Part shown: piece by piece, positions 1 through 52,294 of the stretch | How positions within the stretch are numbered: position 1 is the first letter of the stretch | Layout: the number at the start of each line of letters is the position of its first letter | Source: a bacterium HR37 | GTDB taxonomy: Bacteria; Desulfobacterota_D; UBA1144; Nemesobacterales; CSP1-2 | Reading direction: 5' to 3' | DNA length: 52,294 nt | Assembly (NCBI GenBank): GCA_002898375.1 | Contig: BEIN01000018.1 | Coordinates: 1 to 52,294 of the forward strand | The notes under the pieces: generated by a model | What the model was told of the DNA's origin: nothing | The model's input: the letters and a program-made list of their open reading frames with translations, nothing else | Database searches by the model: none | Made by a program: the position numbers and the translations under genes

Positions 1-330
1 TACCTTTGAGTTGTACCTTTCAACAAGGTCCTTACAGATACCCAGTATGTTTCTTGCCTTAACCTTGTAAAAACCGACTGGATATATGGCTTTTTCTATC
101 ACTTCTGGGCTTAGCTTTAGCATATCCTTTGGATTGTCTGCAAGCTCAAATAGCCTTTTTGATGCTCCCTCTGTTACCCTGTCCTGGGTGCGCAGGCTAA
201 GCACTGTGGATATTAAGACCTTAAAGGGGTCATGTGATCTTTCAGCCATAAGGGTAACAACCGGTACATCCCATTTGCGGGCTTCTTCTTTTAAGATGCT
301 TATAACCTTACAGATGTAGCTTTCTTTCAC
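1..330 (-). CDS. nth: Endonuclease III, N-terminal part (gene runs off the left edge)
   Basis: Base-excision-repair DNA glycosylase/AP lyase. Only the first 110 residues are present. They include the segment STVLSLRTQD, which matches the conserved LSxxTxD region of Nth, followed by the helix that ends VGFYKVKARNI. The helix-hairpin-helix, catalytic Lys/Asp and 4Fe-4S cluster would lie beyond the edge. The start is read as GTG at 330 because an in-frame TAG lies two codons upstream and no ATG occurs before the conserved domain. The ribosome binding site is weak. It is divergent from rnc. Confidence 0.85.
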   Translation of the reverse strand, partial: MKESYICKVISILKEEARKWDVPVVTLMAERSHDPFKVLISTVLSLRTQDRVTEGASKRLFELADNPKDMLKLSPEVIEKAIYPVGFYKVKARNILGICKDLVERYNSKV

Positions 331-433
331 TTCGGTCTAAGGATTTGGTTCCCTATAAAGACTCTAAGAATACCCAGAAACACCTCTTTTACAATAACTC
401 TGGTGGAACCAGTTTGGATGGTAGGGAGAATAG

Positions 434-1183
434 TTGATTTTCCTTTACCTTATGATAGGTTTTAAAACCATGATAGAGAAGAAACTTGGCTACGAGTTTA
501 AGAACAAAGGCCTTCTACGAACCGCGCTTACGCACAGCTCATATGCAAACGAGATGTCTGTGGAGAGCTATGAGAGATTGGAGTTTTTAGGGGATGCTGT
601 TTTGGGTTGTGTTGTTGCAAGGTTTCTCTATGATCGCTTTCCAAAGGCATCGGAGGGTAAGCTCTCCAAGATGAAAAGCGCTATTGTAAGCAGGGTAAAC
701 TTTGCCCGGTTTGCAAGGGAACTAGGTATAGATAAGGAGTTGATCTTGGGGAGGGGAGAAGAGCTTACCGGAGGAAGGGAGCGTGAATCAAACCTTGCTG
801 CAGGATTTGAGGCTTTAATCGGTGCAGTTTACCTGGACGGTGGATACAGGAAGGCCTTTCAGGTAATATCGCGTTTCCTTAAAAGGTGTCTTGATGATAG
901 GGAGCTTTTTACAGATTACAAAACAAAACTTCAAGAGCTTGTACAGAAACGTTTTAGAAGCGTTCCAAAGTACAGGGTGGTTCTCGAGGAAGGCCCGCCT
1001 CATAACAAGTGCTTTTACGTTGAGGTCAGGGTAGGAAAGAGGGTGCTTGGCAGAGGTAGTGGGAGGAACAAAAAGGAGGCGGAGCAATCAGCAGCAAAGG
1101 AGGGATTGGAGAAACTTGAGCTTCCTGGTTCTTCAAGGGCCTTTATGTACAGAAGGAAGAAGAAAGCACAGTCTGGACTCTAA
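434..1183 (+). CDS. rnc: Ribonuclease III
   Basis: Double-strand-specific endoribonuclease that processes rRNA precursors and structured RNAs. The family signature ERLEFLGDAVL is at residues 47-57, giving the acidic metal-binding residues. A double-stranded RNA binding domain fills about residues 155-230, beginning near DYKTKLQELVQ. Length (249 aa) is slightly above the usual 225-240 because of a short N-terminal extension. The TTG at 434 has a good GGGAG site seven bases upstream. ATG at 470 (MIEKKLGYEF) is the start expected from family length. It converges on ntrC with a 4-bp overlap of the two 3' ends. Confidence 0.95.
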   Translation: MIFLYLMIGFKTMIEKKLGYEFKNKGLLRTALTHSSYANEMSVESYERLEFLGDAVLGCVVARFLYDRFPKASEGKLSKMKSAIVSRVNFARFARELGIDKELILGRGEELTGGRERESNLAAGFEALIGAVYLDGGYRKAFQVISRFLKRCLDDRELFTDYKTKLQELVQKRFRSVPKYRVVLEEGPPHNKCFYVEVRVGKRVLGRGSGRNKKEAEQSAAKEGLEKLELPGSSRAFMYRRKKKAQSGL

Positions 1184-2625
1184 TCGGAAGCCTCTGCTAT
1201 ATATATCCCAAGCTCCTCAATCTTCTTTGATAGGGTGTTTCTGTTTATGCCAAGAAGTGAGGCAGCCTTCTTTTTGTTTCCCCTGGTAAGTTTTAGAACC
1301 GTTTCTATAAGTGGTTTCTCAACCATCTTCATAATGGTACCGTATATCCCCTCCCCCCGTGGGCCTTCTTCATGAGAGTTAATCAGATTGATAAGGTGGC
1401 TTGAAATTAGCCTATCAAGTGAGTCTTCTTTTCCAGGGGTTTTCCCCTTTAGGTAAGGGGCTGCCTCAAGCAGTATATCTGCTGTAATTATCGAATCTGA
1501 GGAGAGAACAAGCACGCGCTTTATAGTGTTTTCAAGCTCCCTTACGTTTCCAGGCCAGTTGTACTCTAGGAGTATTTCTTTTGCCTCTTCCGATATTACC
1601 CTTTTACCTATACCAAACTCCTTTCCGTATCTGTCAACAAAGTACTCAACAAGAAGGGGTATATCCTCTTTTCTTTCCCTAAGTGGTGGTATCTCGATGG
1701 TTATACCGTTTAACCTGTAGTAAAGATCCTTTCTAAATCTTCCAAGAGCAACCTCTTCTTCCAGGTTTTTGTTCGTTGAGGCAATTACCCGTACATCTAC
1801 CTCAACGGGTTTTTCACTCCCAAGACGGTAAAACCTCTTTTCCTCAAGTACCCTTAGCAGTTTTGTTTGAAGGTCAAAGGGCATATCCCCTATCTCATCT
1901 AGGAGGAGGGTTCCCCTGTTTGCCTCTTCAAATCTTCCCTGTTTTCTTATGGTTGCCCCTGTAAACGCTCCCTTTTCGTATCCAAACAGCTCACTTTCAA
2001 GAAGCTCTTTGGGGATTGCGGTTATGTTTACGGCAACAAGACGCTCCTCTTTTCTCCTGCTATTCTGGTGAATTGATCTTGCTATAAGCTCTTTTCCGGT
2101 TCCGCTCTCACCGGTTATAAGAACGGTTATATCCTTTTCGGCTATGCGTCCAATGGTTTTGTATATCTTAAGCATAGCCGGAGACTTTCCTATGATCTCC
2201 TGAGATGGTTCTATGGCTTCCTTTAGCGCTGCCCTGAATTGTTCGAGTTTCTTTGCGTTTCTGTAGCTTTCTACCGCTCTTTGAACGGTGATCTTTACCT
2301 CATCCAGGTCAAAGGGTTTTAGCAGGTAGTCGTATGCTCCTTCTTTCATTGCATCTATTGCATTTTTTACCGTGTTCTGAGCCGTTATTATGATTACAGG
2401 GGTATCTATACCAGCGCTTCTAATCTGACGCATAACCTCCAGCCCGCTTATATCTGGCATCCTTATATCCAGTACGATTAGGGAGAAGTTATCAGAAGCT
2501 ATCCTCTCAAGAGCCTGGGTTCCATCCTCTGCATACTCAACCGTGTATCCTGCTTTCTCCAGGCAGTTTCCAAGAACCCATCTTATGCTTTCTTCATCGT
2601 CTGCTATAAGTATTTTTTCCCTCAT
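1180..2625 (-). CDS. ntrC: NtrC-family sigma-54-dependent response regulator
   Basis: Enhancer-binding activator of sigma-54 RNA polymerase. It has a receiver domain at residues 1-120 with phospho-acceptor Asp53 and conserved Lys103. The AAA+ domain spans about 145-385 with Walker A GESGTGKE (172-179), the sigma-54 contact loop GAFTGA (219-224) and Walker B LLLDEIGD (240-247). A Fis-type helix-turn-helix at the C-terminus includes [20 protein letters not shown]. It lies 3 bp after the ntrB-like kinase gene in the same direction, so the two form a two-component operon. The family match is certain. A role in nitrogen control rather than another signal is inferred from the NtrB/NtrC-like pairing. 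Confidence 0.92.
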
Positions 2626-2628
2626 TTC

Positions 2629-3741
2629 CTATCCATACGTTAGAAAACCGCTCTGTATATCTTCTCTTTCTTGTTTTGATACGGGAAGATATACTCTAAA
2701 TACGGTTCCTTTCCCGGGTTCGCTCTCTACAAATATAGCACCACCGTGCTTGGCTATAATCTGATATGCTAGAAACAGCCCCAATCCCGAACCTTTTCTT
2801 TTAGTAGTATAAAACGGCGTAAAGATTTTTTCTAGATCCTCTTTTGGTATTCCTATGCCGTTGTCCTTTATGTCTATGGATATTGCGTTTTCACCTTTTA
2901 ACTTGTAGTCTGTAATCCATCTGGTTGATATCTCAATCGTTCCATTCACAGAAACCGCCTCTATTGCGTTCTTTACGAGGTTTAAAAAGACCTGTTTAAG
3001 GGAGTCCCTATCCCCAATAACCGGAGGCAGGGTTACATCAAAGTTCTCTATGAAATTTATATCCTTTTTGCTCGATTTTGACTCAAGGTATATTACCTCT
3101 GAAAGTATCTCATGGATATCTACCGGTTCAAATGTTTCCCTTGCAAAGGGTTGAAGATCCTTTAGTCTTTCAAGAAGCAAGTTTAGTCTGTCTACCTCCT
3201 TGATTATTATCTCTGCACACTTTATCGTATCCGGGCTGGTTGTTTCTGACTTTAGAATCTGGGCAGCGCCCTTTATCCCACCTAGTGGGTTCTTCAGTTC
3301 GTGTGCAAGGCCTGCAATTAAACCTTCAAACGTGTGGGTGGATATCTCCTGAAGCGTCTTTTCACTTAAAAACTTTGCTCCCGAGAGGTCTCTTACCTGC
3401 ACAACAATACCCATTGGATTGCCCTTCTGCGAGAAGATAGGAGAGGCAACAGCCTGAGCGGTTATCCTTTCTTTCCCTTTTATAGGAAGGGTAAGTGTGT
3501 CCCCAAAGACACTTCTTTCCTCTCTTATAGACCTTTTTGCTATATCAACTATCTCCTGTGGAAGAAACTCAAAACAGGGTCTGCCAACTACCTTTTTTCT
3601 TGAGACCTTAAAGATGCTTTCTGCGGAGTCGTTAATTGAAAGAACACAAAAAGACAGGTCAAGAACAATGATTCCATCTGGAATGGCATCAAAAACCTCT
3701 CTTAAAAGGCCGGTTCCTTTTCTTTTGTGTACTCTAGCCAT
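2629..3741 (-). CDS. ntrB: NtrB-type PAS sensor histidine kinase
   Basis: Soluble sensor kinase with no transmembrane segment. A PAS domain covers about residues 15-120, followed by a HisKA dimerisation domain with His147 in GLAHELKNPLGG. The HATPase domain has the N box (NLVKNAIEA), G1 (DNGIGIP) and G2 (GSGLGL) motifs. The overall order and the HELKNPL form of the H box are those of GlnL/NtrB. It sits directly upstream of the NtrC-type regulator, and its predicted partner is that protein. The upstream gap to hom is 71 bp with no obvious terminator. Confidence 0.9.
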   Translation of the reverse strand: MARVHKRKGTGLLREVFDAIPDGIIVLDLSFCVLSINDSAESIFKVSRKKVVGRPCFEFLPQEIVDIAKRSIREERSVFGDTLTLPIKGKERITAQAVASPIFSQKGNPMGIVVQVRDLSGAKFLSEKTLQEISTHTFEGLIAGLAHELKNPLGGIKGAAQILKSETTSPDTIKCAEIIIKEVDRLNLLLERLKDLQPFARETFEPVDIHEILSEVIYLESKSSKKDINFIENFDVTLPPVIGDRDSLKQVFLNLVKNAIEAVSVNGTIEISTRWITDYKLKGENAISIDIKDNGIGIPKEDLEKIFTPFYTTKRKGSGLGLFLAYQIIAKHGGAIFVESEPGKGTVFRVYLPVSKQEREDIQSGFLTYG

Positions 3742-3812
3742 CTAATTGAAATATTATTAAGTAATCCGGGGATATGTTCAAATTTCAGAAACACCCGAGG
3801 TTATAAAAAGCC

Positions 3813-5114
3813 TTAGAGCTCTTCTATGCGTATGAAAACACTCTTTGCCTTTACAACGGGAAACCTGTCTATCTCATCAAGTGCAGAGAGGAGGTCTTTT
3901 TCCCTTGCCTCGTGTGTCATTATAACCACCGGTACATCACCTCCCTCAAGCTTTCTTCCCTTCTGTATAACGGATTCTATGCTTATGTTGTTTTTCCCAA
4001 GGCTTCCTGCAATCTGGGCTAAAACCCCTGGCCTGTCTTCAACCTGGAATCTGAGGTAGTACTTTGTTGTTATCTCACTCATCGGGATAGGGGAAGACGA
4101 TATATCTCCCCCGTAAAACCTGGGCAGTGAGGAGTGTGAGTTACCAAGGGTTATGTTCTTTGCAATCTCTACAACATCGCTTACCACTGCGCTTGCTGTT
4201 GGCATCATTCCTGCTCCCATTCCATAGAGCATTGTTGGGCCAACCGCATCACCGGTTACGTGTATCGCATTAAACACACCGGATACATCTGCAAGTGGGG
4301 TCTCCTTTCTTACAAGGGTTGGATGCACCCTTGCTTCAATTCTTCCCTCTCTTGATTTTGCAATTGCAAGGAGCTTTATCCTGTAGCCAAACTCGTTTGC
4401 AAAGGATATATCAAGGGGGGTAATATTGCGTATTCCCTCTACATGAATTCTACTAAAGTCAAGGAAAATACCGAAAGAAAGCATCACAAGTATTGAGAGC
4501 TTGTGTGCGGCATCTACTCCATCTATATCAAGGGAAGGATCAGCTTCCGCATACCCTTCAGCCTGCGCCTGCTTAAGTACCTCATTAAACTCTCTTCCCT
4601 CTTCTGTCATCTTTGAGAGTATGTAGTTTGATGTTCCGTTTATGATTCCATACAAGGAGAGGATGTTATTTGCCACATACCCTTCTCTAATTGCCCGTAT
4701 AATCGGTATCCCCCCACCAACGCTTGCCTCAAACCCTACATCTACCTCTCTTTTAGAAGCAGCAAGGAAGATCTCTTTGCCGTAGAGTGCAAGAAGGGCT
4801 TTGTTTGCGGTAACCACGTGTTTGCCCCTCTCAATAGCTCCTAAAACAAAGTCCTTTGCCACAGTGGTTCCGCCTACAAGCTCAATTACTATCGGGATGT
4901 CTGTGTCTTCTATGATTTCCCATGCGTTTGTTGTTAGAAGGGACTCTGGGATCTGAACCGGTCTTTTTCTCTTAATATCTATATCTGCTATCTTCTTTAA
5001 CCGTATTCTAACACCTGACCTCTTCTCTATAAGCTCGCTGTTTTCGGTAAGAACCTTTATAACCCCACAGCCTACTGTGCCTGCTCCTATTAATCCTACG
5101 TTAACAGTTTTCAT
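3813..5114 (-). CDS. hom: Homoserine dehydrogenase
   Basis: Reduces aspartate semialdehyde to homoserine in the threonine/methionine branch. The N-terminal Rossmann motif GLIGAGTVGCGV (residues 7-18) binds NAD(P). The catalytic domain contains the SVGGGIPIIR and GIINGTSNYIL signatures. A C-terminal ACT domain (about 350-433) suggests allosteric feedback control. The length of 433 aa is that of monofunctional Hom. It is transcribed away from tRNA-Ala. Confidence 0.95.
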   Translation of the reverse strand: MKTVNVGLIGAGTVGCGVIKVLTENSELIEKRSGVRIRLKKIADIDIKRKRPVQIPESLLTTNAWEIIEDTDIPIVIELVGGTTVAKDFVLGAIERGKHVVTANKALLALYGKEIFLAASKREVDVGFEASVGGGIPIIRAIREGYVANNILSLYGIINGTSNYILSKMTEEGREFNEVLKQAQAEGYAEADPSLDIDGVDAAHKLSILVMLSFGIFLDFSRIHVEGIRNITPLDISFANEFGYRIKLLAIAKSREGRIEARVHPTLVRKETPLADVSGVFNAIHVTGDAVGPTMLYGMGAGMMPTASAVVSDVVEIAKNITLGNSHSSLPRFYGGDISSSPIPMSEITTKYYLRFQVEDRPGVLAQIAGSLGKNNISIESVIQKGRKLEGGDVPVVIMTHEAREKDLLSALDEIDRFPVVKAKSVFIRIEEL

Positions 5115-5208
5115 AAAGCCCTGACTCCTCTGCTAGCCGTTTGTATCCCTGAATACAGTAAAACCGCCTTTATTTTATAAGCTTTGTATTCTAACAAAAT
5201 TTTAGGAT

Positions 5209-5237
5209 TTGACAACAAAGTAAAGACAGCTAATAAT
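5209..5237 (+). promoter_or_regulatory. Sigma-70 type promoter of tRNA-Ala
   Basis: A perfect -35 hexamer TTGACA (5209-5214) lies 17 bases from AATAAT (5232-5237). The predicted transcript start is a few bases before the mature tRNA 5' end at 5249. Confidence 0.65.
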
Positions 5238-5248
5238 ATGTGAAAAGT

Positions 5249-5324
<76 letters not shown>

Positions 5325-5375
5325 GTCATAATCAAGAAACCTTTTTCTGATTTCATCATCTATACAAATAAGTTG

Positions 5376-5427
5376 TTGACAGCTTTAAATTTGTAGTTAT
5401 CTTTAAAAATAAGTAAGTGCTTACTTA
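5376..5427 (+). promoter_or_regulatory. Promoter plus palindromic operator ahead of the outer-membrane protein gene
   Basis: TTGACA (5376-5381) is followed 16 bases later by TATCTT (5398-5403). Just downstream lies an inverted repeat with 8-bp arms, TAAGTAAG (5410-5417) and CTTACTTA (5420-5427), separated by TG. Placement at or just after the transcript start suggests a repressor operator. The shape resembles TetR-family sites, but no TetR gene is visible in the window. Confidence 0.5.
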
Positions 5428-5453
5428 AAAACTCTTGTTAAGGAGGTGCTTCC

Positions 5454-5999
5454 ATGAGGAAGTTTGCTGTAGCGCTTTTGGCTTTAGGGTTTGTTTTCTC
5501 TCTTGCATCCCCATCTTTTAGTCAGCAGGATTGGTTAACGCACAGGTTTCAAGTAGAAGGTAGCTTTGCCACCCTGTTTAACGGAGATGCGGGCTACAAT
5601 CTAAACCTCAACTACTCTCCGCCCCTTCCCGGTGAACTCGATAGGGTTGTCTCCATAGGTGGCTTCTGGCAGTGGACATTTGATGCAGATGACCTTATTG
5701 ATGAGGTAGGTGGGGACAATCCAGATGTGATGAAGCTTGGTGGAGAGATAAGGTTTCAAAAGGCCTTTAACTCCTTTGTCCCCTATGTTAAGGGGGAGGC
5801 CTCATGGGTAAGGTTTGATGCAGATGGTGTGTCTTCAGTGGATAAGTTTGGAATCGGCCCTGGAGCAGGGCTTAACTTCTGGATAGCCCGTAATGTAGGG
5901 CTTGGTGCCGAGGTAAATACGGTTTTCCTTTTTGATAGGGATGACTCCCCCAAGAAGCAGCTAACCACCTTTATGGTGGGACCAAGGATCAGGTTCTAA
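5454..5999 (+). CDS. Small outer-membrane beta-barrel protein
   Basis: The 181-aa protein starts with a clear Sec signal peptide (residues 1-23, cleavage near SFS-Q). The mature part has alternating aromatic/hydrophobic strands such as FQVEGSFATLF, NLNLNYSPPL and VGLGAEVNTVFLF. It ends in FMVGPRIRF, with the terminal Phe typical of BamA-recognised outer-membrane proteins. It is an OmpW/OprF-like eight-strand barrel by appearance and its function is unknown. A strong AAGGAGG site precedes ATG 5454. It is monocistronic: its own promoter/operator upstream and a terminator downstream. Confidence 0.8.
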   Translation: MRKFAVALLALGFVFSLASPSFSQQDWLTHRFQVEGSFATLFNGDAGYNLNLNYSPPLPGELDRVVSIGGFWQWTFDADDLIDEVGGDNPDVMKLGGEIRFQKAFNSFVPYVKGEASWVRFDADGVSSVDKFGIGPGAGLNFWIARNVGLGAEVNTVFLFDRDDSPKKQLTTFMVGPRIRF

Positions 6000-6028
6000 T
6001 TACCCTATAAACCCAGTACTCTGGTTAG

Positions 6029-6062
6029 AAAAAGCCGGGTAGAGTATTTACCCGGCTTTTTT
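6029..6062 (+). terminator. Rho-independent terminator
   Basis: The stem GCCGGGTA/TACCCGGC, extended by A/T pairs, is followed by a run of six T residues. It lies 30 bp after the barrel protein gene. Confidence 0.9.
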
Positions 6063-6158
6063 GTTTGAACTTTTACCTTTCCCTAGAGGTTTGAAAAACA
6101 TCCCCGTTTAAGTATGATAATTTTGGTTAAAAAACATCACCTATAGATTTTAAAAACT

Positions 6159-7325
6159 ATGCTTATACTGGTTCATTACGGTGAGATTGCCCTTAAGGGG
6201 AAGAACCGAAGGTTTTTTGAGAACAAGCTTACGGAGAATATAAAAAGGGCAACAGGTGGGCGGGTTAGAAAACTTGAGAGCAGGCTTGTGGTAGAAGATG
6301 GTAATCCTGACCACCTTAAATACGTCTTTGGTATCTCCTGGTTTGCACATGCATACAGGGTGGAGAAGAACCTTGGGGCAATTGTAGACTTTATTCTCAA
6401 GAAGGTTGGGGAGAGGGTGGGAGAGAGTAAGAGCTTTGGCGTTTTTGTTAAGAGAGCAGATAAGCAATTTCCGTATACCTCTCCTCAGATAGCGGAGGAA
6501 ATAGGGGCTGAGGTAGCAAGAAAATATGGTCTTAAGGTAAGGCTTAAGGACCCTGAGCTTCCAATATATGTGGAGATTGCAGAAGATGCCTTTGTCTACT
6601 TTGAGAAGATAAGGGGGCTTGGTGGGCTACCTGTAGGTGCCAATGGAAAGGTCCTTTGTCTCCTCTCAGGGGGTATAGACTCTGCGGTTGCTTCATATCT
6701 TATTATGAAAAGAGGGTGCAGGGTGGATTTTATCCACTTTCACGTTTTCCCCCAGAATCAGAGTGTGGTTGACACTAAGATATCTGATCTGGTGGAGGTG
6801 CTAAACAGCTACCAGTTTGAGTCAAAGGTGTTTTTAGTTCCTTACTATCCCTTTCAGCTTGCCCTGCTTAACCTCGATACGGATAGAAAAACCCGGGGAT
6901 ACGAGCTTGTTTTGTTCCGCCGTTTTATGCTAAGGGTCTCAGAGAGGATTGCAAACAGGTATGGTTACCAGGCACTGGTTACCGGGGATAGCCTTGGTCA
7001 GGTAGCATCCCAGACACTTGAGAACATAAGGGCGGTAAGTGAGGTAGCTTCTTTACCCGTTTTTAGACCCCTTATAGCCTTTGACAAACAGGAAATTATT
7101 GATATTGCAAGAAGGATTGAAACCTATGAGATATCAATAAGGCCCTACAAAGACTGTTGCTCGATTGTAGCCCCCCATCCAAAGACAAGGGCAAACCTTG
7201 AGCGCTTAAAAGCGCTTGAAGAAAAACTTGGCATTGATGAGGTAGTTAAAAAGACCCTAGAGCTTGTGGATGTGTATCCCTTTGAGGGGTCATCTCTAAG
7301 AGAGCTTTCAAGGGTTTTAGTCTGA
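6159..7325 (+). CDS. thiI: tRNA 4-thiouridine synthetase ThiI (short form without rhodanese domain)
   Basis: Adenylates and thiolates U8 of tRNA. An N-terminal ferredoxin-like/THUMP region (residues 1-160) precedes the PP-loop SGGIDS (170-175) and the C-terminal AANH domain ending with the DCCSIVAPHPKTRA segment. At 388 aa it lacks the rhodanese domain of E. coli ThiI. This form is common in thermophiles and Gram-positives and relies on another sulfur donor. The ATG at 6159 gives the usual N-terminus (MLILVHYGEIALKGKNR) but has no clear ribosome binding site. Confidence 0.93.
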   Translation: MLILVHYGEIALKGKNRRFFENKLTENIKRATGGRVRKLESRLVVEDGNPDHLKYVFGISWFAHAYRVEKNLGAIVDFILKKVGERVGESKSFGVFVKRADKQFPYTSPQIAEEIGAEVARKYGLKVRLKDPELPIYVEIAEDAFVYFEKIRGLGGLPVGANGKVLCLLSGGIDSAVASYLIMKRGCRVDFIHFHVFPQNQSVVDTKISDLVEVLNSYQFESKVFLVPYYPFQLALLNLDTDRKTRGYELVLFRRFMLRVSERIANRYGYQALVTGDSLGQVASQTLENIRAVSEVASLPVFRPLIAFDKQEIIDIARRIETYEISIRPYKDCCSIVAPHPKTRANLERLKALEEKLGIDEVVKKTLELVDVYPFEGSSLRELSRVLV

Positions 7326-7330
7326 GTCTT

Positions 7331-8464
7331 TTAGGTTTTTGGCCTGGGGTAAATGGGTTTTCTCTCTGCAAGCTCTTCCGGGTACACAACGTATTTTACC
7401 CCTCCCTGCCACTGAACGATTACGGTTCTATGAGCTATCTGGTTACCGGTTGATGGCTCTATTTTAAAGTCACCGTAGAATGTCTTAAACGTAAGCTCAC
7501 TGGCTTTCTCTCTTAAAACCAGGTTGTCAAGAGTTTGTGACTCTTCAATGCATCTCTGTATGATAAGTCCTATGTTGTATCCCTGTGCCGCTGTGTAATC
7601 GGGCTCCTTACCATAGGCTCTTTTAAACTCATAGAGGAATTCCCTGGGGGTTGGTCCAAAATCGGGTTTTATACATACTGCAGGTTCCCATTGGCTTGGC
7701 CCCAAAAAGCCTTCTGCCTTTTCCCCAAGGGCCTCTTTAAACTCTTTTATAGCTGCTACGACAAGGCCTATTGCCTTTGCGTAAATCCCTTCTTCTAGGA
7801 TCTGCTCTGCAAGGGCAAGATCATCTTCAGCACGACCTACTCCAAGTATTACGTCAAAGTCTTTTTCCCTAAGAAGGCAGAGCTCAGAGGAGAAGTCTTT
7901 TGTACCAGATAGGTATTTAAATTCGGTTACATAAAATCCGTTCTTTAGAGCATGCTCTTTTGCTCCACCTGCAACGCTTGTTGAGAAGCCACTGTCTTTT
8001 GCGCTAAAGAGTGCAATCCCTTTTGCTTCCCCATCTAGCTTCCTTACCATCTCTATTATTCCCCTCATATACTGGCTTGCAGGTGTAATGCTACTTACCA
8101 GGTATTTAAACCCTTTATTAAATATCTCATCCGATGAGCCACCGTGATTCCAGAGTACCTTTCTGTGCTCTTCGGCCACCTCTGCTGCAGCGAGTGTGTG
8201 TCCGCTTGAGTAAGGGCCTATAAGTATATCAACCCTATCGTCTGCTATGAGTTTCTCTGTAATGCTTCTGCACTTATCTACCGAGCTTTCATCATCGTAG
8301 TAAACAAGCTCTACCGGTAGCTGGCCACCCTGTTTTCCCAGGCGGACTCCCCCTTTAGAGTTTGTGTCTTTTACCCAGAGAGAAATTCCCTCAAAGCTTT
8401 CCCTTCCCTGGATTGCGTACTTACCGCTTAGGGATATGGAAAGCCCAAGCCTTATTTTGTTCAT
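7331..8464 (-). CDS. Branched-chain amino-acid-type (LivJ/Peripla_BP_6) binding protein without a signal peptide
   Basis: The 377-aa sequence has the two-lobe type I periplasmic-binding fold of LivJ/amide-urea receptors, with segments such as LGLSISLSGKYAIQGRESFEGISLWV, DDRVDILIGPYSSG and the C-terminal TFYGDFKIEPSTGNQ. Normally this fold follows a signal peptide. Here the conserved domain begins at residue 4, so the product should stay in the cytoplasm. The gene overlaps the aminotransferase gene by one base, so translation is coupled. No ABC permease or ATPase gene is adjacent. It may sense or sequester an amino acid made by the neighbouring enzyme, but the ligand is unknown. Confidence 0.8.
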   Translation of the reverse strand: MNKIRLGLSISLSGKYAIQGRESFEGISLWVKDTNSKGGVRLGKQGGQLPVELVYYDDESSVDKCRSITEKLIADDRVDILIGPYSSGHTLAAAEVAEEHRKVLWNHGGSSDEIFNKGFKYLVSSITPASQYMRGIIEMVRKLDGEAKGIALFSAKDSGFSTSVAGGAKEHALKNGFYVTEFKYLSGTKDFSSELCLLREKDFDVILGVGRAEDDLALAEQILEEGIYAKAIGLVVAAIKEFKEALGEKAEGFLGPSQWEPAVCIKPDFGPTPREFLYEFKRAYGKEPDYTAAQGYNIGLIIQRCIEESQTLDNLVLREKASELTFKTFYGDFKIEPSTGNQIAHRTVIVQWQGGVKYVVYPEELAERKPIYPRPKT

Positions 8465-9657
8465 TACCTGAGTTTACCAACAGCCTCCTCTATCCTGTTC
8501 ATTCCCTTCTCAATCTCTTCCATTGAGGTTGCATAGGATATCCTTATGTACCCGTCTGCACCAAACTCTATACCGGGTACAACGGCTACCTTTGCCTCTT
8601 CAAGGAGGAATTCCGTAAAGTCTACCGAGCTTCTTATCTCTTTTCCTGAATATCTTTTACCGAAGAACCCTGATATGTTTGGAAAAACGTAAAAGGCCCC
8701 CTGAGGGTTAAAGCACCTAAAGCCGGGTATGCTGTTTAGCCTCTCAACCACGTAGTTTTTCCTCTTTTCAAACTCAAGAACCATTCTCCTTACCTCATCC
8801 TGGGGTCCTTTTAGTGCCTCAACGGCTGCTCTCTGTGAGATAGAGGTTGGATTGGAAGTTGATTGTCCCTGAAGGTTACTCATAGCCTCTATAATCCTTT
8901 TATCCCCTGCTGCGTATCCTATCCTCCACCCTGTCATGGAGTACGATTTTGAAACACCGTTTACAAGAACTGTTATCTTTTTTACATCCTCCCCTAGCTT
9001 TGCAACAGGGGTGTGGGTAAGGCCGTTGTAGAGGATCTTCTCGTAGATCTCATCTGACACTATAAGCAACCCCGCATCCAGGGCTATCTCAGCTATTACC
9101 TTAAGCTCTTCCTCAGTGTAGGTTGCCCCGGTTGGATTACACGGGTAGTTAAGTATAATGGCCTTTGTTTTTTTTGTTATAAGCCTTCTTAACCTATCGG
9201 GGTCTATCTTAAAGCCCTCTTCTTCGTTTGTTTCGATAAAAACCGGGGTTGCACCGGCAAGGGTAACCTGTTCCGGGTAGGATACCCAGTAAGGGGAGGG
9301 GATTATAACCTCATCCCCCTCTTCAAAAAGTGCCTGGGAGAGGTTGTAGAGTACATGTTTTGCCCCACAGGATACTATGATTTCGGATTTTGCGTACTCT
9401 AACCCGTGGTCTTCTTTTAGCCTTGAGATGATTGCGTTCTTTAACTCATCTATTCCCCCAACAGGGGTGTATTTTGTAAAACCCTCTTTGATTGCCCTTA
9501 TGGCCTCTTCCTTTATGTTATCGGGTGTGTCAAAGTCTGGCTCTCCTGCGCCAAACCCTACAACATCTATACCCTCGGCCTTTAGAGCCTTTGCCTTTGC
9601 CGAGATTGCAAGCGTTGCCGACGGTTTTAGCCTCTGTGCACGGGCAGCCAGTTTCAT
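8464..9657 (-). CDS. aspC: Class I aspartate aminotransferase
   Basis: PLP-dependent transaminase of the fold-I, Ib subgroup (397 aa). Residue Lys237 in NGVSKSYSMTGWRIGY should form the Schiff base. NYPCNPTGATY (170-180) and SDEIYEKILY (201-210) carry the Asn and Asp/Tyr residues that hold PLP. The Arg in GYIRISYA binds the substrate carboxylate. It lies 15 bp after coaD with a GGAGG site just upstream. Substrate is most likely aspartate/glutamate, though aromatic or prephenate activity is possible in this subgroup. Confidence 0.9.
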   Translation of the reverse strand: MKLAARAQRLKPSATLAISAKAKALKAEGIDVVGFGAGEPDFDTPDNIKEEAIRAIKEGFTKYTPVGGIDELKNAIISRLKEDHGLEYAKSEIIVSCGAKHVLYNLSQALFEEGDEVIIPSPYWVSYPEQVTLAGATPVFIETNEEEGFKIDPDRLRRLITKKTKAIILNYPCNPTGATYTEEELKVIAEIALDAGLLIVSDEIYEKILYNGLTHTPVAKLGEDVKKITVLVNGVSKSYSMTGWRIGYAAGDKRIIEAMSNLQGQSTSNPTSISQRAAVEALKGPQDEVRRMVLEFEKRKNYVVERLNSIPGFRCFNPQGAFYVFPNISGFFGKRYSGKEIRSSVDFTEFLLEEAKVAVVPGIEFGADGYIRISYATSMEEIEKGMNRIEEAVGKLR

Positions 9658-9672
9658 CTGGTGTTTTACCTC

Positions 9673-10161
9673 CTATCTTTTAAGTAGTTTTTCCCTGAGC
9701 TTTTCTTCCACAATCTCTGGAACCATCTGCCTGACAGAGCCTCCAAGGGTTACAATCTCTTTAATGAGTGATGAGCTTATGTGTGAGTACATGCTCTCTG
9801 TAACCATAAACACCGTTTCAAGCTCTGGATAAAGGGTTTTATTTGAAAGGGCCATCTGAAGCTCGTATTCAAAATCTGATACAGTTCTCATGCCCCTTAA
9901 CACGATGTTTGTACCAACCTTTTTTGCGTACTCTACAAGCAGGCCCTCAAAGTAATCCACCTTTATCTCCGGACGATTGCGAAATATCTCGCGTATGATT
10001 TCAACCCTTTCTTCAAGGGTAAAGATGGTTTTCTTTGAAACATTGTGGGCAACGGCAACTATAATCTCATCAAACACCTTAACCCCGCGCTCGATTATGT
10101 TTATGTGCCCCTTTGTAAATGGGTCAAATGAGCCAGGGTATATGGCAACCTTTTTTCTCAT
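9673..10161 (-). CDS. coaD: Phosphopantetheine adenylyltransferase
   Basis: Fourth step of coenzyme A synthesis: transfers AMP to 4'-phosphopantetheine. The nucleotidyltransferase motif YPGSFDPFTKGH is at residues 8-19 and the C-terminal HISSSLIKEI motif is present. Length 162 aa is standard. The start codon overlaps the rsmD stop (ATGA), the usual rsmD-coaD arrangement. Confidence 0.96.
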   Translation of the reverse strand: MRKKVAIYPGSFDPFTKGHINIIERGVKVFDEIIVAVAHNVSKKTIFTLEERVEIIREIFRNRPEIKVDYFEGLLVEYAKKVGTNIVLRGMRTVSDFEYELQMALSNKTLYPELETVFMVTESMYSHISSSLIKEIVTLGGSVRQMVPEIVEEKLREKLLKR

Positions 10162-10733
10162 CTATCTGCTCTCCTGAAGAAGCTAAGCTGGGTTCCACCA
10201 AAGGGCTTTGTTACCCTGGTAAATCCCTCGGGGGTATCCTTATCCTCAAGCCGGTAGTTATGCTCGATTACGATGATTCCATCTTTTCTTAAAACACTTT
10301 CTGCTTCCCTTACCAGCTCCGAGACGCTTTTTTTTTCGTAAAGGCTGTAGGGGGGGTCTATAAATACGAGGTCAAAGGTCTTTGCGCTTCTTTTAAGCCT
10401 TTTAAGTGCCAGCCCATAATCACTACAGATAACGGTTGCCCTATCGAGAAAGCCACAGAGTGTTAGGTTTTCCCTTAGCACCCTGCAAACACTCGGGTTC
10501 TTCTCAACAAATGTTACCTTAGATGCTCCTCTGCTAAGGGCCTCTATCCCCAGGCTTCCAGAACCGGCAAACAGGTCAAGAACCTCAAAGTCGCTTATGT
10601 CTCCAAGGGTATCAAAGATAACCTTTTTCACACGGCTTGTGGTTGGACGAATGGTCCTTCCCCTGGGGACTTTAAGCTTTCTGCCCTTTACCTTACCTGT
10701 TAGCACCTGCAACACAAACTCATATACTACCAT
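10158..10733 (-). CDS. rsmD: 16S rRNA (guanine-966 N2)-methyltransferase
   Basis: SAM-dependent RNA methyltransferase. The N-terminal basic strand VTGKVKGRKLKVPRG-type segment, motif I VLDLFAGSGSLGIEAL, and the catalytic motif FIDPPY are all present. ATG 10733 adds about eight residues (MVVYEFVL) before the conserved TGKVKGR, and its ribosome binding site is poor. A GTG a few codons in is an alternative start. It is first gene of the rsmD-coaD-aminotransferase-binding protein operon. Confidence 0.93.
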   Translation of the reverse strand: MVVYEFVLQVLTGKVKGRKLKVPRGRTIRPTTSRVKKVIFDTLGDISDFEVLDLFAGSGSLGIEALSRGASKVTFVEKNPSVCRVLRENLTLCGFLDRATVICSDYGLALKRLKRSAKTFDLVFIDPPYSLYEKKSVSELVREAESVLRKDGIIVIEHNYRLEDKDTPEGFTRVTKPFGGTQLSFFRRADR

Positions 10734-10766
10734 ACCTTATGGAATCGGACAAAAAACCAGAGGCTT

Positions 10767-11546
10767 TTACTCCGCTCCCTTTAGGGTCTTTTCAAAGAAA
10801 GAAAGGGTTTTAGCCCAGGCATCCTTTGCGGCTTCCGGATTATAAGAGGGTCTTTCTTCATTGGCAAAGGCATGACCTGCGTTGGGGTATATATAGACCG
10901 TAACTTCTTTTCCAAGCTCCTTCATCGTTTTCTCAAATGCCCTTACACTGCTTACAGGTATCCCTCTATCCTCTTCTCCAAAGAAACCAAGAATGGGGGC
11001 CTTTATTCTCTTTAGCTGTTCCCTGTCTGTTATTAACCTTCCATAGTAAACAACGCATGCGGCAAGCTCAGGGCTATTTACCGCAAGTGAGAGCGAAAAC
11101 CCTCCCCCCATGCACCACCCAATTGAGCCTATCCTGTCCTTCTTAACGTTTGGAAGCGTTTTCAGGTAGGAAACTGCTGAAAGAAGATCTCTTACTGCCC
11201 GATCCTCTGGAAGACCCCTTAGAAGCTCATGGGCCTCCTCCGGGTCATCTGTTACCTTTCCACGGTATAGGTCAACAGCAAGTGTAACGTATCCTTCCTT
11301 TGCAAGCTCCCTTGCCTTCCTCTTTACCTGTTCGTTAAGACCCCACCACTCGTGTATAACAACAATTGCTGGAAAGGGGCCTTTCCCTTCGGGTACAACA
11401 AGGAAACCAGAAACCTCCTCACCATCTGAACTGTAGCTTACGGTTTTCCCTTCTGGTAGCCCTTCGGTTTCTGCCCTGCCTTTTACATGCACTGTTAACA
11501 GTACAGAAGAAAGCATAAAGGCAAAAAAGAGTGCTCTCTTTTTCAT
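10767..11546 (-). CDS. Secreted dienelactone-hydrolase family protein
   Basis: Alpha/beta hydrolase of the DLH family (259 aa). A signal peptide occupies residues 1-25 (MKKRALFFAFMLSSVLLTVHVKG). The catalytic Cys145 in IGWCMGGG is the DLH-type nucleophile, with Glu66 in the IHEWWG motif, an Asp in GEEDRG and His in NAGHAF. It should act in the periplasm. The true substrate of this widespread secreted subgroup is not known. It is separated from rsmD by 33 bp, so co-transcription is possible. Confidence 0.88.
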   Translation of the reverse strand: MKKRALFFAFMLSSVLLTVHVKGRAETEGLPEGKTVSYSSDGEEVSGFLVVPEGKGPFPAIVVIHEWWGLNEQVKRKARELAKEGYVTLAVDLYRGKVTDDPEEAHELLRGLPEDRAVRDLLSAVSYLKTLPNVKKDRIGSIGWCMGGGFSLSLAVNSPELAACVVYYGRLITDREQLKRIKAPILGFFGEEDRGIPVSSVRAFEKTMKELGKEVTVYIYPNAGHAFANEERPSYNPEAAKDAWAKTLSFFEKTLKGAE

Positions 11547-11669
11547 CTCCTCCCCTCCAAGTTTATCTAAAAAGAGTATATACTAACTGCATATTTGTTG
11601 CTATTGCTAGGAGTTTTTAAAGGTGTAGGTGTATAATATATCAAGTGCTTTATAAGGGGGGTTGGAGAG

Positions 11670-12677
11670 ATGCATGCTAGGAGAAGGCTTTTAACCTTTG
11701 TTACCTCCATACTTTTTCTGGGGGTCTTAATTGGTTGTGATGGTGGCGGCGGGGAAGAGGCTAGAACAAGCACCATAAACGGAAGGGTTACAAGCGTTTT
11801 AGCCAGGGGCTCTTTTAAGAAAGAGGGCTTTATGCTCTCTTTTGTAAAGGATATACTTGGCTTCTCAAAAAGCGCTTTTGCCCAGGGCAGTGGTGTTTCC
11901 GGTATAGAGGTTTTGGCTTTTGTAAACGGTCAGGAGGTTGACAGCGACGTTACGGATGAAGAGGGGACTTTTACGCTCTCTGTTCCCGGTGGAAGCAACG
12001 TGCTTCTTGAGTTCAGAACCGAAGAGTTTAGGGTATCTGTTGAGGTTTTTGCCCCTGAAGGTGCAACCGTTAACGTTACTGTAAGCCTTACACCTGAGGA
12101 GGCAGAGGTTGAGGAGGTGGAGGTAGCAGGGGCTATTAGGTGCGAAACAGGTGTGCTTTCCCTTTCCTTTGATGAGCTTTTAATTGAGGGAAGTGGGGAG
12201 GAAGACTGTATAAGGGTTGAGGGAAACTGTGTTCTTGATATAGAGGCAGGAAGCGTTTTGCTTAGCGGTTGTGAAAGGTGTATTGATGCAAGGGGAGAGG
12301 CAGAGCTTGTAGTAAGTACGGCAGGCGATTTTTTGTGTGAGGCCAGGGAAGATGGTATAAGATCAAGGGGTACATCCTTTGTTAGCGTGAGTGCAGGGAA
12401 CATAGTTATAAACTCCTCTCCGGAAAATGGAATAAGGGCCGAGGGTACATCAGAAACTAATCTTTTTGCAGATGGTGATATCTTTATCCTGGGTAGTGAA
12501 CATGGAATAAGGGCTGAGGGAAGTGTTTTTGTTGATGTGGATGCAGGGGGTGAGTGCACGATAGAAGGAGGTGAGAGTGCAATAAGGATTGAGGGAAATT
12601 CGGTAGTTAATACGGGAAGCTGTAATCTTATAGGTGGTATAGACGTTGATGACAACGATAACGAGGAAGAAGACTAA
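11670..12677 (+). CDS. Lipoprotein with carboxypeptidase-regulatory-like domain and six repeated beta-strand units
   Basis: A 335-aa surface or periplasmic protein of unknown function. The signal ends in a lipobox (GVLIGC, Cys near residue 24), followed by GGGG. Residues about 72-140 (SGIEVLAFVNGQEV...DEEGTFTLSVPGG) look like a CarboxypepD_reg/Ig-like fold. From about residue 175, six units of about 24 residues repeat the pattern GIRAEGTS-x-AGDI-x-GSEN, with early units carrying Cys pairs. This repeat is typical of a parallel beta-helix or stacked carbohydrate-binding fold. The C-terminus is very acidic (DVDDNDNEEED). A strong GGGGGG/GGAG site precedes ATG 11670. It sits 11 bp before cysC and opens the polysaccharide locus. 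Confidence 0.75.
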   Translation: MHARRRLLTFVTSILFLGVLIGCDGGGGEEARTSTINGRVTSVLARGSFKKEGFMLSFVKDILGFSKSAFAQGSGVSGIEVLAFVNGQEVDSDVTDEEGTFTLSVPGGSNVLLEFRTEEFRVSVEVFAPEGATVNVTVSLTPEEAEVEEVEVAGAIRCETGVLSLSFDELLIEGSGEEDCIRVEGNCVLDIEAGSVLLSGCERCIDARGEAELVVSTAGDFLCEAREDGIRSRGTSFVSVSAGNIVINSSPENGIRAEGTSETNLFADGDIFILGSEHGIRAEGSVFVDVDAGGECTIEGGESAIRIEGNSVVNTGSCNLIGGIDVDDNDNEEED

Positions 12678-12688
12678 GGAGAAGGTAA

Positions 12689-13288
12689 ATGGAGAGGTTT
12701 ATCGTTCCATCCAAACCCATTGTAACGAAGGATAAGAGGCGTGCCCTTAACGGGCATTCCTCTTTTATACTCTGGTTTACCGGGCTTCCGTGTTCTGGTA
12801 AGTCAACGCTTGCAAACACCATGGAAGAGCGTCTCTTTAGGGCCGGTATAAGAACGTATGTACTCGATGGGGATAACATAAGGACAGGGCTTAACAGGGA
12901 CCTTGGTTTCTCCAGAGAAGACAGGGAAGAGAACATAAGAAGAATAGGGGAGGTTGCAAGGCTCTTTGTAGATGCCGGGGTTGTGGTTTTAACCGCTTTT
13001 GTATCCCCCTATAGAAAAGACAGGGAGATGGTAAGGGGGCTTGTTGAAGAGGGTGAGTTCATAGAGGTTTACGTTAAGTGTCCGCTTGAGGTATGTGAGA
13101 GGAGGGATGTAAAAGGGATGTATGAAAAGGCACGAAAGGGAATTATAAAGCAGTTTACGGGTATAGACGACCCATATGAGGAGCCGGAGAATCCTGAGAT
13201 AGTTGTTGAGACGGACAGGCTAAGTGTTGAGCAGTGCGTTGAAGCAATTTGGGATTACCTTAGGAGAAACAAAAAGCTTGTTCTTTAA
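12689..13288 (+). CDS. cysC: Adenylylsulfate (APS) kinase
   Basis: Phosphorylates APS to PAPS, the sulfate donor. The P-loop GLPCSGKST is at residues 32-40, followed by LDGDNIRTGLNRDLGFS and the conserved FVSPYRKDRE and RDVKGMYEKARKG segments. Length 199 aa is normal for a stand-alone CysC. No ATP sulfurylase gene is in the window. Its position between polysaccharide genes suggests that PAPS is for sulfating the polymer, but no sulfotransferase is recognisable here, so this is inference. Confidence 0.92.
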   Translation: MERFIVPSKPIVTKDKRRALNGHSSFILWFTGLPCSGKSTLANTMEERLFRAGIRTYVLDGDNIRTGLNRDLGFSREDREENIRRIGEVARLFVDAGVVVLTAFVSPYRKDREMVRGLVEEGEFIEVYVKCPLEVCERRDVKGMYEKARKGIIKQFTGIDDPYEEPENPEIVVETDRLSVEQCVEAIWDYLRRNKKLVL

Positions 13289-13303
13289 AGGAGGAGAGAA
13301 GAG

Positions 13304-14281
13304 ATGAGAAAAAGGGTTCTTGTTACGGGTGGTGCGGGTTTTATAGGTTCTCATCTGTGTGAGAGGCTTCTTGAAGAGGGTTGTGAGGTAATTTGCGTTG
13401 ATAACTTCTTTACGGGAACAAAAGACAACATAAAACACCTGTTTGGTAACCCCTATTTTGAGTTTATAAGGCATGACATATGCTTTCCACTGTATGTGGA
13501 GGTTGATGAGATTTACAACCTTGCCTGTCCTGCCTCTCCAGTTCACTATCGTTTTGACCCCGTTCAGACAACAAAGGTAAATGTGCTTGGCTCAATAAAC
13601 ATGCTTGGTCTTGCAAAGCGGCTTAAGATAAGGATATTTCAGGCATCCACAAGTGAGGTCTATGGAAACCCAAGTGTTCATCCCCAGCCTGAGTCCTACT
13701 GGGGAAACGTAAACCCCATCGGGCCAAGGGCCTGTTACGATGAGGGTAAAAGGTGTGCAGAAACCCTATTTTTTGACTACCATCGCCAGCACGGAATAGA
13801 CATAAAGGTTGCAAGGATCTTTAACACCTATGGGCCAAGGATGCACCCAAACGATGGACGTGTGGTAAGTAACTTTATAGTTCAGGCCCTCAAAAACGAG
13901 GATATAACGGTATACGGGGATGGCTCCCAAACACGCTCATTCTGCTATGTGGATGACACAGTTGAGGGTATTATCCGAATGATGAATACCCCTCGAGGGT
14001 TTACAGGCCCTGTAAACATAGGTAACCCGGAAGAGGTAACCATTCTTGAGCTTGCAAGGCTAATAATTGATATCTGTGGCTCAAGGTCAAAGGTTGTCTT
14101 TATGCCGCTTCCGGAGGATGACCCTGTAAGGAGAAGACCTGATATAACGCTTGCCGTTAAAAAACTTGGCTGGAAGCCAAGGGTTGGGCTTGAGGCTGGC
14201 CTTAAAAAGACAATAGAGTACTTTGAAAAGGTAATATCTACAACGGGTTATGATTTTAAAAAGGGGATTGACATAGGTTGA
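13304..14281 (+). CDS. UDP-glucuronate decarboxylase (UDP-xylose synthase)
   Basis: NAD-dependent short-chain dehydrogenase-type enzyme that makes UDP-xylose from UDP-glucuronate. GGAGFIGSH (residues 9-17) binds NAD. The family-specific segment [12 protein letters not shown] and catalytic Tyr145/Lys149 in CYDEGKR are present, as is RSFCYVDD. The single-domain length of 325 aa matches Uxs rather than ArnA. It has an AAAGGAGG site and lies 15 bp after cysC in the same operon. Confidence 0.92.
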
Positions 14282-14330
14282 TTATGGTGGTTTAATTTAG
14301 ATTATTACAGCAAAAGGAGGAATGGGGAGT

Positions 14331-15047
14331 ATGATGAAAAGACCAAGTCCTTTTTACCTCCTTTTTTTAATTATCCCTTTCCTAAGCTTTACCTCTCTAG
14401 ATGCTGCTACCATTCTTGGAAGGGTTGCCGTTTATAGCTCCCCTTCGAATATGGAGACGTATCCGCTCCTTTCGGGTAACAGGGTAAGCTACAAACACAG
14501 AGCAATCATAAAGGTTAGGGGTGGAACGCTTGTTGCCGAAGAGGGTACCTCACTTTTACCCGTTGATGAGGGAGAGCGTATTGGTTTCGGGATCGAAAAG
14601 GGAAAGCTCTATTTCAAGATACTTCCGGGTAAAGGGGCTCTCTCCTTTAAAACCGCACATGGTGAGTTTCTTACCCCCAGGGTAGCCAGGGCAAGTGTGG
14701 GTGGCATTGAGGGTGGTATTGCTGTGGATGATAACTCAACGGTGGTTGAGCTCTCTGAAGGATCACTTGATGTGGTTGTTCCTAAAGAGGGGATAAAGGT
14801 GGTAAAGATTAGCGATGGCAGGTCGGTTAGCCTAAGCCCTTATGAAACCATAAGGGTAGAGGCTGGTGAGAGGCTTCTTTTAGCACAGGCAGAGCTTGCT
14901 CAAGCAGAGCTTGGAGCCGAAGCTGCAGGTGGCTTTAGCTGGAGCTTGCTTCCCGTTATTATTCTTCCTCCTGCCTTATTTGGTGGAGGGCTTATAATAG
15001 GTTTTTCTCTCGACGGAAAGGCAAGCCCTGTAAAGCAAGGAGAGTAG
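14331..15047 (+). CDS. FecR-domain secreted protein
   Basis: A signal peptide (FYLLFLIIPFLSFTSLDA) precedes a FecR-like beta-sandwich with the GTLVAEEGTSLLPVDEGERIGFGIEKGKLYFKI and TPRVARASVGGIEGGIAVDDNSTVVELSEGSLDV pattern. A hydrophobic segment near the C-terminus (LLPVIILPPALFGGGLIIGF) may anchor it. FecR-domain proteins of this kind are frequent in polysaccharide export loci. No sigma factor or TonB receptor is nearby, so iron signalling is unlikely. ATG 14331 is chosen over ATG 14322 because the AAGGAGG at 14314-14320 is only one base from the latter. Confidence 0.72.
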   Translation: MMKRPSPFYLLFLIIPFLSFTSLDAATILGRVAVYSSPSNMETYPLLSGNRVSYKHRAIIKVRGGTLVAEEGTSLLPVDEGERIGFGIEKGKLYFKILPGKGALSFKTAHGEFLTPRVARASVGGIEGGIAVDDNSTVVELSEGSLDVVVPKEGIKVVKISDGRSVSLSPYETIRVEAGERLLLAQAELAQAELGAEAAGGFSWSLLPVIILPPALFGGGLIIGFSLDGKASPVKQGE

Positions 15048-15075
15048 GAAAATCCGCTAACCTTAAAAGGGGGCT

Positions 15076-16095
15076 ATGGATAGGGGTATAAAGAGGTGTT
15101 TCCTTATCACCTGGTTTGTGTCTTTAGTGTGGGGATGCGGCGGAGTTCAGGCTCCACCTCTTCCCTCTTCTTACGTTGATGCGGGTCGCTCCCAGGAGAT
15201 TAAAGAGCTTAACTCAAAGCTCATTGCACAGGGTCTACACTCTGCTATAAACCCTGCTGACTACCTTATAGGTCCTGGGGATCTGCTTGAGATAAAGGTG
15301 TTTGAATCGGAAAAGCTTACAAGCCTTGTGCGTGTAAGCTCAAGGGGGGAGATAACGCTTCCCCTTCTTGGGAGCGTCCATGTGGATGGGATGACAGCAA
15401 GGGAAACTGAGGTAAAGATAGAGAATCTCCTCAGGGAAGGAGGGTACATAAGGGATCCCCACGTAAGCGTGTTTGTAAAGGAGCACAGAAGCAAGGTGGT
15501 CTCTGTTGTTGGCTATGTAAAGGAGCCCGGTACTTACGAGCTTATTGGAAGACAGACCCTTCTTGATGTACTTGCTGCAGCAAAGGGTCTGGATGATAAG
15601 GCTGGAAGAACGGTTTACCTTACAAGAACCGAGGAGGACGGAAGAAAGCAAGCTTACATAGTTGATATAGAGGAGATGCTTTTAAACGGGAACATGGATA
15701 TAAACCTTGTTCTCAAGCCAGGGGACGTTGTGTATGTTCCCGAGGCTGGAACGGTGTTTGTAGAGGGGGCTGTAAGGAAACCGGGCTCCTTCCAGATAGA
15801 GGAGGGAAGTACAACGGTAAGCCAGAGCATCGCAATGGCTGGTGGGCCCTCTGTCTATGCGGACACAGGAAACGTAAAGCTCATCCGCTATCTGGGTAAC
15901 GGTAAGAGGGAGGTTATAGAGCTTAACCTTGGGGATATTCAAAACGGCAGGGCCGAAGACCCTGTTGTTAAAGACCGCGACACCATAGTGGTTGGCGTAA
16001 ACAACGCAAAGAGGCTCCTTTACGGGCTCCGCCTGAACATGCTATTTGGGCTTATAGGTATAGGATACGACCCACCGGAAAGGTATAGCTACTAG
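15076..16095 (+). CDS. Wza-type polysaccharide export lipoprotein
   Basis: Outer-membrane export channel subunit. The lipobox VWGC places the lipidated Cys at 21. A Poly_export domain follows (YLIGPGDLLEIKVFESEKL...GEITLPLLGSVHVDGMTARE), then two SLBB-type domains beginning near VVGYVKEPGTYELIG and VFVEGAVRKPGSFQIE. It ends GYDPPERYSY without a long amphipathic helix, so pore detail may differ from E. coli Wza (about 380 aa, compared with 339 here). It is directly upstream of the Wzc-type kinase, the normal pairing. Confidence 0.9.
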   Translation: MDRGIKRCFLITWFVSLVWGCGGVQAPPLPSSYVDAGRSQEIKELNSKLIAQGLHSAINPADYLIGPGDLLEIKVFESEKLTSLVRVSSRGEITLPLLGSVHVDGMTARETEVKIENLLREGGYIRDPHVSVFVKEHRSKVVSVVGYVKEPGTYELIGRQTLLDVLAAAKGLDDKAGRTVYLTRTEEDGRKQAYIVDIEEMLLNGNMDINLVLKPGDVVYVPEAGTVFVEGAVRKPGSFQIEEGSTTVSQSIAMAGGPSVYADTGNVKLIRYLGNGKREVIELNLGDIQNGRAEDPVVKDRDTIVVGVNNAKRLLYGLRLNMLFGLIGIGYDPPERYSY

Positions 16096-16110
16096 TCTTG
16101 GAGGGTAGTT

Positions 16111-18408
16111 GTGAAGGAAGGTGAAGGCCAAGAAAACAATAAAAGGGCACTCGAAGAGTACAGGGGAAGAGAGTCCTCACTCTCAACCTACTTTCAAAGG
16201 GACTACCACTACGAGGATACCCGTCTTGAGGATGAGCTAAACCTTAAAGACTACCTGGATATCCTCTTAAGGAGAAAGTGGATTGTTGTTTCCTGTCTTT
16301 TGATAACCGTTGTTACAACCACCATTGCATCCCTTGTTATGACAAAGATATACAGGGCAGAGGCGATAATAGAGATAGCACCTGAGAACCCGAAGATAAC
16401 GGCTTTTGAGGAGGTTGTTGAGGTTGAGGCAAAGCAGGATGAGTTCTATGAGACCCAGTACAGGCTTATAAAGAGTAAAACCCTTGCAAAGAGGGTGGTT
16501 GAAGCCCTTGGCCTTGAAAAACATCCCGAGTTCGCACCAGAGGATGAAAAACCGGGCTTTCTTGCCCTTGCCAGAACCACCTTTGCGGAGCTTTTCTCCT
16601 TAGATGGTGATGGGAAGGTGGACCCAAGTGAGAGGGTAAGAGAGGAGCAGGCAAGGGAAGAGAACCTTGTAAGTGCTTTTCTTGACAGGGTTAGTGTTTC
16701 CCCTGAAAGGAAATCAAGGCTTGTTCGTGTAAGCTTTGAGAGTTCAGACCCTGAGCTCTCTGCACGTGCTGTAAACACGCTTATCGATAAGTACATAGAG
16801 TGGGTTCTTGAGAGAAAGATAGAGGCTACAAAGTCAGCAAGGGAGTTTCTTGAAAGGCAGCTAAGGGAGGTAAAGGCAAAGCTTGAGAGGGCTGAGGAGG
16901 AGTTAAGCGCCTTTGCAAAGGGGGCAGATATCGTATCACTTGATGAGAAGCTAAACCTTACCCTAAAGCAGCTTGCCGAGCTAAATGAGGCCCTTTCAAA
17001 GGCTGAAACCGAGAGGCTTTCAAAAGAGGCACTCTACAGGGAGGTTAAACAGGGAAACTACGAGTACCTTCCTCAGGTGATAGGTGACCCCTCCATTCAG
17101 GCACTGAGGGAGGAGTACACCAGGTTAAGGTCACAGTATGACAACCTCTCCGTTATATACGGGCCAAACTATCCGGATGTTAAGCAGATTGGGGCTCAGA
17201 TTCAGAGGGTTGAGAAGGAGATAGGCCGCAGGATAAACGGTATCGTTGAGAGCATAAGGAAGGACTATCAGGCAGCCCTTACCAAGGAGAAGCTTCTTAG
17301 GCAGAGGGCTGAGGAGCAGAAGAGGCTTGTTACGGAGCTTAACGATAAGGCCATACAGTACAGGATACTTGAGAGGGAGGTTGAAACCAACAAATCAATC
17401 TACCAGAGCCTGCTTCAGAGGCTTAAGGAAACGGAGGTAACCTCCGGGATAAAGGTTACAAACATTCAGGTTGTGGACTATGCATCTGTTCCCTTTTTCC
17501 CCTATAGACCCAATATAAAACTAAACGTTCTCCTTGCCCTTGTGCTCGGGCTTGCAGCCGGCTGCTCTCTTGCGTTTGTGCTTGAGCACTTTGACAACAC
17601 CATAAAGGATGAAGAAGACATAAAAAGGCGGTTTTCCTTTCTGCCCTTTCTCGGTGTTGTTCCCCTTGCCGCTGAGGGAGAAACCGAGATTGAGAAGATC
17701 TCCTATAAGAACCCAAAGTCCCTTATCTCTGAGGCCTTTAGGGTTATAAGAACCTCTCTTCTTTACTCCTCTGCAGAGCACCCGCCAAGGTCAATTCTTG
17801 TTACAAGCTCCCAGCCTCTTGAGGGAAAAACAACCTCCGCCTCCAATCTTGCCCTATCCATTATACAGTCAGGGCTTAAGGTAGCTCTTTTGGATGCAGA
17901 CCTTAGAAAGCCAAGACTCCACAAGGTTTTTCTTAACGGAAACACGCCCTTTGGACTTAGCTCCTACCTTGTTGGAAGGATTGAGCTTCAGGGGATTATA
18001 TACCATACGGAGATAGAGGGCCTTGACCTTATACCGGCAGGTCCCATCCCACCAAACCCGGCAGAGCTTCTTGGATCAAACAGGATGAAAGAGCTTGTAG
18101 AGTGTCTTCTTGAGGAATACGACCACGTTATCATAGATGGGCCTCCAGTTATAGGTATTGCCGACTCAAGGCTTCTTTGCCGTATTGTGGATGGGGTCTT
18201 GCTTGTTACAAGCCTTGGTATAACGCAGAGAAGCGCACTTAGGAGCTGTGTTGAGGAGCTCTTAAGGGTAAGGGGAAAGATAGTTGGAACCATAGTAAAC
18301 AGGTTTGAATCCAAAAAGGGCAAGTATGGATATAGCTACTATTACTACTATGGTGGTGAAGAAAACAGGGAAAGAAAAAGGCTTCGTCCCCGCTCTAATC
18401 GTTCTTAG
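16111..18408 (+). CDS. Wzc-type polysaccharide co-polymerase and bacterial tyrosine autokinase
   Basis: Inner-membrane chain-length regulator fused to a BY-kinase (765 aa). TM1 is at about residues 56-76 and TM2 at about 471-492, flanking a long periplasmic coiled-coil region. The cytoplasmic kinase has Walker A PLEGKTTSAS (about 569-578), Walker A' LLDADLRKPRLHK and Walker B HVIIDGPPV. A C-terminal tyrosine cluster (YGYSYYYYYGGEE) is the expected autophosphorylation tail that controls export. Start is GTG 16111. Its 3' end overlaps the next gene. Confidence 0.92.
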   Translation: MKEGEGQENNKRALEEYRGRESSLSTYFQRDYHYEDTRLEDELNLKDYLDILLRRKWIVVSCLLITVVTTTIASLVMTKIYRAEAIIEIAPENPKITAFEEVVEVEAKQDEFYETQYRLIKSKTLAKRVVEALGLEKHPEFAPEDEKPGFLALARTTFAELFSLDGDGKVDPSERVREEQAREENLVSAFLDRVSVSPERKSRLVRVSFESSDPELSARAVNTLIDKYIEWVLERKIEATKSAREFLERQLREVKAKLERAEEELSAFAKGADIVSLDEKLNLTLKQLAELNEALSKAETERLSKEALYREVKQGNYEYLPQVIGDPSIQALREEYTRLRSQYDNLSVIYGPNYPDVKQIGAQIQRVEKEIGRRINGIVESIRKDYQAALTKEKLLRQRAEEQKRLVTELNDKAIQYRILEREVETNKSIYQSLLQRLKETEVTSGIKVTNIQVVDYASVPFFPYRPNIKLNVLLALVLGLAAGCSLAFVLEHFDNTIKDEEDIKRRFSFLPFLGVVPLAAEGETEIEKISYKNPKSLISEAFRVIRTSLLYSSAEHPPRSILVTSSQPLEGKTTSASNLALSIIQSGLKVALLDADLRKPRLHKVFLNGNTPFGLSSYLVGRIELQGIIYHTEIEGLDLIPAGPIPPNPAELLGSNRMKELVECLLEEYDHVIIDGPPVIGIADSRLLCRIVDGVLLVTSLGITQRSALRSCVEELLRVRGKIVGTIVNRFESKKGKYGYSYYYYYGGEENRERKRLRPRSNRS

Positions 18409-19600
18409 CCTGTTTTTCCTCTTTGAGGCACTAAGGCTTGGTGTATCCTCTGTACTCATTGACAGGGGAAGTGAGCGTTCCCTAAGGCTTGGATTTATCC
18501 TTAACCCTTTTGATGCTGAGGCTTATTTGCGTCTTGCACGCACAAGGTACCTTTTTATGACGGGTAGCGATGAGGAGGTGGAGGGGCTTTTTGTTAAATC
18601 CCTAAGGCTAGACCCCCTTTTTTCCTATTCCTGGCTTGGGCTTTCTGAGGTTTTTTCGGATAAAGGGGAGAGGGAAAAGGCTATTTTCTCCTTAAGGAGG
18701 GCTGTAGAGCTTGCTCCCCTCTATATTGCAAACAGGTGGGAGAGTGCCCTTATTGCCCTAAAGGTTGGTGACAGGCAAACGGCTATAGAGAGCTTAAGGG
18801 TTGTTGCAAAAAGCCATCCCCAGAGAAGACTAAGTGTCTTTGATCTTTCCTGGCAGGTCTTTGGCGACCCTGAGCTGATTCTTAACGGGATAGTAAGTGA
18901 TGAGGCACTGCCATCCTACCTTGGCTACCTGATTCAGAAAGACAGGCTAAAAGAGAGCCTCTCTGCCTGGGAAAGGATAGGGAGAAGCGCTATTAGGGTT
19001 CCTGACTCCCTTTCTCTTGGCTACATAGACTTTCTTATCCGTAAGGAAAGGGTCTCATATGCCTACTCCATCTGGAGGGAGAGGTTTGGGGAAGAAAGCG
19101 GCTCCCTTATCTGGAACGGGGGATTTGAAAGGGAGCCTTTGGGAAGGGGTTTTGACTGGCGGATTGGAAGGGTTGATGGTGTAAGAGTTGATTTTGACTG
19201 GGCAAAGAGGGTTGAGGGTAGGAGGTCTCTTAGGTTGGGGTTTGATGGGGAGCATAACGTAGATTTTTACCACATCTACCAGATAGTTCCCGTAGAGCCG
19301 GGGGCGGAGTATGAGTTTTCCTCAGCCCTTTCCTCAGAGGGGATTACAACGAGAAACGGTCTTGGCTGGGAGATTGTCTGTTATCCAAGGGGAGGGAGCC
19401 TTGGGGTTACAGAGCCTTTAGTGGGTACAAGCCCTTGGCATAGGGTTTGGCTTTCTTTTAAAACACCCCCGGAGTGTAACTCCATTATGGTAAGGCTCAG
19501 GCGAAAGAAAAGCTTTAAGCTAGATAGGTTTATCTCCGGAACCCTCTGGGTGGATGATGTAAGGTTAAAGCAGGTTAGCTATGATAACCATAAACTCTAA
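18350..19600 (+). CDS. Membrane-anchored TPR protein with C-terminal carbohydrate-binding-like domain
   Basis: An N-terminal transmembrane segment (FVPALIVLSLFFLFEAL) leads to periplasmic TPR-like helices (AYLRLARTRYLF, SYSWLGLSEVFSDKGEREKAIFSLRRAVELAPLY). The last 140 residues form a beta-rich module with NGGFEREPLGRGFDWRI, SLRLGFDG and GTLWVDDVRL, the pattern of CBM4/9 or galactose-binding-like domains. It probably scaffolds polymer assembly. The start is uncertain: the frame is open from TTG 18305, but ATG 18350 leaves a normal membrane anchor. Either way it overlaps the kinase gene by 59 bp or more. Confidence 0.7.
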   Translation: MVVKKTGKEKGFVPALIVLSLFFLFEALRLGVSSVLIDRGSERSLRLGFILNPFDAEAYLRLARTRYLFMTGSDEEVEGLFVKSLRLDPLFSYSWLGLSEVFSDKGEREKAIFSLRRAVELAPLYIANRWESALIALKVGDRQTAIESLRVVAKSHPQRRLSVFDLSWQVFGDPELILNGIVSDEALPSYLGYLIQKDRLKESLSAWERIGRSAIRVPDSLSLGYIDFLIRKERVSYAYSIWRERFGEESGSLIWNGGFEREPLGRGFDWRIGRVDGVRVDFDWAKRVEGRRSLRLGFDGEHNVDFYHIYQIVPVEPGAEYEFSSALSSEGITTRNGLGWEIVCYPRGGSLGVTEPLVGTSPWHRVWLSFKTPPECNSIMVRLRRKKSFKLDRFISGTLWVDDVRLKQVSYDNHKL

Positions 19601-21269
19601 GACGCTTGAGAAGGTAGTTCTTAAGCTTGTTGAATCCACCGACCTTAGGAAGCTCTCAAAGGAGTTTCTAAAGGACAGGGTCTTTTTCTACTCGGTGCTA
19701 AAGGACATTTCGCGGGGAAAGGAGTCTCCAAACTACCGTGTAATAAGAAAGATAGCAAGGAAAAAGAAGATAAAAGAGGACTTTATAGTTGACCAGGCAA
19801 GGTCTATAATTTCCTATCTGGCCCCAAAGGAGCCAGTAGAAGACTACTACAGGGTTCTTAACGTTTCCCCATCTGCAACCCCCGAGGAGATAAGAAGGAG
19901 CTGGCTAAGCCTTGTTAAGGAGTATCACCCAGACAAGATGGGTTCTTATGGGCTTGATATCACAAAGAAGCTAAACGAGGCCTATGAGGTTCTTGGAAAC
20001 CCCCAAAGGAGGGCAGAGTACGATGCAAAGCGTATCCCCGAGTATCCTGTGGTGGTAAGGGACTTTGGGGTGGGTAAAGGGGTTTCCCTCTTTGTATCCG
20101 TTGCCATTGTCTTTTTGGTTGCGGTTTCAGTCTATATGTGGCGCTTTTCTCCCTCCCACGTCCAGGCAAAAAGGGAGGTTGCGGTAAAAAAGGAGGTAAA
20201 GGAGCCGGTTTTGGCCTTAAAAACCCCATCTCCACCTGAGCCGGAGGAGGTAAAGGTATCCAGAAGAGTTGAAACCTCTACTGTAAGTGAAGCCGTAAAA
20301 GAGAAAGAGCCTCTAAAACCGAAAGAGGTTGTAAGGGAGGAGAAAACGGTAGAGGAGCCTCAGGAAAAGGAGAGGGTGGTTGCTAGAATAATCGAGGAGG
20401 AAAAGAGACAGGTAGAGACTTCCGGAAGCGAAAACATAAGGGTTTTTCCGGCTGTTAGTGTGGAGAGGAAAGAGGAGGTTAAACCCGCTACAGAGGAGAA
20501 TAAAAAAGAGGAGTTTGTAACCAAAGAGGCCAAAATAGGCGGTAAGAGAAGCTATACGGTTAAGCAGGGCGATAGCCTCTGGCTTATAGCAAGGAGGTTT
20601 AACGTCTCGGTTGATGACATTGTAAGGGCAAATGGGCTTAAGGATTTACGTCTTGATGTGGGAGACGTCCTTACGATACCAGAGGAATCTAAGGAAAAGG
20701 AAGTTACTTTGGAGGCAAAAAGGGAGGGAAAAAGGACTGAGGAAAAGAAGCCAGAAAGGAAAGAGGTTTTGCTTTTAGGTAAGAAAACTGGAGAGAATAA
20801 GGCTAGGGAAATCGGAGAGGCCAGGAGAAAACAGCCCGCTCTTTTAGAGAGAAAAAAAGAAGAAGATAGCGCATCACCTGTTGCAAAGGCATCTTTTCTT
20901 CCCGATACCTCTTCTATCTACTCCTTTTTCTCAGAGTACGTATCTGCCTACAAAAGCAGAGACTTTAAGAGGTTTATTGAGCTTTTTACCCCTGATGCAA
21001 GGGAAAACGGTGTTTCTCTAAGGGAGAGGGCATCCTCGTATAGAAGAAACTTCTCCTCGCTTGAGATTGTCTCTTACAACCTGGATATAAAGAGGGTAAA
21101 CCTTTCAGGGGAGACTGCAAGCGTAAGTGGGGACTTTGCGGTTACCTTCAGGAAGGCAAACGAAAGCAGGTTAAGGCACTCTAGTGGAACCATAGACTGG
21201 GTTCTTCTCTGGCACAAAACAGGCTGGAGGGTAAAGGAGATAAGCTACAGCGTAAGGGATGTAAGATGA
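19581..21269 (+). CDS. DnaJ domain - transmembrane - LysM - NTF2-like fusion protein
   Basis: A 562-aa protein with an unusual domain order. Residues 1-80 are basic and unrecognised. A J domain follows at 86-150 (YYRVLNVSPSATPEEIRRSW, with HPD at 116-118). A single transmembrane helix lies at 167-187. A Lys/Glu/Pro-rich linker runs to about 322. LysM lies at 325-367 (YTVKQGDSLWLIARRFNVSV). An NTF2/SnoaL-like module fills 445-560. Topology would place the J domain in the cytoplasm and LysM/NTF2 in the periplasm. The gene overlaps both neighbours, so it is firmly in the polysaccharide operon. A role coupling DnaK to envelope or polymer assembly is inference. Confidence 0.8.
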   Translation: MITINSKTLEKVVLKLVESTDLRKLSKEFLKDRVFFYSVLKDISRGKESPNYRVIRKIARKKKIKEDFIVDQARSIISYLAPKEPVEDYYRVLNVSPSATPEEIRRSWLSLVKEYHPDKMGSYGLDITKKLNEAYEVLGNPQRRAEYDAKRIPEYPVVVRDFGVGKGVSLFVSVAIVFLVAVSVYMWRFSPSHVQAKREVAVKKEVKEPVLALKTPSPPEPEEVKVSRRVETSTVSEAVKEKEPLKPKEVVREEKTVEEPQEKERVVARIIEEEKRQVETSGSENIRVFPAVSVERKEEVKPATEENKKEEFVTKEAKIGGKRSYTVKQGDSLWLIARRFNVSVDDIVRANGLKDLRLDVGDVLTIPEESKEKEVTLEAKREGKRTEEKKPERKEVLLLGKKTGENKAREIGEARRKQPALLERKKEEDSASPVAKASFLPDTSSIYSFFSEYVSAYKSRDFKRFIELFTPDARENGVSLRERASSYRRNFSSLEIVSYNLDIKRVNLSGETASVSGDFAVTFRKANESRLRHSSGTIDWVLLWHKTGWRVKEISYSVRDVR

Positions 21270-21757
21270 GCAGGGAGTGGTATGCGGTTTATACGGTTGT
21301 AAGACACGAAAAGGTTGTAAACGAGGCCCTTACCCAGAAGGGGGTTGAAACATTCCTTCCGCTAAGGAGTGTTCTAAGCAGGTGGAAGGATAGGAAAAAG
21401 AGGCTGCAGCTTCCGCTCTTTCCCGGATACCTCTTTGTAAATATACCCATTGAGGAAAGGTTTGATGTTCTAAACACGCGGGGTGTTGTTCGTATACTCG
21501 GGGTAAACGGAACCCCGGTACCTGTTCCAGTTGAGCAGATAGATGGGATAAGAAGGCTTCTTCAAAGTGGGCTTGAATACGACCCCTATCCCTACCTTTT
21601 TGAGGGAAGGGAGGTTGTAGTTGTAAGGGGTCCCCTTGAGGGCATAAGGGGAAAGATAGTTGGAAGAAGGGGAGACTTCAGACTTGTTTTGTCTGTTGAT
21701 CTCATAAGAAGAAGTGTATCCGTTGAGGTGGATGCTTGTGATGTAGAGCCGATTTGA
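21266..21757 (+). CDS. NusG paralogue (RfaH/UpxY/LoaP-type antiterminator)
   Basis: A specialised transcription elongation factor. The NGN domain (residues 5-100) has the EWYAVYTVVRHEKVV and FPGYLFVNIPIEERFDVLNTRGVVRILG motifs. A KOW domain follows (GREVVVVRGPLEGIRGKIVGRRGDFRLVLSVDLIRRSVSVEV). At 163 aa it is shorter than housekeeping NusG and sits inside the polysaccharide operon, overlapping the DnaJ-fusion gene by 4 bp. Such paralogues normally allow read-through of the long operon that encodes them. Confidence 0.9.
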   Translation: MSREWYAVYTVVRHEKVVNEALTQKGVETFLPLRSVLSRWKDRKKRLQLPLFPGYLFVNIPIEERFDVLNTRGVVRILGVNGTPVPVPVEQIDGIRRLLQSGLEYDPYPYLFEGREVVVVRGPLEGIRGKIVGRRGDFRLVLSVDLIRRSVSVEVDACDVEPI

Positions 21758-21859
21758 TTGCACTTGTTGAGTGTAGCGTCTGGAGTTATTTTTCTAACGC
21801 AGAAAATGCAGTGGGTGCAGTTAACCCCGATGTAACTGAGGTGGCGAAGCTATGCCATC
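21758..21859 (+). promoter_or_regulatory. Structured leader between the NusG paralogue and the initiating transferase
   Basis: The 94-bp gap has no convincing gene. It contains GTAGCGT, the core of the E. coli RfaH ops element, followed by a T-rich stretch. A hairpin CAGTTA (21818-21823)/TAACTG (21833-21838) comes next. A second hairpin pairs GGTGGC (21840-21845) with GCCATC (21854-21859), which would cover the GAGGTGG ribosome binding site and part of the ATG at 21852. A role in NusG-paralogue recruitment or translation control is inferred. Confidence 0.4.
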
Positions 21860-23357
21860 ACTACGGGATACAAAGGGCAGAGAGGCAACAGAAGAGATGG
21901 TTCCCAAAGCCAGGTACGAGGACTTACCGTATTACCTTGAGAGGGGAAAAAGCTCTATAGAGCTTCTCTACATTGCACTTGATGCCCTTCTTATTGCAGT
22001 AAGCGGTGTCTTTTCGTTTTACCTTCGTTTCTCCCCGAATAAGAAGGAGGCCATTTCCTCATTTACCCTTCCTGCTTTTCCCTATCATACCTTCCTTCCC
22101 ACGTATGCGGGGCTTATTCTCATCTACATTGTTCTCATACTCCTTAGTTTTAAGAACTACGGGCTTTATAGCCTCCGTAACCGTGGTTTTAAGAGGGATG
22201 AGGTTTTCCTTGTTGTAAAGGGGGTTTCTTTTGCAACCCTAATACTTATGGTCTTTATGTATCTTTCCAAGATACACGCCTCAAGGCTTGTTGTGCTTAC
22301 CATGTGGGGACTAAGTGTGTTTGCGCTAAGCGGGTGGAGGTATATAAACCGTAGCGTGGTGGAGGGAAGGCTGGCAAACGGGGATGGCTCAAGAAACGTT
22401 GTTATTGTGGGGGCAGGAAGGGTTGGCAGAAGGGTTGCAGGGATCCTTAAGAGCAACAGGCATCTTGGGTTTAACGTAAAGGGGTTTCTTGATGACTATA
22501 AAACAGGGGAGGGTGTGCTTGGCAGGATAGAGAACCTTCCTGATGTTATAAAAAAGCACTTTGTAGATGAGGTTATAATTACGATTCCCTCTGAGAGGGA
22601 GGTTGTAAAGTGGGTAATACTTGAGGCAAAAAAGGCAAGAACAGGGATTAAGATTGTCCCCGAGCTATTTGATGGGCTTTTGTTTCAGGGTTCACCTTCA
22701 ATTGAGGTTCTTGGAAACATTCCTGTTATGAACGTATACCGTGAGCCCATACCGGAGCTTGGCCTCTTTGCTAAAAGGGTTATTGACATAGTGGGGTCGG
22801 TTTTTGGCATTCTAGTTTCTTTTCCCCTTATGCTTGCGATCTCTATTGCCATTAAAATTGACTCTCCAGATGGCCCGGTAATATACCGTTCCCGCCGTGT
22901 TGGGAGAAAGGGGAAGGAGTTTATATGCTACAAGTTTCGCACAATGGTTCCTGGTGCAGATGCCCTTAAGGAAAAGCTTTGGCACCTAAACGAGAGAAAG
23001 GGGCCTTTCTTTAAGATTACAAACGACCCAAGGGTTACAAGGGTTGGAAGGTTTCTTCGTAGATATAACCTAGATGAGCTTCCCCAGTTCTTTAACGTCC
23101 TTAAAGGGGATATGAGCCTTGTTGGACCAAGGCCTCATCCTGTGGATGACTTTAACCGCTACAGCCTTGACCACTACAGAAGGCTTGATGTAAAGCCCGG
23201 GATGACAAGCCTCTGGGCGGTGGAGGCTCAGGATGACCCTTCATTTGAGAGAAACCTTGAGCTTGACCTCTACTACATTGAAAACTGGAGCCTTCTTCTT
23301 GATATTAAAATCCTTCTAAGGACTATACCCACTGTGCTAAAGGGGATTGGGAGATAA
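21852..23357 (+). CDS. Undecaprenyl-phosphate phosphoglycosyltransferase (WbaP/WcaJ family)
   Basis: Starts the repeat unit by moving a sugar-1-phosphate onto undecaprenyl phosphate. Four N-terminal transmembrane segments (about residues 40-165) precede a Rossmann-like CoA-binding domain ([18 protein letters not shown]). The catalytic Bac_transf domain begins near residue 305 with [23 protein letters not shown] and holds [21 protein letters not shown] and [22 protein letters not shown]. Length 501 aa is typical of long polytopic PGTs. It is the last gene before the repeat/toxin island. Confidence 0.92.
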
Positions 23358-23380
23358 CACGAAACCGTGAAGGTGTAATA

Positions 23381-23456
23381 AGGTGAAATAAACGCAACAA
23401 ACGCAAATAACACAATCAACGCAAGTAATGCACACACAATGAACGCAAATAACATT
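23381..23456. repeat. Degenerate AACGCAAATAA repeat tract
   Basis: Low-complexity tract of AACGCAA(A/C/G)TAA-like units directly after the initiating transferase gene. A 20-base stretch, CAATCAACGCAAGTAATGCA (23413-23432), recurs with two changes at 24311-24330 in the same orientation. The two copies bracket the HicBA genes and a broken S23 gene. Confidence 0.7.
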
Positions 23457-23570
23457 GAAAATAGAAACCTTCCCCTTTATCCTTAAAGTATAGAGAGAGG
23501 TTTATGTTGAATAGAATAATCGAGGTTGCCAGGTTTAGTTGATGAGGTGATCACCATATATTTTACAAAG

Positions 23571-23683
23571 ATGGAATTAAGGTAGAGAAGTTTGAAGAGT
23601 TAGATTGCTGGCAGGAAGCCAGAAAGATCGTTAATAGTGTTTATAGAGTTTGTTGGGTTGATGGGTCGAAAAAAGATTATTAG
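23571..23683 (+). pseudogene. Relic of a four-helix-bundle (S23/IVS-type) gene, N-terminal part
   Basis: The frame ending at TAG 23681-23683 reads VEKFEELDCWQEARKIVNSVY and then diverges. This is the conserved N-terminal helix of the S23 family (compare ERFEDIESWKEARELVREIY of the intact gene at 24611). The ATG at 23571 is out of frame with it, so both a 5' frameshift and a 3' truncation have occurred. It sits between the AACGCAA tract and hicB. Confidence 0.65.
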
Positions 23684-23723
23684 TTTATATAGATAATAAT
23701 AGTATAATTAAAAAGGAGGTTTT

Positions 23724-23942
23724 ATGAGGTTTAAAGTGGTGATAACCTATGACCCTGAGTATAAAGGGTATGTTGTTGATGTTCCAGAGCTTTTTGGTTG
23801 TATGAGTCAGGGTAAGACTCTTGATGAAGCCTTGACTAACATCAAAGATGCTATTAAAGGATGGTTAGAGGTAGAAAAAAAGCATGGCAGATTAGAGGAA
23901 TTTGAAGAAAAGGAAGTCTTTCTTGGCGAGGTAACAGTTTAA
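23724..23942 (+). CDS. hicB: HicB-family antitoxin
   Basis: A 72-aa protein with the partial RNase H-like HicB fold: FKVVITYDPEYKGYVVDVPELFGCMSQGKTLDEALTNIKDAIKGWL-type sequence. It lacks a separate C-terminal DNA-binding domain, as is usual in short HicBs. It has an AAAGGAGG site and is followed 5 bp later by hicA, so antitoxin precedes toxin. Confidence 0.88.
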   Translation: MRFKVVITYDPEYKGYVVDVPELFGCMSQGKTLDEALTNIKDAIKGWLEVEKKHGRLEEFEEKEVFLGEVTV

Positions 23943-23947
23943 GTCAA

Positions 23948-24184
23948 GTGGGTAAACTCTCTCATATTTCAGGTAAAGAAGCAGTAAAGATTTTTCAGAA
24001 ATTTGGTTATATTCTTGACCATCAAACGGGAAGCCATATGATACTTTACCATGATTCACGACCTACCCTATCCATTCCGAACCATAAAGAATTAGCGCCA
24101 GGATTATTACGAGGGCTGATCAGGAAAAGCGGGCTCACAGTGGAGGAGTTTTTAAAAGCTAAAAGAGGGATTAAAAAGAAATAG
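23948..24184 (+). CDS. hicA: HicA-family mRNA interferase toxin
   Basis: A 78-aa double-stranded-RNA-binding-fold toxin. The conserved catalytic His is in QTGSHMIL, followed by SIPNHKELAPGLLRGLIRKSGLTVEEF, the typical HicA C-terminus. Start is GTG 23948. Paired with the upstream hicB. Present as a complete module. Confidence 0.88.
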   Translation: MGKLSHISGKEAVKIFQKFGYILDHQTGSHMILYHDSRPTLSIPNHKELAPGLLRGLIRKSGLTVEEFLKAKRGIKKK

Positions 24185-24268
24185 TCAATCAAATAGTTGA
24201 TGGGATAAAGTAAATTACTCGCATTAAACCTTTCTTGCATATTTATAAACCAGGCAAATCAGGAAAAT

Positions 24269-24332
24269 ATGAAAATAAAAAAATTCGAAGATCTTGACTG
24301 CCCTCAAACCCAATCAACGCAAATAACGCATA
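24269..24332 (+). pseudogene. Second S23 relic: start of a gene fused to an AACGCAAATAACGC tract
   Basis: ATG 24269, with AGGAAA upstream, encodes MKIKKFEDLDC, the standard S23 N-terminus. It then runs directly into the repeat tract at 24311-24330 and stops at the TAG there. Everything after residue 11 is lost. The junction is a gene-to-repeat fusion. Confidence 0.65.
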
Positions 24333-24437
24333 GTAAAAACTTACAAGAAACACCAGGAAAAGATAAATGTTAAGACATTGGGTTTAATGGAATTTGTAGT
24401 AAAGGAGGGAGAGGAAGAGGTAGAGAAATTTTTTTAA
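24333..24437 (+). pseudogene. Relic of a PIN-domain toxin gene, C-terminal end only
   Basis: The frame ending at TAA 24435-24437 reads VKTYKKHQEKINVKTLGLMEF followed by an acidic tail. It matches the end of the intact PIN protein at 38836-39312 (VKIYKKHHKKINVKILSLMEF) nearly residue for residue. It begins immediately after the repeat tract that truncates the S23 relic, so a deletion joined the two. The 170 bp after it contain nothing I can assign. Confidence 0.65.
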
Positions 24438-24540
24438 TCCTCGGATAATACGATAGTATTTGAACTTTACATCTTTGCCAAAAGGTTGGCTTAGCTTTAC
24501 CATCCACTCAAGTATTTTTCTAGAGTTAACGAAAGGGCTT

Positions 24541-25096
24541 CAAAGTTTAACGTTCAAAGTCAAAGTTAAACGTTTGATGTTAAGGGTTTGACGTTGGTGG
24601 AAGGTGGGATATGGGAATAGAGAGGTTTGAGGATATAGAGTCATGGAAAGAGGCAAGGGAGCTTGTTAGAGAGATTTACGAGGTGTTTAAAAACTTAAGG
24701 GATTATGGTTTTAAGGATCAGATTCAGAGGGCAGCAGTATCAATTATGTCCAATATAGCAGAGGGATTTGATAGGGGAACTAATAAAGAGTTTATTCAGT
24801 TTTTAGTTGTTGCAAGGGGCTCTTTATCTGAGGTAAGAAGCTTGCTATATACTGCACTGGATCTAAATTACATTGATGAAAGGGCATTTAGCGAGCTGTT
24901 TCAAAGGTGTATAAAAATTGCAAATCTTATAAACGGTTTCATCAGATACCTAAAATCCTCACACAAAAACTAAACCCCAATCTCTGAACCTCAAACCTTG
25001 AACATTGAACCTTGAACATAGAACATTGAACGTTGAACCTTGAACTTTGAACTTCGAACATTGAACATTGAACATTGAACTTCGAACGTTAAACCT
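24541..25096 (+). mobile_element. S23 element 1: four-helix-bundle gene between inverted heptamer tracts
   Basis: The left tract (about 24541-24598) runs in heptamers beginning GTT (GTTCAAA, GTTAAAC, GTTTGAT, GTTTGAC). The right tract (about 24975-25096) runs in heptamers ending AAC (ATTGAAC, CTTGAAC, GTTGAAC, TTCGAAC). They are reverse complements of one another, so the transcript can fold with the gene in the loop. The right tract starts with CCCCAATCTC just after the stop codon. This layout is that of 23S rRNA intervening sequences, but here it is intergenic. Confidence 0.6.
24611..24973 (+). CDS. Four-helix-bundle protein of the 23S rRNA intervening-sequence (S23) family
   Basis: A 120-aa all-helical protein. 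It carries the family pattern FEDIESWKEARELVREIY, FKDQIQRAAVSIMSNIAEGFDRGTNKEFIQFL and ARGSLSEVRSLLYTALDL. Members are best known as the ORF inside 23S rRNA IVS and as relatives of the Avd accessory protein of diversity-generating retroelements. They are basic and form oligomers that can bind nucleic acid. No reverse transcriptase or template repeat is nearby, so a DGR role is not supported. Start ATG 24611 with AAGGTGG upstream. Confidence 0.88.
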   Translation: MGIERFEDIESWKEARELVREIYEVFKNLRDYGFKDQIQRAAVSIMSNIAEGFDRGTNKEFIQFLVVARGSLSEVRSLLYTALDLNYIDERAFSELFQRCIKIANLINGFIRYLKSSHKN

Positions 25097-25155
25097 TACC
25101 CGATTAACTCAAGGTGCTATAGTTGTGATATTATATAAAATAAAAGGGGGGAAAT

Positions 25156-25380
25156 ATGAAGTATAAAGAACGAATAATTTCAAACCCTGGGATAATGTTA
25201 GGAAAGCCAATTATAAAGGGGACCAGGATAACAGTTGAACTCATTTTAAAAAAGCTTTCAGAGGGGATGGAAATCGAAGAAATTCTAGAGGCATATCCAG
25301 AGCTTACAAAAGAAGATATTCTTGCATGTCTTGAGTATTCTGCAGAGGTTATCTCTAGGGAGGAGATGATTGTCCCTTAA
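25156..25380 (+). CDS. DUF433 antitoxin
   Basis: A 74-aa winged-helix-like protein with the DUF433 pattern RIISNPGIMLGKPIIKGTRITVELILKKLSEGMEIEEILEAYPELTKEDI. It should bind DNA and neutralise the product of the next gene, which starts 11 bp before this one ends. AAAGGGGGG site upstream. The module lies between two direct TTGAAC tracts. Confidence 0.85.
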   Translation: MKYKERIISNPGIMLGKPIIKGTRITVELILKKLSEGMEIEEILEAYPELTKEDILACLEYSAEVISREEMIVP

Positions 25381-25723
25381 AATTGTAGCAGATGAAAATG
25401 TTGATTTTAGGATAGTAAAGAGACTAAAAAAGCAAGGTTTTTGCATAATATCAATTCTTGAGAGATTTAAGGGTATAACGGATGAAGAGGTTTTAAAAAT
25501 AGCAATTTCTGAAAGTGCTATGTTATTAACAGAAGATAAGGATTTTGGAGAGTGGGTATTTTCTCATGGTAAAAGGATAGGAGTTATATTATTGAGGTAT
25601 AAGTCTGAAGAAGTTTATGAAATAATGGATAGCTTGATCGAAGTAGTTAAGAAATACGGGGAGGAATTAAAGAATAAATTTACAGTGATTACCTCTAAAA
25701 AAATTAGGATAAGAACTATGTAA
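25370..25723 (+). CDS. DUF5615 PIN-like toxin
   Basis: A 117-aa PIN-like (Mut7-C-related) nuclease, the usual partner of DUF433. The acidic active-site pattern is visible as IVADENVDFRIVKRLKKQGF, KGITDEEVLKIA and LLTEDKDFGEWVF. Start is TTG 25370, preceded by AGGGAGGAG inside the antitoxin gene, so synthesis is coupled. The 100 bp after it hold a 30-codon frame (25727-25819) with a 12-bp tandem duplication, GATTGTTTCATA at 25745 and 25757, of unclear origin. Confidence 0.82.
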   Translation: MSLKIVADENVDFRIVKRLKKQGFCIISILERFKGITDEEVLKIAISESAMLLTEDKDFGEWVFSHGKRIGVILLRYKSEEVYEIMDSLIEVVKKYGEELKNKFTVITSKKIRIRTM

Positions 25724-25823
25724 AAAATGGGAAAGATAGACGGAGATTGTTTCATAGATTGTTTCATAAGGGTAAAAGAAGCCATTGAAAATGGCAAAAA
25801 CTCAACCAAAAACAACTAGTTCT

Positions 25824-25894
25824 CCCCAACCTCAAACGTTGAACCTAGAACCTTGAACATTGAACTTTGAACTTCGAACATTGAACCTTGAACT
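25824..25894 (+). repeat. TTGAAC heptamer tract (second copy)
   Basis: Begins CCCCAACCTC (25824-25833), then heptamers GTTGAAC, CTTGAAC, ATTGAAC, TTTGAAC, TTCGAAC. Same orientation and family as the right tract of S23 element 1, about 850 bp upstream. The tract runs into the first codons of the flippase gene, whose TTG start at 25888 is part of a repeat unit. Confidence 0.85.
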
Positions 25895-27150
25895 TTTTAT
25901 CTTGGTTTAAAAAAGGAAGCCTTGCCGTTGTTGACCAGGGGCTTTTTTCGGGTGCAAACTTTATAGTAAACATCCTCCTCGCCCGCTGGCTTACACCGGA
26001 AGAATACGGTGCGTTTGCTGTAGCCATGTCTGTTTTCTATCTGCTTGCAGGTTTCCACACCGCGGTGCTCACCGAGCCGATGATGGTTTTCGGGGCAGGT
26101 AAGTACAGGGAGAGTTTCCGAAAGTACCTGGGGATGCTCCTCTGGGGGCATTGGGGTCTCTCGGCGCTCATTACACTAGTATTGGGCGTTGCTGCCTTTA
26201 TGATGTCCCGACTGGGCTCTGCGGCCTTGGTGCAGGCTCTAACAGGGTTGGCCCTTGCTTCTCCCTTCCTGCTCCTGCTGTGGCTTACACGCCGGGCGCC
26301 CTATGTGGAGATGCGCCCCCAGTGGGCGGTGATGGGGAGCGGGGTGAACCTCCTGGTCACGCTCGGCGGAGTTTTCATTCTCTGGCAGCTCAGACTGCTT
26401 TCGAGCCTGACGGGTCTTGTGCTTCTGGGGGCTGCCGGCGCTGTGGCATCCTTTGTGCTTCTCTTGCATATCAGGCCGCGGGTGGTAGGATTCGTAGGAA
26501 ACCCGACTCCCGCGATGGTTCTGGCGGACCATCGGAATTATGGTGGCTGGAACATTCTCGCTTTTATCGCCTACTGGGCTTCCGGTCAGATTCTCATGCT
26601 GCTTATCCCGATCTTTCTGGGCTTGGCGGCAAGCGCCGCGGTTGCGGCAACCTGGAACCTCTACCGGCCTGTCAGCCTGTTTATGCAATCTTTGGGGCTT
26701 GTGATTCTGCCCACTTTCTCCCGCTGGGTGGATCAAGGTGTGCCGGAGTTGGAGCTTAGAAGGCGGACCACCCGTCTTGCGCTTCTCTTGGGTGGTGCCG
26801 TAGCGCTCTACGGGTTGGTGCTGACCTTGGGAGCGAAACCAGTTCTCCATCTTCTCTACGCTGGCAAATATGATGATTATTCAGAGTTGATAGCATGGTT
26901 GGCGCTTATTTGGGTTCTTGCTGCGGGAATAACGATAGGGCAAGTTTTGCTACGGGCCAGGAACCAAACGAAACCTATATTCTATATTTGGGTATCTTCG
27001 TCAATTTTTGCTTTTGTGGTAGGAGTGCCAACATTAATTTATCTTGGGCTGCGAGGAGTTTTTCTCACTTTTGCATTTAACTATGCTATTGTGCTTATCC
27101 TTACTTGGAAATTAGGGGGGAGCGATGAGTTACCAGAAGCGGTTTTCTAG
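25888..27150 (+). CDS. Polysaccharide flippase (Wzx/MATE-like)
   Basis: A 420-aa protein with about 10-12 hydrophobic segments. The N-terminal pattern is typical for lipid-linked repeat-unit flippases (VVDQGLFSGANFIVNILLARWLTPEEYGAFAVA). The conserved WSxDxxxL-like N-terminus is only just present, because the frame opens at a TTG inside the repeat tract and there is no normal ribosome binding site. Codons shift abruptly to CGC/CGG/CTG-rich usage compared with upstream genes, marking the left border of an acquired cassette. GC falls again in the last 200 bp. Confidence 0.82.
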   Translation: MNFLSWFKKGSLAVVDQGLFSGANFIVNILLARWLTPEEYGAFAVAMSVFYLLAGFHTAVLTEPMMVFGAGKYRESFRKYLGMLLWGHWGLSALITLVLGVAAFMMSRLGSAALVQALTGLALASPFLLLLWLTRRAPYVEMRPQWAVMGSGVNLLVTLGGVFILWQLRLLSSLTGLVLLGAAGAVASFVLLLHIRPRVVGFVGNPTPAMVLADHRNYGGWNILAFIAYWASGQILMLLIPIFLGLAASAAVAATWNLYRPVSLFMQSLGLVILPTFSRWVDQGVPELELRRRTTRLALLLGGAVALYGLVLTLGAKPVLHLLYAGKYDDYSELIAWLALIWVLAAGITIGQVLLRARNQTKPIFYIWVSSSIFAFVVGVPTLIYLGLRGVFLTFAFNYAIVLILTWKLGGSDELPEAVF

Positions 27151-27859
27151 TGCCAGTGAGGTGTTAATTTATTCTTTGCTTTATGAAAATCCATACTCGT
27201 ACGATTCAATTATATGGAAACTCGAACAAGAGGTATTAGACAAAATCATCGAAGAATTTATACCTCACCTCAGGAAGAAATCTCTTTTAGATTTTGCATG
27301 TGGTACAGGTAGGGTGCTTACTTATTTGGAAAGCAAATTTGACGCATCCTATGGTGTTGACATTTCTACAAATATGCTCCGTGTAGCTGAACAGCGAGTC
27401 AAAAAAGCTAAACTAGTCAATGCTAACCTCTTAACCTCACCTAACCTATTAGTTGGTCCATTCGATATGATAACAGCGTTTCGTTTCTTCCTGAACGCTG
27501 AACAGAGTTTAAGAGAGCAAGCACTTTTATCACTACGACAACGGATGCATAGAGATAGTATACTAGTTGCAAATAACCATGGAAGTTACCCTAGTCTACG
27601 TTCATTAACTTTGAGATTACAACGAAAACTTCGTTCCACTGAGATAAATGAGATAAAGCAAGCAGATTTTGAAAATATGCTCCAAAAAGCAGGATTTCAG
27701 ATTGTTAAAAGTTTTGGTTTAGCCGTATTGACCCCAACTATTGCAAAATTATTAGGTCCCAATATTACCCTTAAGTGTGAGAAATTAGCCTTTTTGAGTA
27801 GAATTTCTGATCGATTGGGTAGTAATAAAATATACGTATTGAAACGGATCAATGATTGA
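27125..27859 (+). CDS. Class I SAM-dependent methyltransferase
   Basis: A 244-aa protein with motif I LLDFACGTGRVLTYL and post-I YGVDISTNMLRVAEQR. It probably methylates a sugar of the repeat unit or lipid-linked intermediate. It is AT-rich, unlike the flippase before it, and overlaps that gene by 26 bp. The start ATG 27125 has GGGGGG just upstream. Confidence 0.8.
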   Translation: MSYQKRFSSASEVLIYSLLYENPYSYDSIIWKLEQEVLDKIIEEFIPHLRKKSLLDFACGTGRVLTYLESKFDASYGVDISTNMLRVAEQRVKKAKLVNANLLTSPNLLVGPFDMITAFRFFLNAEQSLREQALLSLRQRMHRDSILVANNHGSYPSLRSLTLRLQRKLRSTEINEIKQADFENMLQKAGFQIVKSFGLAVLTPTIAKLLGPNITLKCEKLAFLSRISDRLGSNKIYVLKRIND

Positions 27860-29006
27860 ATCTATAAATGCTTACATAAATCAATCTCTGGGAGTTCAAA
27901 TTCTTTTCAACAAAGCAACACATAAAATTCTAATACTGCCTGATGGGAGAGGGTATCTCTTACCCGTGGGAAGCAGGTGTGCCTTCCGCAAAGGGCTTGA
28001 CCTCTATCCAGCTCAGGGGCACATGGCGAGGCTCGGCAAGGTAGTGCTCAGTGCTCTGGCAGGGGTGGGGCTGAAGGGACCGGGGCTCTCCCAGTTCCGC
28101 CTTGAGAATGGAGAAGGCTCCGTTTTTCAAACCTTGCGGAAGGCCTTCAACCGGGACGACCTCTGCTTTGCTGTCTCCCTCGGCACGCCCGGACCTCACC
28201 GCAAGCCGGTGGTACAGGTGATGACCCGTGAGGGTGAGGTGTTGGGCTACGCCAAGATCGGCTGGAACAAGGCGACAAAGGAGCTCGTTGTAAACGAAGC
28301 TCAAATGCACAACAAAATTAGATGCCTGAATTTCCCGCATCTGCGGATTCCCGATGTCGTTCATCTTTCTCAAGAAGGCTGCTCAACAATTCTAATCACC
28401 CGCCCCTTAGAAGGTGTTAATGGGGGGAAGTGGGATAACGAGAGTTTTCAAGAGCTTGTTGAAATATTGGCTAAGTTAGCCAATCAAACCCGTGAAGACA
28501 GAACATTTCTGGAGGTTCCTTTCTGGCAGGAGTTAAATGACAGACTTTTGCACCTCTCTGATTACCTTCCTCATTATCAACTCGAAATACTTACTCATGC
28601 GCTGAAAATCTTTGAAAATCGTCTCCGAGACGTGGAACTCCCCTGGGTTTTAAGGTTAGGAGACGTGACCAGATGGAACACGGCAATAGATGAACAAAGT
28701 GGGCTATTGCAAGTTATCGACTTAGAGTATGCAAAAGAGCACTGGCTGGTGGGTTGGGACCTGTTCCGGTTCTTTGATAGATTTTCTGTAATTCCGACAA
28801 GTAAGTTATTTGGATATTACCGCGCTGTGGGTGTAGATCCCGAGCAAATGGACACCCTGCAGTTAGCTTTTTGGGTTGACTTGTTTACCGAATGGGCTCT
28901 GACTTGGAAAAATGCAGAGTTGCTAATTTCCCCGGCGGCTCGCAATGTGTTCAGAAAAATTGCAGGCATCATTCATTTCCTAAACACACAACTGGAGGTT
29001 AGATAA
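27852..29006 (+). CDS. Kinase-like (aminoglycoside-phosphotransferase fold) protein in the polysaccharide cassette
   Basis: No close family is recognised for the full length. The C-terminal half has APH-type motifs: GDVTRWNTAID resembles HGDxxxxN but has Leu in place of the usual His, and LQVIDLEYAKEHWLVGWDLFRF resembles the metal-binding DxE/D segment followed by xGWDLF. The N-terminal part has a plausible ATP-lobe Lys (LGYAKIGWN) and Glu (VVNEAQMH). The stretch 27955-28300 is clearly GC-richer than the flanks, suggesting internal recombination. A sugar or lipid kinase role is inference. Confidence 0.55.
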   Translation: MIESINAYINQSLGVQILFNKATHKILILPDGRGYLLPVGSRCAFRKGLDLYPAQGHMARLGKVVLSALAGVGLKGPGLSQFRLENGEGSVFQTLRKAFNRDDLCFAVSLGTPGPHRKPVVQVMTREGEVLGYAKIGWNKATKELVVNEAQMHNKIRCLNFPHLRIPDVVHLSQEGCSTILITRPLEGVNGGKWDNESFQELVEILAKLANQTREDRTFLEVPFWQELNDRLLHLSDYLPHYQLEILTHALKIFENRLRDVELPWVLRLGDVTRWNTAIDEQSGLLQVIDLEYAKEHWLVGWDLFRFFDRFSVIPTSKLFGYYRAVGVDPEQMDTLQLAFWVDLFTEWALTWKNAELLISPAARNVFRKIAGIIHFLNTQLEVR

Positions 29007-29008
29007 TA

Positions 29009-29929
29009 ATGACGCTATTCCATTCTCTTCTCAAGGCTTATCGCTCATCTGTAAAGCGCATTCCCGGTGTGCATAAGAGTGTTTATTTTATCAGCCAGCA
29101 TGTTGTCTTGCCTTTACTTGAGAATTGGAGACAATTCTGGACCGTTCCTGATGATCCCATAAACTTAAGGTTTGCTTTTCTTATGCAAGCCTACGAACCT
29201 GAAACCGTTGCTTTTTTCAGAAAGCACGTTCGGCCTGGAATGGTTGTGGTTGACATTGGTGCAAACGTCGGCTACTACACCCGCCTTTTTTCCGATTTGG
29301 TCGGTCCTTCAGGTTTAGTGATTGCGTTTGAACCTCACCCAGTAAATTTAATGTTCTTAGAGAAAAACCTTAGAAACCGTGCTAATGTGAATCTGATCCC
29401 TAAGGCTGTGGGTAGTGAACGTGGGATCGCCAAAATTTACGATTCGCCAGTAGCTTCTGGCGGTGCTTCTTTGCATTGGTTCGATCAGAAATGGAAATTC
29501 GTAAAGAGTAGAAATGTAAAAGAAATAGCGCCACGCCTGAATCGAGAGGAAATACGTATTTGGGAAGTAGAGGTGGTCAAAATTGATGATATGCTGCATG
29601 AGTTAGGTGTATCAAAGGTGGATCTTGTCAAAATAGACATCGAAGGAGCCGAGGTGGTGGCTCTTCAAGGGGCTAAACAGATCCTAAGTTACTCGGGGGC
29701 GTTGATTGTTTTTGAGCTCGCTCCTACCAACCTAAGGGAATTTGGTTATACGTCCGTGGATTTAATAGAAGTACTGCAAAGTTGTGGTTATAAGGAGTTC
29801 GGTGTGCTTTCCGACAAAGGTGTTGTCGAAATACTAACGTCTCAAAAATTCACTGAGTTGAGCATAAAACTCGGACTTGAAGTGGACAGCTACGTGAATT
29901 GTGTTGCTTCAAAGATGGAGTTCACATGA
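29009..29929 (+). CDS. FkbM-family methyltransferase
   Basis: A 306-aa SAM-dependent O-methyltransferase family protein. Motif I VVDIGANVGYYTRLF, FEPHPVNLMFLEKNL and the FkbM signature VDLVKIDIEGAEVVALQGA are all present. In polysaccharide clusters these methylate sugar hydroxyls. The stop overlaps the next gene's start (ATGA). Confidence 0.88.
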   Translation: MTLFHSLLKAYRSSVKRIPGVHKSVYFISQHVVLPLLENWRQFWTVPDDPINLRFAFLMQAYEPETVAFFRKHVRPGMVVVDIGANVGYYTRLFSDLVGPSGLVIAFEPHPVNLMFLEKNLRNRANVNLIPKAVGSERGIAKIYDSPVASGGASLHWFDQKWKFVKSRNVKEIAPRLNREEIRIWEVEVVKIDDMLHELGVSKVDLVKIDIEGAEVVALQGAKQILSYSGALIVFELAPTNLREFGYTSVDLIEVLQSCGYKEFGVLSDKGVVEILTSQKFTELSIKLGLEVDSYVNCVASKMEFT

Positions 29930-31080
29930 GAATAGCGGTGATTTTCCCTTCATTTCTTGGTGGCGGAGCCGAATCTGTTTGTGCTTGGATACTGGAAGCC
30001 TTGAAAGATAGGGATATTACACTTATCACATTGTCGGACATTTCTCTAAGGGATTTAAATGTTCAGTATGGTACCAGCCTCACGGATTCCAGGGTAAACG
30101 CTCATGTTGCGCGCTTGCCATTGCCCAGAACCCTGCGCGAGAAGGTGATAAAAAGTCTTTCTGGGTTTTCTTTTCGACAGTTCTACCTTTCATGGTACTA
30201 TCGCAATTTTTTATCAAAACGGTTTAACCTGGCGATTAGCGCATTTAATGAGATGGATTTGGGACTTCCGGGCATCCAATATATTCACCTCCCGATGTTT
30301 GCCCAGGGTCACGAAACACTGCGCCCGGTGGTAGGACATCCGGAATCGTCTTTGCGGCGTGCTTATAAGCGAGCCCTGAAGATAGTTACGGGATGGTCCG
30401 AGAAACGACTACGGAATAACGTGACTGTGACCAATTCACAATGGACAGCTAGATGGATAGAAAAGATTTGGGGTCTTCGGGCAAGGGTTGTTTATCCTCC
30501 GGTCGTGTGGGACACGGAGATAAAGCCTTGGGATCAAAGGGAGAATGGGTTTGTGCTTATATCTCGCATAGTCCGGGAAAAGAAAATAGAAAAAGCAATC
30601 AAAATCTTACAGGAGGTGCGATCCTTCGGATATGACTTCCATCTTCGCATCTTAGGTGGTATTGGGGATATTACCTATCTCAAAGAGTTGCAACAGCGAT
30701 TTGGTTTACACGATTGGCTTATATGGGAAAAGAGGCTAGAAAGGAGTGCGTACGAACATATTCTTAGTAGCTACAAATATGGAATCCACGCTAGAGAAAA
30801 TGAACAATTTGGAATTGGCGTTGCCGAAATGGTACGGGCTGGTATTATTCCCTTTGTCCCCGATCAGGGCGGGCAGGCAGAAATTGTTGACCATGATCCC
30901 CGGCTTTGCTGGGATAATGAAGCGGATGCAGTGGGGAAAATCGTAAAGGTTCTTAACGATCCAAGCTTACAAGAAGAATTGCGTAGCAAACTTTCTATGT
31001 TCTCACAGAGATTTTCAGCGGAGAACTTCGTCACGGCATTCAGGCAAGTGGTGGAGGAGTTTGAAAGCGCGCATGTATAG
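29926..31080 (+). CDS. GT4-family glycosyltransferase
   Basis: GT-B fold glycosyltransferase. The N-terminus MRIAVIFPSFLGGGAESVCAWI is typical of GT4. The donor-binding domain includes GFVLISRIVREKKIEKAIKIL and HARENEQFGIGVAEMVRAGIIPFV, with the EX7E-like motif. ATG 29926 is preferred over an upstream TTG because of the ATGA overlap with the FkbM gene. Donor and acceptor sugars are unknown. Confidence 0.85.
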   Translation: MRIAVIFPSFLGGGAESVCAWILEALKDRDITLITLSDISLRDLNVQYGTSLTDSRVNAHVARLPLPRTLREKVIKSLSGFSFRQFYLSWYYRNFLSKRFNLAISAFNEMDLGLPGIQYIHLPMFAQGHETLRPVVGHPESSLRRAYKRALKIVTGWSEKRLRNNVTVTNSQWTARWIEKIWGLRARVVYPPVVWDTEIKPWDQRENGFVLISRIVREKKIEKAIKILQEVRSFGYDFHLRILGGIGDITYLKELQQRFGLHDWLIWEKRLERSAYEHILSSYKYGIHARENEQFGIGVAEMVRAGIIPFVPDQGGQAEIVDHDPRLCWDNEADAVGKIVKVLNDPSLQEELRSKLSMFSQRFSAENFVTAFRQVVEEFESAHV

Positions 31081-32302
31081 AGTTCTCATCTCCGCCTACG
31101 CGTGTGAGCCCGGTAAGGGTTCAGAGCCGGGAGTAGGCTGGAACTGGGTGCGGCAGATCGCCCGATTTACCGATGGGGTCTGGGTCATCACCCGCGCCAA
31201 CAACCGGCCAGTGATCGAGGAAACCCTGAAGGAGAAGCCCCTGCCCAACGTCCGCTGGGTCTACTTCGACCTGCCCCGGTGGGCACGCTTCTGGAAGAGG
31301 GGTCAGCGCGGGGTGCACCTCTACTACTACCTCTGGCAGATCGGCATCTATTTCCTCGCGCGGCGCTTGCATCAGACAGTGAAGTTTGACCTGATCCACC
31401 ATGTGACCTTTGTCAACTACTGGATGCCCAGTTTTCTGGCTTTGCTCCCCGTGCCCTTTATCTGGGGACCAGTGGGGGGCGGCGAGTCGGCGCCGAAGTC
31501 CTTTTACCGAACCTTCTCCCTTCGCGGGAAGATTTACGAGTATGTGCGCTCCCTCACCCGCTGGTTGGGTGAACACGACCCCTTCATGCGGTCGACTGCT
31601 AGGAGAGCAATGCTTGCTCTGGCTACTACGGAGGAGACAGCACAGAGGCTTAAAAGACTTGAGGCAGCCAGAATAGAAGTGATGTCCCAGGTAGCTTTGT
31701 CATCGGAGGAAATCCAAAATCTTGCCACTGTTCCAGTGCGTACTGGTAACCCTTTTCGACTTCTCAATTTGGGCAATTTGCTTCACTGGAAGGGCTTTCA
31801 TTTGGGGCTGATGGCCTTTGCCCGCTTTGTCCGGGAATTCCCGCAGGGTGAATACTGGATCATCGGCGACGGTCCCGAGCGGAGGAATCTGGAACGGCTG
31901 ACGCGGGAGCTGGGCGTGGCATAGAAAGTCCGGTTCTTTGGGGCGCCTCCCCGGGAGGAAGCCCTGAAAAAACTTGCAGAGTGCGATGTGCTCGTGCACC
32001 CCAGCCTGCACGACTCCGGGGGCTGGGTCTGTGTGGAGGCGATGGCTGCCGGAAGGCCCGTCATCTGCCTTGACCTGGGCGGTCCCGCCCTGCAGGTGAC
32101 CGAGGAGACGGGGTTTAAGATTCCCACCCGCACGCCGGAGCAGGCTGTGGTGGAGATGGCGAAGGCGATGTTAAGGCTTGCCCGTGATCTCGACCTCCGG
32201 CTCAAGATGGGAGAGGCGCGCAGGCGGGTGTGGGAAGAATTCAGCTGGGAGCGACAAGGCAGACAGATGAAAGAGATTTACAGAAAGGAGCTTGTTTTAT
32301 GA
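31073..32302 (+). pseudogene. GT4-family glycosyltransferase interrupted by an in-frame amber codon
   Basis: The reading frame runs from ATG 31073 (MYRVLISAYACEPGKGSEPGVGWNW) through the acceptor domain and GNLLHWKGFHLGLMAF, then meets TAG at 31922-31924. Without a frame change it continues KVRFFGAPPREEAL, VHPSLHDSGGWVCVEAMAAGRPVI to 32302. The flanking sequence LGVA-stop-KVRFFG shows a single codon replaced where the family usually has D/E. The donor-binding half is therefore lost unless the stop is read through or is a sequence error. GC-rich codons. ATGA overlap with the next gene is intact. Confidence 0.8.
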
Positions 32303-33699
32303 GAGCACAAACAACCTTATCTGGCGGAAATAAAATTTTACCGGCGATAGGAATTTGTCTTGCTTCCGTTGCAGTCGGGCTCGCGGTAACCTTGAATCCC
32401 AAGATCGCTTTTGGAGGGGGCTTCGCGCTTTTAGCACTCACGTTTGTTCTAATTACAAGAAATTCCTGGACTTATGCTCTGTGGGTCGCCTTTTTCGGTC
32501 TTGCTGTGTGGTCCTATGGCTTTAACAATGTACCCCTCATCCGTCCCCTTCCTCTCGTGGACGCTCTAGTTTTCTTTGCTGTATTGGCTGCGTTTCCTCA
32601 TTGGTGGGCATTACGAAAAGAGCCGGAGGTGAGGGGGCTAATCATTCTGCTCTCTGCTTTGTTGGCTATTGTGGTTTTGAGACTGGTGGTGGATATTCCT
32701 CAATATGGCTTGCTTGCTGTGCGGGATGCACTGTTTGCCTTTGAGTTATGGGTTATTCTGCCAGCTATTGCTCTCGGCTACATGTTAGGCGAGAATAAGG
32801 TAAGCCGTTATCTCACTTGGCTATTTTGGCTTGCAATAGCTTGGTTCTTGCTCTATCCGTGGCGCGATACGCTCATGAGTATAAGCCCGGTTTTTGGCAT
32901 CCAGAGGTCCGTTCCGCTCTTTGCGTTTACCACCGCTGGTTTTGTTAGTGTTCCGGCTTTTTATTGGTTCCTGTATCGTCGTGCAAAGGCAGGGCTTCTC
33001 GTGCTAACGGCTACATTGCTAATCCTACTGCTTGTCCAGTCCAGAGGAGCCTATCTGGCTTTTATACTCAGCGCCATAATTCTCTCCATTATGCAGTGGA
33101 AGGCCATAACACAATGGATCAAACTGGCAACGGCGGGTTTAGCCATAGGAGCTGTCTTATGGTTAGTGGGCGACTCACTTACCGGGAGACTTGGTGTACC
33201 CGTTGGATTGAATACAGTTGTAGTGCAACTGCAAACGCTTGCAGGAAAAGAAGGACCCGGTACGGGGAGCTTTGTGCACAGGCTCGTCGCCTGGCCTGAG
33301 GTGATTCATCAAGTTCTTAGCCATCCATTTGGGCTGGTATTCGGTATAGGATTGGGTCCAGACTTATTCCAAGGATTTACTGTGGGTCCAGATATTTTAG
33401 TTCGGAAACCCCACAATGACTTCCTTGAAATATGGGCTCGCCTGGGCATCTTTGGGCTACTGGCTTGGGTGGGAATTCTAGCTACCCTTGGCTGGGAATC
33501 TTTTAAGGGGGCGCGGCGGGATGCAAGGCATGCGTGGATTTTAGCGCTGCAAATTATACTTTGGATAGCAAGCTTCAGCCAGCCGGCGATGGGATTTGCC
33601 TACATAACCGTGGTCTGGGCCGGATTGACGGGCTTGTGGCTCGGTGCCCAACTGCGCGAACGTATTGAGACTCAAAATGCGTATCTTGCTTGTCCATAA
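32299..33699 (+). CDS. Wzy/O-antigen ligase-family membrane protein (likely repeat-unit polymerase)
   Basis: About 466 aa from ATG 32299, with around 12 hydrophobic segments. A large periplasmic loop carries the Wzy_C-type stretch with PHNDFLEIWARLGIFGLLAWVGIL and RGAYLAFILSAIIL. Inside a cassette with flippase and glycosyltransferases it is most likely the Wzy polymerase. The start overlaps the preceding stop (ATGA). Another member of this family is encoded at 39648-41021. Confidence 0.8.
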   Translation: MRAQTTLSGGNKILPAIGICLASVAVGLAVTLNPKIAFGGGFALLALTFVLITRNSWTYALWVAFFGLAVWSYGFNNVPLIRPLPLVDALVFFAVLAAFPHWWALRKEPEVRGLIILLSALLAIVVLRLVVDIPQYGLLAVRDALFAFELWVILPAIALGYMLGENKVSRYLTWLFWLAIAWFLLYPWRDTLMSISPVFGIQRSVPLFAFTTAGFVSVPAFYWFLYRRAKAGLLVLTATLLILLLVQSRGAYLAFILSAIILSIMQWKAITQWIKLATAGLAIGAVLWLVGDSLTGRLGVPVGLNTVVVQLQTLAGKEGPGTGSFVHRLVAWPEVIHQVLSHPFGLVFGIGLGPDLFQGFTVGPDILVRKPHNDFLEIWARLGIFGLLAWVGILATLGWESFKGARRDARHAWILALQIILWIASFSQPAMGFAYITVVWAGLTGLWLGAQLRERIETQNAYLACP

Positions 33700-34864
33700 C
33701 CACTACACCCAACCCGGCGGTGAGGATGCCGTTTTTGAGGCAGAAAAATCATTGTTAGAGCGTATGGGGCATGAGGTTGTGGAGTTTGTGGAGGATAACC
33801 GCAGGCTGAATGGGGTAAATCCCTTTAAAGTAGCGGTGGATGCAGTCTGGTCAAGAGAAATCTATAGAAAAATAAGACAACTCATTAGGGAAACAAGGCC
33901 TGAAGTAGCCCACTTCCATAACACCTTCTTGCGCATCTCGCCGGCAGCCTACTATGCCTGTAAGGAAGAAGGGGTGCCGGTGGTGCAGACGCTCCACAAC
34001 TACCGCCTTATATGCCCGGGGGCGCTTCTCATGCGGGATGGGAGGGTGTGTGAGGACTGCGTTGGAAAGGCAGTGGCCTGGTCCGGGGTGGTGCACGGCT
34101 GCTGGCGGGGCTCTGGGGCGCATACTGCGGTTGTTTCTTCGATGCTAACCTTTCATCGCCTGCTAAAAACCTGGCATGAAAAGGTGGATCTCTACATTGC
34201 TCTTACCGAGTTTGCACGGCAGAAGTTCATTCAGGGAGGGCTTCCTGGAGAGAAGATCGTTGTTAAGCCGAATTTTATTGCGAGTGATGAGTTAAGAGTG
34301 ATGAGTGATGAAGTAAAACTCATCACTCAACAAAGCTACGTTCTCTTTGTAGGAAGGCTCTCACCGGAGAAAGGTATACAAACGCTCCTTCGGGCATGTA
34401 AGATACTCGAGGGCATTCCCCTGAAAATCGTTGGCAACGGGCCATTGATGGCTGAGGCCTGGGCCTTTATAGAGCGTGAAGGTCTTAGGGAAGTGGAACT
34501 ACTTGGCCATCTTCCAAGGAAAGATGTCTTCTCTCTCATGAAGGAGGCAGGGGTGCTTGTATTTCCTTCAGAATGTTATGAGAATTTTCCCATGGCTATT
34601 GCTGAGGCTTTTGCCTGCGGGCTTCCCGTTTTGGCTTCACGGCTTGGTGCAATGGAAGAGATTGTAGAGGATGGAAGAACTGGGCTTCTCTTTGAGCCCG
34701 GTAACGCTGAAGACCTAGCAGAGAAAGTGGCCTGGGCTTGGGAGCACCCAAAGGAACTGGAAGAGATGGGAAGAGAGGCAAGAAGGGAGTATGAGGCAAA
34801 GTATACGGCGGAGAGAAACTATGAGATGCTTATGGAGATTTATGGGAAAGTGGTAAATAAGTAA
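33677..34864 (+). CDS. GT4-family glycosyltransferase with an in-frame repeat insertion
   Basis: GT-B fold transferase starting at ATG 33677 (MRILLVHNHYTQPGGEDAVFEAE). The donor half has VLFVGRLSPEKGIQTLL and PSECYENFPMAIAEAFACGLPVLASRLGAMEEIV with the EX7E motif. A Cys-containing segment (CPGALLMRDGRVCEDC) is found in a related subfamily. The loop between the domains holds a short heptamer repeat with inverted ends (34282-34328) that keeps the frame open. Last gene of the cassette, directly before S23 element 2. Confidence 0.85.
   Translation: MRILLVHNHYTQPGGEDAVFEAEKSLLERMGHEVVEFVEDNRRLNGVNPFKVAVDAVWSREIYRKIRQLIRETRPEVAHFHNTFLRISPAAYYACKEEGVPVVQTLHNYRLICPGALLMRDGRVCEDCVGKAVAWSGVVHGCWRGSGAHTAVVSSMLTFHRLLKTWHEKVDLYIALTEFARQKFIQGGLPGEKIVVKPNFIASDELRVMSDEVKLITQQSYVLFVGRLSPEKGIQTLLRACKILEGIPLKIVGNGPLMAEAWAFIEREGLREVELLGHLPRKDVFSLMKEAGVLVFPSECYENFPMAIAEAFACGLPVLASRLGAMEEIVEDGRTGLLFEPGNAEDLAEKVAWAWEHPKELEEMGREARREYEAKYTAERNYEMLMEIYGKVVNK
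34282..34328 (+). repeat. Micro-element with 12-bp inverted ends inside a glycosyltransferase gene
   Basis: GAGTGATGAGTT (34282-34293) pairs with AACTCATCACTC (34317-34328). Between them the sequence continues in 7-base steps (GAGTGAT units). It encodes SDELRVMSDEVKLIT in a variable inter-domain loop. It looks like a gene-less miniature of the S23 element flanks. Confidence 0.6.
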
Positions 34865-35486
34865 TAGGTTAAAAGGATAAAAGGTTAAAAGGATAAGAGG
34901 CTAATAGGCTAATAGGTTAAGAGGATAATAGGGTAATAGTAGGCTAAGAGGTTAAAAGGCTAAGAGGTTAAGAGGAAGAGGAGAAGGAGAGAAGGGGTGG
35001 CAAAGAGGTTTGAAGATCTGGAAGTATGGCAAAAGGCATATAGGCTTGCTGCTGAAGTTTATAAATCATTTTTTAACTGTAAGGATTTTGGTTTTAGGGA
35101 TCAGATTACGAGGTCTTCTCTTTCTATTCCCTCAAATATAGCAGAGGGGTTTGAAAGAAATACAAACAGGGAGTTTATCCATTTCCTTTACGTTGCAAAG
35201 GGATCTTGTGGGGAACTGAGAACCCAGCTTTATCTTGCTGTTGATATTGGCTATATAGAAGGGAAAAAAGGAAAAGAACTTATAGGCTTAGCTGAGGAGG
35301 TATCTTACATGCTTAACGCTCTTATCAAAAAACGAAAATCCTTTTAACCCCAACCTCTTTCCCCCTTATCCCTTAAACCTCTTTTCCCCTTAATCTCTTA
35401 TTTCTCTCTTATCCTCTTATCCTCTTAACCTCTTAGCCTCTTAATCTCTTATCCTCTTAACCTCTTAGTCTCTTAATCTCTTAACC
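34861..35486 (+). mobile_element. S23 element 2: four-helix-bundle gene between inverted octamer tracts
   Basis: The left tract (34866-34984) repeats 8-base units of the form GGNTAANA (GGTTAAAA, GGATAAGA, GGCTAAGA, GGTTAAGA). The right tract (35348-35486) repeats their reverse complement (TTAACCTC, TTAGCCTC, TTAATCTC, TTATCCTC). The right tract begins CCCCAACCTC immediately after the stop codon, the same motif as in element 1 although the repeats differ. Together the tracts could form a stem of about 100 bp with the gene in the loop. Confidence 0.62.
34997..35347 (+). CDS. Four-helix-bundle protein of the 23S rRNA intervening-sequence (S23) family, second copy
   Basis: A 116-aa protein with KRFEDLEVWQKAYRLAAEVYKS, DFGFRDQITRSSLSIPSNIAEGFERNTNREFIHFL and AKGSCGELRTQLYLAVDIGYIEGKK, all family hallmarks. 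It aligns end to end with the copy at 24611 but is clearly divergent, so it is not a recent duplication. Start is GTG 34997 behind the purine-rich GAGAAGGAGAGAAGGG, which is also the inner part of the left repeat tract and can pair with the pyrimidine-rich right tract. Confidence 0.88.
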   Translation: MAKRFEDLEVWQKAYRLAAEVYKSFFNCKDFGFRDQITRSSLSIPSNIAEGFERNTNREFIHFLYVAKGSCGELRTQLYLAVDIGYIEGKKGKELIGLAEEVSYMLNALIKKRKSF

Positions 35487-35488
35487 TA

Positions 35489-36262
35489 ATGAAAATGAAC
35501 AAATACATATTAAACATGCGAGTTGACTACACTACCCTTGAAGATGCTACCGGTAGGGTTATAGACCTTGCTCTAAACGGTAGGGGCGGCTATGTCTGTG
35601 TGGCTACAACACACATGGTTATGGAGGCATTTGATAACCCGGATTTTAGAGAGATTGTAAACTCTTCATACCTTGTTACCCCGGATGGTATGCCGCTTGT
35701 CTGGGGGCTTAGGCTTCTTGGGATTAAAGGTGCAGAAAGGGTATACGGGCCAGCACTTACCCCTGCCATATGTAAAGAGGCATCTAAAAGGGGTATACCT
35801 GTTGGCTTTTACGGTGGAAGTGAAGTTGTTCTTAAAAGGATGATTGAGAATCTTAGGTCCAGGTTTCCGGGGCTAAAGGTTGCATATGCATTTAGCCCAC
35901 CGTTTAGAAGGTTAACAGATGAAGAGGATAAAAGGGTTGTTTGGGAGATAAATTCTTCTGGTGCAAGGATACTATTTGTCGGACTTGGCTGCCCAAAACA
36001 GGAGTGGTGGATGGCTGAGCATAAAGATAGAATAAAAGCGGTTATGATTGGGGTTGGAGCGGCATTTGATTTTATAGCCGGGGTAAAACCACAGGCACCC
36101 TCCTGGATGCAACGTATGGGACTTGAGTGGCTTTTTAGGCTGATTACGGAGCCAAGAAGGCTCTGGAAGAGATACCTCTATCACGGCCCGAGGTTTGTTT
36201 ACCACTTTGGAAAGCAGCTTCTTTTGCATTCTCTTAGGGGAAGCAAGGGGTATCTGGATTAA
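35489..36262 (+). CDS. WecG/TagA/CpsF-family glycosyltransferase
   Basis: GT26 transferase (257 aa) that adds a sugar such as ManNAcA or glucose to a lipid-linked acceptor. Hallmarks are VATTHMVMEAFDNPDFREIVNSSYLVTPDGMPLVW, YGPALTPAI, GFYGGSEVVLKRM and VGLGCPKQEWWMAEH, plus the C-terminal basic PRRLWKRYLYHGPRF that binds membrane. Codon style returns to that of the host. The ATG lies only 3 bp after the S23 element 2 tract, with no ribosome binding site visible, so its native leader has been displaced. Confidence 0.9.
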   Translation: MKMNKYILNMRVDYTTLEDATGRVIDLALNGRGGYVCVATTHMVMEAFDNPDFREIVNSSYLVTPDGMPLVWGLRLLGIKGAERVYGPALTPAICKEASKRGIPVGFYGGSEVVLKRMIENLRSRFPGLKVAYAFSPPFRRLTDEEDKRVVWEINSSGARILFVGLGCPKQEWWMAEHKDRIKAVMIGVGAAFDFIAGVKPQAPSWMQRMGLEWLFRLITEPRRLWKRYLYHGPRFVYHFGKQLLLHSLRGSKGYLD

Positions 36263-36414
36263 GTTGAGGTAATCACTTCTTTGGCAATTTCCTTCTCTAC
36301 CTCTTCCCTTATCTTTTTAAAGTCCTCTGGTTTTCTCCGTGGTGCTACTTTACCAGAGTTTTCTTCCAGCTTTGAACGAATGGGAATGCTTTTAAGTTCG
36401 TTATCCTTTAACAT
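36259..36414 (-). CDS. Small antitoxin-like protein, orphan
   Basis: A 51-aa frame from ATG 36414 reads MLKDNELKSIPIRSKLEEN then KVAPRRKPEDFKKIREEVEKEIAKEV. Short basic/acidic helices of this type resemble antitoxins that accompany PIN toxins in related bacteria. There is AAGGG just before the ATG. Its 3' end overlaps the TagA-type gene's stop by 4 bp, and no toxin gene adjoins it. Function is inferred from resemblance only. Confidence 0.45.
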   Translation of the reverse strand: MLKDNELKSIPIRSKLEENSGKVAPRRKPEDFKKIREEVEKEIAKEVITST

Positions 36415-36536
36415 CGCCCTTATTTTATAGATAAGATTGTAAATTTCAACTTAAGGTTAAAAAACACTATGGTCTTGGACTTGTTTTTAGTTCTAGGAAA
36501 GAGCTTTTTCCGCAACGAAAGAAGGGGGAAACAAAC

Positions 36537-37694
36537 ATGAAAAGGGCTTTAATAACGGGTATTACAGGTCAGGATGGCTCTTATATGGCGGAGCTGCTTT
36601 TATCTAAGGGTTATGAGGTTCACGGCATAATACGCAGGGCAAGCACTTTTAACACCCATAGGATTGACCACATATACGTGGACCCGCATGAAAAGGATGC
36701 CAGGTTTTTTCTTCATTACGGGGATTTAAGTGACTCCGGAACCGTTACAAGGATTGTCTACGAGGTAGATCCTGATGAGATATACCATCTTGGGGCTCAA
36801 AGCCATGTAAGGGTAAGCTTTGAGCTTCCAGAGTACACAGGGGAGATAACCGCCCTTGGAACAACAAGGATACTTGAGGCGGTAAGGAAGAGTGGAAGAA
36901 GGATAAGGTTCTATCAGGCATCAAGCAGTGAGATGTTTGGTGCATCTCCTCCTCCACAGAGTGAAAAGACCCCATTTTACCCAAGAAGCCCTTATGCTGC
37001 TGCAAAGCTTTACGCTCACTGGATGACGGTTAACTACAGGGAGGCATACGGTGTATTTGCATGCAGTGGGATACTCTTTAACCACGAAAGCCCAAGGAGA
37101 GGGGAAACATTTGTTACAAGAAAGGTAACGCGGGCTGTTGCAAATATCCTTCGTGGGAGTCAGAAGAGGCTCTACCTTGGAAACCTGAATGCAAAAAGGG
37201 ATTGGGGATTTGCTCCTGAATACATGGAGGTCGTATGGCTTATGATGCAGCAGGAGGTACCTGAGGACTACGTTATAGGAACGGGGGAGAGCCACTCGGT
37301 AAGGGAGTTTGTGGAGAGTGCGTTTTCCTATGCAGGGGTAGAGATTGAGTGGAGGGGTAGAGGGGTTAATGAAAAAGGTATAGTAAAGAGTGTGGAGACG
37401 GTTTGGGATGGTGTTGTTAAAGTGGGTGATGTTATAATAGAGATAGACCCTAGGTATTTTAGACCAACTGAGGTTGAGCACCTAAGGGCTGATATAACAA
37501 AGGCAAGACAGATGCTAGGGTGGGAGCCTAGAACGAGTTTTTACGAGCTTGTAAAGATTATGGTTGACTACGATATGAAGCTTCTGGGATTGGAGCCAAA
37601 GGGGGAGGGGATAAAGATATCAACGGAAAAGGGTTTTGGTTACACAAACCATGATGTCTCTTTTTATGAAAGAATAAGGGAAGGCGGTAGATGA
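36537..37694 (+). CDS. gmd: GDP-mannose 4,6-dehydratase
   Basis: Makes GDP-4-keto-6-deoxymannose. NADP motif [15 protein letters not shown] (residues 8-22), the [17 protein letters not shown] segment, the [32 protein letters not shown] active-site region with Tyr/Lys, and [16 protein letters not shown] are all characteristic. Length 385 aa is standard. Followed by fcl with an ATGA overlap. Confidence 0.96.
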
Positions 37695-38755
37695 AGCGTT
37701 TGGATAAGATTTATGTTGCTGGGCATAGAGGGCTTGTGGGCTCTTCTATAAAGAGGAGGCTTGATTTTAGAGGGTACGGTAATCTCGTTTTTAAAACTAG
37801 TGCTGAGCTTGATCTAAGAAGACAGAGAGAAACTGAGAGCTTCTTTGAGAAGGAAAAGCCAGATTACGTGTTTCTTGCTGCTGCAAAGGTGGGAGGGATT
37901 CTTGCCAATGATACCTACAGAGCAGAGTTTATATACGATAACATCATGATAGCTGCAAACGTTATACACTCTGCCTACAGATACGGGGTAAAAAAGCTTC
38001 TAAACCTTGGCTCTTCGTGTATATATCCAAAGTTTGCTCCCCAGCCTTTAAAGGAGGACTACCTCCTTACGGGAGGTCTGGAGCCGACAAACGAGCCATA
38101 TGCCATTGCAAAAATATCAGCTATAAAGCTCTGTAGATACTACAACGAACAGTATGGAACCAACTTCATATCCGTTATGCCAACCAATCTATACGGGCCT
38201 AACGATAATTTTAATCTCGAAACAGCCCACGTTCTGCCAGCCCTTATAAGAAAGTTCCACCTTGCAAAGCTGCTTAGGAAAAGGGATTTTCCATCCATTG
38301 TAAGGGATGTAAAGAGGTATAGGCTGGGATTTGGAATTGATGGGAAAATAAACTACGAGGATGAAGACTCACTAACGTTAGCCCTTAAGAAACTCGGTAT
38401 CACCCGTGATTACGTTCTCCTCTGGGGTAGTGGAGAGGTCTACAGGGAGTTTTTGTATGTGGATGATCTTTCGGATGCATGTATATTCCTTATAGAAAAC
38501 TACGACTACAGGGATATAGGAGAGTTTATAAACATTGGGGTTGGTGAGGATATCAAGGTAAAAGAGCTTGCAGGGATTATAAGGGACATTGTTGGGTTTG
38601 AGGGCGATATAAGACACGACCTTTCAAAGCCAGACGGCACACCAAGAAAGCTTTTGGATGTATCGAGGATAAGGAAACTCGGGTGGGAACCAAAGGTTGG
38701 TTTAAAAGAAGGGTTAACACTAACTTATAACTGGTATCTGGAACAAACAAAATAA
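37691..38755 (+). CDS. fcl: GDP-L-fucose synthase
   Basis: Epimerase/reductase converting the Gmd product to GDP-L-fucose. It has [25 protein letters not shown], the [18 protein letters not shown] segment and catalytic [12 protein letters not shown]. At 354 aa it is about 40 residues longer than E. coli Fcl because of an insertion around residues 195-240 ([21 protein letters not shown]). This form is known in other bacteria. Together with gmd it supplies fucose to the polysaccharide. Confidence 0.95.
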
Positions 38756-38835
38756 CCTGTACACACACAGTTAACACAATTTAGATGGATGTGTACTCTA
38801 TGACAATAGCAAGCAGGCTAAAGTAAAAATGCGCT

Positions 38836-39312
38836 ATGAGAATATATTTAGATTTGTGTGTTTATAATAGACCCTTTGACTATCAAGGACAAGAAAGAAT
38901 AGCACTGGAAACGAGTGCTTTTATTTATATCCTTGAGTTAGTTGAAAAAGGTAAGCATACCTTGGTTATATCGGATGCACTTATATATGAAAATAACAAA
39001 AATTCTAATGAGCAAAGAAGGTTAAGGGTGTCATCTTATTTTAAATTAGCAAAAGAGTACGTTGAGATTGAAGATTCAGATATAGAAAGAGTAGGTTTTC
39101 TTAAGAAGCTTGGTTTTTTTGATATAGACGCTTTGCATATAGCTATTTCTGAAAGAGTAAAGGTGGATTGCTTTGTTACATGTGATGATGAGATAGTAAA
39201 AATTTACAAGAAACATCATAAAAAAATAAATGTTAAAATATTAAGCTTAATGGAGTTTGTGGCAGGGGAGGTAAATGGTAATGGGAACCAGTCTGGCAGA
39301 AATAAAGTTTAA
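38836..39312 (+). CDS. PIN-domain toxin (VapC-like nuclease)
   Basis: A 158-aa PIN protein. The first acidic residue lies in MRIYLDLCVYNRPFD, later ones in ETSAFIYILEL, DIDALHIA and VTCDDEIVKIY. It should be an RNA-cleaving toxin. The next gene overlaps and is the probable antitoxin. The C-terminal YKKHHKKINVKILSLMEF is nearly repeated in the relic at 24333-24437. The flanks carry weak ACAC-rich sequence (38758-38790 and 39481-39520). Confidence 0.82.
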   Translation: MRIYLDLCVYNRPFDYQGQERIALETSAFIYILELVEKGKHTLVISDALIYENNKNSNEQRRLRVSSYFKLAKEYVEIEDSDIERVGFLKKLGFFDIDALHIAISERVKVDCFVTCDDEIVKIYKKHHKKINVKILSLMEFVAGEVNGNGNQSGRNKV

Positions 39313-39481
39313 AGGATGGATGGCACTGGTAAAGGAGCTTGGATACGCTGGAGCTACCAAGTTTATCCTTATCTACGAACCGGGGGCAGGAGACTATACA
39401 AAGGAAAGAAAAGAGGTATTTAAAGATGTTTCTATTGAAGAGATAGCAGAGGAAATAAGGAAAACTAAAAACAAACGGTAA
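39281..39481 (+). CDS. Probable antitoxin partner of the PIN toxin
   Basis: A 66-aa protein (MGTSLAEIKFKGWMALVKELGYAGATKFILIYEPG then YTKERKEVFKDVSIEEIAEEIRKTK). It overlaps the PIN gene by 32 bp, which is the toxin-first order seen for this type of pair. GGGGAGG at 39265-39271 fits ATG 39281 better than ATG 39275. No DNA-binding motif is obvious. Confidence 0.6.
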   Translation: MGTSLAEIKFKGWMALVKELGYAGATKFILIYEPGAGDYTKERKEVFKDVSIEEIAEEIRKTKNKR

Positions 39482-39542
39482 ACACGTATCCGGTACACTC
39501 AACAAACACAGCAAACTCAAAGCCTTTACAATATCCTTCCCC

Positions 39543-39653
39543 ATGTGTGTCAATTTAAAAAAGAGAAAAAACACTGTTCTTGATGAGAAGCCTGTTAAGG
39601 AAGCATTAAGGCCTAGCAAGATAAAAACAAAAAACCGGTTAATCCAGCTAACG
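39543..39653 (+). pseudogene. Relic of a VapB-type antitoxin gene
   Basis: ATG 39543 opens a frame reading CVNLKKRKNTVLDEKPVKEAL then PSKIKTKNRLIQLT, close to the VapB pattern (NxVLDEKLVKEALKLSKxKTKxELIxLAL). Homology ends near 39653, where the frame runs into the 3' end of the convergent ligase gene, and no VapC follows. Confidence 0.5.
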
Positions 39654-41021
39654 CACCGAGCGCATAATAGCTCCTGTAAGACCAAAGAGGAAGGCAAAGT
39701 AGAAGGCGTTTGAAGGGATGTGGAGGTTAAAGTCTGCAAGGCTGTGGATAAGGATGGATACGATTCCGGATAAAGCCCCAAGCAGGATAAAGAAGTAAAA
39801 CTCATCACCCTTTTTTGAGAAGAAAGAGAGTGCCCTAAAGGATGAGGAAAAGAAAGTTAAAAGTGCGGCTATAACAAGCAGGAATCCAGCAATTCCTGTC
39901 TCTGCTATTAGTTGAAGCCAGTCGTTATGTGCGTAGATGTATCTAAGAGGTGCTTCCATGTGTTTTTTGTAAAGCGGGTATATGTAGCTAAACGTTCCAA
40001 AGCCACTTCCAAAGAGTGGAAAGTCTTTTACTATGCTTAGCATGTCCCTCCATACAAGCGTTCTAATCGGTGCATCCTCTTCTATCTTTAAAAACCTCTC
40101 TACCACCTGGTAAAGCCCTATCCATAGTGCATATAAAAGCGCAATTGTAAGGACAAGAAGAATCATCCATCCTCTGTGTGCTCCCTCTCTTTTTGTGCCA
40201 ATATATGCGAGGTAAAAGAAGATAAGGGCAAAGCCCTGGCTGAATATCCCCATCCTTGAGCCTGAAAGAATAAGGGCAAGAAGTGTTAGGGAGAAGATAA
40301 AGAGCATAAGCATCTGCTTTTGAAATACCTCTTCTGAGGCAACCCTTCTTAAAATACCCTCCCCTTTACCCCCTCTTAGGCTTCCCATAGAGAGAGTGTA
40401 TCCGAGGGCAAGGGGTATAGACATCTCAAGTAGGCCTGCAAAGTGGTTGTGGTTTACAAACGTTCCAGTTGCAAACCCTCTTTGCCCTCCAGCGTATTGG
40501 TATATACCGTATATTGACTCAAGAAGGACTATGCCAAGAACCGGAATCAAAACCCTCTTTATGTCCTTTCTGGTTCTAAACACCCACGATACCAGAAACC
40601 CGAAGGAAACGTAGCCAAGGAGCTCAAGCGTGTGTATCCACGTTGTGTGTGGATAGATGCTTATTGTAAAGAAGAGCTCTTCTTTTGGGTGTCCTATGGT
40701 TGATAGGGCTTTTAGGTTGTCTCTCCATATGTGGAGGCTCTTTTCGGACAGGATGGATAGGATGAAACCGGGAAGGGGAAGGATCTGAAACAGGCAAAGT
40801 GCTATGAACGCAAAGAGGGGAAGGCTTCCTTTGCCTGCAATTATCCTTTCCTCTCCCCTTAGCACCTTAAAAAGCCAGAGGGTAAGTGTAAGGAAAGAAA
40901 CCGCAAGGAGAAGGTATCTTGACCATGACTCAACGCTTCCTATGGGAAGGGGGGAAAAAACAAGGATAAAGATGCAAAGAACGTATATAAGCCCCCTTGT
41001 AAGATCCCTTTTCTTTTCCAT
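39648..41021 (-). CDS. O-antigen ligase / Wzy-family membrane protein
   Basis: A 457-aa protein with about 12 hydrophobic segments and the Wzy_C signature region: GTFVNHNHFAGLLEMSIPLALGY, LILSGSRMGIFSQG and YAHNDWLQLIAETGIAGFLLVIAAL. Host-like codons. It is transcribed against the polysaccharide operon. It may be the WaaL-type ligase, or a second polymerase, complementing the cassette-encoded Wzy at 32299. Confidence 0.82.
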   Translation of the reverse strand: MEKKRDLTRGLIYVLCIFILVFSPLPIGSVESWSRYLLLAVSFLTLTLWLFKVLRGEERIIAGKGSLPLFAFIALCLFQILPLPGFILSILSEKSLHIWRDNLKALSTIGHPKEELFFTISIYPHTTWIHTLELLGYVSFGFLVSWVFRTRKDIKRVLIPVLGIVLLESIYGIYQYAGGQRGFATGTFVNHNHFAGLLEMSIPLALGYTLSMGSLRGGKGEGILRRVASEEVFQKQMLMLFIFSLTLLALILSGSRMGIFSQGFALIFFYLAYIGTKREGAHRGWMILLVLTIALLYALWIGLYQVVERFLKIEEDAPIRTLVWRDMLSIVKDFPLFGSGFGTFSYIYPLYKKHMEAPLRYIYAHNDWLQLIAETGIAGFLLVIAALLTFFSSSFRALSFFSKKGDEFYFFILLGALSGIVSILIHSLADFNLHIPSNAFYFAFLFGLTGAIMRSVR

Positions 41022-41157
41022 GATTGAGTAGAAATTATAATCTCTAACTGGGGTTTGCCAAACACCTTGTTGACTTTAGAGGGAAATTGTAAGAGCTAAA
41101 AAAGAAAGGTTACTTCTGATTCTATTATCTATTCGAATTTGAATCAAGGCTTACTTC

Positions 41158-41199
41158 TTGAATGTTTTACCATCTAAATATATAATTGTATAGTTATAT
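41158..41199 (+). promoter_or_regulatory. Promoter and overlapping palindromic operator of the ArsR gene
   Basis: TTGAAT (41158-41163), a 17-base spacer and TATAAT (41181-41186). The inverted repeat ATATAA (41180-41185)/TTATAT (41194-41199) overlaps the -10, as expected for an autoregulated ArsR/SmtB repressor. A second imperfect palindrome (ATTCGAATTTGAAT, 41131-41144) lies upstream. Confidence 0.7.
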
Positions 41200-41220
41200 T
41201 TTGATAAATAGGAGGTTTTA

Positions 41221-41535
41221 ATGCAGGGAGATAACCTCGCACTTAAGGCAAAACTCTTTAGGGGCTTTGCTGACCCCTCTCGTCTTGCGGTGCTTGAGGC
41301 CCTAAAGGACGGAGCAAGGTGTGTTTCTGAAGTTGTAGGGATTACGGGTCTTTCCCAGCCTAACGTATCAGCACACCTTTCCTGTCTTGAGGACTGCGGG
41401 CTTGTAAAGAAGAGAAAAAAAGGCAGATACGTCTACTATCAGATAGCAAACAAAAAGGTTTTAAGGCTCCTATCTCAGGCTGAAGAGATACTCTCTGAGG
41501 TGGGAGAAGAGGTGTATAAATGTACCAGGTACTAG
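41221..41535 (+). CDS. ArsR/SmtB-family repressor
   Basis: A 104-aa winged-helix metalloregulator. The DNA-recognition segment is TGLSQPNVSAHLSCLEDCGLVKKRKKGRYVYYQI. Cysteines in ARCVSEV, HLSCLEDC and the C-terminal YKCTRY could bind a thiophilic metal, as in CmtR (Cd/Pb), but the exact site type is uncertain. AGGAGG site. Overlaps the permease gene by 16 bp, so it should control it. Confidence 0.88.
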   Translation: MQGDNLALKAKLFRGFADPSRLAVLEALKDGARCVSEVVGITGLSQPNVSAHLSCLEDCGLVKKRKKGRYVYYQIANKKVLRLLSQAEEILSEVGEEVYKCTRY

Positions 41536-42455
41536 GTGTTACCGTGGTGTTTTTGGATACCTTGCTTCAGATACTAAAGGAGTTTTTATATCTAACCCTA
41601 AGTGTTAGCCCATACTTTCTTATGGGAGCTGCTTTTAGCTCAGCTTTACAGACTTATCTTAAGGGAGGGTTTGTATCCAGGTATGTGGGGAAAGGGGCTT
41701 TTTCCCTTCTAAATGCAAGCGTTCTTGGAGCTGTTCTTCCGGGCTGTGCCTGTGCTACAATCCCCATGGCAGAGGGGCTTAAAAGACTAGGGGCGGGTCT
41801 TGGAACCGTAACCGCATTTATCATGATATCACCCCTTTTAAGCCCCATTACCGTGCTTATTACCTATGGTATGCTTGGCTGGGAGATAACGGTGGCAAGG
41901 GTTTTCTTCTCCTTTGTTGGGGCTCTTTTAATAGGTCTTGTGCTAAACGGCCTTGAAAGATACGGGGTAGCTGGTTTTGGTATTAAGACCCATAATCCAA
42001 GGCTCATTCGGGGCCTTACCGTTAGGGAAGAGTCCTGTTATATCGAAGAAAACCAGGGTTTTTTTGGAAATCTTATATCAACTGTAAGGGAGCTTTTAAG
42101 GTACTTTCTTATAGGAATGCTTATTGCATCCGTTTTAACCACATTTGTTCCGGAGGGCTCTATTTCCAGGTACATGGTTGCTTCCGGGGTTTTAGCCTAT
42201 GTTGTGGCTGCTTTTGTGGGAATACCTCTTTACGTTTGTGAGGGAGAGGAGGTTCCGATAACGTTTGCACTTCTAAAGATGGGGCTTGGTGTTGGGCCTG
42301 CTTTTACCTTCCTTATGGGATCAGTGGGTACGTGTTTGCCAACGATAATTATGGCCCAAAAGATTATAGGTAAAAGAGCAGTTCTTCTCTATACGTTAAG
42401 CTGGTTTGTCTTTGCTATGGGTTCTGGGTTTTTGGTAAGCAAAGCCATCTTATAA
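41520..42455 (+). CDS. ArsP/DUF318-family permease
   Basis: A 311-aa protein with about eight transmembrane segments. The family core is VLPGCACATIPMAEGLKRLGAGLGTVTAFIMISPLLSPITVLITYGMLG, and a second half-repeat is AFVGIPLYVCEGEEVPITFALLKMGLGVGPAFTFLMGS. ArsP members export trivalent organoarsenicals, and related permeases have other, unclear substrates. Control by the overlapping ArsR-family gene supports metal or metalloid export. No arsM or arsC is in the window. Confidence 0.82.
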   Translation: MYQVLGVTVVFLDTLLQILKEFLYLTLSVSPYFLMGAAFSSALQTYLKGGFVSRYVGKGAFSLLNASVLGAVLPGCACATIPMAEGLKRLGAGLGTVTAFIMISPLLSPITVLITYGMLGWEITVARVFFSFVGALLIGLVLNGLERYGVAGFGIKTHNPRLIRGLTVREESCYIEENQGFFGNLISTVRELLRYFLIGMLIASVLTTFVPEGSISRYMVASGVLAYVVAAFVGIPLYVCEGEEVPITFALLKMGLGVGPAFTFLMGSVGTCLPTIIMAQKIIGKRAVLLYTLSWFVFAMGSGFLVSKAIL

Positions 42456-42464
42456 AATTTCCCC

Positions 42465-42496
42465 TTGACTTTCCACTAGACTGGAAGGGTTATAGT
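42465..42496 (+). promoter_or_regulatory. MerR/CueR-type operator-promoter
   Basis: TTGACT (42465-42470) and TATAGT (42491-42496) are 20 bases apart, the overlong spacer that MerR-family activators correct. The spacer contains CTTTCC-ACTAGACT-GGAAGG, close to the CueR/PbrR box (CCTTCC-N7/8-GGAAGG). It drives the small CxxC protein and the merR gene. Confidence 0.72.
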
Positions 42497-42532
42497 TTTT
42501 TTAGAACAATTAAACAAGGGAGGTGATAAGGT

Positions 42533-42706
42533 ATGGAGCCAAGAGAAAGGATATCTCTTTGTCCTGTGTGTGGGGCATGTCCGGAGGTAGAGGTTTACGA
42601 TGATGAGGTAAGAATAGGTGAAGAGGGAAACATGGTAAGGCTGAGTGTGGAGGAGTGGAACACGCTTGTTGATAAGATTCTAAGCGGTGAGCTAAAGAAG
42701 CTTTAA
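42533..42706 (+). CDS. Small CxxCxxC protein (57 aa), possible metal-binding peptide
   Basis: ATG 42533 with AAGGGAGGTGAT upstream. The sequence has SLCPVCGACPEVEVYDDEVRIG followed by an amphipathic helix ending GELKKL. Three closely spaced Cys suggest binding of Zn, Cu or another soft metal. It is the first gene behind the MerR-type promoter and before the MerR gene, so a metal-sequestering or chaperone role is a reasonable inference. I do not recognise a named family. Confidence 0.7.
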   Translation: MEPRERISLCPVCGACPEVEVYDDEVRIGEEGNMVRLSVEEWNTLVDKILSGELKKL

Positions 42707-42717
42707 GCTGCGTTATT

Positions 42718-42746
42718 GAGGAGGGTGGAGGTATTCCACCTTCCTC
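42718..42746 (+). other. Stable hairpin between the CxxC gene and merR
   Basis: A 12-bp stem, GAGGAGGGTGGA (42718-42729)/TCCACCTTCCTC (42735-42746), with one G-U and a 5-base loop. No U run follows (GTTTACAAAT), so it is more likely an RNA stabiliser or partial attenuator that lowers merR expression than a full terminator. Confidence 0.5.
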
Positions 42747-42768
42747 GTTTACAAATTGGGGTGCATCT

Positions 42769-43218
42769 ATGAAGGAAAAGACCCTTTTTATAGGACAGGT
42801 AGCAAGGCAAACAGGCATTAACCCAAAGACCATACGCTACTACGAAGAGATTGGTCTTTTACCCAGGCCCAGGCGAGGGGATAATAACTACAGGGTTTAC
42901 TCAGAGGATACTGTAATAAGGATTAAGTTCATAAAGAAGGCTAAAAGCCTTGGGTTTACCCTTAAAGAGATTAGAGAGATTCTTGCCTTAAGGGATAGGG
43001 GTTTTAAGCCCTGCAGTCATGTAAGAAGCCTGTTAAAGCAGCGGATTTTTGATGTTGAGCAGAAGATTTCTGAGTTAACCGCACTTAGGGGTCAGCTTAA
43101 AAGGCTTCAAAGTGAGTGGGAAAGGGTGCAAACGCTAGAGGACAGCAAGGGTGAGGGAATCTGTCCTCAAATCGAGAGTGTGGTAGTTAAGCTTACAAAA
43201 AGACCTTTTACAAAATAG
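42769..43218 (+). CDS. MerR-family metal-responsive activator
   Basis: A 149-aa protein with the N-terminal winged helix FIGQVARQTGINPKTIRYYEEIGLLPRPRR, then a coiled-coil dimer helix. Cys residues at KPCSHVR and GICPQIE match the positions of metal-binding Cys in CueR/ZntR/PbrR-type proteins. It should bind the overlong-spacer promoter at 42465-42496 and regulate its own operon. Metal specificity cannot be fixed from sequence. A copper-type ATPase operon lies 1 kb downstream. Confidence 0.88.
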   Translation: MKEKTLFIGQVARQTGINPKTIRYYEEIGLLPRPRRGDNNYRVYSEDTVIRIKFIKKAKSLGFTLKEIREILALRDRGFKPCSHVRSLLKQRIFDVEQKISELTALRGQLKRLQSEWERVQTLEDSKGEGICPQIESVVVKLTKRPFTK

Positions 43219-43233
43219 ATTGCCAATTGTTTT

Positions 43234-43260
43234 TTGAATCTTTAAGACATGTGTGATAAT
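43234..43260 (+). promoter_or_regulatory. Possible promoter of the secreted protein gene
   Basis: TTGAAT (43234-43239) and TGTGATAAT, an extended -10 ending at 43260. The spacer of 15 bases is short, so the -10 extension may compensate. Confidence 0.35.
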
Positions 43261-43331
43261 CTGGAGGTAGTTAGCGGGGTTATTTAATTTCTTTATAGCT
43301 GCTACTTTAAGGCAGTTAAAAGGGGGTAGAT

Positions 43332-44105
43332 ATGAGAAGGTCATTTTCTGTTTTTTTATCCTTTCTGGTAATAGGGGTTTTGCCCCTTTTTCATGGGGAG
43401 GCTCTTGCAAAGAAAAAAGAGCCTCAGTTTACAAGGGACTTTCGACTTGGGGACTGCATGTTTAAAACAACCGGAGAAAATCCCTATTTCATCCTTAAGA
43501 TTGGTTATCAACTGGTACTTGAAGGGGTAGAAGATGGGGAAACCACAAGAGTTACAATCACCGTTTTACCTGAAACCCAAAACGTCTTGCTTCCAGATAT
43601 TGGGGTTGTAAAAACAAGGGTTGTTGAGGAGAGGGAATGGGTAGATGATTCTCTTATAGAGGTCTCAAGAAACTTCTTTGCAATATGTGATAAAACAAAC
43701 GATGTTTTCTATTTTGGTGAGGATGTTGATGTATGTGAAAGTGGCCTTGTCGAAAACGGAGGTGGTTTTTTGTGTAACGGTGAGGAGCCAAGCCATGAGG
43801 GAGCATGGCGTGCAGGTGAACCCGATGGGGATGGTCTAGCAGAGCCAGGTTTGATTATGCCTGGAACCTTTCTTCTGGGGTCAAGGTACTTCCAGGAAAT
43901 TGCTGATGATATTGCCATGGACCGTGCGGAGCATGTAGAGATGGGACTCAGTGTTGATACAGAGGCCGGTTTTTTTGAGAGCTGTGTAAGGATAGTTGAG
44001 ACAACTCCCCTTGAACCAAAGTCAGAGAGTGAGAAGATATACTGTCCTGGAGTTGGACTGGTTATAGACGATGTAGTTGAGCTTATCGAATTTGGTTTTA
44101 TTTAA
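43332..44105 (+). CDS. Conserved secreted protein of unknown function
   Basis: A 257-aa protein with a signal peptide (residues 1-26, ending GEALA). The mature part has a conserved beta-rich core: NPYFILKIGYQLVLEG, VVEEREWVDDSLIEVSRNFFAICDKTNDVFYFGEDVD, SHEGAWRAG, PGLIMPGTFLLGSRYFQEIADDIAMDRAE and CVRIVETTPLEP. Similar secreted proteins occur in many proteobacteria and Nitrospirae without a known role. A Cys-containing Gly/Glu-rich insertion (CESGLVENGGGFLCNGEE) is unusual. A small inverted repeat, CCCGT/ACGGG, follows the stop at 44121-44134. Confidence 0.72.
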   Translation: MRRSFSVFLSFLVIGVLPLFHGEALAKKKEPQFTRDFRLGDCMFKTTGENPYFILKIGYQLVLEGVEDGETTRVTITVLPETQNVLLPDIGVVKTRVVEEREWVDDSLIEVSRNFFAICDKTNDVFYFGEDVDVCESGLVENGGGFLCNGEEPSHEGAWRAGEPDGDGLAEPGLIMPGTFLLGSRYFQEIADDIAMDRAEHVEMGLSVDTEAGFFESCVRIVETTPLEPKSESEKIYCPGVGLVIDDVVELIEFGFI

Positions 44106-44194
44106 AGATAAAAGGCTATCCCCGTAAATACGGGTTGGTTATTAGAGTCCTAAAATTGCTAAAAAGATGGTCATATTGTGCTTAAATAATAATC

Positions 44195-44250
44195 GTTTAA
44201 CTGGATTAAACTGCTGGTTTTTATAAAATTCTCCTGGCATGGAATTTGCA
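44195..44250 (+). promoter_or_regulatory. Sigma-54 promoter with an upstream inverted repeat
   Basis: TGGCATGGAATTTGCA at 44235-44250 matches the -24/-12 consensus TGGCAYR-N4-TTGCW at every fixed position. An inverted repeat GTTTAA-CTGGA-TTAAAC (44195-44211) just upstream may be an activator site, although it is closer than most enhancer sites. It precedes the Met/His-rich protein and copper-type ATPase genes. Confidence 0.75.
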
Positions 44251-44289
44251 AATTACAATGATATATCCATAATAAGGGGAGGTTATGAA

Positions 44290-44661
44290 ATGAACAGGTT
44301 AGCATTTGTTTTGGGAGTATCTTTAATACTGCCCCTTTTGTTTTTATCTTCTTTAGAACAAAGCTCCTCTAGGGCTTCTGAGGAAGATGAGATTAACAAG
44401 CTTATAGAGACGGCAATGACTCCTGAAGAGCATATGAAGATAGCTGATTACTATGAGAAAGAAGCGGCTCGGATGGAGAAGAAAGCAAGGGTTCATGCTT
44501 CTATGGCTGACTCATACAGGAAAAGAAGTAAACCTTTAACAGGTCTTGCCAAACACTGTTCAAATCTTGCCAAGAAGTATGGAGAAGCTGCCAAGGAATA
44601 TAAAAACATGGCAATGGAACATAGAAAGATGGCTGAAGAGATGCATAAGATGCATAAGTAA
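44290..44661 (+). CDS. Periplasmic Met/His-rich helical protein
   Basis: A 123-aa protein from ATG 44290, which has GGGGAGG seven bases upstream. A signal peptide (LAFVLGVSLILPLLFLSSL) precedes an all-helical, heptad-rich region EEHMKIADYYEKEAARMEKKARVHASMADSY. The C-terminus is rich in Met and His (MAMEHRKMAEEMHKMHK), likely a Cu or Ag ligand set. It lies 21 bp before the ATPase and shares its sigma-54 promoter. A periplasmic metal buffer or chaperone is inferred. Confidence 0.72.
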   Translation: MNRLAFVLGVSLILPLLFLSSLEQSSSRASEEDEINKLIETAMTPEEHMKIADYYEKEAARMEKKARVHASMADSYRKRSKPLTGLAKHCSNLAKKYGEAAKEYKNMAMEHRKMAEEMHKMHK

Positions 44662-44682
44662 TTCCTCCTTCAGGAAACAAAA

Positions 44683-46737
44683 ATGAAAGAGCACAATCAT
44701 CTGGGTGAAAAGAACGGTGCTCATAGAGAACATAAGATGCCCCATAAAGGACATAGAATGGATAGGAACCACACTCATGCACACCACGACCACCACGCTC
44801 ACATGGTGGCTGATTTTAGAAGACGATTCTGGATATCGCTTGTAATTACGATTCCAATAGTTCTTCTCTCACCCATGATTCAGGGCTTTCTTGGCCTGAG
44901 GGAAGCCTTAAGTTTTCCCGGTCAGCTTTATCTTCTTTTTGCCCTTTCTTCTTTTGTTTTCTTTTACGGTGGTTACCCGTTTCTTAAGGGAATATTTGAT
45001 GAGCTGAGATCTGCAAAACCGGGTATGATGACCCTTATTGCCATAGCTATATCTGTTGCCTATATCTATAGCGGTGCGGTTGTATTTGGACTTAGGGGAA
45101 AGATATTTTTCTGGGAGCTTGCTACCTTAATTGACATAATGCTTCTTGGACACTGGATTGAGATGAGATCCGTTATGGGTGCATCAAAGGCACTTGAGGA
45201 GCTTGCAAAGCTTATGCCCTCAGATGCTCACAGGCTGAGGCCTGATGGGAGTATAGAGGATGTGCCGTTAAGTGAGCTCAGGCAAGGGGATAGGGTTGTT
45301 GTTAAGCCTGGGGAAAAGATTCCTGCAGATGGTGAGGTTATAGAGGGGGAGACGTTTGTAAATGAGGCAATGCTTACAGGGGAGTCAAAACCGGTATTTA
45401 AGAAACCGGGTGATAAGGTTATAGGGGGTTCTGTAAACGGAGAGGGGTCTATTGTTGTGGAGGTTAAAAAAACCGGTAAGGACTCATACCTTTCTCAGGT
45501 GATAGAGCTTGTTAGAGAGGCTCAGGAAAGCAAGTCAAGAACGCAGGATTTGGCAGGTAGAGCAGCGGTCTGGCTTACGGTTATAGCCCTTGTTGGCGGT
45601 GCAGTAACCTTTTTCGTGTGGTTTGTGGTAATCGGCAAGGATTTTGTCTTCTCCCTTGAGAGAACGGTAACCGTTATGGTTATAACGTGCCCCCATGCAC
45701 TGGGTCTGGCAGTTCCTCTTGTGGTTGCGGTATCAACCGCTATCTCTGCCAGGAATGGGCTTCTTATAAGAAACCGTGCCGCATTTGAAAGGGCTAGAGG
45801 GATTCAGGCAATCATATTTGATAAAACCGGAACCCTTACTGAGGGAAGATTTGGGGTTACCGACATAGTTACCTTTAAAGAAGATATTGGTACCGATGAG
45901 GTTCTTAAGTATGCTGCATCGGTAGAGGCGCATTCTGAGCATCCCATTGCAAGGGGGATTGTTTCCTCTTCTAGGGAGAGCTTTCCTGTAGAGGGGTTTA
46001 GGGCGATCAGGGGAAAGGGGGTAGAGGGAAAGGTAAACGGTAAGGATATAAAGGTTGTAAGCCCTGGATACCTCAGGGAAAGGGGTATAGAGGTTAGGGA
46101 TGAGCGTGTTAAAAGGTTTTCTTCACAGGGAAAAACCGTGGTTTTTGTAATGGTTGATGAGGAGGTAAAGGGTGCAATTGCCCTTGCTGATATCATAAGA
46201 CCGGAATCGAAGGAGGCAATCTCTAGGCTTAAGGGTATGGGTATTCAGTGCATGATGCTTACGGGGGATAACAGAGAAGTTGCCAGATGGGTTGCTGAGG
46301 AGATTGGGCTTGATGAGTATTTTGCTGAGGTTTTGCCCCATGAGAAGGCACAGAAGGTAAAAGAGGTTCAGTCAAGAGGCATGATTGTGGCAATGGTTGG
46401 TGATGGTGTAAACGATGCACCTGCTCTTGCACAGGCCGATGTTGGTATAGCAATAGGAGCTGGAACAGACATTGCTGTGGAAACGGCAGACATTGTCCTT
46501 GTAAGGAGCAATCCCCTTGATGTGGTAGCCGTAGTTGGTCTTGCCAGGGCAACGTATAGAAAGATGGTTCAGAACCTTTTGTGGGCAACGGGTTATAACG
46601 TTGTTGCAATCCCACTTGCAGCAGGTGTGCTTTATCCTCTTAGGATACTTTTAGGCCCAGCGCTTGGTGCGGTTTTAATGTCGATAAGCACGGTAATTGT
46701 TGCAATTAACGCCAGGTTCTTAAAGGTTGAAAAATAG
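44683..46737 (+). CDS. copB: CopB-type copper-exporting P1B-ATPase
   Basis: A 684-aa heavy-metal P-type ATPase. The N-terminus is a His-rich tail (residues 1-42, with HTHAHHDHHAH) instead of a CxxC ferredoxin domain. The membrane ion site is TCPHALGLAVP, the CPH motif of the P1B-3 (CopB) class, associated with Cu(II)/Cu(I)/Ag. TGES actuator, phosphorylation motif DKTGTLTEG, HP motif (HSEHPIA) and GDGVNDAPAL hinge are all present. Located in the inner membrane and exports metal to the periplasm. Confidence 0.93.
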   Translation: MKEHNHLGEKNGAHREHKMPHKGHRMDRNHTHAHHDHHAHMVADFRRRFWISLVITIPIVLLSPMIQGFLGLREALSFPGQLYLLFALSSFVFFYGGYPFLKGIFDELRSAKPGMMTLIAIAISVAYIYSGAVVFGLRGKIFFWELATLIDIMLLGHWIEMRSVMGASKALEELAKLMPSDAHRLRPDGSIEDVPLSELRQGDRVVVKPGEKIPADGEVIEGETFVNEAMLTGESKPVFKKPGDKVIGGSVNGEGSIVVEVKKTGKDSYLSQVIELVREAQESKSRTQDLAGRAAVWLTVIALVGGAVTFFVWFVVIGKDFVFSLERTVTVMVITCPHALGLAVPLVVAVSTAISARNGLLIRNRAAFERARGIQAIIFDKTGTLTEGRFGVTDIVTFKEDIGTDEVLKYAASVEAHSEHPIARGIVSSSRESFPVEGFRAIRGKGVEGKVNGKDIKVVSPGYLRERGIEVRDERVKRFSSQGKTVVFVMVDEEVKGAIALADIIRPESKEAISRLKGMGIQCMMLTGDNREVARWVAEEIGLDEYFAEVLPHEKAQKVKEVQSRGMIVAMVGDGVNDAPALAQADVGIAIGAGTDIAVETADIVLVRSNPLDVVAVVGLARATYRKMVQNLLWATGYNVVAIPLAAGVLYPLRILLGPALGAVLMSISTVIVAINARFLKVEK

Positions 46738-46751
46738 GATTGTTTTGTTGC

Positions 46752-47057
46752 TTATTTAATCACAATTCCAAAGCCAAAGTGGAAGAAGGGGTGGAAAAAA
46801 AACGGGTGAAATCCAAAAAATCCAAAGTGATGAGGTGGATGAAAGAAAAATGGATGATGAAAGCCATGAAAATGATGAAAGTGAAGGTGGTGTCTTTGGA
46901 ATCCATGATGGAAGTGATGCCTGTTAAAACCAAAATGGTAGTGTCTGCTGTAGTGGTAGTTTCTAGGGAAGTAGTAGGGGTTATGTCCTGGGCTTGAAAC
47001 TGGAACCACCAGGGTGAGTGATAAGGTAAGTATTAAAAAAAGAATAAGCTTTTTCAT
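46752..47057 (-). CDS. Secreted His/Phe-rich protein
   Basis: A 101-aa protein with a signal peptide (MKKLILFLILTLSLTLVVPVSS) and an AAGGAGG ribosome binding site, so it is a real gene. The mature part is almost entirely His, Phe, Tyr, Gly and Pro (HYHFGFNRHHFHHGFQRHHLHF, then FHPFFFHPFFHFGFG). It contains no Cys or Met ligands. It converges with copB and follows the His-rich lipoprotein by 23 bp. Metal sequestration is the obvious inference. No named family recognised. Confidence 0.68.
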   Translation of the reverse strand: MKKLILFLILTLSLTLVVPVSSPGHNPYYFPRNYHYSRHYHFGFNRHHFHHGFQRHHLHFHHFHGFHHPFFFHPPHHFGFFGFHPFFFHPFFHFGFGIVIK

Positions 47058-47080
47058 ATCCTTACCTCCTTTTAAATGGA

Positions 47081-47554
47081 TTAATCTATACGGAAACGGT
47101 GCCTGCTATGACTTCTGGGATAAGACCAGTATTGCCCCTTATGCCAGTTTCTGTGTAGGTGCTTTAGTCTATGGTGTCCGCTCCTATGTAGCCGCTCAAG
47201 GCTTTGGTGGAGGTGTTTGTGTGAACTGAGAGAAAGGTTTTCTCTGTGGGCTTTTTCGTGAATGTCTTTAAGCTCTCTGTGAAGCCTTCTGTGTTTGTGC
47301 TTTAACTTGCTGTGTAGGTAGTGGTGCTCTAAATGATAATCGTATTCCGGATAGATATAGTATTCTGGATAGTAGTAGCCATATGGATGGTGCCTGGATT
47401 CACCTTCTAGGATATGGTTGGAGGTCGGTATGGTACATGAAACGGAAATAAAAAAGGCTATTACAGTAACTGTAAAAAACAGTATCTTTCTAACATCTAC
47501 CCCATTTCCCTGTCCCTTATGTATAAGTTTAGCCAACTCAAGATAGATAAGCAA
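47081..47554 (-). CDS. His-rich lipoprotein
   Basis: The frame contains a lipoprotein signal (KILFFTVTVIAFFISVSC) followed by a Tyr-rich stretch (PYGYYYPEYYIYPEYDYHLEHHYL) and a His/Lys/Arg-rich helical tail (HKHRRLHRELKDIHEKAHREN, then HLHQSLERLHRSGHHRLKHLHRN). The start is uncertain. TTG 47554 opens the frame, but its first 20 residues precede the signal peptide and no good ribosome binding site is seen. It is upstream of, and probably co-transcribed with, the His/Phe-rich protein gene. It should be attached to the outer membrane. Confidence 0.62.
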   Translation of the reverse strand: MLIYLELAKLIHKGQGNGVDVRKILFFTVTVIAFFISVSCTIPTSNHILEGESRHHPYGYYYPEYYIYPEYDYHLEHHYLHSKLKHKHRRLHRELKDIHEKAHRENLSLSSHKHLHQSLERLHRSGHHRLKHLHRNWHKGQYWSYPRSHSRHRFRID

Positions 47555-47717
47555 AGAGTGTATAGGAGCAGGTCATGTATTTATCAGATTAATACTATTG
47601 CACCGGGGAAGTATCTGTCTTACTAAAAAATTGCCGCTTTTAAAAACCCGCTTGCCGGTGATATGGGTAATCTTTAAAAATTTCTGGTCAGGGTTTTAAG
47701 GCTTGATTACTGCTATC

Positions 47718-48011
47718 TCATTTAATCCTGTTCCAAATCTTTATGCTCTCCTTGGCTACATAGCTTCTTAGTTTATCAAAGGAAGGATTTGCTGGTTTAT
47801 AGTTGTCAATATCATAAACTATCTCTACATATGTCATTGAAAAAGGCTTACATATTATTAATCCTTTACCATCTCCTTCAGTCATCCATCCAATTACAGA
47901 CCCATCGTGTTTGATCTCAAATATACCCTCACTGTTAACATCACCATCAAGTTTCTCTATGTTCCAGCCCCCCAGTTCAATCATTTTTTTTATTGCTTCT
48001 ACCCTTGTCAT
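47718..48011 (-). CDS. Hypothetical protein, 97 aa
   Basis: Small soluble alpha/beta protein of unknown family (MTRVEAIKKMIELGGWNIEKLDGD, then GIFEIKHDGSVIGWMTEGDGKGLIICK and a basic C-terminal helix). AGGTAGGAT lies just before ATG 48011. It follows a damaged gene in the same direction by 38 bp. Confidence 0.6.
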   Translation of the reverse strand: MTRVEAIKKMIELGGWNIEKLDGDVNSEGIFEIKHDGSVIGWMTEGDGKGLIICKPFSMTYVEIVYDIDNYKPANPSFDKLRSYVAKESIKIWNRIK

Positions 48012-48049
48012 ATCCTACCTTTAAAAGCTTTGTATAGTTTAACCTTTAA

Positions 48050-48346
48050 TTATCCTTCTCCAGAGAGAAACTTTATATCTTCTGTATCATTTTCCACAAT
48101 AGTGCCTATAGTAGGGTTTCCGTAATTTTTTTGTATCCTCTCCAAAGTTTTCTCAACCTCTCTTAAACGCCTCCTAATATGTTCCAGTTCCCATTTGGTC
48201 TCTCTTAATTCCTCTAAAACAACCTTGAGTATATCTTGCCTGGGAAACTCACCAAAACCAGGTACGTTTGCTTTTTCTATAGAATATAAATCATCTTTTG
48301 GATCAAAGACTCAATCACTCCTTCTTTTTCTATTTTTATCCCTCAT
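48050..48346 (-). pseudogene. Coiled-coil protein gene with an in-frame TGA
   Basis: The frame from ATG 48346 reads MRDKNRKRRSD, then TGA (48311-48313), then VFDPKDDLYSIEKANVPGFGEF, LKVVLEELRETKWELEHIRRRL and REVEKTLERIQKNYGN to TAA at 48050. The long part is clearly protein-like with a coiled coil, but no ATG, GTG or TTG follows the TGA before the conserved-looking region. Either the gene is inactivated or it starts at a rare codon. An extended -10 (TGGTATAAT on the minus strand, TATAAT at 48378-48383) lies about 32 bp upstream. The rest of 48384-48618 shows nothing I can assign. Confidence 0.45.
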
Positions 48347-48618
48347 ATGCAGTTTTTAATTTAATTCTGATAAAAAGATTATACCAAAATACCTCATTAC
48401 AAGCACCATTTTTAAATCTGGCAAATACAAAAAACGCTAAGCCCCTGTTTCAGCCCCTTATATTGTCTTACAAATGGGATAATCCTAAGTGGAGGACCAG
48501 AGTCTACCTGCAGTTATAGGTTTCCTATCAAAGCTAGTGCGTAAAAAAACCAGATTCCCTTTTGGTTCTTGCTTTATAACCATAAGGTGTGATAAAATTA
48601 AAATACCGGTGGTGGTTG

Positions 48619-51180
48619 TTATCCTGGGTCAAAGTCTTTCCTTAGGGACTTTGGCCCGGGATTTTTTGTTCTATTGTAGAAAACTATCTTTGTCATTTCT
48701 GCAGCAATAACATAGAGCAAAACGATCAACCCTAGAACGTAAAGGAATGAAGCAGGAAGTGGTTGAAACCCAAATATCTTGGCAACAGGGGTCCAGGGTA
48801 AAAGAAGTGTTACAATGACAACCAAAAAGGTCATTATCAAAAGATACCTGCCGGGTAGGCTCTTAAAGAAAGGTCTCCTGGTGCGAATAACAAGGACGAT
48901 TATAGAGGCTGATATAACGGACTCGATAAACCAGCCCGTTCTGAATTGCTCCTGGGTGGCATGAAGCAGGGAAATAAGCACGCCAAATGTTACATAGTCG
49001 AAGACTGAACTCAGGATACCAAAGGTAGCCATAAAATCCCGTATGAACCTTATGTTCCATTGCCTGGGTCTTTCAATGAGTTCACTGTCCACGCTGTCGG
49101 TAGCTATGGTTATTTCAGGCAGATCCGTAAGCAGATTGGTAAGCAGAACCTGCTTAGGAAGAAGTGGAAGAAAGGAAAGGAAGAGGGAAGCTCCAGCCAT
49201 ACTGAACATATTCCCGAAGTTGGCGCTTGTTGCCATAAAAACATATTTAAGTGTGTTTGCAAAGGTTACCCTTCCTTCACGAACACCTTCTACAAGGACA
49301 CCCAGATCCATCTTGAGAAGTACTATATCGGCTGCTTCTTTGGCAACATCTACTGCACTGTCAACCGATATACCAACATCGGCAGTATGGAGGGCAGAGG
49401 TATCGTTGATTCCATCTCCTAAATAACCAACAACGTTTCCGGATTTTCTAAGGGCCCGAATGATTTGTTCCTTCTGATTTGGTTCAACTTCGGCAAACAC
49501 ATCCACCTCACCTGCCCGTTTTATGAGTGCTTCATCGCTCATGTTTCGAATCTGGGAACCCGTGATAATCCTCTGACCCAATAACCCAACCTGTTCGCTT
49601 ATGCTGGCTGCAACCAGGTGGTTGTCTCCTGTTATTATCTTAAGTGTTATGCCAAGTTCCTTTAATTTTTTTACCGTTTCAGTAACGCCCGGCTTGAGTG
49701 GATCGGAGAAAATCAAGAAACCCACAAAGGTCATCATGGTTTCATCCTCTTTAGTTATAACCGATTTAGAACCGACAACCCGATATGCAACACCAAGAGT
49801 GCGAAAGCCTCTATTGCTTAAATCCTCAAAGCGACTCTGGATTTGCTCACCTATTGTGTTCAGATCCACTACTTTTCCATCAGAGGTTTCAGCCAGAGAG
49901 CAAACGGAGAGCACATTGGGAAGAGCTCCTTTTGTAACAATGATGTTTGTATTGTCCCGTGAGACAAGGATGCTTAACCTCTTGCGAATGAAATCGTAGG
50001 GAACTTCATCCAGCTTACGGTATCGGGACATATCGAACTGGTAATTGGTACGGATCACATCATCAATCGGATTTGTAAAACCACTCTGGAAAAAGGCATT
50101 TATATAGGCAAGCAAAAGAACCTTTTCGCTTTCATTCCCCTCAACATCGATAGCACAATTGAGTTTCATAACACCCTGTGTAAGGGTTCCCGTCTTATCA
50201 GAACAGAGCACGTTCATACTGCCAAGATTCTCTATAGATGCTAGGCGCTTTACAATTACCTTCTCAAGTGCCATACGTTTGGCACCGTGAGCAAGGTTAA
50301 TACTTATAATCGCTGGTAGGAGTTGCGGGGTTAGCCCAACTGCAAGTGCAAGGGAAAAGAGAAAAGAATCCAGGATCGGGCGTTTAAGGTAAACATTTAT
50401 GGCAAAAATAGCAATTACAAGTATGAAGGTAACCTCCATGAGGAAGTACCCAAACTGCTTTACCCCCTGTTCAAACTCTGTTTCTGGGGGTCTCAGTTTT
50501 AGTCTTTGCGCAACTTTTCCAAACTCGGTATTGACACCTGTACGTACAACAACTGCCTTTGCGGTTCCGCTAACCACATGAGTTCCTATAAAAAGGCTGT
50601 TTGTCCGCTGGCTTAGGGGTGTATCCACTTTCAGTATTCCGGCTGTTTTTTCTACAGGATAGGTTTCACCCGTTAAGGTTGCTTCGTTAACAAATAGATC
50701 CTTAGCTTCCAGAATAAAACAGTCTCCTGGTATAACATCACCAGCGTTTAAAACCACAATGTCTCCGGGTACGATCTCTTCCACCGGAACATCAGTTGGG
50801 CTTCCATTGCGAAGCACCGTTGCTTTTACCTGTACGATGGCCAGAAGCTTCTGAACTGCATCCACTGCTCCTTTTTCCTGCCAGAATCCGAGAAGACCGC
50901 TTACCAGAACAATCACAAGTATTATAAGTGCTTCGGTAGGATCACCCAAGAAAAGGGATAACACCGATGCAAGTATAAGCATAATTACAATCGGGCTCTT
51001 AAATTGAGACCCAAGTAGCATAAGTGCATTTAACCGTTTTTTGGATTTTAGAAGATTGGGACCAAATTGTAAAAGACGTTTCTTTGCTTCACCATCTGTC
51101 AGTCCCTGAGGCGTTGTTTCAAGTTGCTTAAGCAACTCAAAAGACTCAAGACTCCAGAATGCTAACGGCTCTTGTTTCAT
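48619..51180 (-). CDS. mgtA: Magnesium-translocating P-type ATPase (P3B)
   Basis: An 853-aa ATPase. TGET actuator motif (EATLTGETYPVEK), the membrane stretch AVGLTPQLLPAIISINLAHGAKRMA, phosphorylation site CSDKTGTLTQG, KGALPNVL nucleotide-binding segment and GDGINDTSAL hinge are diagnostic of MgtA/MgtB. Ten transmembrane segments are expected. The codon mix differs slightly from neighbours. No M-box or MgtL-like leader is evident. A SD sequence is not visible before ATG 51180. Confidence 0.92.
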   Translation of the reverse strand: MKQEPLAFWSLESFELLKQLETTPQGLTDGEAKKRLLQFGPNLLKSKKRLNALMLLGSQFKSPIVIMLILASVLSLFLGDPTEALIILVIVLVSGLLGFWQEKGAVDAVQKLLAIVQVKATVLRNGSPTDVPVEEIVPGDIVVLNAGDVIPGDCFILEAKDLFVNEATLTGETYPVEKTAGILKVDTPLSQRTNSLFIGTHVVSGTAKAVVVRTGVNTEFGKVAQRLKLRPPETEFEQGVKQFGYFLMEVTFILVIAIFAINVYLKRPILDSFLFSLALAVGLTPQLLPAIISINLAHGAKRMALEKVIVKRLASIENLGSMNVLCSDKTGTLTQGVMKLNCAIDVEGNESEKVLLLAYINAFFQSGFTNPIDDVIRTNYQFDMSRYRKLDEVPYDFIRKRLSILVSRDNTNIIVTKGALPNVLSVCSLAETSDGKVVDLNTIGEQIQSRFEDLSNRGFRTLGVAYRVVGSKSVITKEDETMMTFVGFLIFSDPLKPGVTETVKKLKELGITLKIITGDNHLVAASISEQVGLLGQRIITGSQIRNMSDEALIKRAGEVDVFAEVEPNQKEQIIRALRKSGNVVGYLGDGINDTSALHTADVGISVDSAVDVAKEAADIVLLKMDLGVLVEGVREGRVTFANTLKYVFMATSANFGNMFSMAGASLFLSFLPLLPKQVLLTNLLTDLPEITIATDSVDSELIERPRQWNIRFIRDFMATFGILSSVFDYVTFGVLISLLHATQEQFRTGWFIESVISASIIVLVIRTRRPFFKSLPGRYLLIMTFLVVIVTLLLPWTPVAKIFGFQPLPASFLYVLGLIVLLYVIAAEMTKIVFYNRTKNPGPKSLRKDFDPG

Positions 51181-51196
51181 AGCAGGCGATACTTCA

Positions 51197-51224
51197 ATTA
51201 TAGAAAACCACGGTATTCTTGCAA
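51197..51224 (-). promoter_or_regulatory. Possible promoter of the Mg ATPase gene
   Basis: On the minus strand TTGCAA (51224-51219) and TATAAT (51202-51197) are 16 bases apart. The transcript would start about 10 bases before the ATG, giving a nearly leaderless mRNA, in line with the missing ribosome binding site. Confidence 0.45.
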
Positions 51225-51488
51225 ACCGGAATGGGGCTAATATAAGTATGAACCAGGGTTAGAAACGGGGATTCGTCTCTTAGAAGGAATGGTAAAATAT
51301 GTTATCGGAGTATTGAGGTTTTCCCTAAACTCTTAGCTTGCTAACTTGAGTCCCTGTCTTTCCTGACCACAACCTGGATTAGAAATCCTATTCTCAGTAG
51401 ATAATCTAGGAATAGGGGAAAAGACTAACCTCCGGAAAGAGAAGGGGGTAAGTGTCTGTACTTAGCCCCTTCTCTTATTTAGTTCAGA
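51225..51488. terminator. Intergenic region with a strong hairpin terminator
   Basis: The stem 51437-51453/51460-51476 (AAGAGAAGGGG paired with CCCCTTCTCTT, then TAAGT/ACTTA after one mismatch) closes a 6-base loop. It lies 12 bp past the minus-strand gene at 51489 and most likely terminates it. Another hairpin, CCTATTC (51387-51393)/GAATAGG (51410-51416), is of unknown use. No gene is visible between 51181 and 51488. Confidence 0.6.
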
Positions 51489-51821
51489 TTACTGTACCCC
51501 TTGGGTATGTGGCTCAGGATGGCTTTCCTCATGCATTGTGTCAGTATCTGATTGAACCTTTCTTATAGAGGTTACTTTTCTCTCCTCTATCTTTACCTCT
51601 ACCTTGTCTCCTTCCTTTATTCCCTCTAACATCTTTGGGTCAGCTGCCTTTAGTATATGGGATTTACCGGTTTCATCTTTAACCGTAAACAACCCATCTT
51701 TAATGTGTACTACCTCACCCTTAAGCTCCTGTACTGGGTTGGCTTTTGTCTTTGCAAATGAGCCTACAGTTCCCAGGATAAGCCCAAGGGTTATTAGCCC
51801 AAATGTAAAGAGTCTTTTCAT
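51489..51821 (-). CDS. Small secreted OB-fold-like protein
   Basis: A 110-aa protein with a signal peptide (FTFGLITLGLILGTVGSFA). The mature part KGEVVHIKDGLFTVKDETGKSHILKA then EGDKVEVKIEERKVTSIRK looks like a five-strand OB/DUF1344-type barrel. A His/Glu tail (MHEESHPEPHTQG) may bind metal. AAAGGAGG site. Function unknown. Confidence 0.68.
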   Translation of the reverse strand: MKRLFTFGLITLGLILGTVGSFAKTKANPVQELKGEVVHIKDGLFTVKDETGKSHILKAADPKMLEGIKEGDKVEVKIEERKVTSIRKVQSDTDTMHEESHPEPHTQGVQ

Positions 51822-51960
51822 CTAAGGGTACCTCCTTTGGTGTAAGGTTTATATACCCATATAATGTTTGCAATATCTATACCAGGTTGTTTCTTAGTAT
51901 TTAATTCAGTCTTTTAAATGGGTTAGGTGTATAGAAACACTCCCATTGTGTATTGGTAAA

Positions 51961-51994
51961 CAGTGCAAATTGTGTATGCATACACAGAGCACTG
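51961..51994. promoter_or_regulatory. Composite palindromic operator between divergent genes
   Basis: A perfect 16-bp palindrome TGTGTATGCATACACA (51971-51986) lies inside outer arms CAGTGC (51961-51966) and GCACTG (51989-51994). ATTGTGTAT occurs again in direct orientation about 25 bp to the left (near 51944). It lies 79 bp before the ribbon-helix-helix antitoxin start, the usual kind of site for autoregulation by such an antitoxin. Confidence 0.55.
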
Positions 51995-52072
51995 AACCAG
52001 GCGTATAACTGTGACAACTCATTTCAATTTGGAAAATCAAAAGAAATTCTCTTTATTAAAAGGAGATTAATC

Positions 52073-52123
52073 ATGGGAACTGTAAACGTTAGAATCCCAG
52101 AAGAGTTGAGAGATACGGTGAAC
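52073..52123 (+). pseudogene. Ribbon-helix-helix antitoxin gene, interrupted after 16 codons
   Basis: ATG 52073, with AAAAGGAG ahead, encodes MGTVNVRIPEELRDTV, the N-terminal strand and first helix start of an RHH (CopG/Arc-type) antitoxin. The sequence then passes into the end of a transposon, so the gene is broken. The remainder, if it exists, lies beyond the right edge. Confidence 0.65.
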
Positions 52124-52294
52124 TACTCCCAGCTTACGCAGGGAGCTTCCTGCTTCCAAGAGTTGAGTTGCCCACTGAGAACCAACTCAGCAGGTATTGC
52201 TCTCCTCTCCACAGGCTCTTCGGGTGGTCCCCACCCTGCTAATCTCCAAATGTTTAATGCAGAATTTAGGTCTCTTGGTAACTCAACCCCACAG
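52122..52294 (-). mobile_element. Right end of an IS200/IS605-family (TnpB-type) element, running off the window
   Basis: Read on the minus strand, the end has the tail of TnpB-like sequence (HLEISRVGTTRRACGEE, compare the common RxGTTRxxACG end), a hairpin TGAGTTG/CAACTCA (52164-52170, 52183-52189) and a terminal GGGAG/CTCCC hairpin (52126-52130, 52141-52145) ending in GTAGTTCAC. These are typical of the right end and omega-RNA scaffold of such elements. The visible coding tail has stops in all likely frames, so it is either past the end of tnpB or decayed. Confidence 0.65.

Follow-up and report, generated by a model that had tools for sequence, protein, structure and literature searches.

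J domains recruit Hsp70 and, by means of the HPD motif, stimulate its ATPase. Hsp70 systems affect how much polysaccharide is produced in E. coli, in Myxococcus and in cyanobacteria. In E. coli, overproduction of DjlA raises capsule synthesis, which requires the J domain, DnaK and GrpE (PMC11709261). In Nostoc, DnaK1 and DnaJ3 are needed for normal hormogonium polysaccharide (PMC9239167), and in Myxococcus two Hsp70s, StkA and SglK, control EPS with opposite effects (PMC4319316).

The stretch of DNA analyzed here (the window; 52,294 nucleotides) belongs to a 2.4 Mb assembly of the little-known phylum Dadabacteria, from which 58 genomes were compared. It contains an open reading frame at 19581-21269 (+), with an ATG start, that encodes a J protein of 562 aa with the following parts:

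19581..19838 (+): conserved helical domain at the N-terminus, residues 1-86; without a Pfam family, seen in the alignment of relatives
19839..20027 (+): J domain, residues 87-149, with the HPD at 116-118; Pfam PF00226, 1.9e-16
20079..20141 (+): single transmembrane (TM) helix, residues about 167-187; Kyte-Doolittle
20148..20546 (+): charged low-complexity linker, residues 190-322, presumed periplasmic; 17.5% mean identity
20553..20681 (+): LysM domain, residues 325-367; Pfam PF01476, 5.2e-16
20685..20891 (+): second charged linker, residues 369-437; 15% mean identity
20892..21266 (+): C-terminal NTF2-like/SnoaL-like domain, residues 438-562, with an ENG motif; AlphaFold2 and Foldseek

Domain analysis agrees with each part that the initial annotation had named, i.e., a J domain with an intact HPD, one membrane helix followed by a charged linker, a LysM domain and an NTF2-like module. 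The J segment, for which that annotation had set a J-domain profile as the check, passes it with 60.3 bits against a cut-off of 27.8 (residues 88-148), and the HPD, Y90, W108, N132, A134 and Y135 are invariant in the 14 aligned Dadabacteria relatives. The LysM match reaches 58.8 bits, far above the cut-off, and residues 161-190 form the sole hydrophobic segment (Kyte-Doolittle maximum 2.57, with no other above 1.6). Matches of the whole protein to the SnoaL/DUF4440 families at 440-558 fall slightly below the Pfam cut-off, while the C-terminal domain scanned alone narrowly passes those of DUF4440, SnoaL_3 and SnoaL_4. AlphaFold2 models residues 432-562 as an NTF2 fold (pLDDT 91.7, pTM 0.83), and a Foldseek search of this model against the PDB returns 510 matches at E<=0.001 (best 3hx8, 3.9e-8) and assigns it to the ketosteroid-isomerase/SnoaL/CaMKII-hub group. 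The parts list was nevertheless incomplete, the helical domain at residues 1-86 having been overlooked. Mean identity of the 14 Dadabacteria members to the window protein is 45% in this N-domain, 57% in the J domain, 40% in LysM and 42% in the NTF2-like domain, but 15-18% in the linkers, the first of which also varies greatly in length. Because the domains are conserved while the linkers are not, a chance architecture is excluded.

The protein has a J domain with an HPD above the profile cut-off, and zinc-finger and DnaJ C-terminal domains have no Pfam match in it or in ten relatives, which places it in class C and not in A or B. Like DjlA, it is a membrane-anchored J protein with a single TM. 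However, DjlA runs in the order TM, TerB and C-terminal J domain, has no LysM or NTF2-like domain and works via the Rcs pathway, whereas here the J domain precedes the TM and the DjlA model (NCBIfam NF006948) gives 28.8 bits against a cut-off of 162. The cyanobacterial DnaK1/DnaJ3 are a dedicated Hsp70/J pair for a secreted polysaccharide, a likeness of role, and differ in being coupled to type IV pili; StkA and SglK differ in being Hsp70s themselves. TcaA and YvbJ are envelope proteins with NTF2-like domains, to which profile matches are weak and below cut-off; we know of no J domain in these families. We found no described DnaJ-LysM protein from polysaccharide operons in the open-access literature, and no LysM or NTF2-like domain outside this J-protein family among about 200 J-bearing open reading frames of the fetched loci (many of them overlapping copies); the rarity of the DnaJ-LysM combination is judged from these and from the genomes searched. 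The precedents of DjlA, DnaK1/DnaJ3 and StkA/SglK make a role of this J protein in polysaccharide production credible. We favor, at a probability of roughly 60%, a membrane-anchored class C J co-chaperone dedicated to cell-surface polysaccharide production, which would bring DnaK to the assembly machine.

The N-domain and the order of the parts bear on a different reading, in which the J fold would serve protein contacts independently of DnaK, as perhaps in ARC6/Ftn2, or in which the N-domain would make the protein a scaffold akin to RodZ (HTH, TM). ARC6, Ftn2 and ZipN have a J-like domain, one TM and a C-terminal domain across the membrane, and the N-domain shows a weak HTH resemblance (HTH_3 matches in 3 of 13 members, best E 0.012). 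However, these proteins act in cell or plastid division and carry no LysM, and the ARC6-type C-terminal intermembrane domain has no Pfam match up to E=1 in 12 members, though the folds may be distantly related. An XRE-HTH identity for the N-domain was not accepted, as the hhalign value of 7.8% was equalled by 1 of 40 shuffles and is not significant. The profile of this domain, whose invariant residues in the alignment of relatives are M1, E10, D21, D42, I43, S49, N51 and A59, has no significant match in the PDB, and with the N-domain plus J domain the best 50 Foldseek matches are all J domains. In addition, a pure scaffold could dispense with the HPD and the J core, yet both are invariant, and we consider a DnaK-independent scaffold improbable.

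The co-chaperone reading draws on the genomic setting. The gene order in the window is Wza, Wzc, TPR, J gene, UpxY and glycosylphosphotransferase, followed by flippase-like, methyltransferase, glycosyltransferase and Wzy genes; the genes flanking the J gene are:

15076..16095 (+): Wza-type polysaccharide export protein; PF02563, 6.8e-23
16111..18408 (+): Wzc-type chain-length/BY-kinase protein; Wzz, GNVR and AAA_31, TIGR01007 above cut-off
18305..19600 (+): TPR protein with a C-terminal region that reads as jelly-roll-like in sequence; weak TPR matches
21266..21757 (+): UpxY/RfaH-type NusG paralog; NCBIfam NF033644, 6.5e-36, above cut-off
21852..23357 (+): polyprenyl glycosylphosphotransferase, starting the polymer; TIGR03025, 1e-121

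The J gene overlaps the TPR gene upstream by 20 nt and the UpxY gene downstream by 4 nt (ATGA). It follows the TPR gene in nine Dadabacteria loci (the window, L036, L037, L039, L040, L041, L042, L051 and L052). In eight of the nine, i.e., all whose contig reaches that far, wza and wzc lie upstream (L051 begins inside the TPR gene). In the nine loci UpxY comes next after the J gene except in L042, where the contig ends, and L037, where no homolog was found.

Those close relatives that bear a name are assigned to Candidatus Dadabacteria or are bins with the label Deltaproteobacteria, Desulfobacterota or Thermodesulfobacteriota, almost all of them metagenome assemblies. A search with the N-domain finds 16 of the 58 phylum genomes and none of about 329 others; a search with the C-terminal domain adds a fragment in G027, bringing the total to 17 of 58, and also matches one genome of another phylum, G225. 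The G225 protein (535 aa) consists of N-domain, J domain with HPD, TM, a Pro/Gln-rich linker and NTF2-like domain, without LysM, and its gene lies in the order Wza, Wzc, TPR, J, with a divergent Wzy-type gene. A second genome of this 9-genome phylum, G363, encodes N-domain, J domain and TM in a protein cut by the contig end; here the TPR and J genes overlap again, and their adjacency is thus kept in two phyla. No relative of the J protein was found in viral contigs, and plasmid matches cover the J domain only. An NTF2 match in G097 proved to be an unrelated lipoprotein-like protein, and a match in G389 looks like an ordinary DnaJ near GrpE.

LysM is present in the window protein, but Pfam finds none in L039, L052 and L218, and it is weak in L041 and doubled in L044; a LysM call in L052 from the family's own profile was rejected as circular, Pfam finding none there. 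Since LysM is absent from 2 of the 14 aligned Dadabacteria copies and from the complete out-of-phylum copy while the other parts are kept, the family core is N-domain, J domain, TM and NTF2-like domain, with LysM an accessory that deserves less weight than the initial annotation gave it.

Across several families the gene is tied to polysaccharide genes, and the initial annotation's own proviso that it might prove unlinked to them does not hold. In family f3 the J gene lies outside the Wza-Wzc operon, in a sulfate-activation/carbamoyltransferase/sugar cluster, where it is followed by a 105-aa open reading frame, a carbamoyltransferase, sometimes a GDP-mannose-dehydratase-like gene, an APS kinase, an epimerase and an aldehyde-dehydrogenase-like gene; in G029 one copy has stayed at the original site. 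Both the J and the UpxY gene are missing from four paralogous Wza-Wzc-TPR-Wzy operons, and at three sites of the same phylum (L188, L192 and L201) the TPR gene adjoins UpxY without a J gene. In a tree of the TPR proteins, many of whose forks are weak, these three sites form one clade, and the data fit one event of loss or relocation within the J-bearing operons. Since the relocated f3 copies stand apart from the Wza-Wzc operon, and some Wza-Wzc operons have no J gene, the J gene is a non-obligatory part of export, yet one that remains among glycan genes after moving. The window itself has genes for an APS kinase and a nucleotide-sugar epimerase ahead of wza (12689-14281); their identity to the counterparts next to the relocated f3 J gene is 66-82%, which hints at a sulfated polymer.

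In G031 the J copy (L053:3995-4881) is decaying: two short frames are left of it, a UpxY fragment of 87 aa comes next, and both stand before the carbamoyltransferase/APS-kinase cluster. The joint presence of J and UpxY remnants in this relocated cluster, together with the ATGA overlap of the J gene with a UpxY-type antiterminator and the DjlA precedent, is consistent with an envelope sensor, in which the periplasmic LysM/NTF2 part would read the state of the wall or glycan and the J-DnaK arm would alter the activity of a regulator in the cytoplasm, conceivably UpxY, making operon expression follow the envelope in a DjlA/Rcs-like manner. We hold this to be unlikely, if less so than the scaffold, as J and UpxY are apart in most f3 genomes and the neighborhood of the G225 copy yielded no UpxY homolog.

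Comparison of the J gene with a close Wzc homolog in the 58 genomes gives 13 with both, 4 with J only, 3 with Wzc only and 38 with neither (p=3e-7; by genus p=0.0015; both statistics ignore phylogeny). This co-occurrence may reflect genome size and shared ancestry, many J-free genomes being small. The G004 contig breaks off within the TPR gene, after which the J gene would be expected. The genome of the window has two full-length Hsp70 genes (G000:C1:280974-282758 and C1:288650-290431), the shorter of which lies just upstream of a dnaJ. A second Hsp70 is present in 13 of 17 genomes with the J gene versus 4 of 41 others (p=1e-6, by genus p=0.03, uncorrected for ancestry) and, being commoner with the J gene, may be its dedicated partner. 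These distributions also bear on whether the protein is a housekeeping membrane chaperone, placed in the operon by accident of position. It has no known client, and as the genomes are related, the linkage could be partly inherited and not functional. However, a gene missing from 41 of 58 phylum genomes is not housekeeping, and its position in glycan clusters is conserved over several families and a second phylum; we regard an accident of position as very improbable.

Returning to the dedicated co-chaperone, we note that the J profile match with its HPD, the single TM with a basic N-terminal part (residues 1-165, net charge +9), the overlaps on both sides, the nine TPR-J loci, the TPR-J overlap in the second phylum, the Wzc co-occurrence and the retention of the f3 J gene in another glycan-modification cluster all argue for it. 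The J-less Wza-Wzc operons, the three TPR-UpxY sites without J and the broken G031 copy argue against it, as does the charge bias flanking the TM, which is weak, the window protein slightly favoring the opposite orientation (+1 against +2); local charge points weakly to an N-in, C-out topology. With that topology and this order of domains, DnaK would be placed on the cytoplasmic side of the export machine, and the LysM and NTF2-like domains in the periplasm. On the favored reading, (I) the N-terminal and J domains, on the cytoplasmic side, would recruit DnaK, or the genome's second Hsp70, to an inner-membrane assembly and export machine of Wzc-type kinase, TPR protein and polymerase; (II) the long charged linker would span the periplasm to the wall, where LysM would in most species hold the periplasmic part, while the NTF2-like domain would bind a ligand or dimerize, this part sensing or anchoring; and (III) DnaK would remodel or mature a membrane client and polymer assembly would thereby be tuned. 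The bridge from DnaK to the wall put forward in the initial annotation is plausible. More tentatively, and with somewhat less than even odds, the proteins could form a trans-envelope co-chaperone family not described before, built of N-domain, J, TM and NTF2 with LysM as an option, that couples DnaK activity to Wza/Wzc-type polysaccharide assembly; its wall-bound periplasmic part would determine when the chaperone acts on the export machine. The arrangement suggests that polymer export may be tied to the chaperone system; if true, a J protein within an export operon, reaching from cytoplasm to wall, would provide a direct molecular link and a testable set of clients.

Several minor observations concern the loci. 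In G003 the J gene is split over two contigs (L042:17495-19519 and L043:10378-11784), which we take as an assembly matter, and one of the gene ends continues into unrelated Cys-rich sequence, the contig end probably being chimeric. Within the window, an ARAGORN tRNA-Ser call at 16672-16760 falls inside the Wzc-type coding sequence and is probably false, and the roughly 2.5 kb that separate the glycosylphosphotransferase from the flippase-like gene (23358-25887) hold a single open reading frame, of 120 aa. A separate 666-aa protein of the same genome (L004:178-2178, G000:C2) has a mid-chain J domain and a TPR-like C-terminal part. Lastly, the first ~120 residues of a minus-strand protein at 1180-2625 of the window resemble several proteins whose genes adjoin the Wza-Wzc operons of relatives (L036, L193, L194 and L195).

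Follow-up and report, generated by a model that had tools for sequence, protein, structure and literature searches.

A TnpB-type element splits the gene of an RHH-like antitoxin in bacterium HR37, and the antitoxin sequence lies where the guide of the element's omega-RNA would be encoded. This raises the question of whether the antitoxin is a target with a function of its own or whether the match simply reflects where the element landed. We analysed the whole stretch of 52,294 nucleotides (hereafter the window), which corresponds to contig C18 of a genome of 2.42 Mb in 33 contigs (97.6% complete) and whose sequence stops at 52294.

The window ends inside the right end of a tnpB element

The last 177 bp of the window are the end of an IS200/IS605-type tnpB element on the minus strand (Table 1). 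The tnpB coding sequence reaches into this right end, and its C-terminal frame contains PRDLNSALNI, the last acidic motif and the sole RuvC motif in the recovered part, which we take to be RuvC-III-like. The Pfam profile Cas12f1-like_TNB aligned with the C-terminus over positions 46-60 of 60 (E 0.17, below the cut-off), only its last 15 columns being present.

A second copy of the 177 bp opens contig C3 (C3:1-177, 3 mismatches), and both contigs break at the identical base within the element. The window therefore ends at 52294 because its contig breaks inside a two-copy repeat. Five elements of a second tnpB subfamily, located on contigs C7, C13, C6, C8 and C20, have only the last 32 bp in common with the window element. 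The flanks of all seven copies diverge directly after GTAGTTCAC, which places the end of the element at 52118. The proteins and left ends of the two subfamilies differ while their last 32 bp are alike, which suggests an exchange of ends or a common mobilisation.

Table 1 Features at the junction of the antitoxin gene and the element (window coordinates)
Feature	Position	Strand	Remark
Ribosome-binding-site-like sequence AAGGAGATTA, upstream of the RHH start	52060..52069	+	inferred from sequence
RHH-like antitoxin gene, first 15 codons (MGTVNVRIPEELRDT)	52073..52117	+	homologues in genomes G001 and G006 continue RDT-LKIIA...
Putative guide segment of the omega-RNA (20 nt of flank), antisense to RHH codons 9-15	52098..52117	-	directly outside the element end
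IS200/IS605 element, apparently of tnpB-only type, 3' end and right end	52118..52294	-	truncated by contig end; 7 genome copies with common terminus
Right-end terminal 32 nt; GAA...TTC base closes an imperfect hairpin, end TTCAC	52118..52149	-	common to 7 copies
tnpB C-terminal 56 codons and stop (...CGVELPRDLNSALNIW...EAPCVSWE, stop)	52123..52293	-	open frame

On the minus strand, the window also contains a gene for a CusF-like protein of 110 aa (51489-51821), whose match to Pfam CusF_Ec (E 0.00066) is below the cut-off. Contig C8 carries a further copy of this gene with its upstream region, and the upstream stretch 51800-51987 is 91% identical to C8:98391-98575 (L021 3392-3576).

The left end and the other half of the antitoxin gene lie on another contig

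Searching the same genome with the antitoxin of G001 led to the end of contig C5, which encodes RHH residues 14-71. Read outward from the contig end, C5 carries the start of TnpB (MKLSYKFRAYPSKSTQ...), a left end of 65 nt, TTTAA and then the RHH gene from codon 16 onwards. The left end extends from C5:110075 on, and RHH codons 16 onwards run from C5:110074 downward on the minus strand; this half of the gene begins LKIIATLEKRDMKE. The TTTAA overlaps RHH codons 16-17 (TTAAAG on the other strand). Compared with the natural intact alleles of G001 and G006, the two halves (RDT/LKIIA) join with no base lost or duplicated. With the RHH start at 52073, codon 15 extends to 52117, and the element follows it directly. 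The element is inserted 3' of TTTAA at RHH codon 15/16, in antisense orientation and without target duplication, and the continuity of the RHH gene suggests that the right end on C18 and the left end on C5 belong to one insertion.

These results bear out the preliminary description, which had proposed a TnpB-type element within an antitoxin gene, abutting codon 16. Both the tnpB C-terminal coding sequence and the right end are present, codon 15 and the element meet at 52117/52118, and the gene's intact homologues encode RHH-like antitoxins that have ParE/RelE-type toxins as partners. The tnpB gene and left end expected beyond the window were found on C5, the former by its start.

A second left end, on contig C28, is identical to that on C5 over 167 bp including the TTTAA and then diverges, so TTTAA marks each of this subfamily's two left ends. 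Since the two left ends match, C28 and C3 are probably the two sides of a second copy, which begins after TTTAA, ends with TTCAC and adjoins unrelated genes. Between the two copies, identity amounts to 98% across the right 177 bp and is complete across the left 167 bp, which suggests recent spread.

The element appears to be tnpB-only and has a sister subfamily

At the left end, the N-terminal part of TnpB matched HTH_OrfB_IS605 (E 1.6e-8). Only 65 nt separate the left tip from the tnpB start, and 5 nt separate the tnpB stop from the right tip (terminus TTCAC at 52118), which leaves no room for a tnpA outside tnpB. The recovered parts of the element are its two ends, and most of tnpB is absent from the assembly; the element therefore appears to be tnpB-only, unless this middle holds more. 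We take its group to be IS1341-like. A Y1 tnpA is optional in the IS200/IS605 group. There was no match to a Y1 transposase in the recovered element, and two matches elsewhere in the genome both fell on C8.

The sister subfamily includes a full-length TnpB of 379 aa on C7, which matched guided_TnpB (E 2.6e-94) and the solved TnpB chain 8bf8_A (1.1e-56). A scan of genome contigs with this protein yielded 11 loci, seven of them with GGTAGTTCAC right ends; one further locus (L049) stops before its right end, and no end of this type was present in the 160 nt read at L051, L052 and L058. The TnpB at L049 (1501-2535), on a contig assigned to the bin of a Nitrososphaeria archaeon, is 91% identical to that on C7, pointing to a recent transfer or a mis-binned contig. 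The copy on C8 (L021 987-1511) has an internally deleted tnpB with a frame of 174 codons and both element ends present. As for the window element itself, its 177-bp right end occurred in its own genome only among 60 genomes (own plus 59 relatives), and a contig scan of genomes with the 56-aa TnpB C-terminus did not turn up a relative of the protein.

The ends fold into hairpins

Folded as DNA, the right end forms a hairpin (z -2.9; 3 of 200 shuffles as good) at the base of which GAA pairs with TTC. The right end of the C3 copy folds similarly (z -2.1; 8/200), and the hairpin of the left end is weaker (z -1.6; 15/200). Fourteen right ends were folded, namely the seven copies of this genome and the seven GGTAGTTCAC loci. 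In the latter, elements from Caloramator and Pacearchaeota among them, the form of the hairpin is preserved although its stem is built from another sequence; as all fourteen were picked by their terminal motif, the hairpin they have in common does not count as independent evidence. For the match to right-end covariance models that the preliminary description had asked for, an Rfam scan of 51800-52294 returned sub-threshold matches only (best E 4.7), and Rfam may lack a model for such an end. Insertion at a fixed motif without duplication, together with a hairpin based on GAA/TTC, fits the peel-and-paste transposition of IS200/IS605 elements as set out for ISDra2 in PMC8612924.

The interrupted antitoxin gene has apparently lost its partner toxin

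Intact homologues of the RHH gene occur in two genomes of the same family, G001 and G006, each followed by an overlapping ParE/RelE-type gene. The toxin-type protein of G001 matched ParE_toxin (E 1.7e-8) and, narrowly short of the profile's cut-off, RelE_StbE (E 3.5e-6). Profile matches of the G001 antitoxin were weak (RHH_5, E 0.048; Arc, 0.044), as were its PDB matches, which include ORF E73 (E 0.017) and the omega repressor (E 0.29), both presumably RHH proteins. All four intact homologous loci, found outside the genome of the window, have a ParE/RelE-type toxin gene next to the antitoxin. A search for the partner toxin in the own genome did not find it (best E 0.02, 35% over 34 residues), which suggests that this module has lost its toxin. 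The RHH gene is also 3'-truncated; it ends ...KREVEEG, and 7 bp separate its stop codon from the tRNA-Glu 3' end. This place (L045 9903-9913) may mark a deletion or integration boundary. From the RHH start codon, an open frame of 74 codons continues into the element, antisense to it, as far as the contig end (52073-52294); this chimeric reading may be a product of chance.

The guide position and what it would target

In ISDra2, the TnpB-bound RNA consists of the 3' part of tnpB, the right end and ~16 nt of flank (PMC8612924). With the right end at 52118, the corresponding guide extends from 52117 down to about 52098, and by analogy with this literature the flank would be used as the guide of an omega-RNA that would be made alongside an expressed, cutting TnpB. 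The preliminary description had likewise put the guide antisense to the first RHH codons, and the orientation stands (codons 9-15). Its interval of 52102-52121, however, includes 4 nt of the element and has to be shifted to 52117-52098.

For Sulfolobus islandicus, PMC10640517 describes TTTAA as a demonstrated TAM of SisTnpB1, TTTAT as a predicted TAM, and positions +1 to +10 as the seed of SisTnpB1. An uninterrupted RHH allele would have TTTAA next to the guide match and would thus be cleavable in principle. Under the donor-joint model for IS200/IS605, every insertion targets its own uninterrupted site (PMC8612924), and targeting of the uninterrupted RHH allele is accordingly true by construction. 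The earlier suggestion that an intact antitoxin copy would be targeted is therefore right as geometry, with TTTAA at the place of the TAM, but reads too much into it, since the same holds for every IS200/IS605 insertion.

An uninterrupted RHH copy, for which a search had been proposed, was not found in the 97.6%-complete genome, where the antitoxin query returned the two halves and a weak match (E 0.22). A pattern of TTTAA plus 15 bases, allowing up to 3 mismatches, occurred at one site in this genome, the element's own flank, with TTCAC replacing TTTAA. Compared with the 20-nt guide, the RHH allele of G001 has 5 mismatches and that of G006 has 6; among these, positions 7, 9 and 10 (G001) and 7 and 10 (G006) fall within +1 to +10, and both alleles have TTTAG.

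Weighing the explanations

Taken together, we consider it highly probable that a tnpB-only IS200/IS605 element inserted into a chromosomal RHH antitoxin gene, that the guide match is a by-product of landing and that it has no special toxin-antitoxin role. According to published TnpB work, RNA from the 3' end of the element would continue past the right end into the RHH gene and guide TnpB to the uninterrupted site to cut there, and a cut at the empty site would favour homologous repair that reinstates the element once it has been excised. The RHH gene either already was a toxin-less remnant or has become one, so its targeting has no special role in toxin-antitoxin biology. One could instead suppose that the guide was kept because destroying intact antitoxin alleles in incoming DNA or sister strains benefits the element or host, as an addiction-like or exclusion device. 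The TTTAA preceding the guide match in an uninterrupted allele agrees with such a function, but this geometry is automatic, no intact allele was found in the genome, and the G001 and G006 alleles combine TTTAG with 5 and 6 mismatches out of 20, some in the seed. Moreover, the second copy sits beside unrelated genes, and the missing toxin together with the early stop of the RHH gene makes an antitoxin-killing role unlikely. We therefore regard a functional device as extremely improbable. Very improbable, too, seems a reading in which transcription from the RHH promoter enters the element antisense to tnpB and the guide; RHH transcripts, being perfectly complementary to the guide segment, could then sequester or restrain the omega-RNA, and TnpB would hold the antitoxin locus in a permanently split state.

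A greater, though still minor, likelihood attaches to a dead relic, i.e., a degraded right end and tnpB fragment that yield neither omega-RNA nor nuclease. At least one copy of the sister subfamily has an internally deleted tnpB (C8, 174-aa frame), and no Y1 transposase was seen in the element, both of which are in line with decay. Against this, the recent spread suggested by the two near-identical copies and the open frames at both ends speak against a relic. Assemblies err in repeats, and the contig does end in one, so the junction at 52118 might be artefactual. Yet it coincides with the terminus common to seven copies, and on C5 the matching left end adjoins the remaining part of the RHH gene, which leaves such a chimera the faintest chance of all.

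Relation to known elements and implications

The window element resembles ISDra2 and IS1341-like IS200/IS605 elements in its fixed pentanucleotide 5' of the insertion, the absence of a duplication, subterminal hairpins and a tnpB that reaches into the right end with the flank in guide position. It differs from ISDra2 in its motif (TTTAA instead of TTGAT) and in that no tnpA was seen, its middle being unsequenced. As in Sulfolobus islandicus, where one subgroup has TTTAA and the other TTTAT, this genome harbours two subfamilies, one that follows TTTAA and one whose common left end begins TTTAT. There, TTTAA goes with tnpA plus tnpB and TTTAT with solo tnpB (PMC10640517), whereas here the TTTAA element appears tnpB-only. 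The interrupted gene is akin to type II RHH-ParE/RelE modules, given that each of the four intact homologous loci has an RHH-like gene overlapping one of ParE/RelE type. In contrast to such modules, the antitoxin here is split and 3'-truncated, with its toxin not found. Judged by titles and the beginnings of abstracts, literature on TnpB with toxin-antitoxin systems and on IS605 with antitoxin genes contained no such arrangement.

For a TnpB subfamily that was not hit when genome contigs were scanned with its 56-aa C-terminus, the locus provides a clean natural insertion, with both ends, a target motif and relatives whose alleles are naturally empty. On present evidence, the match to the antitoxin carries no special meaning, and the insertion predicts TTTAA as the target motif of this TnpB subfamily.
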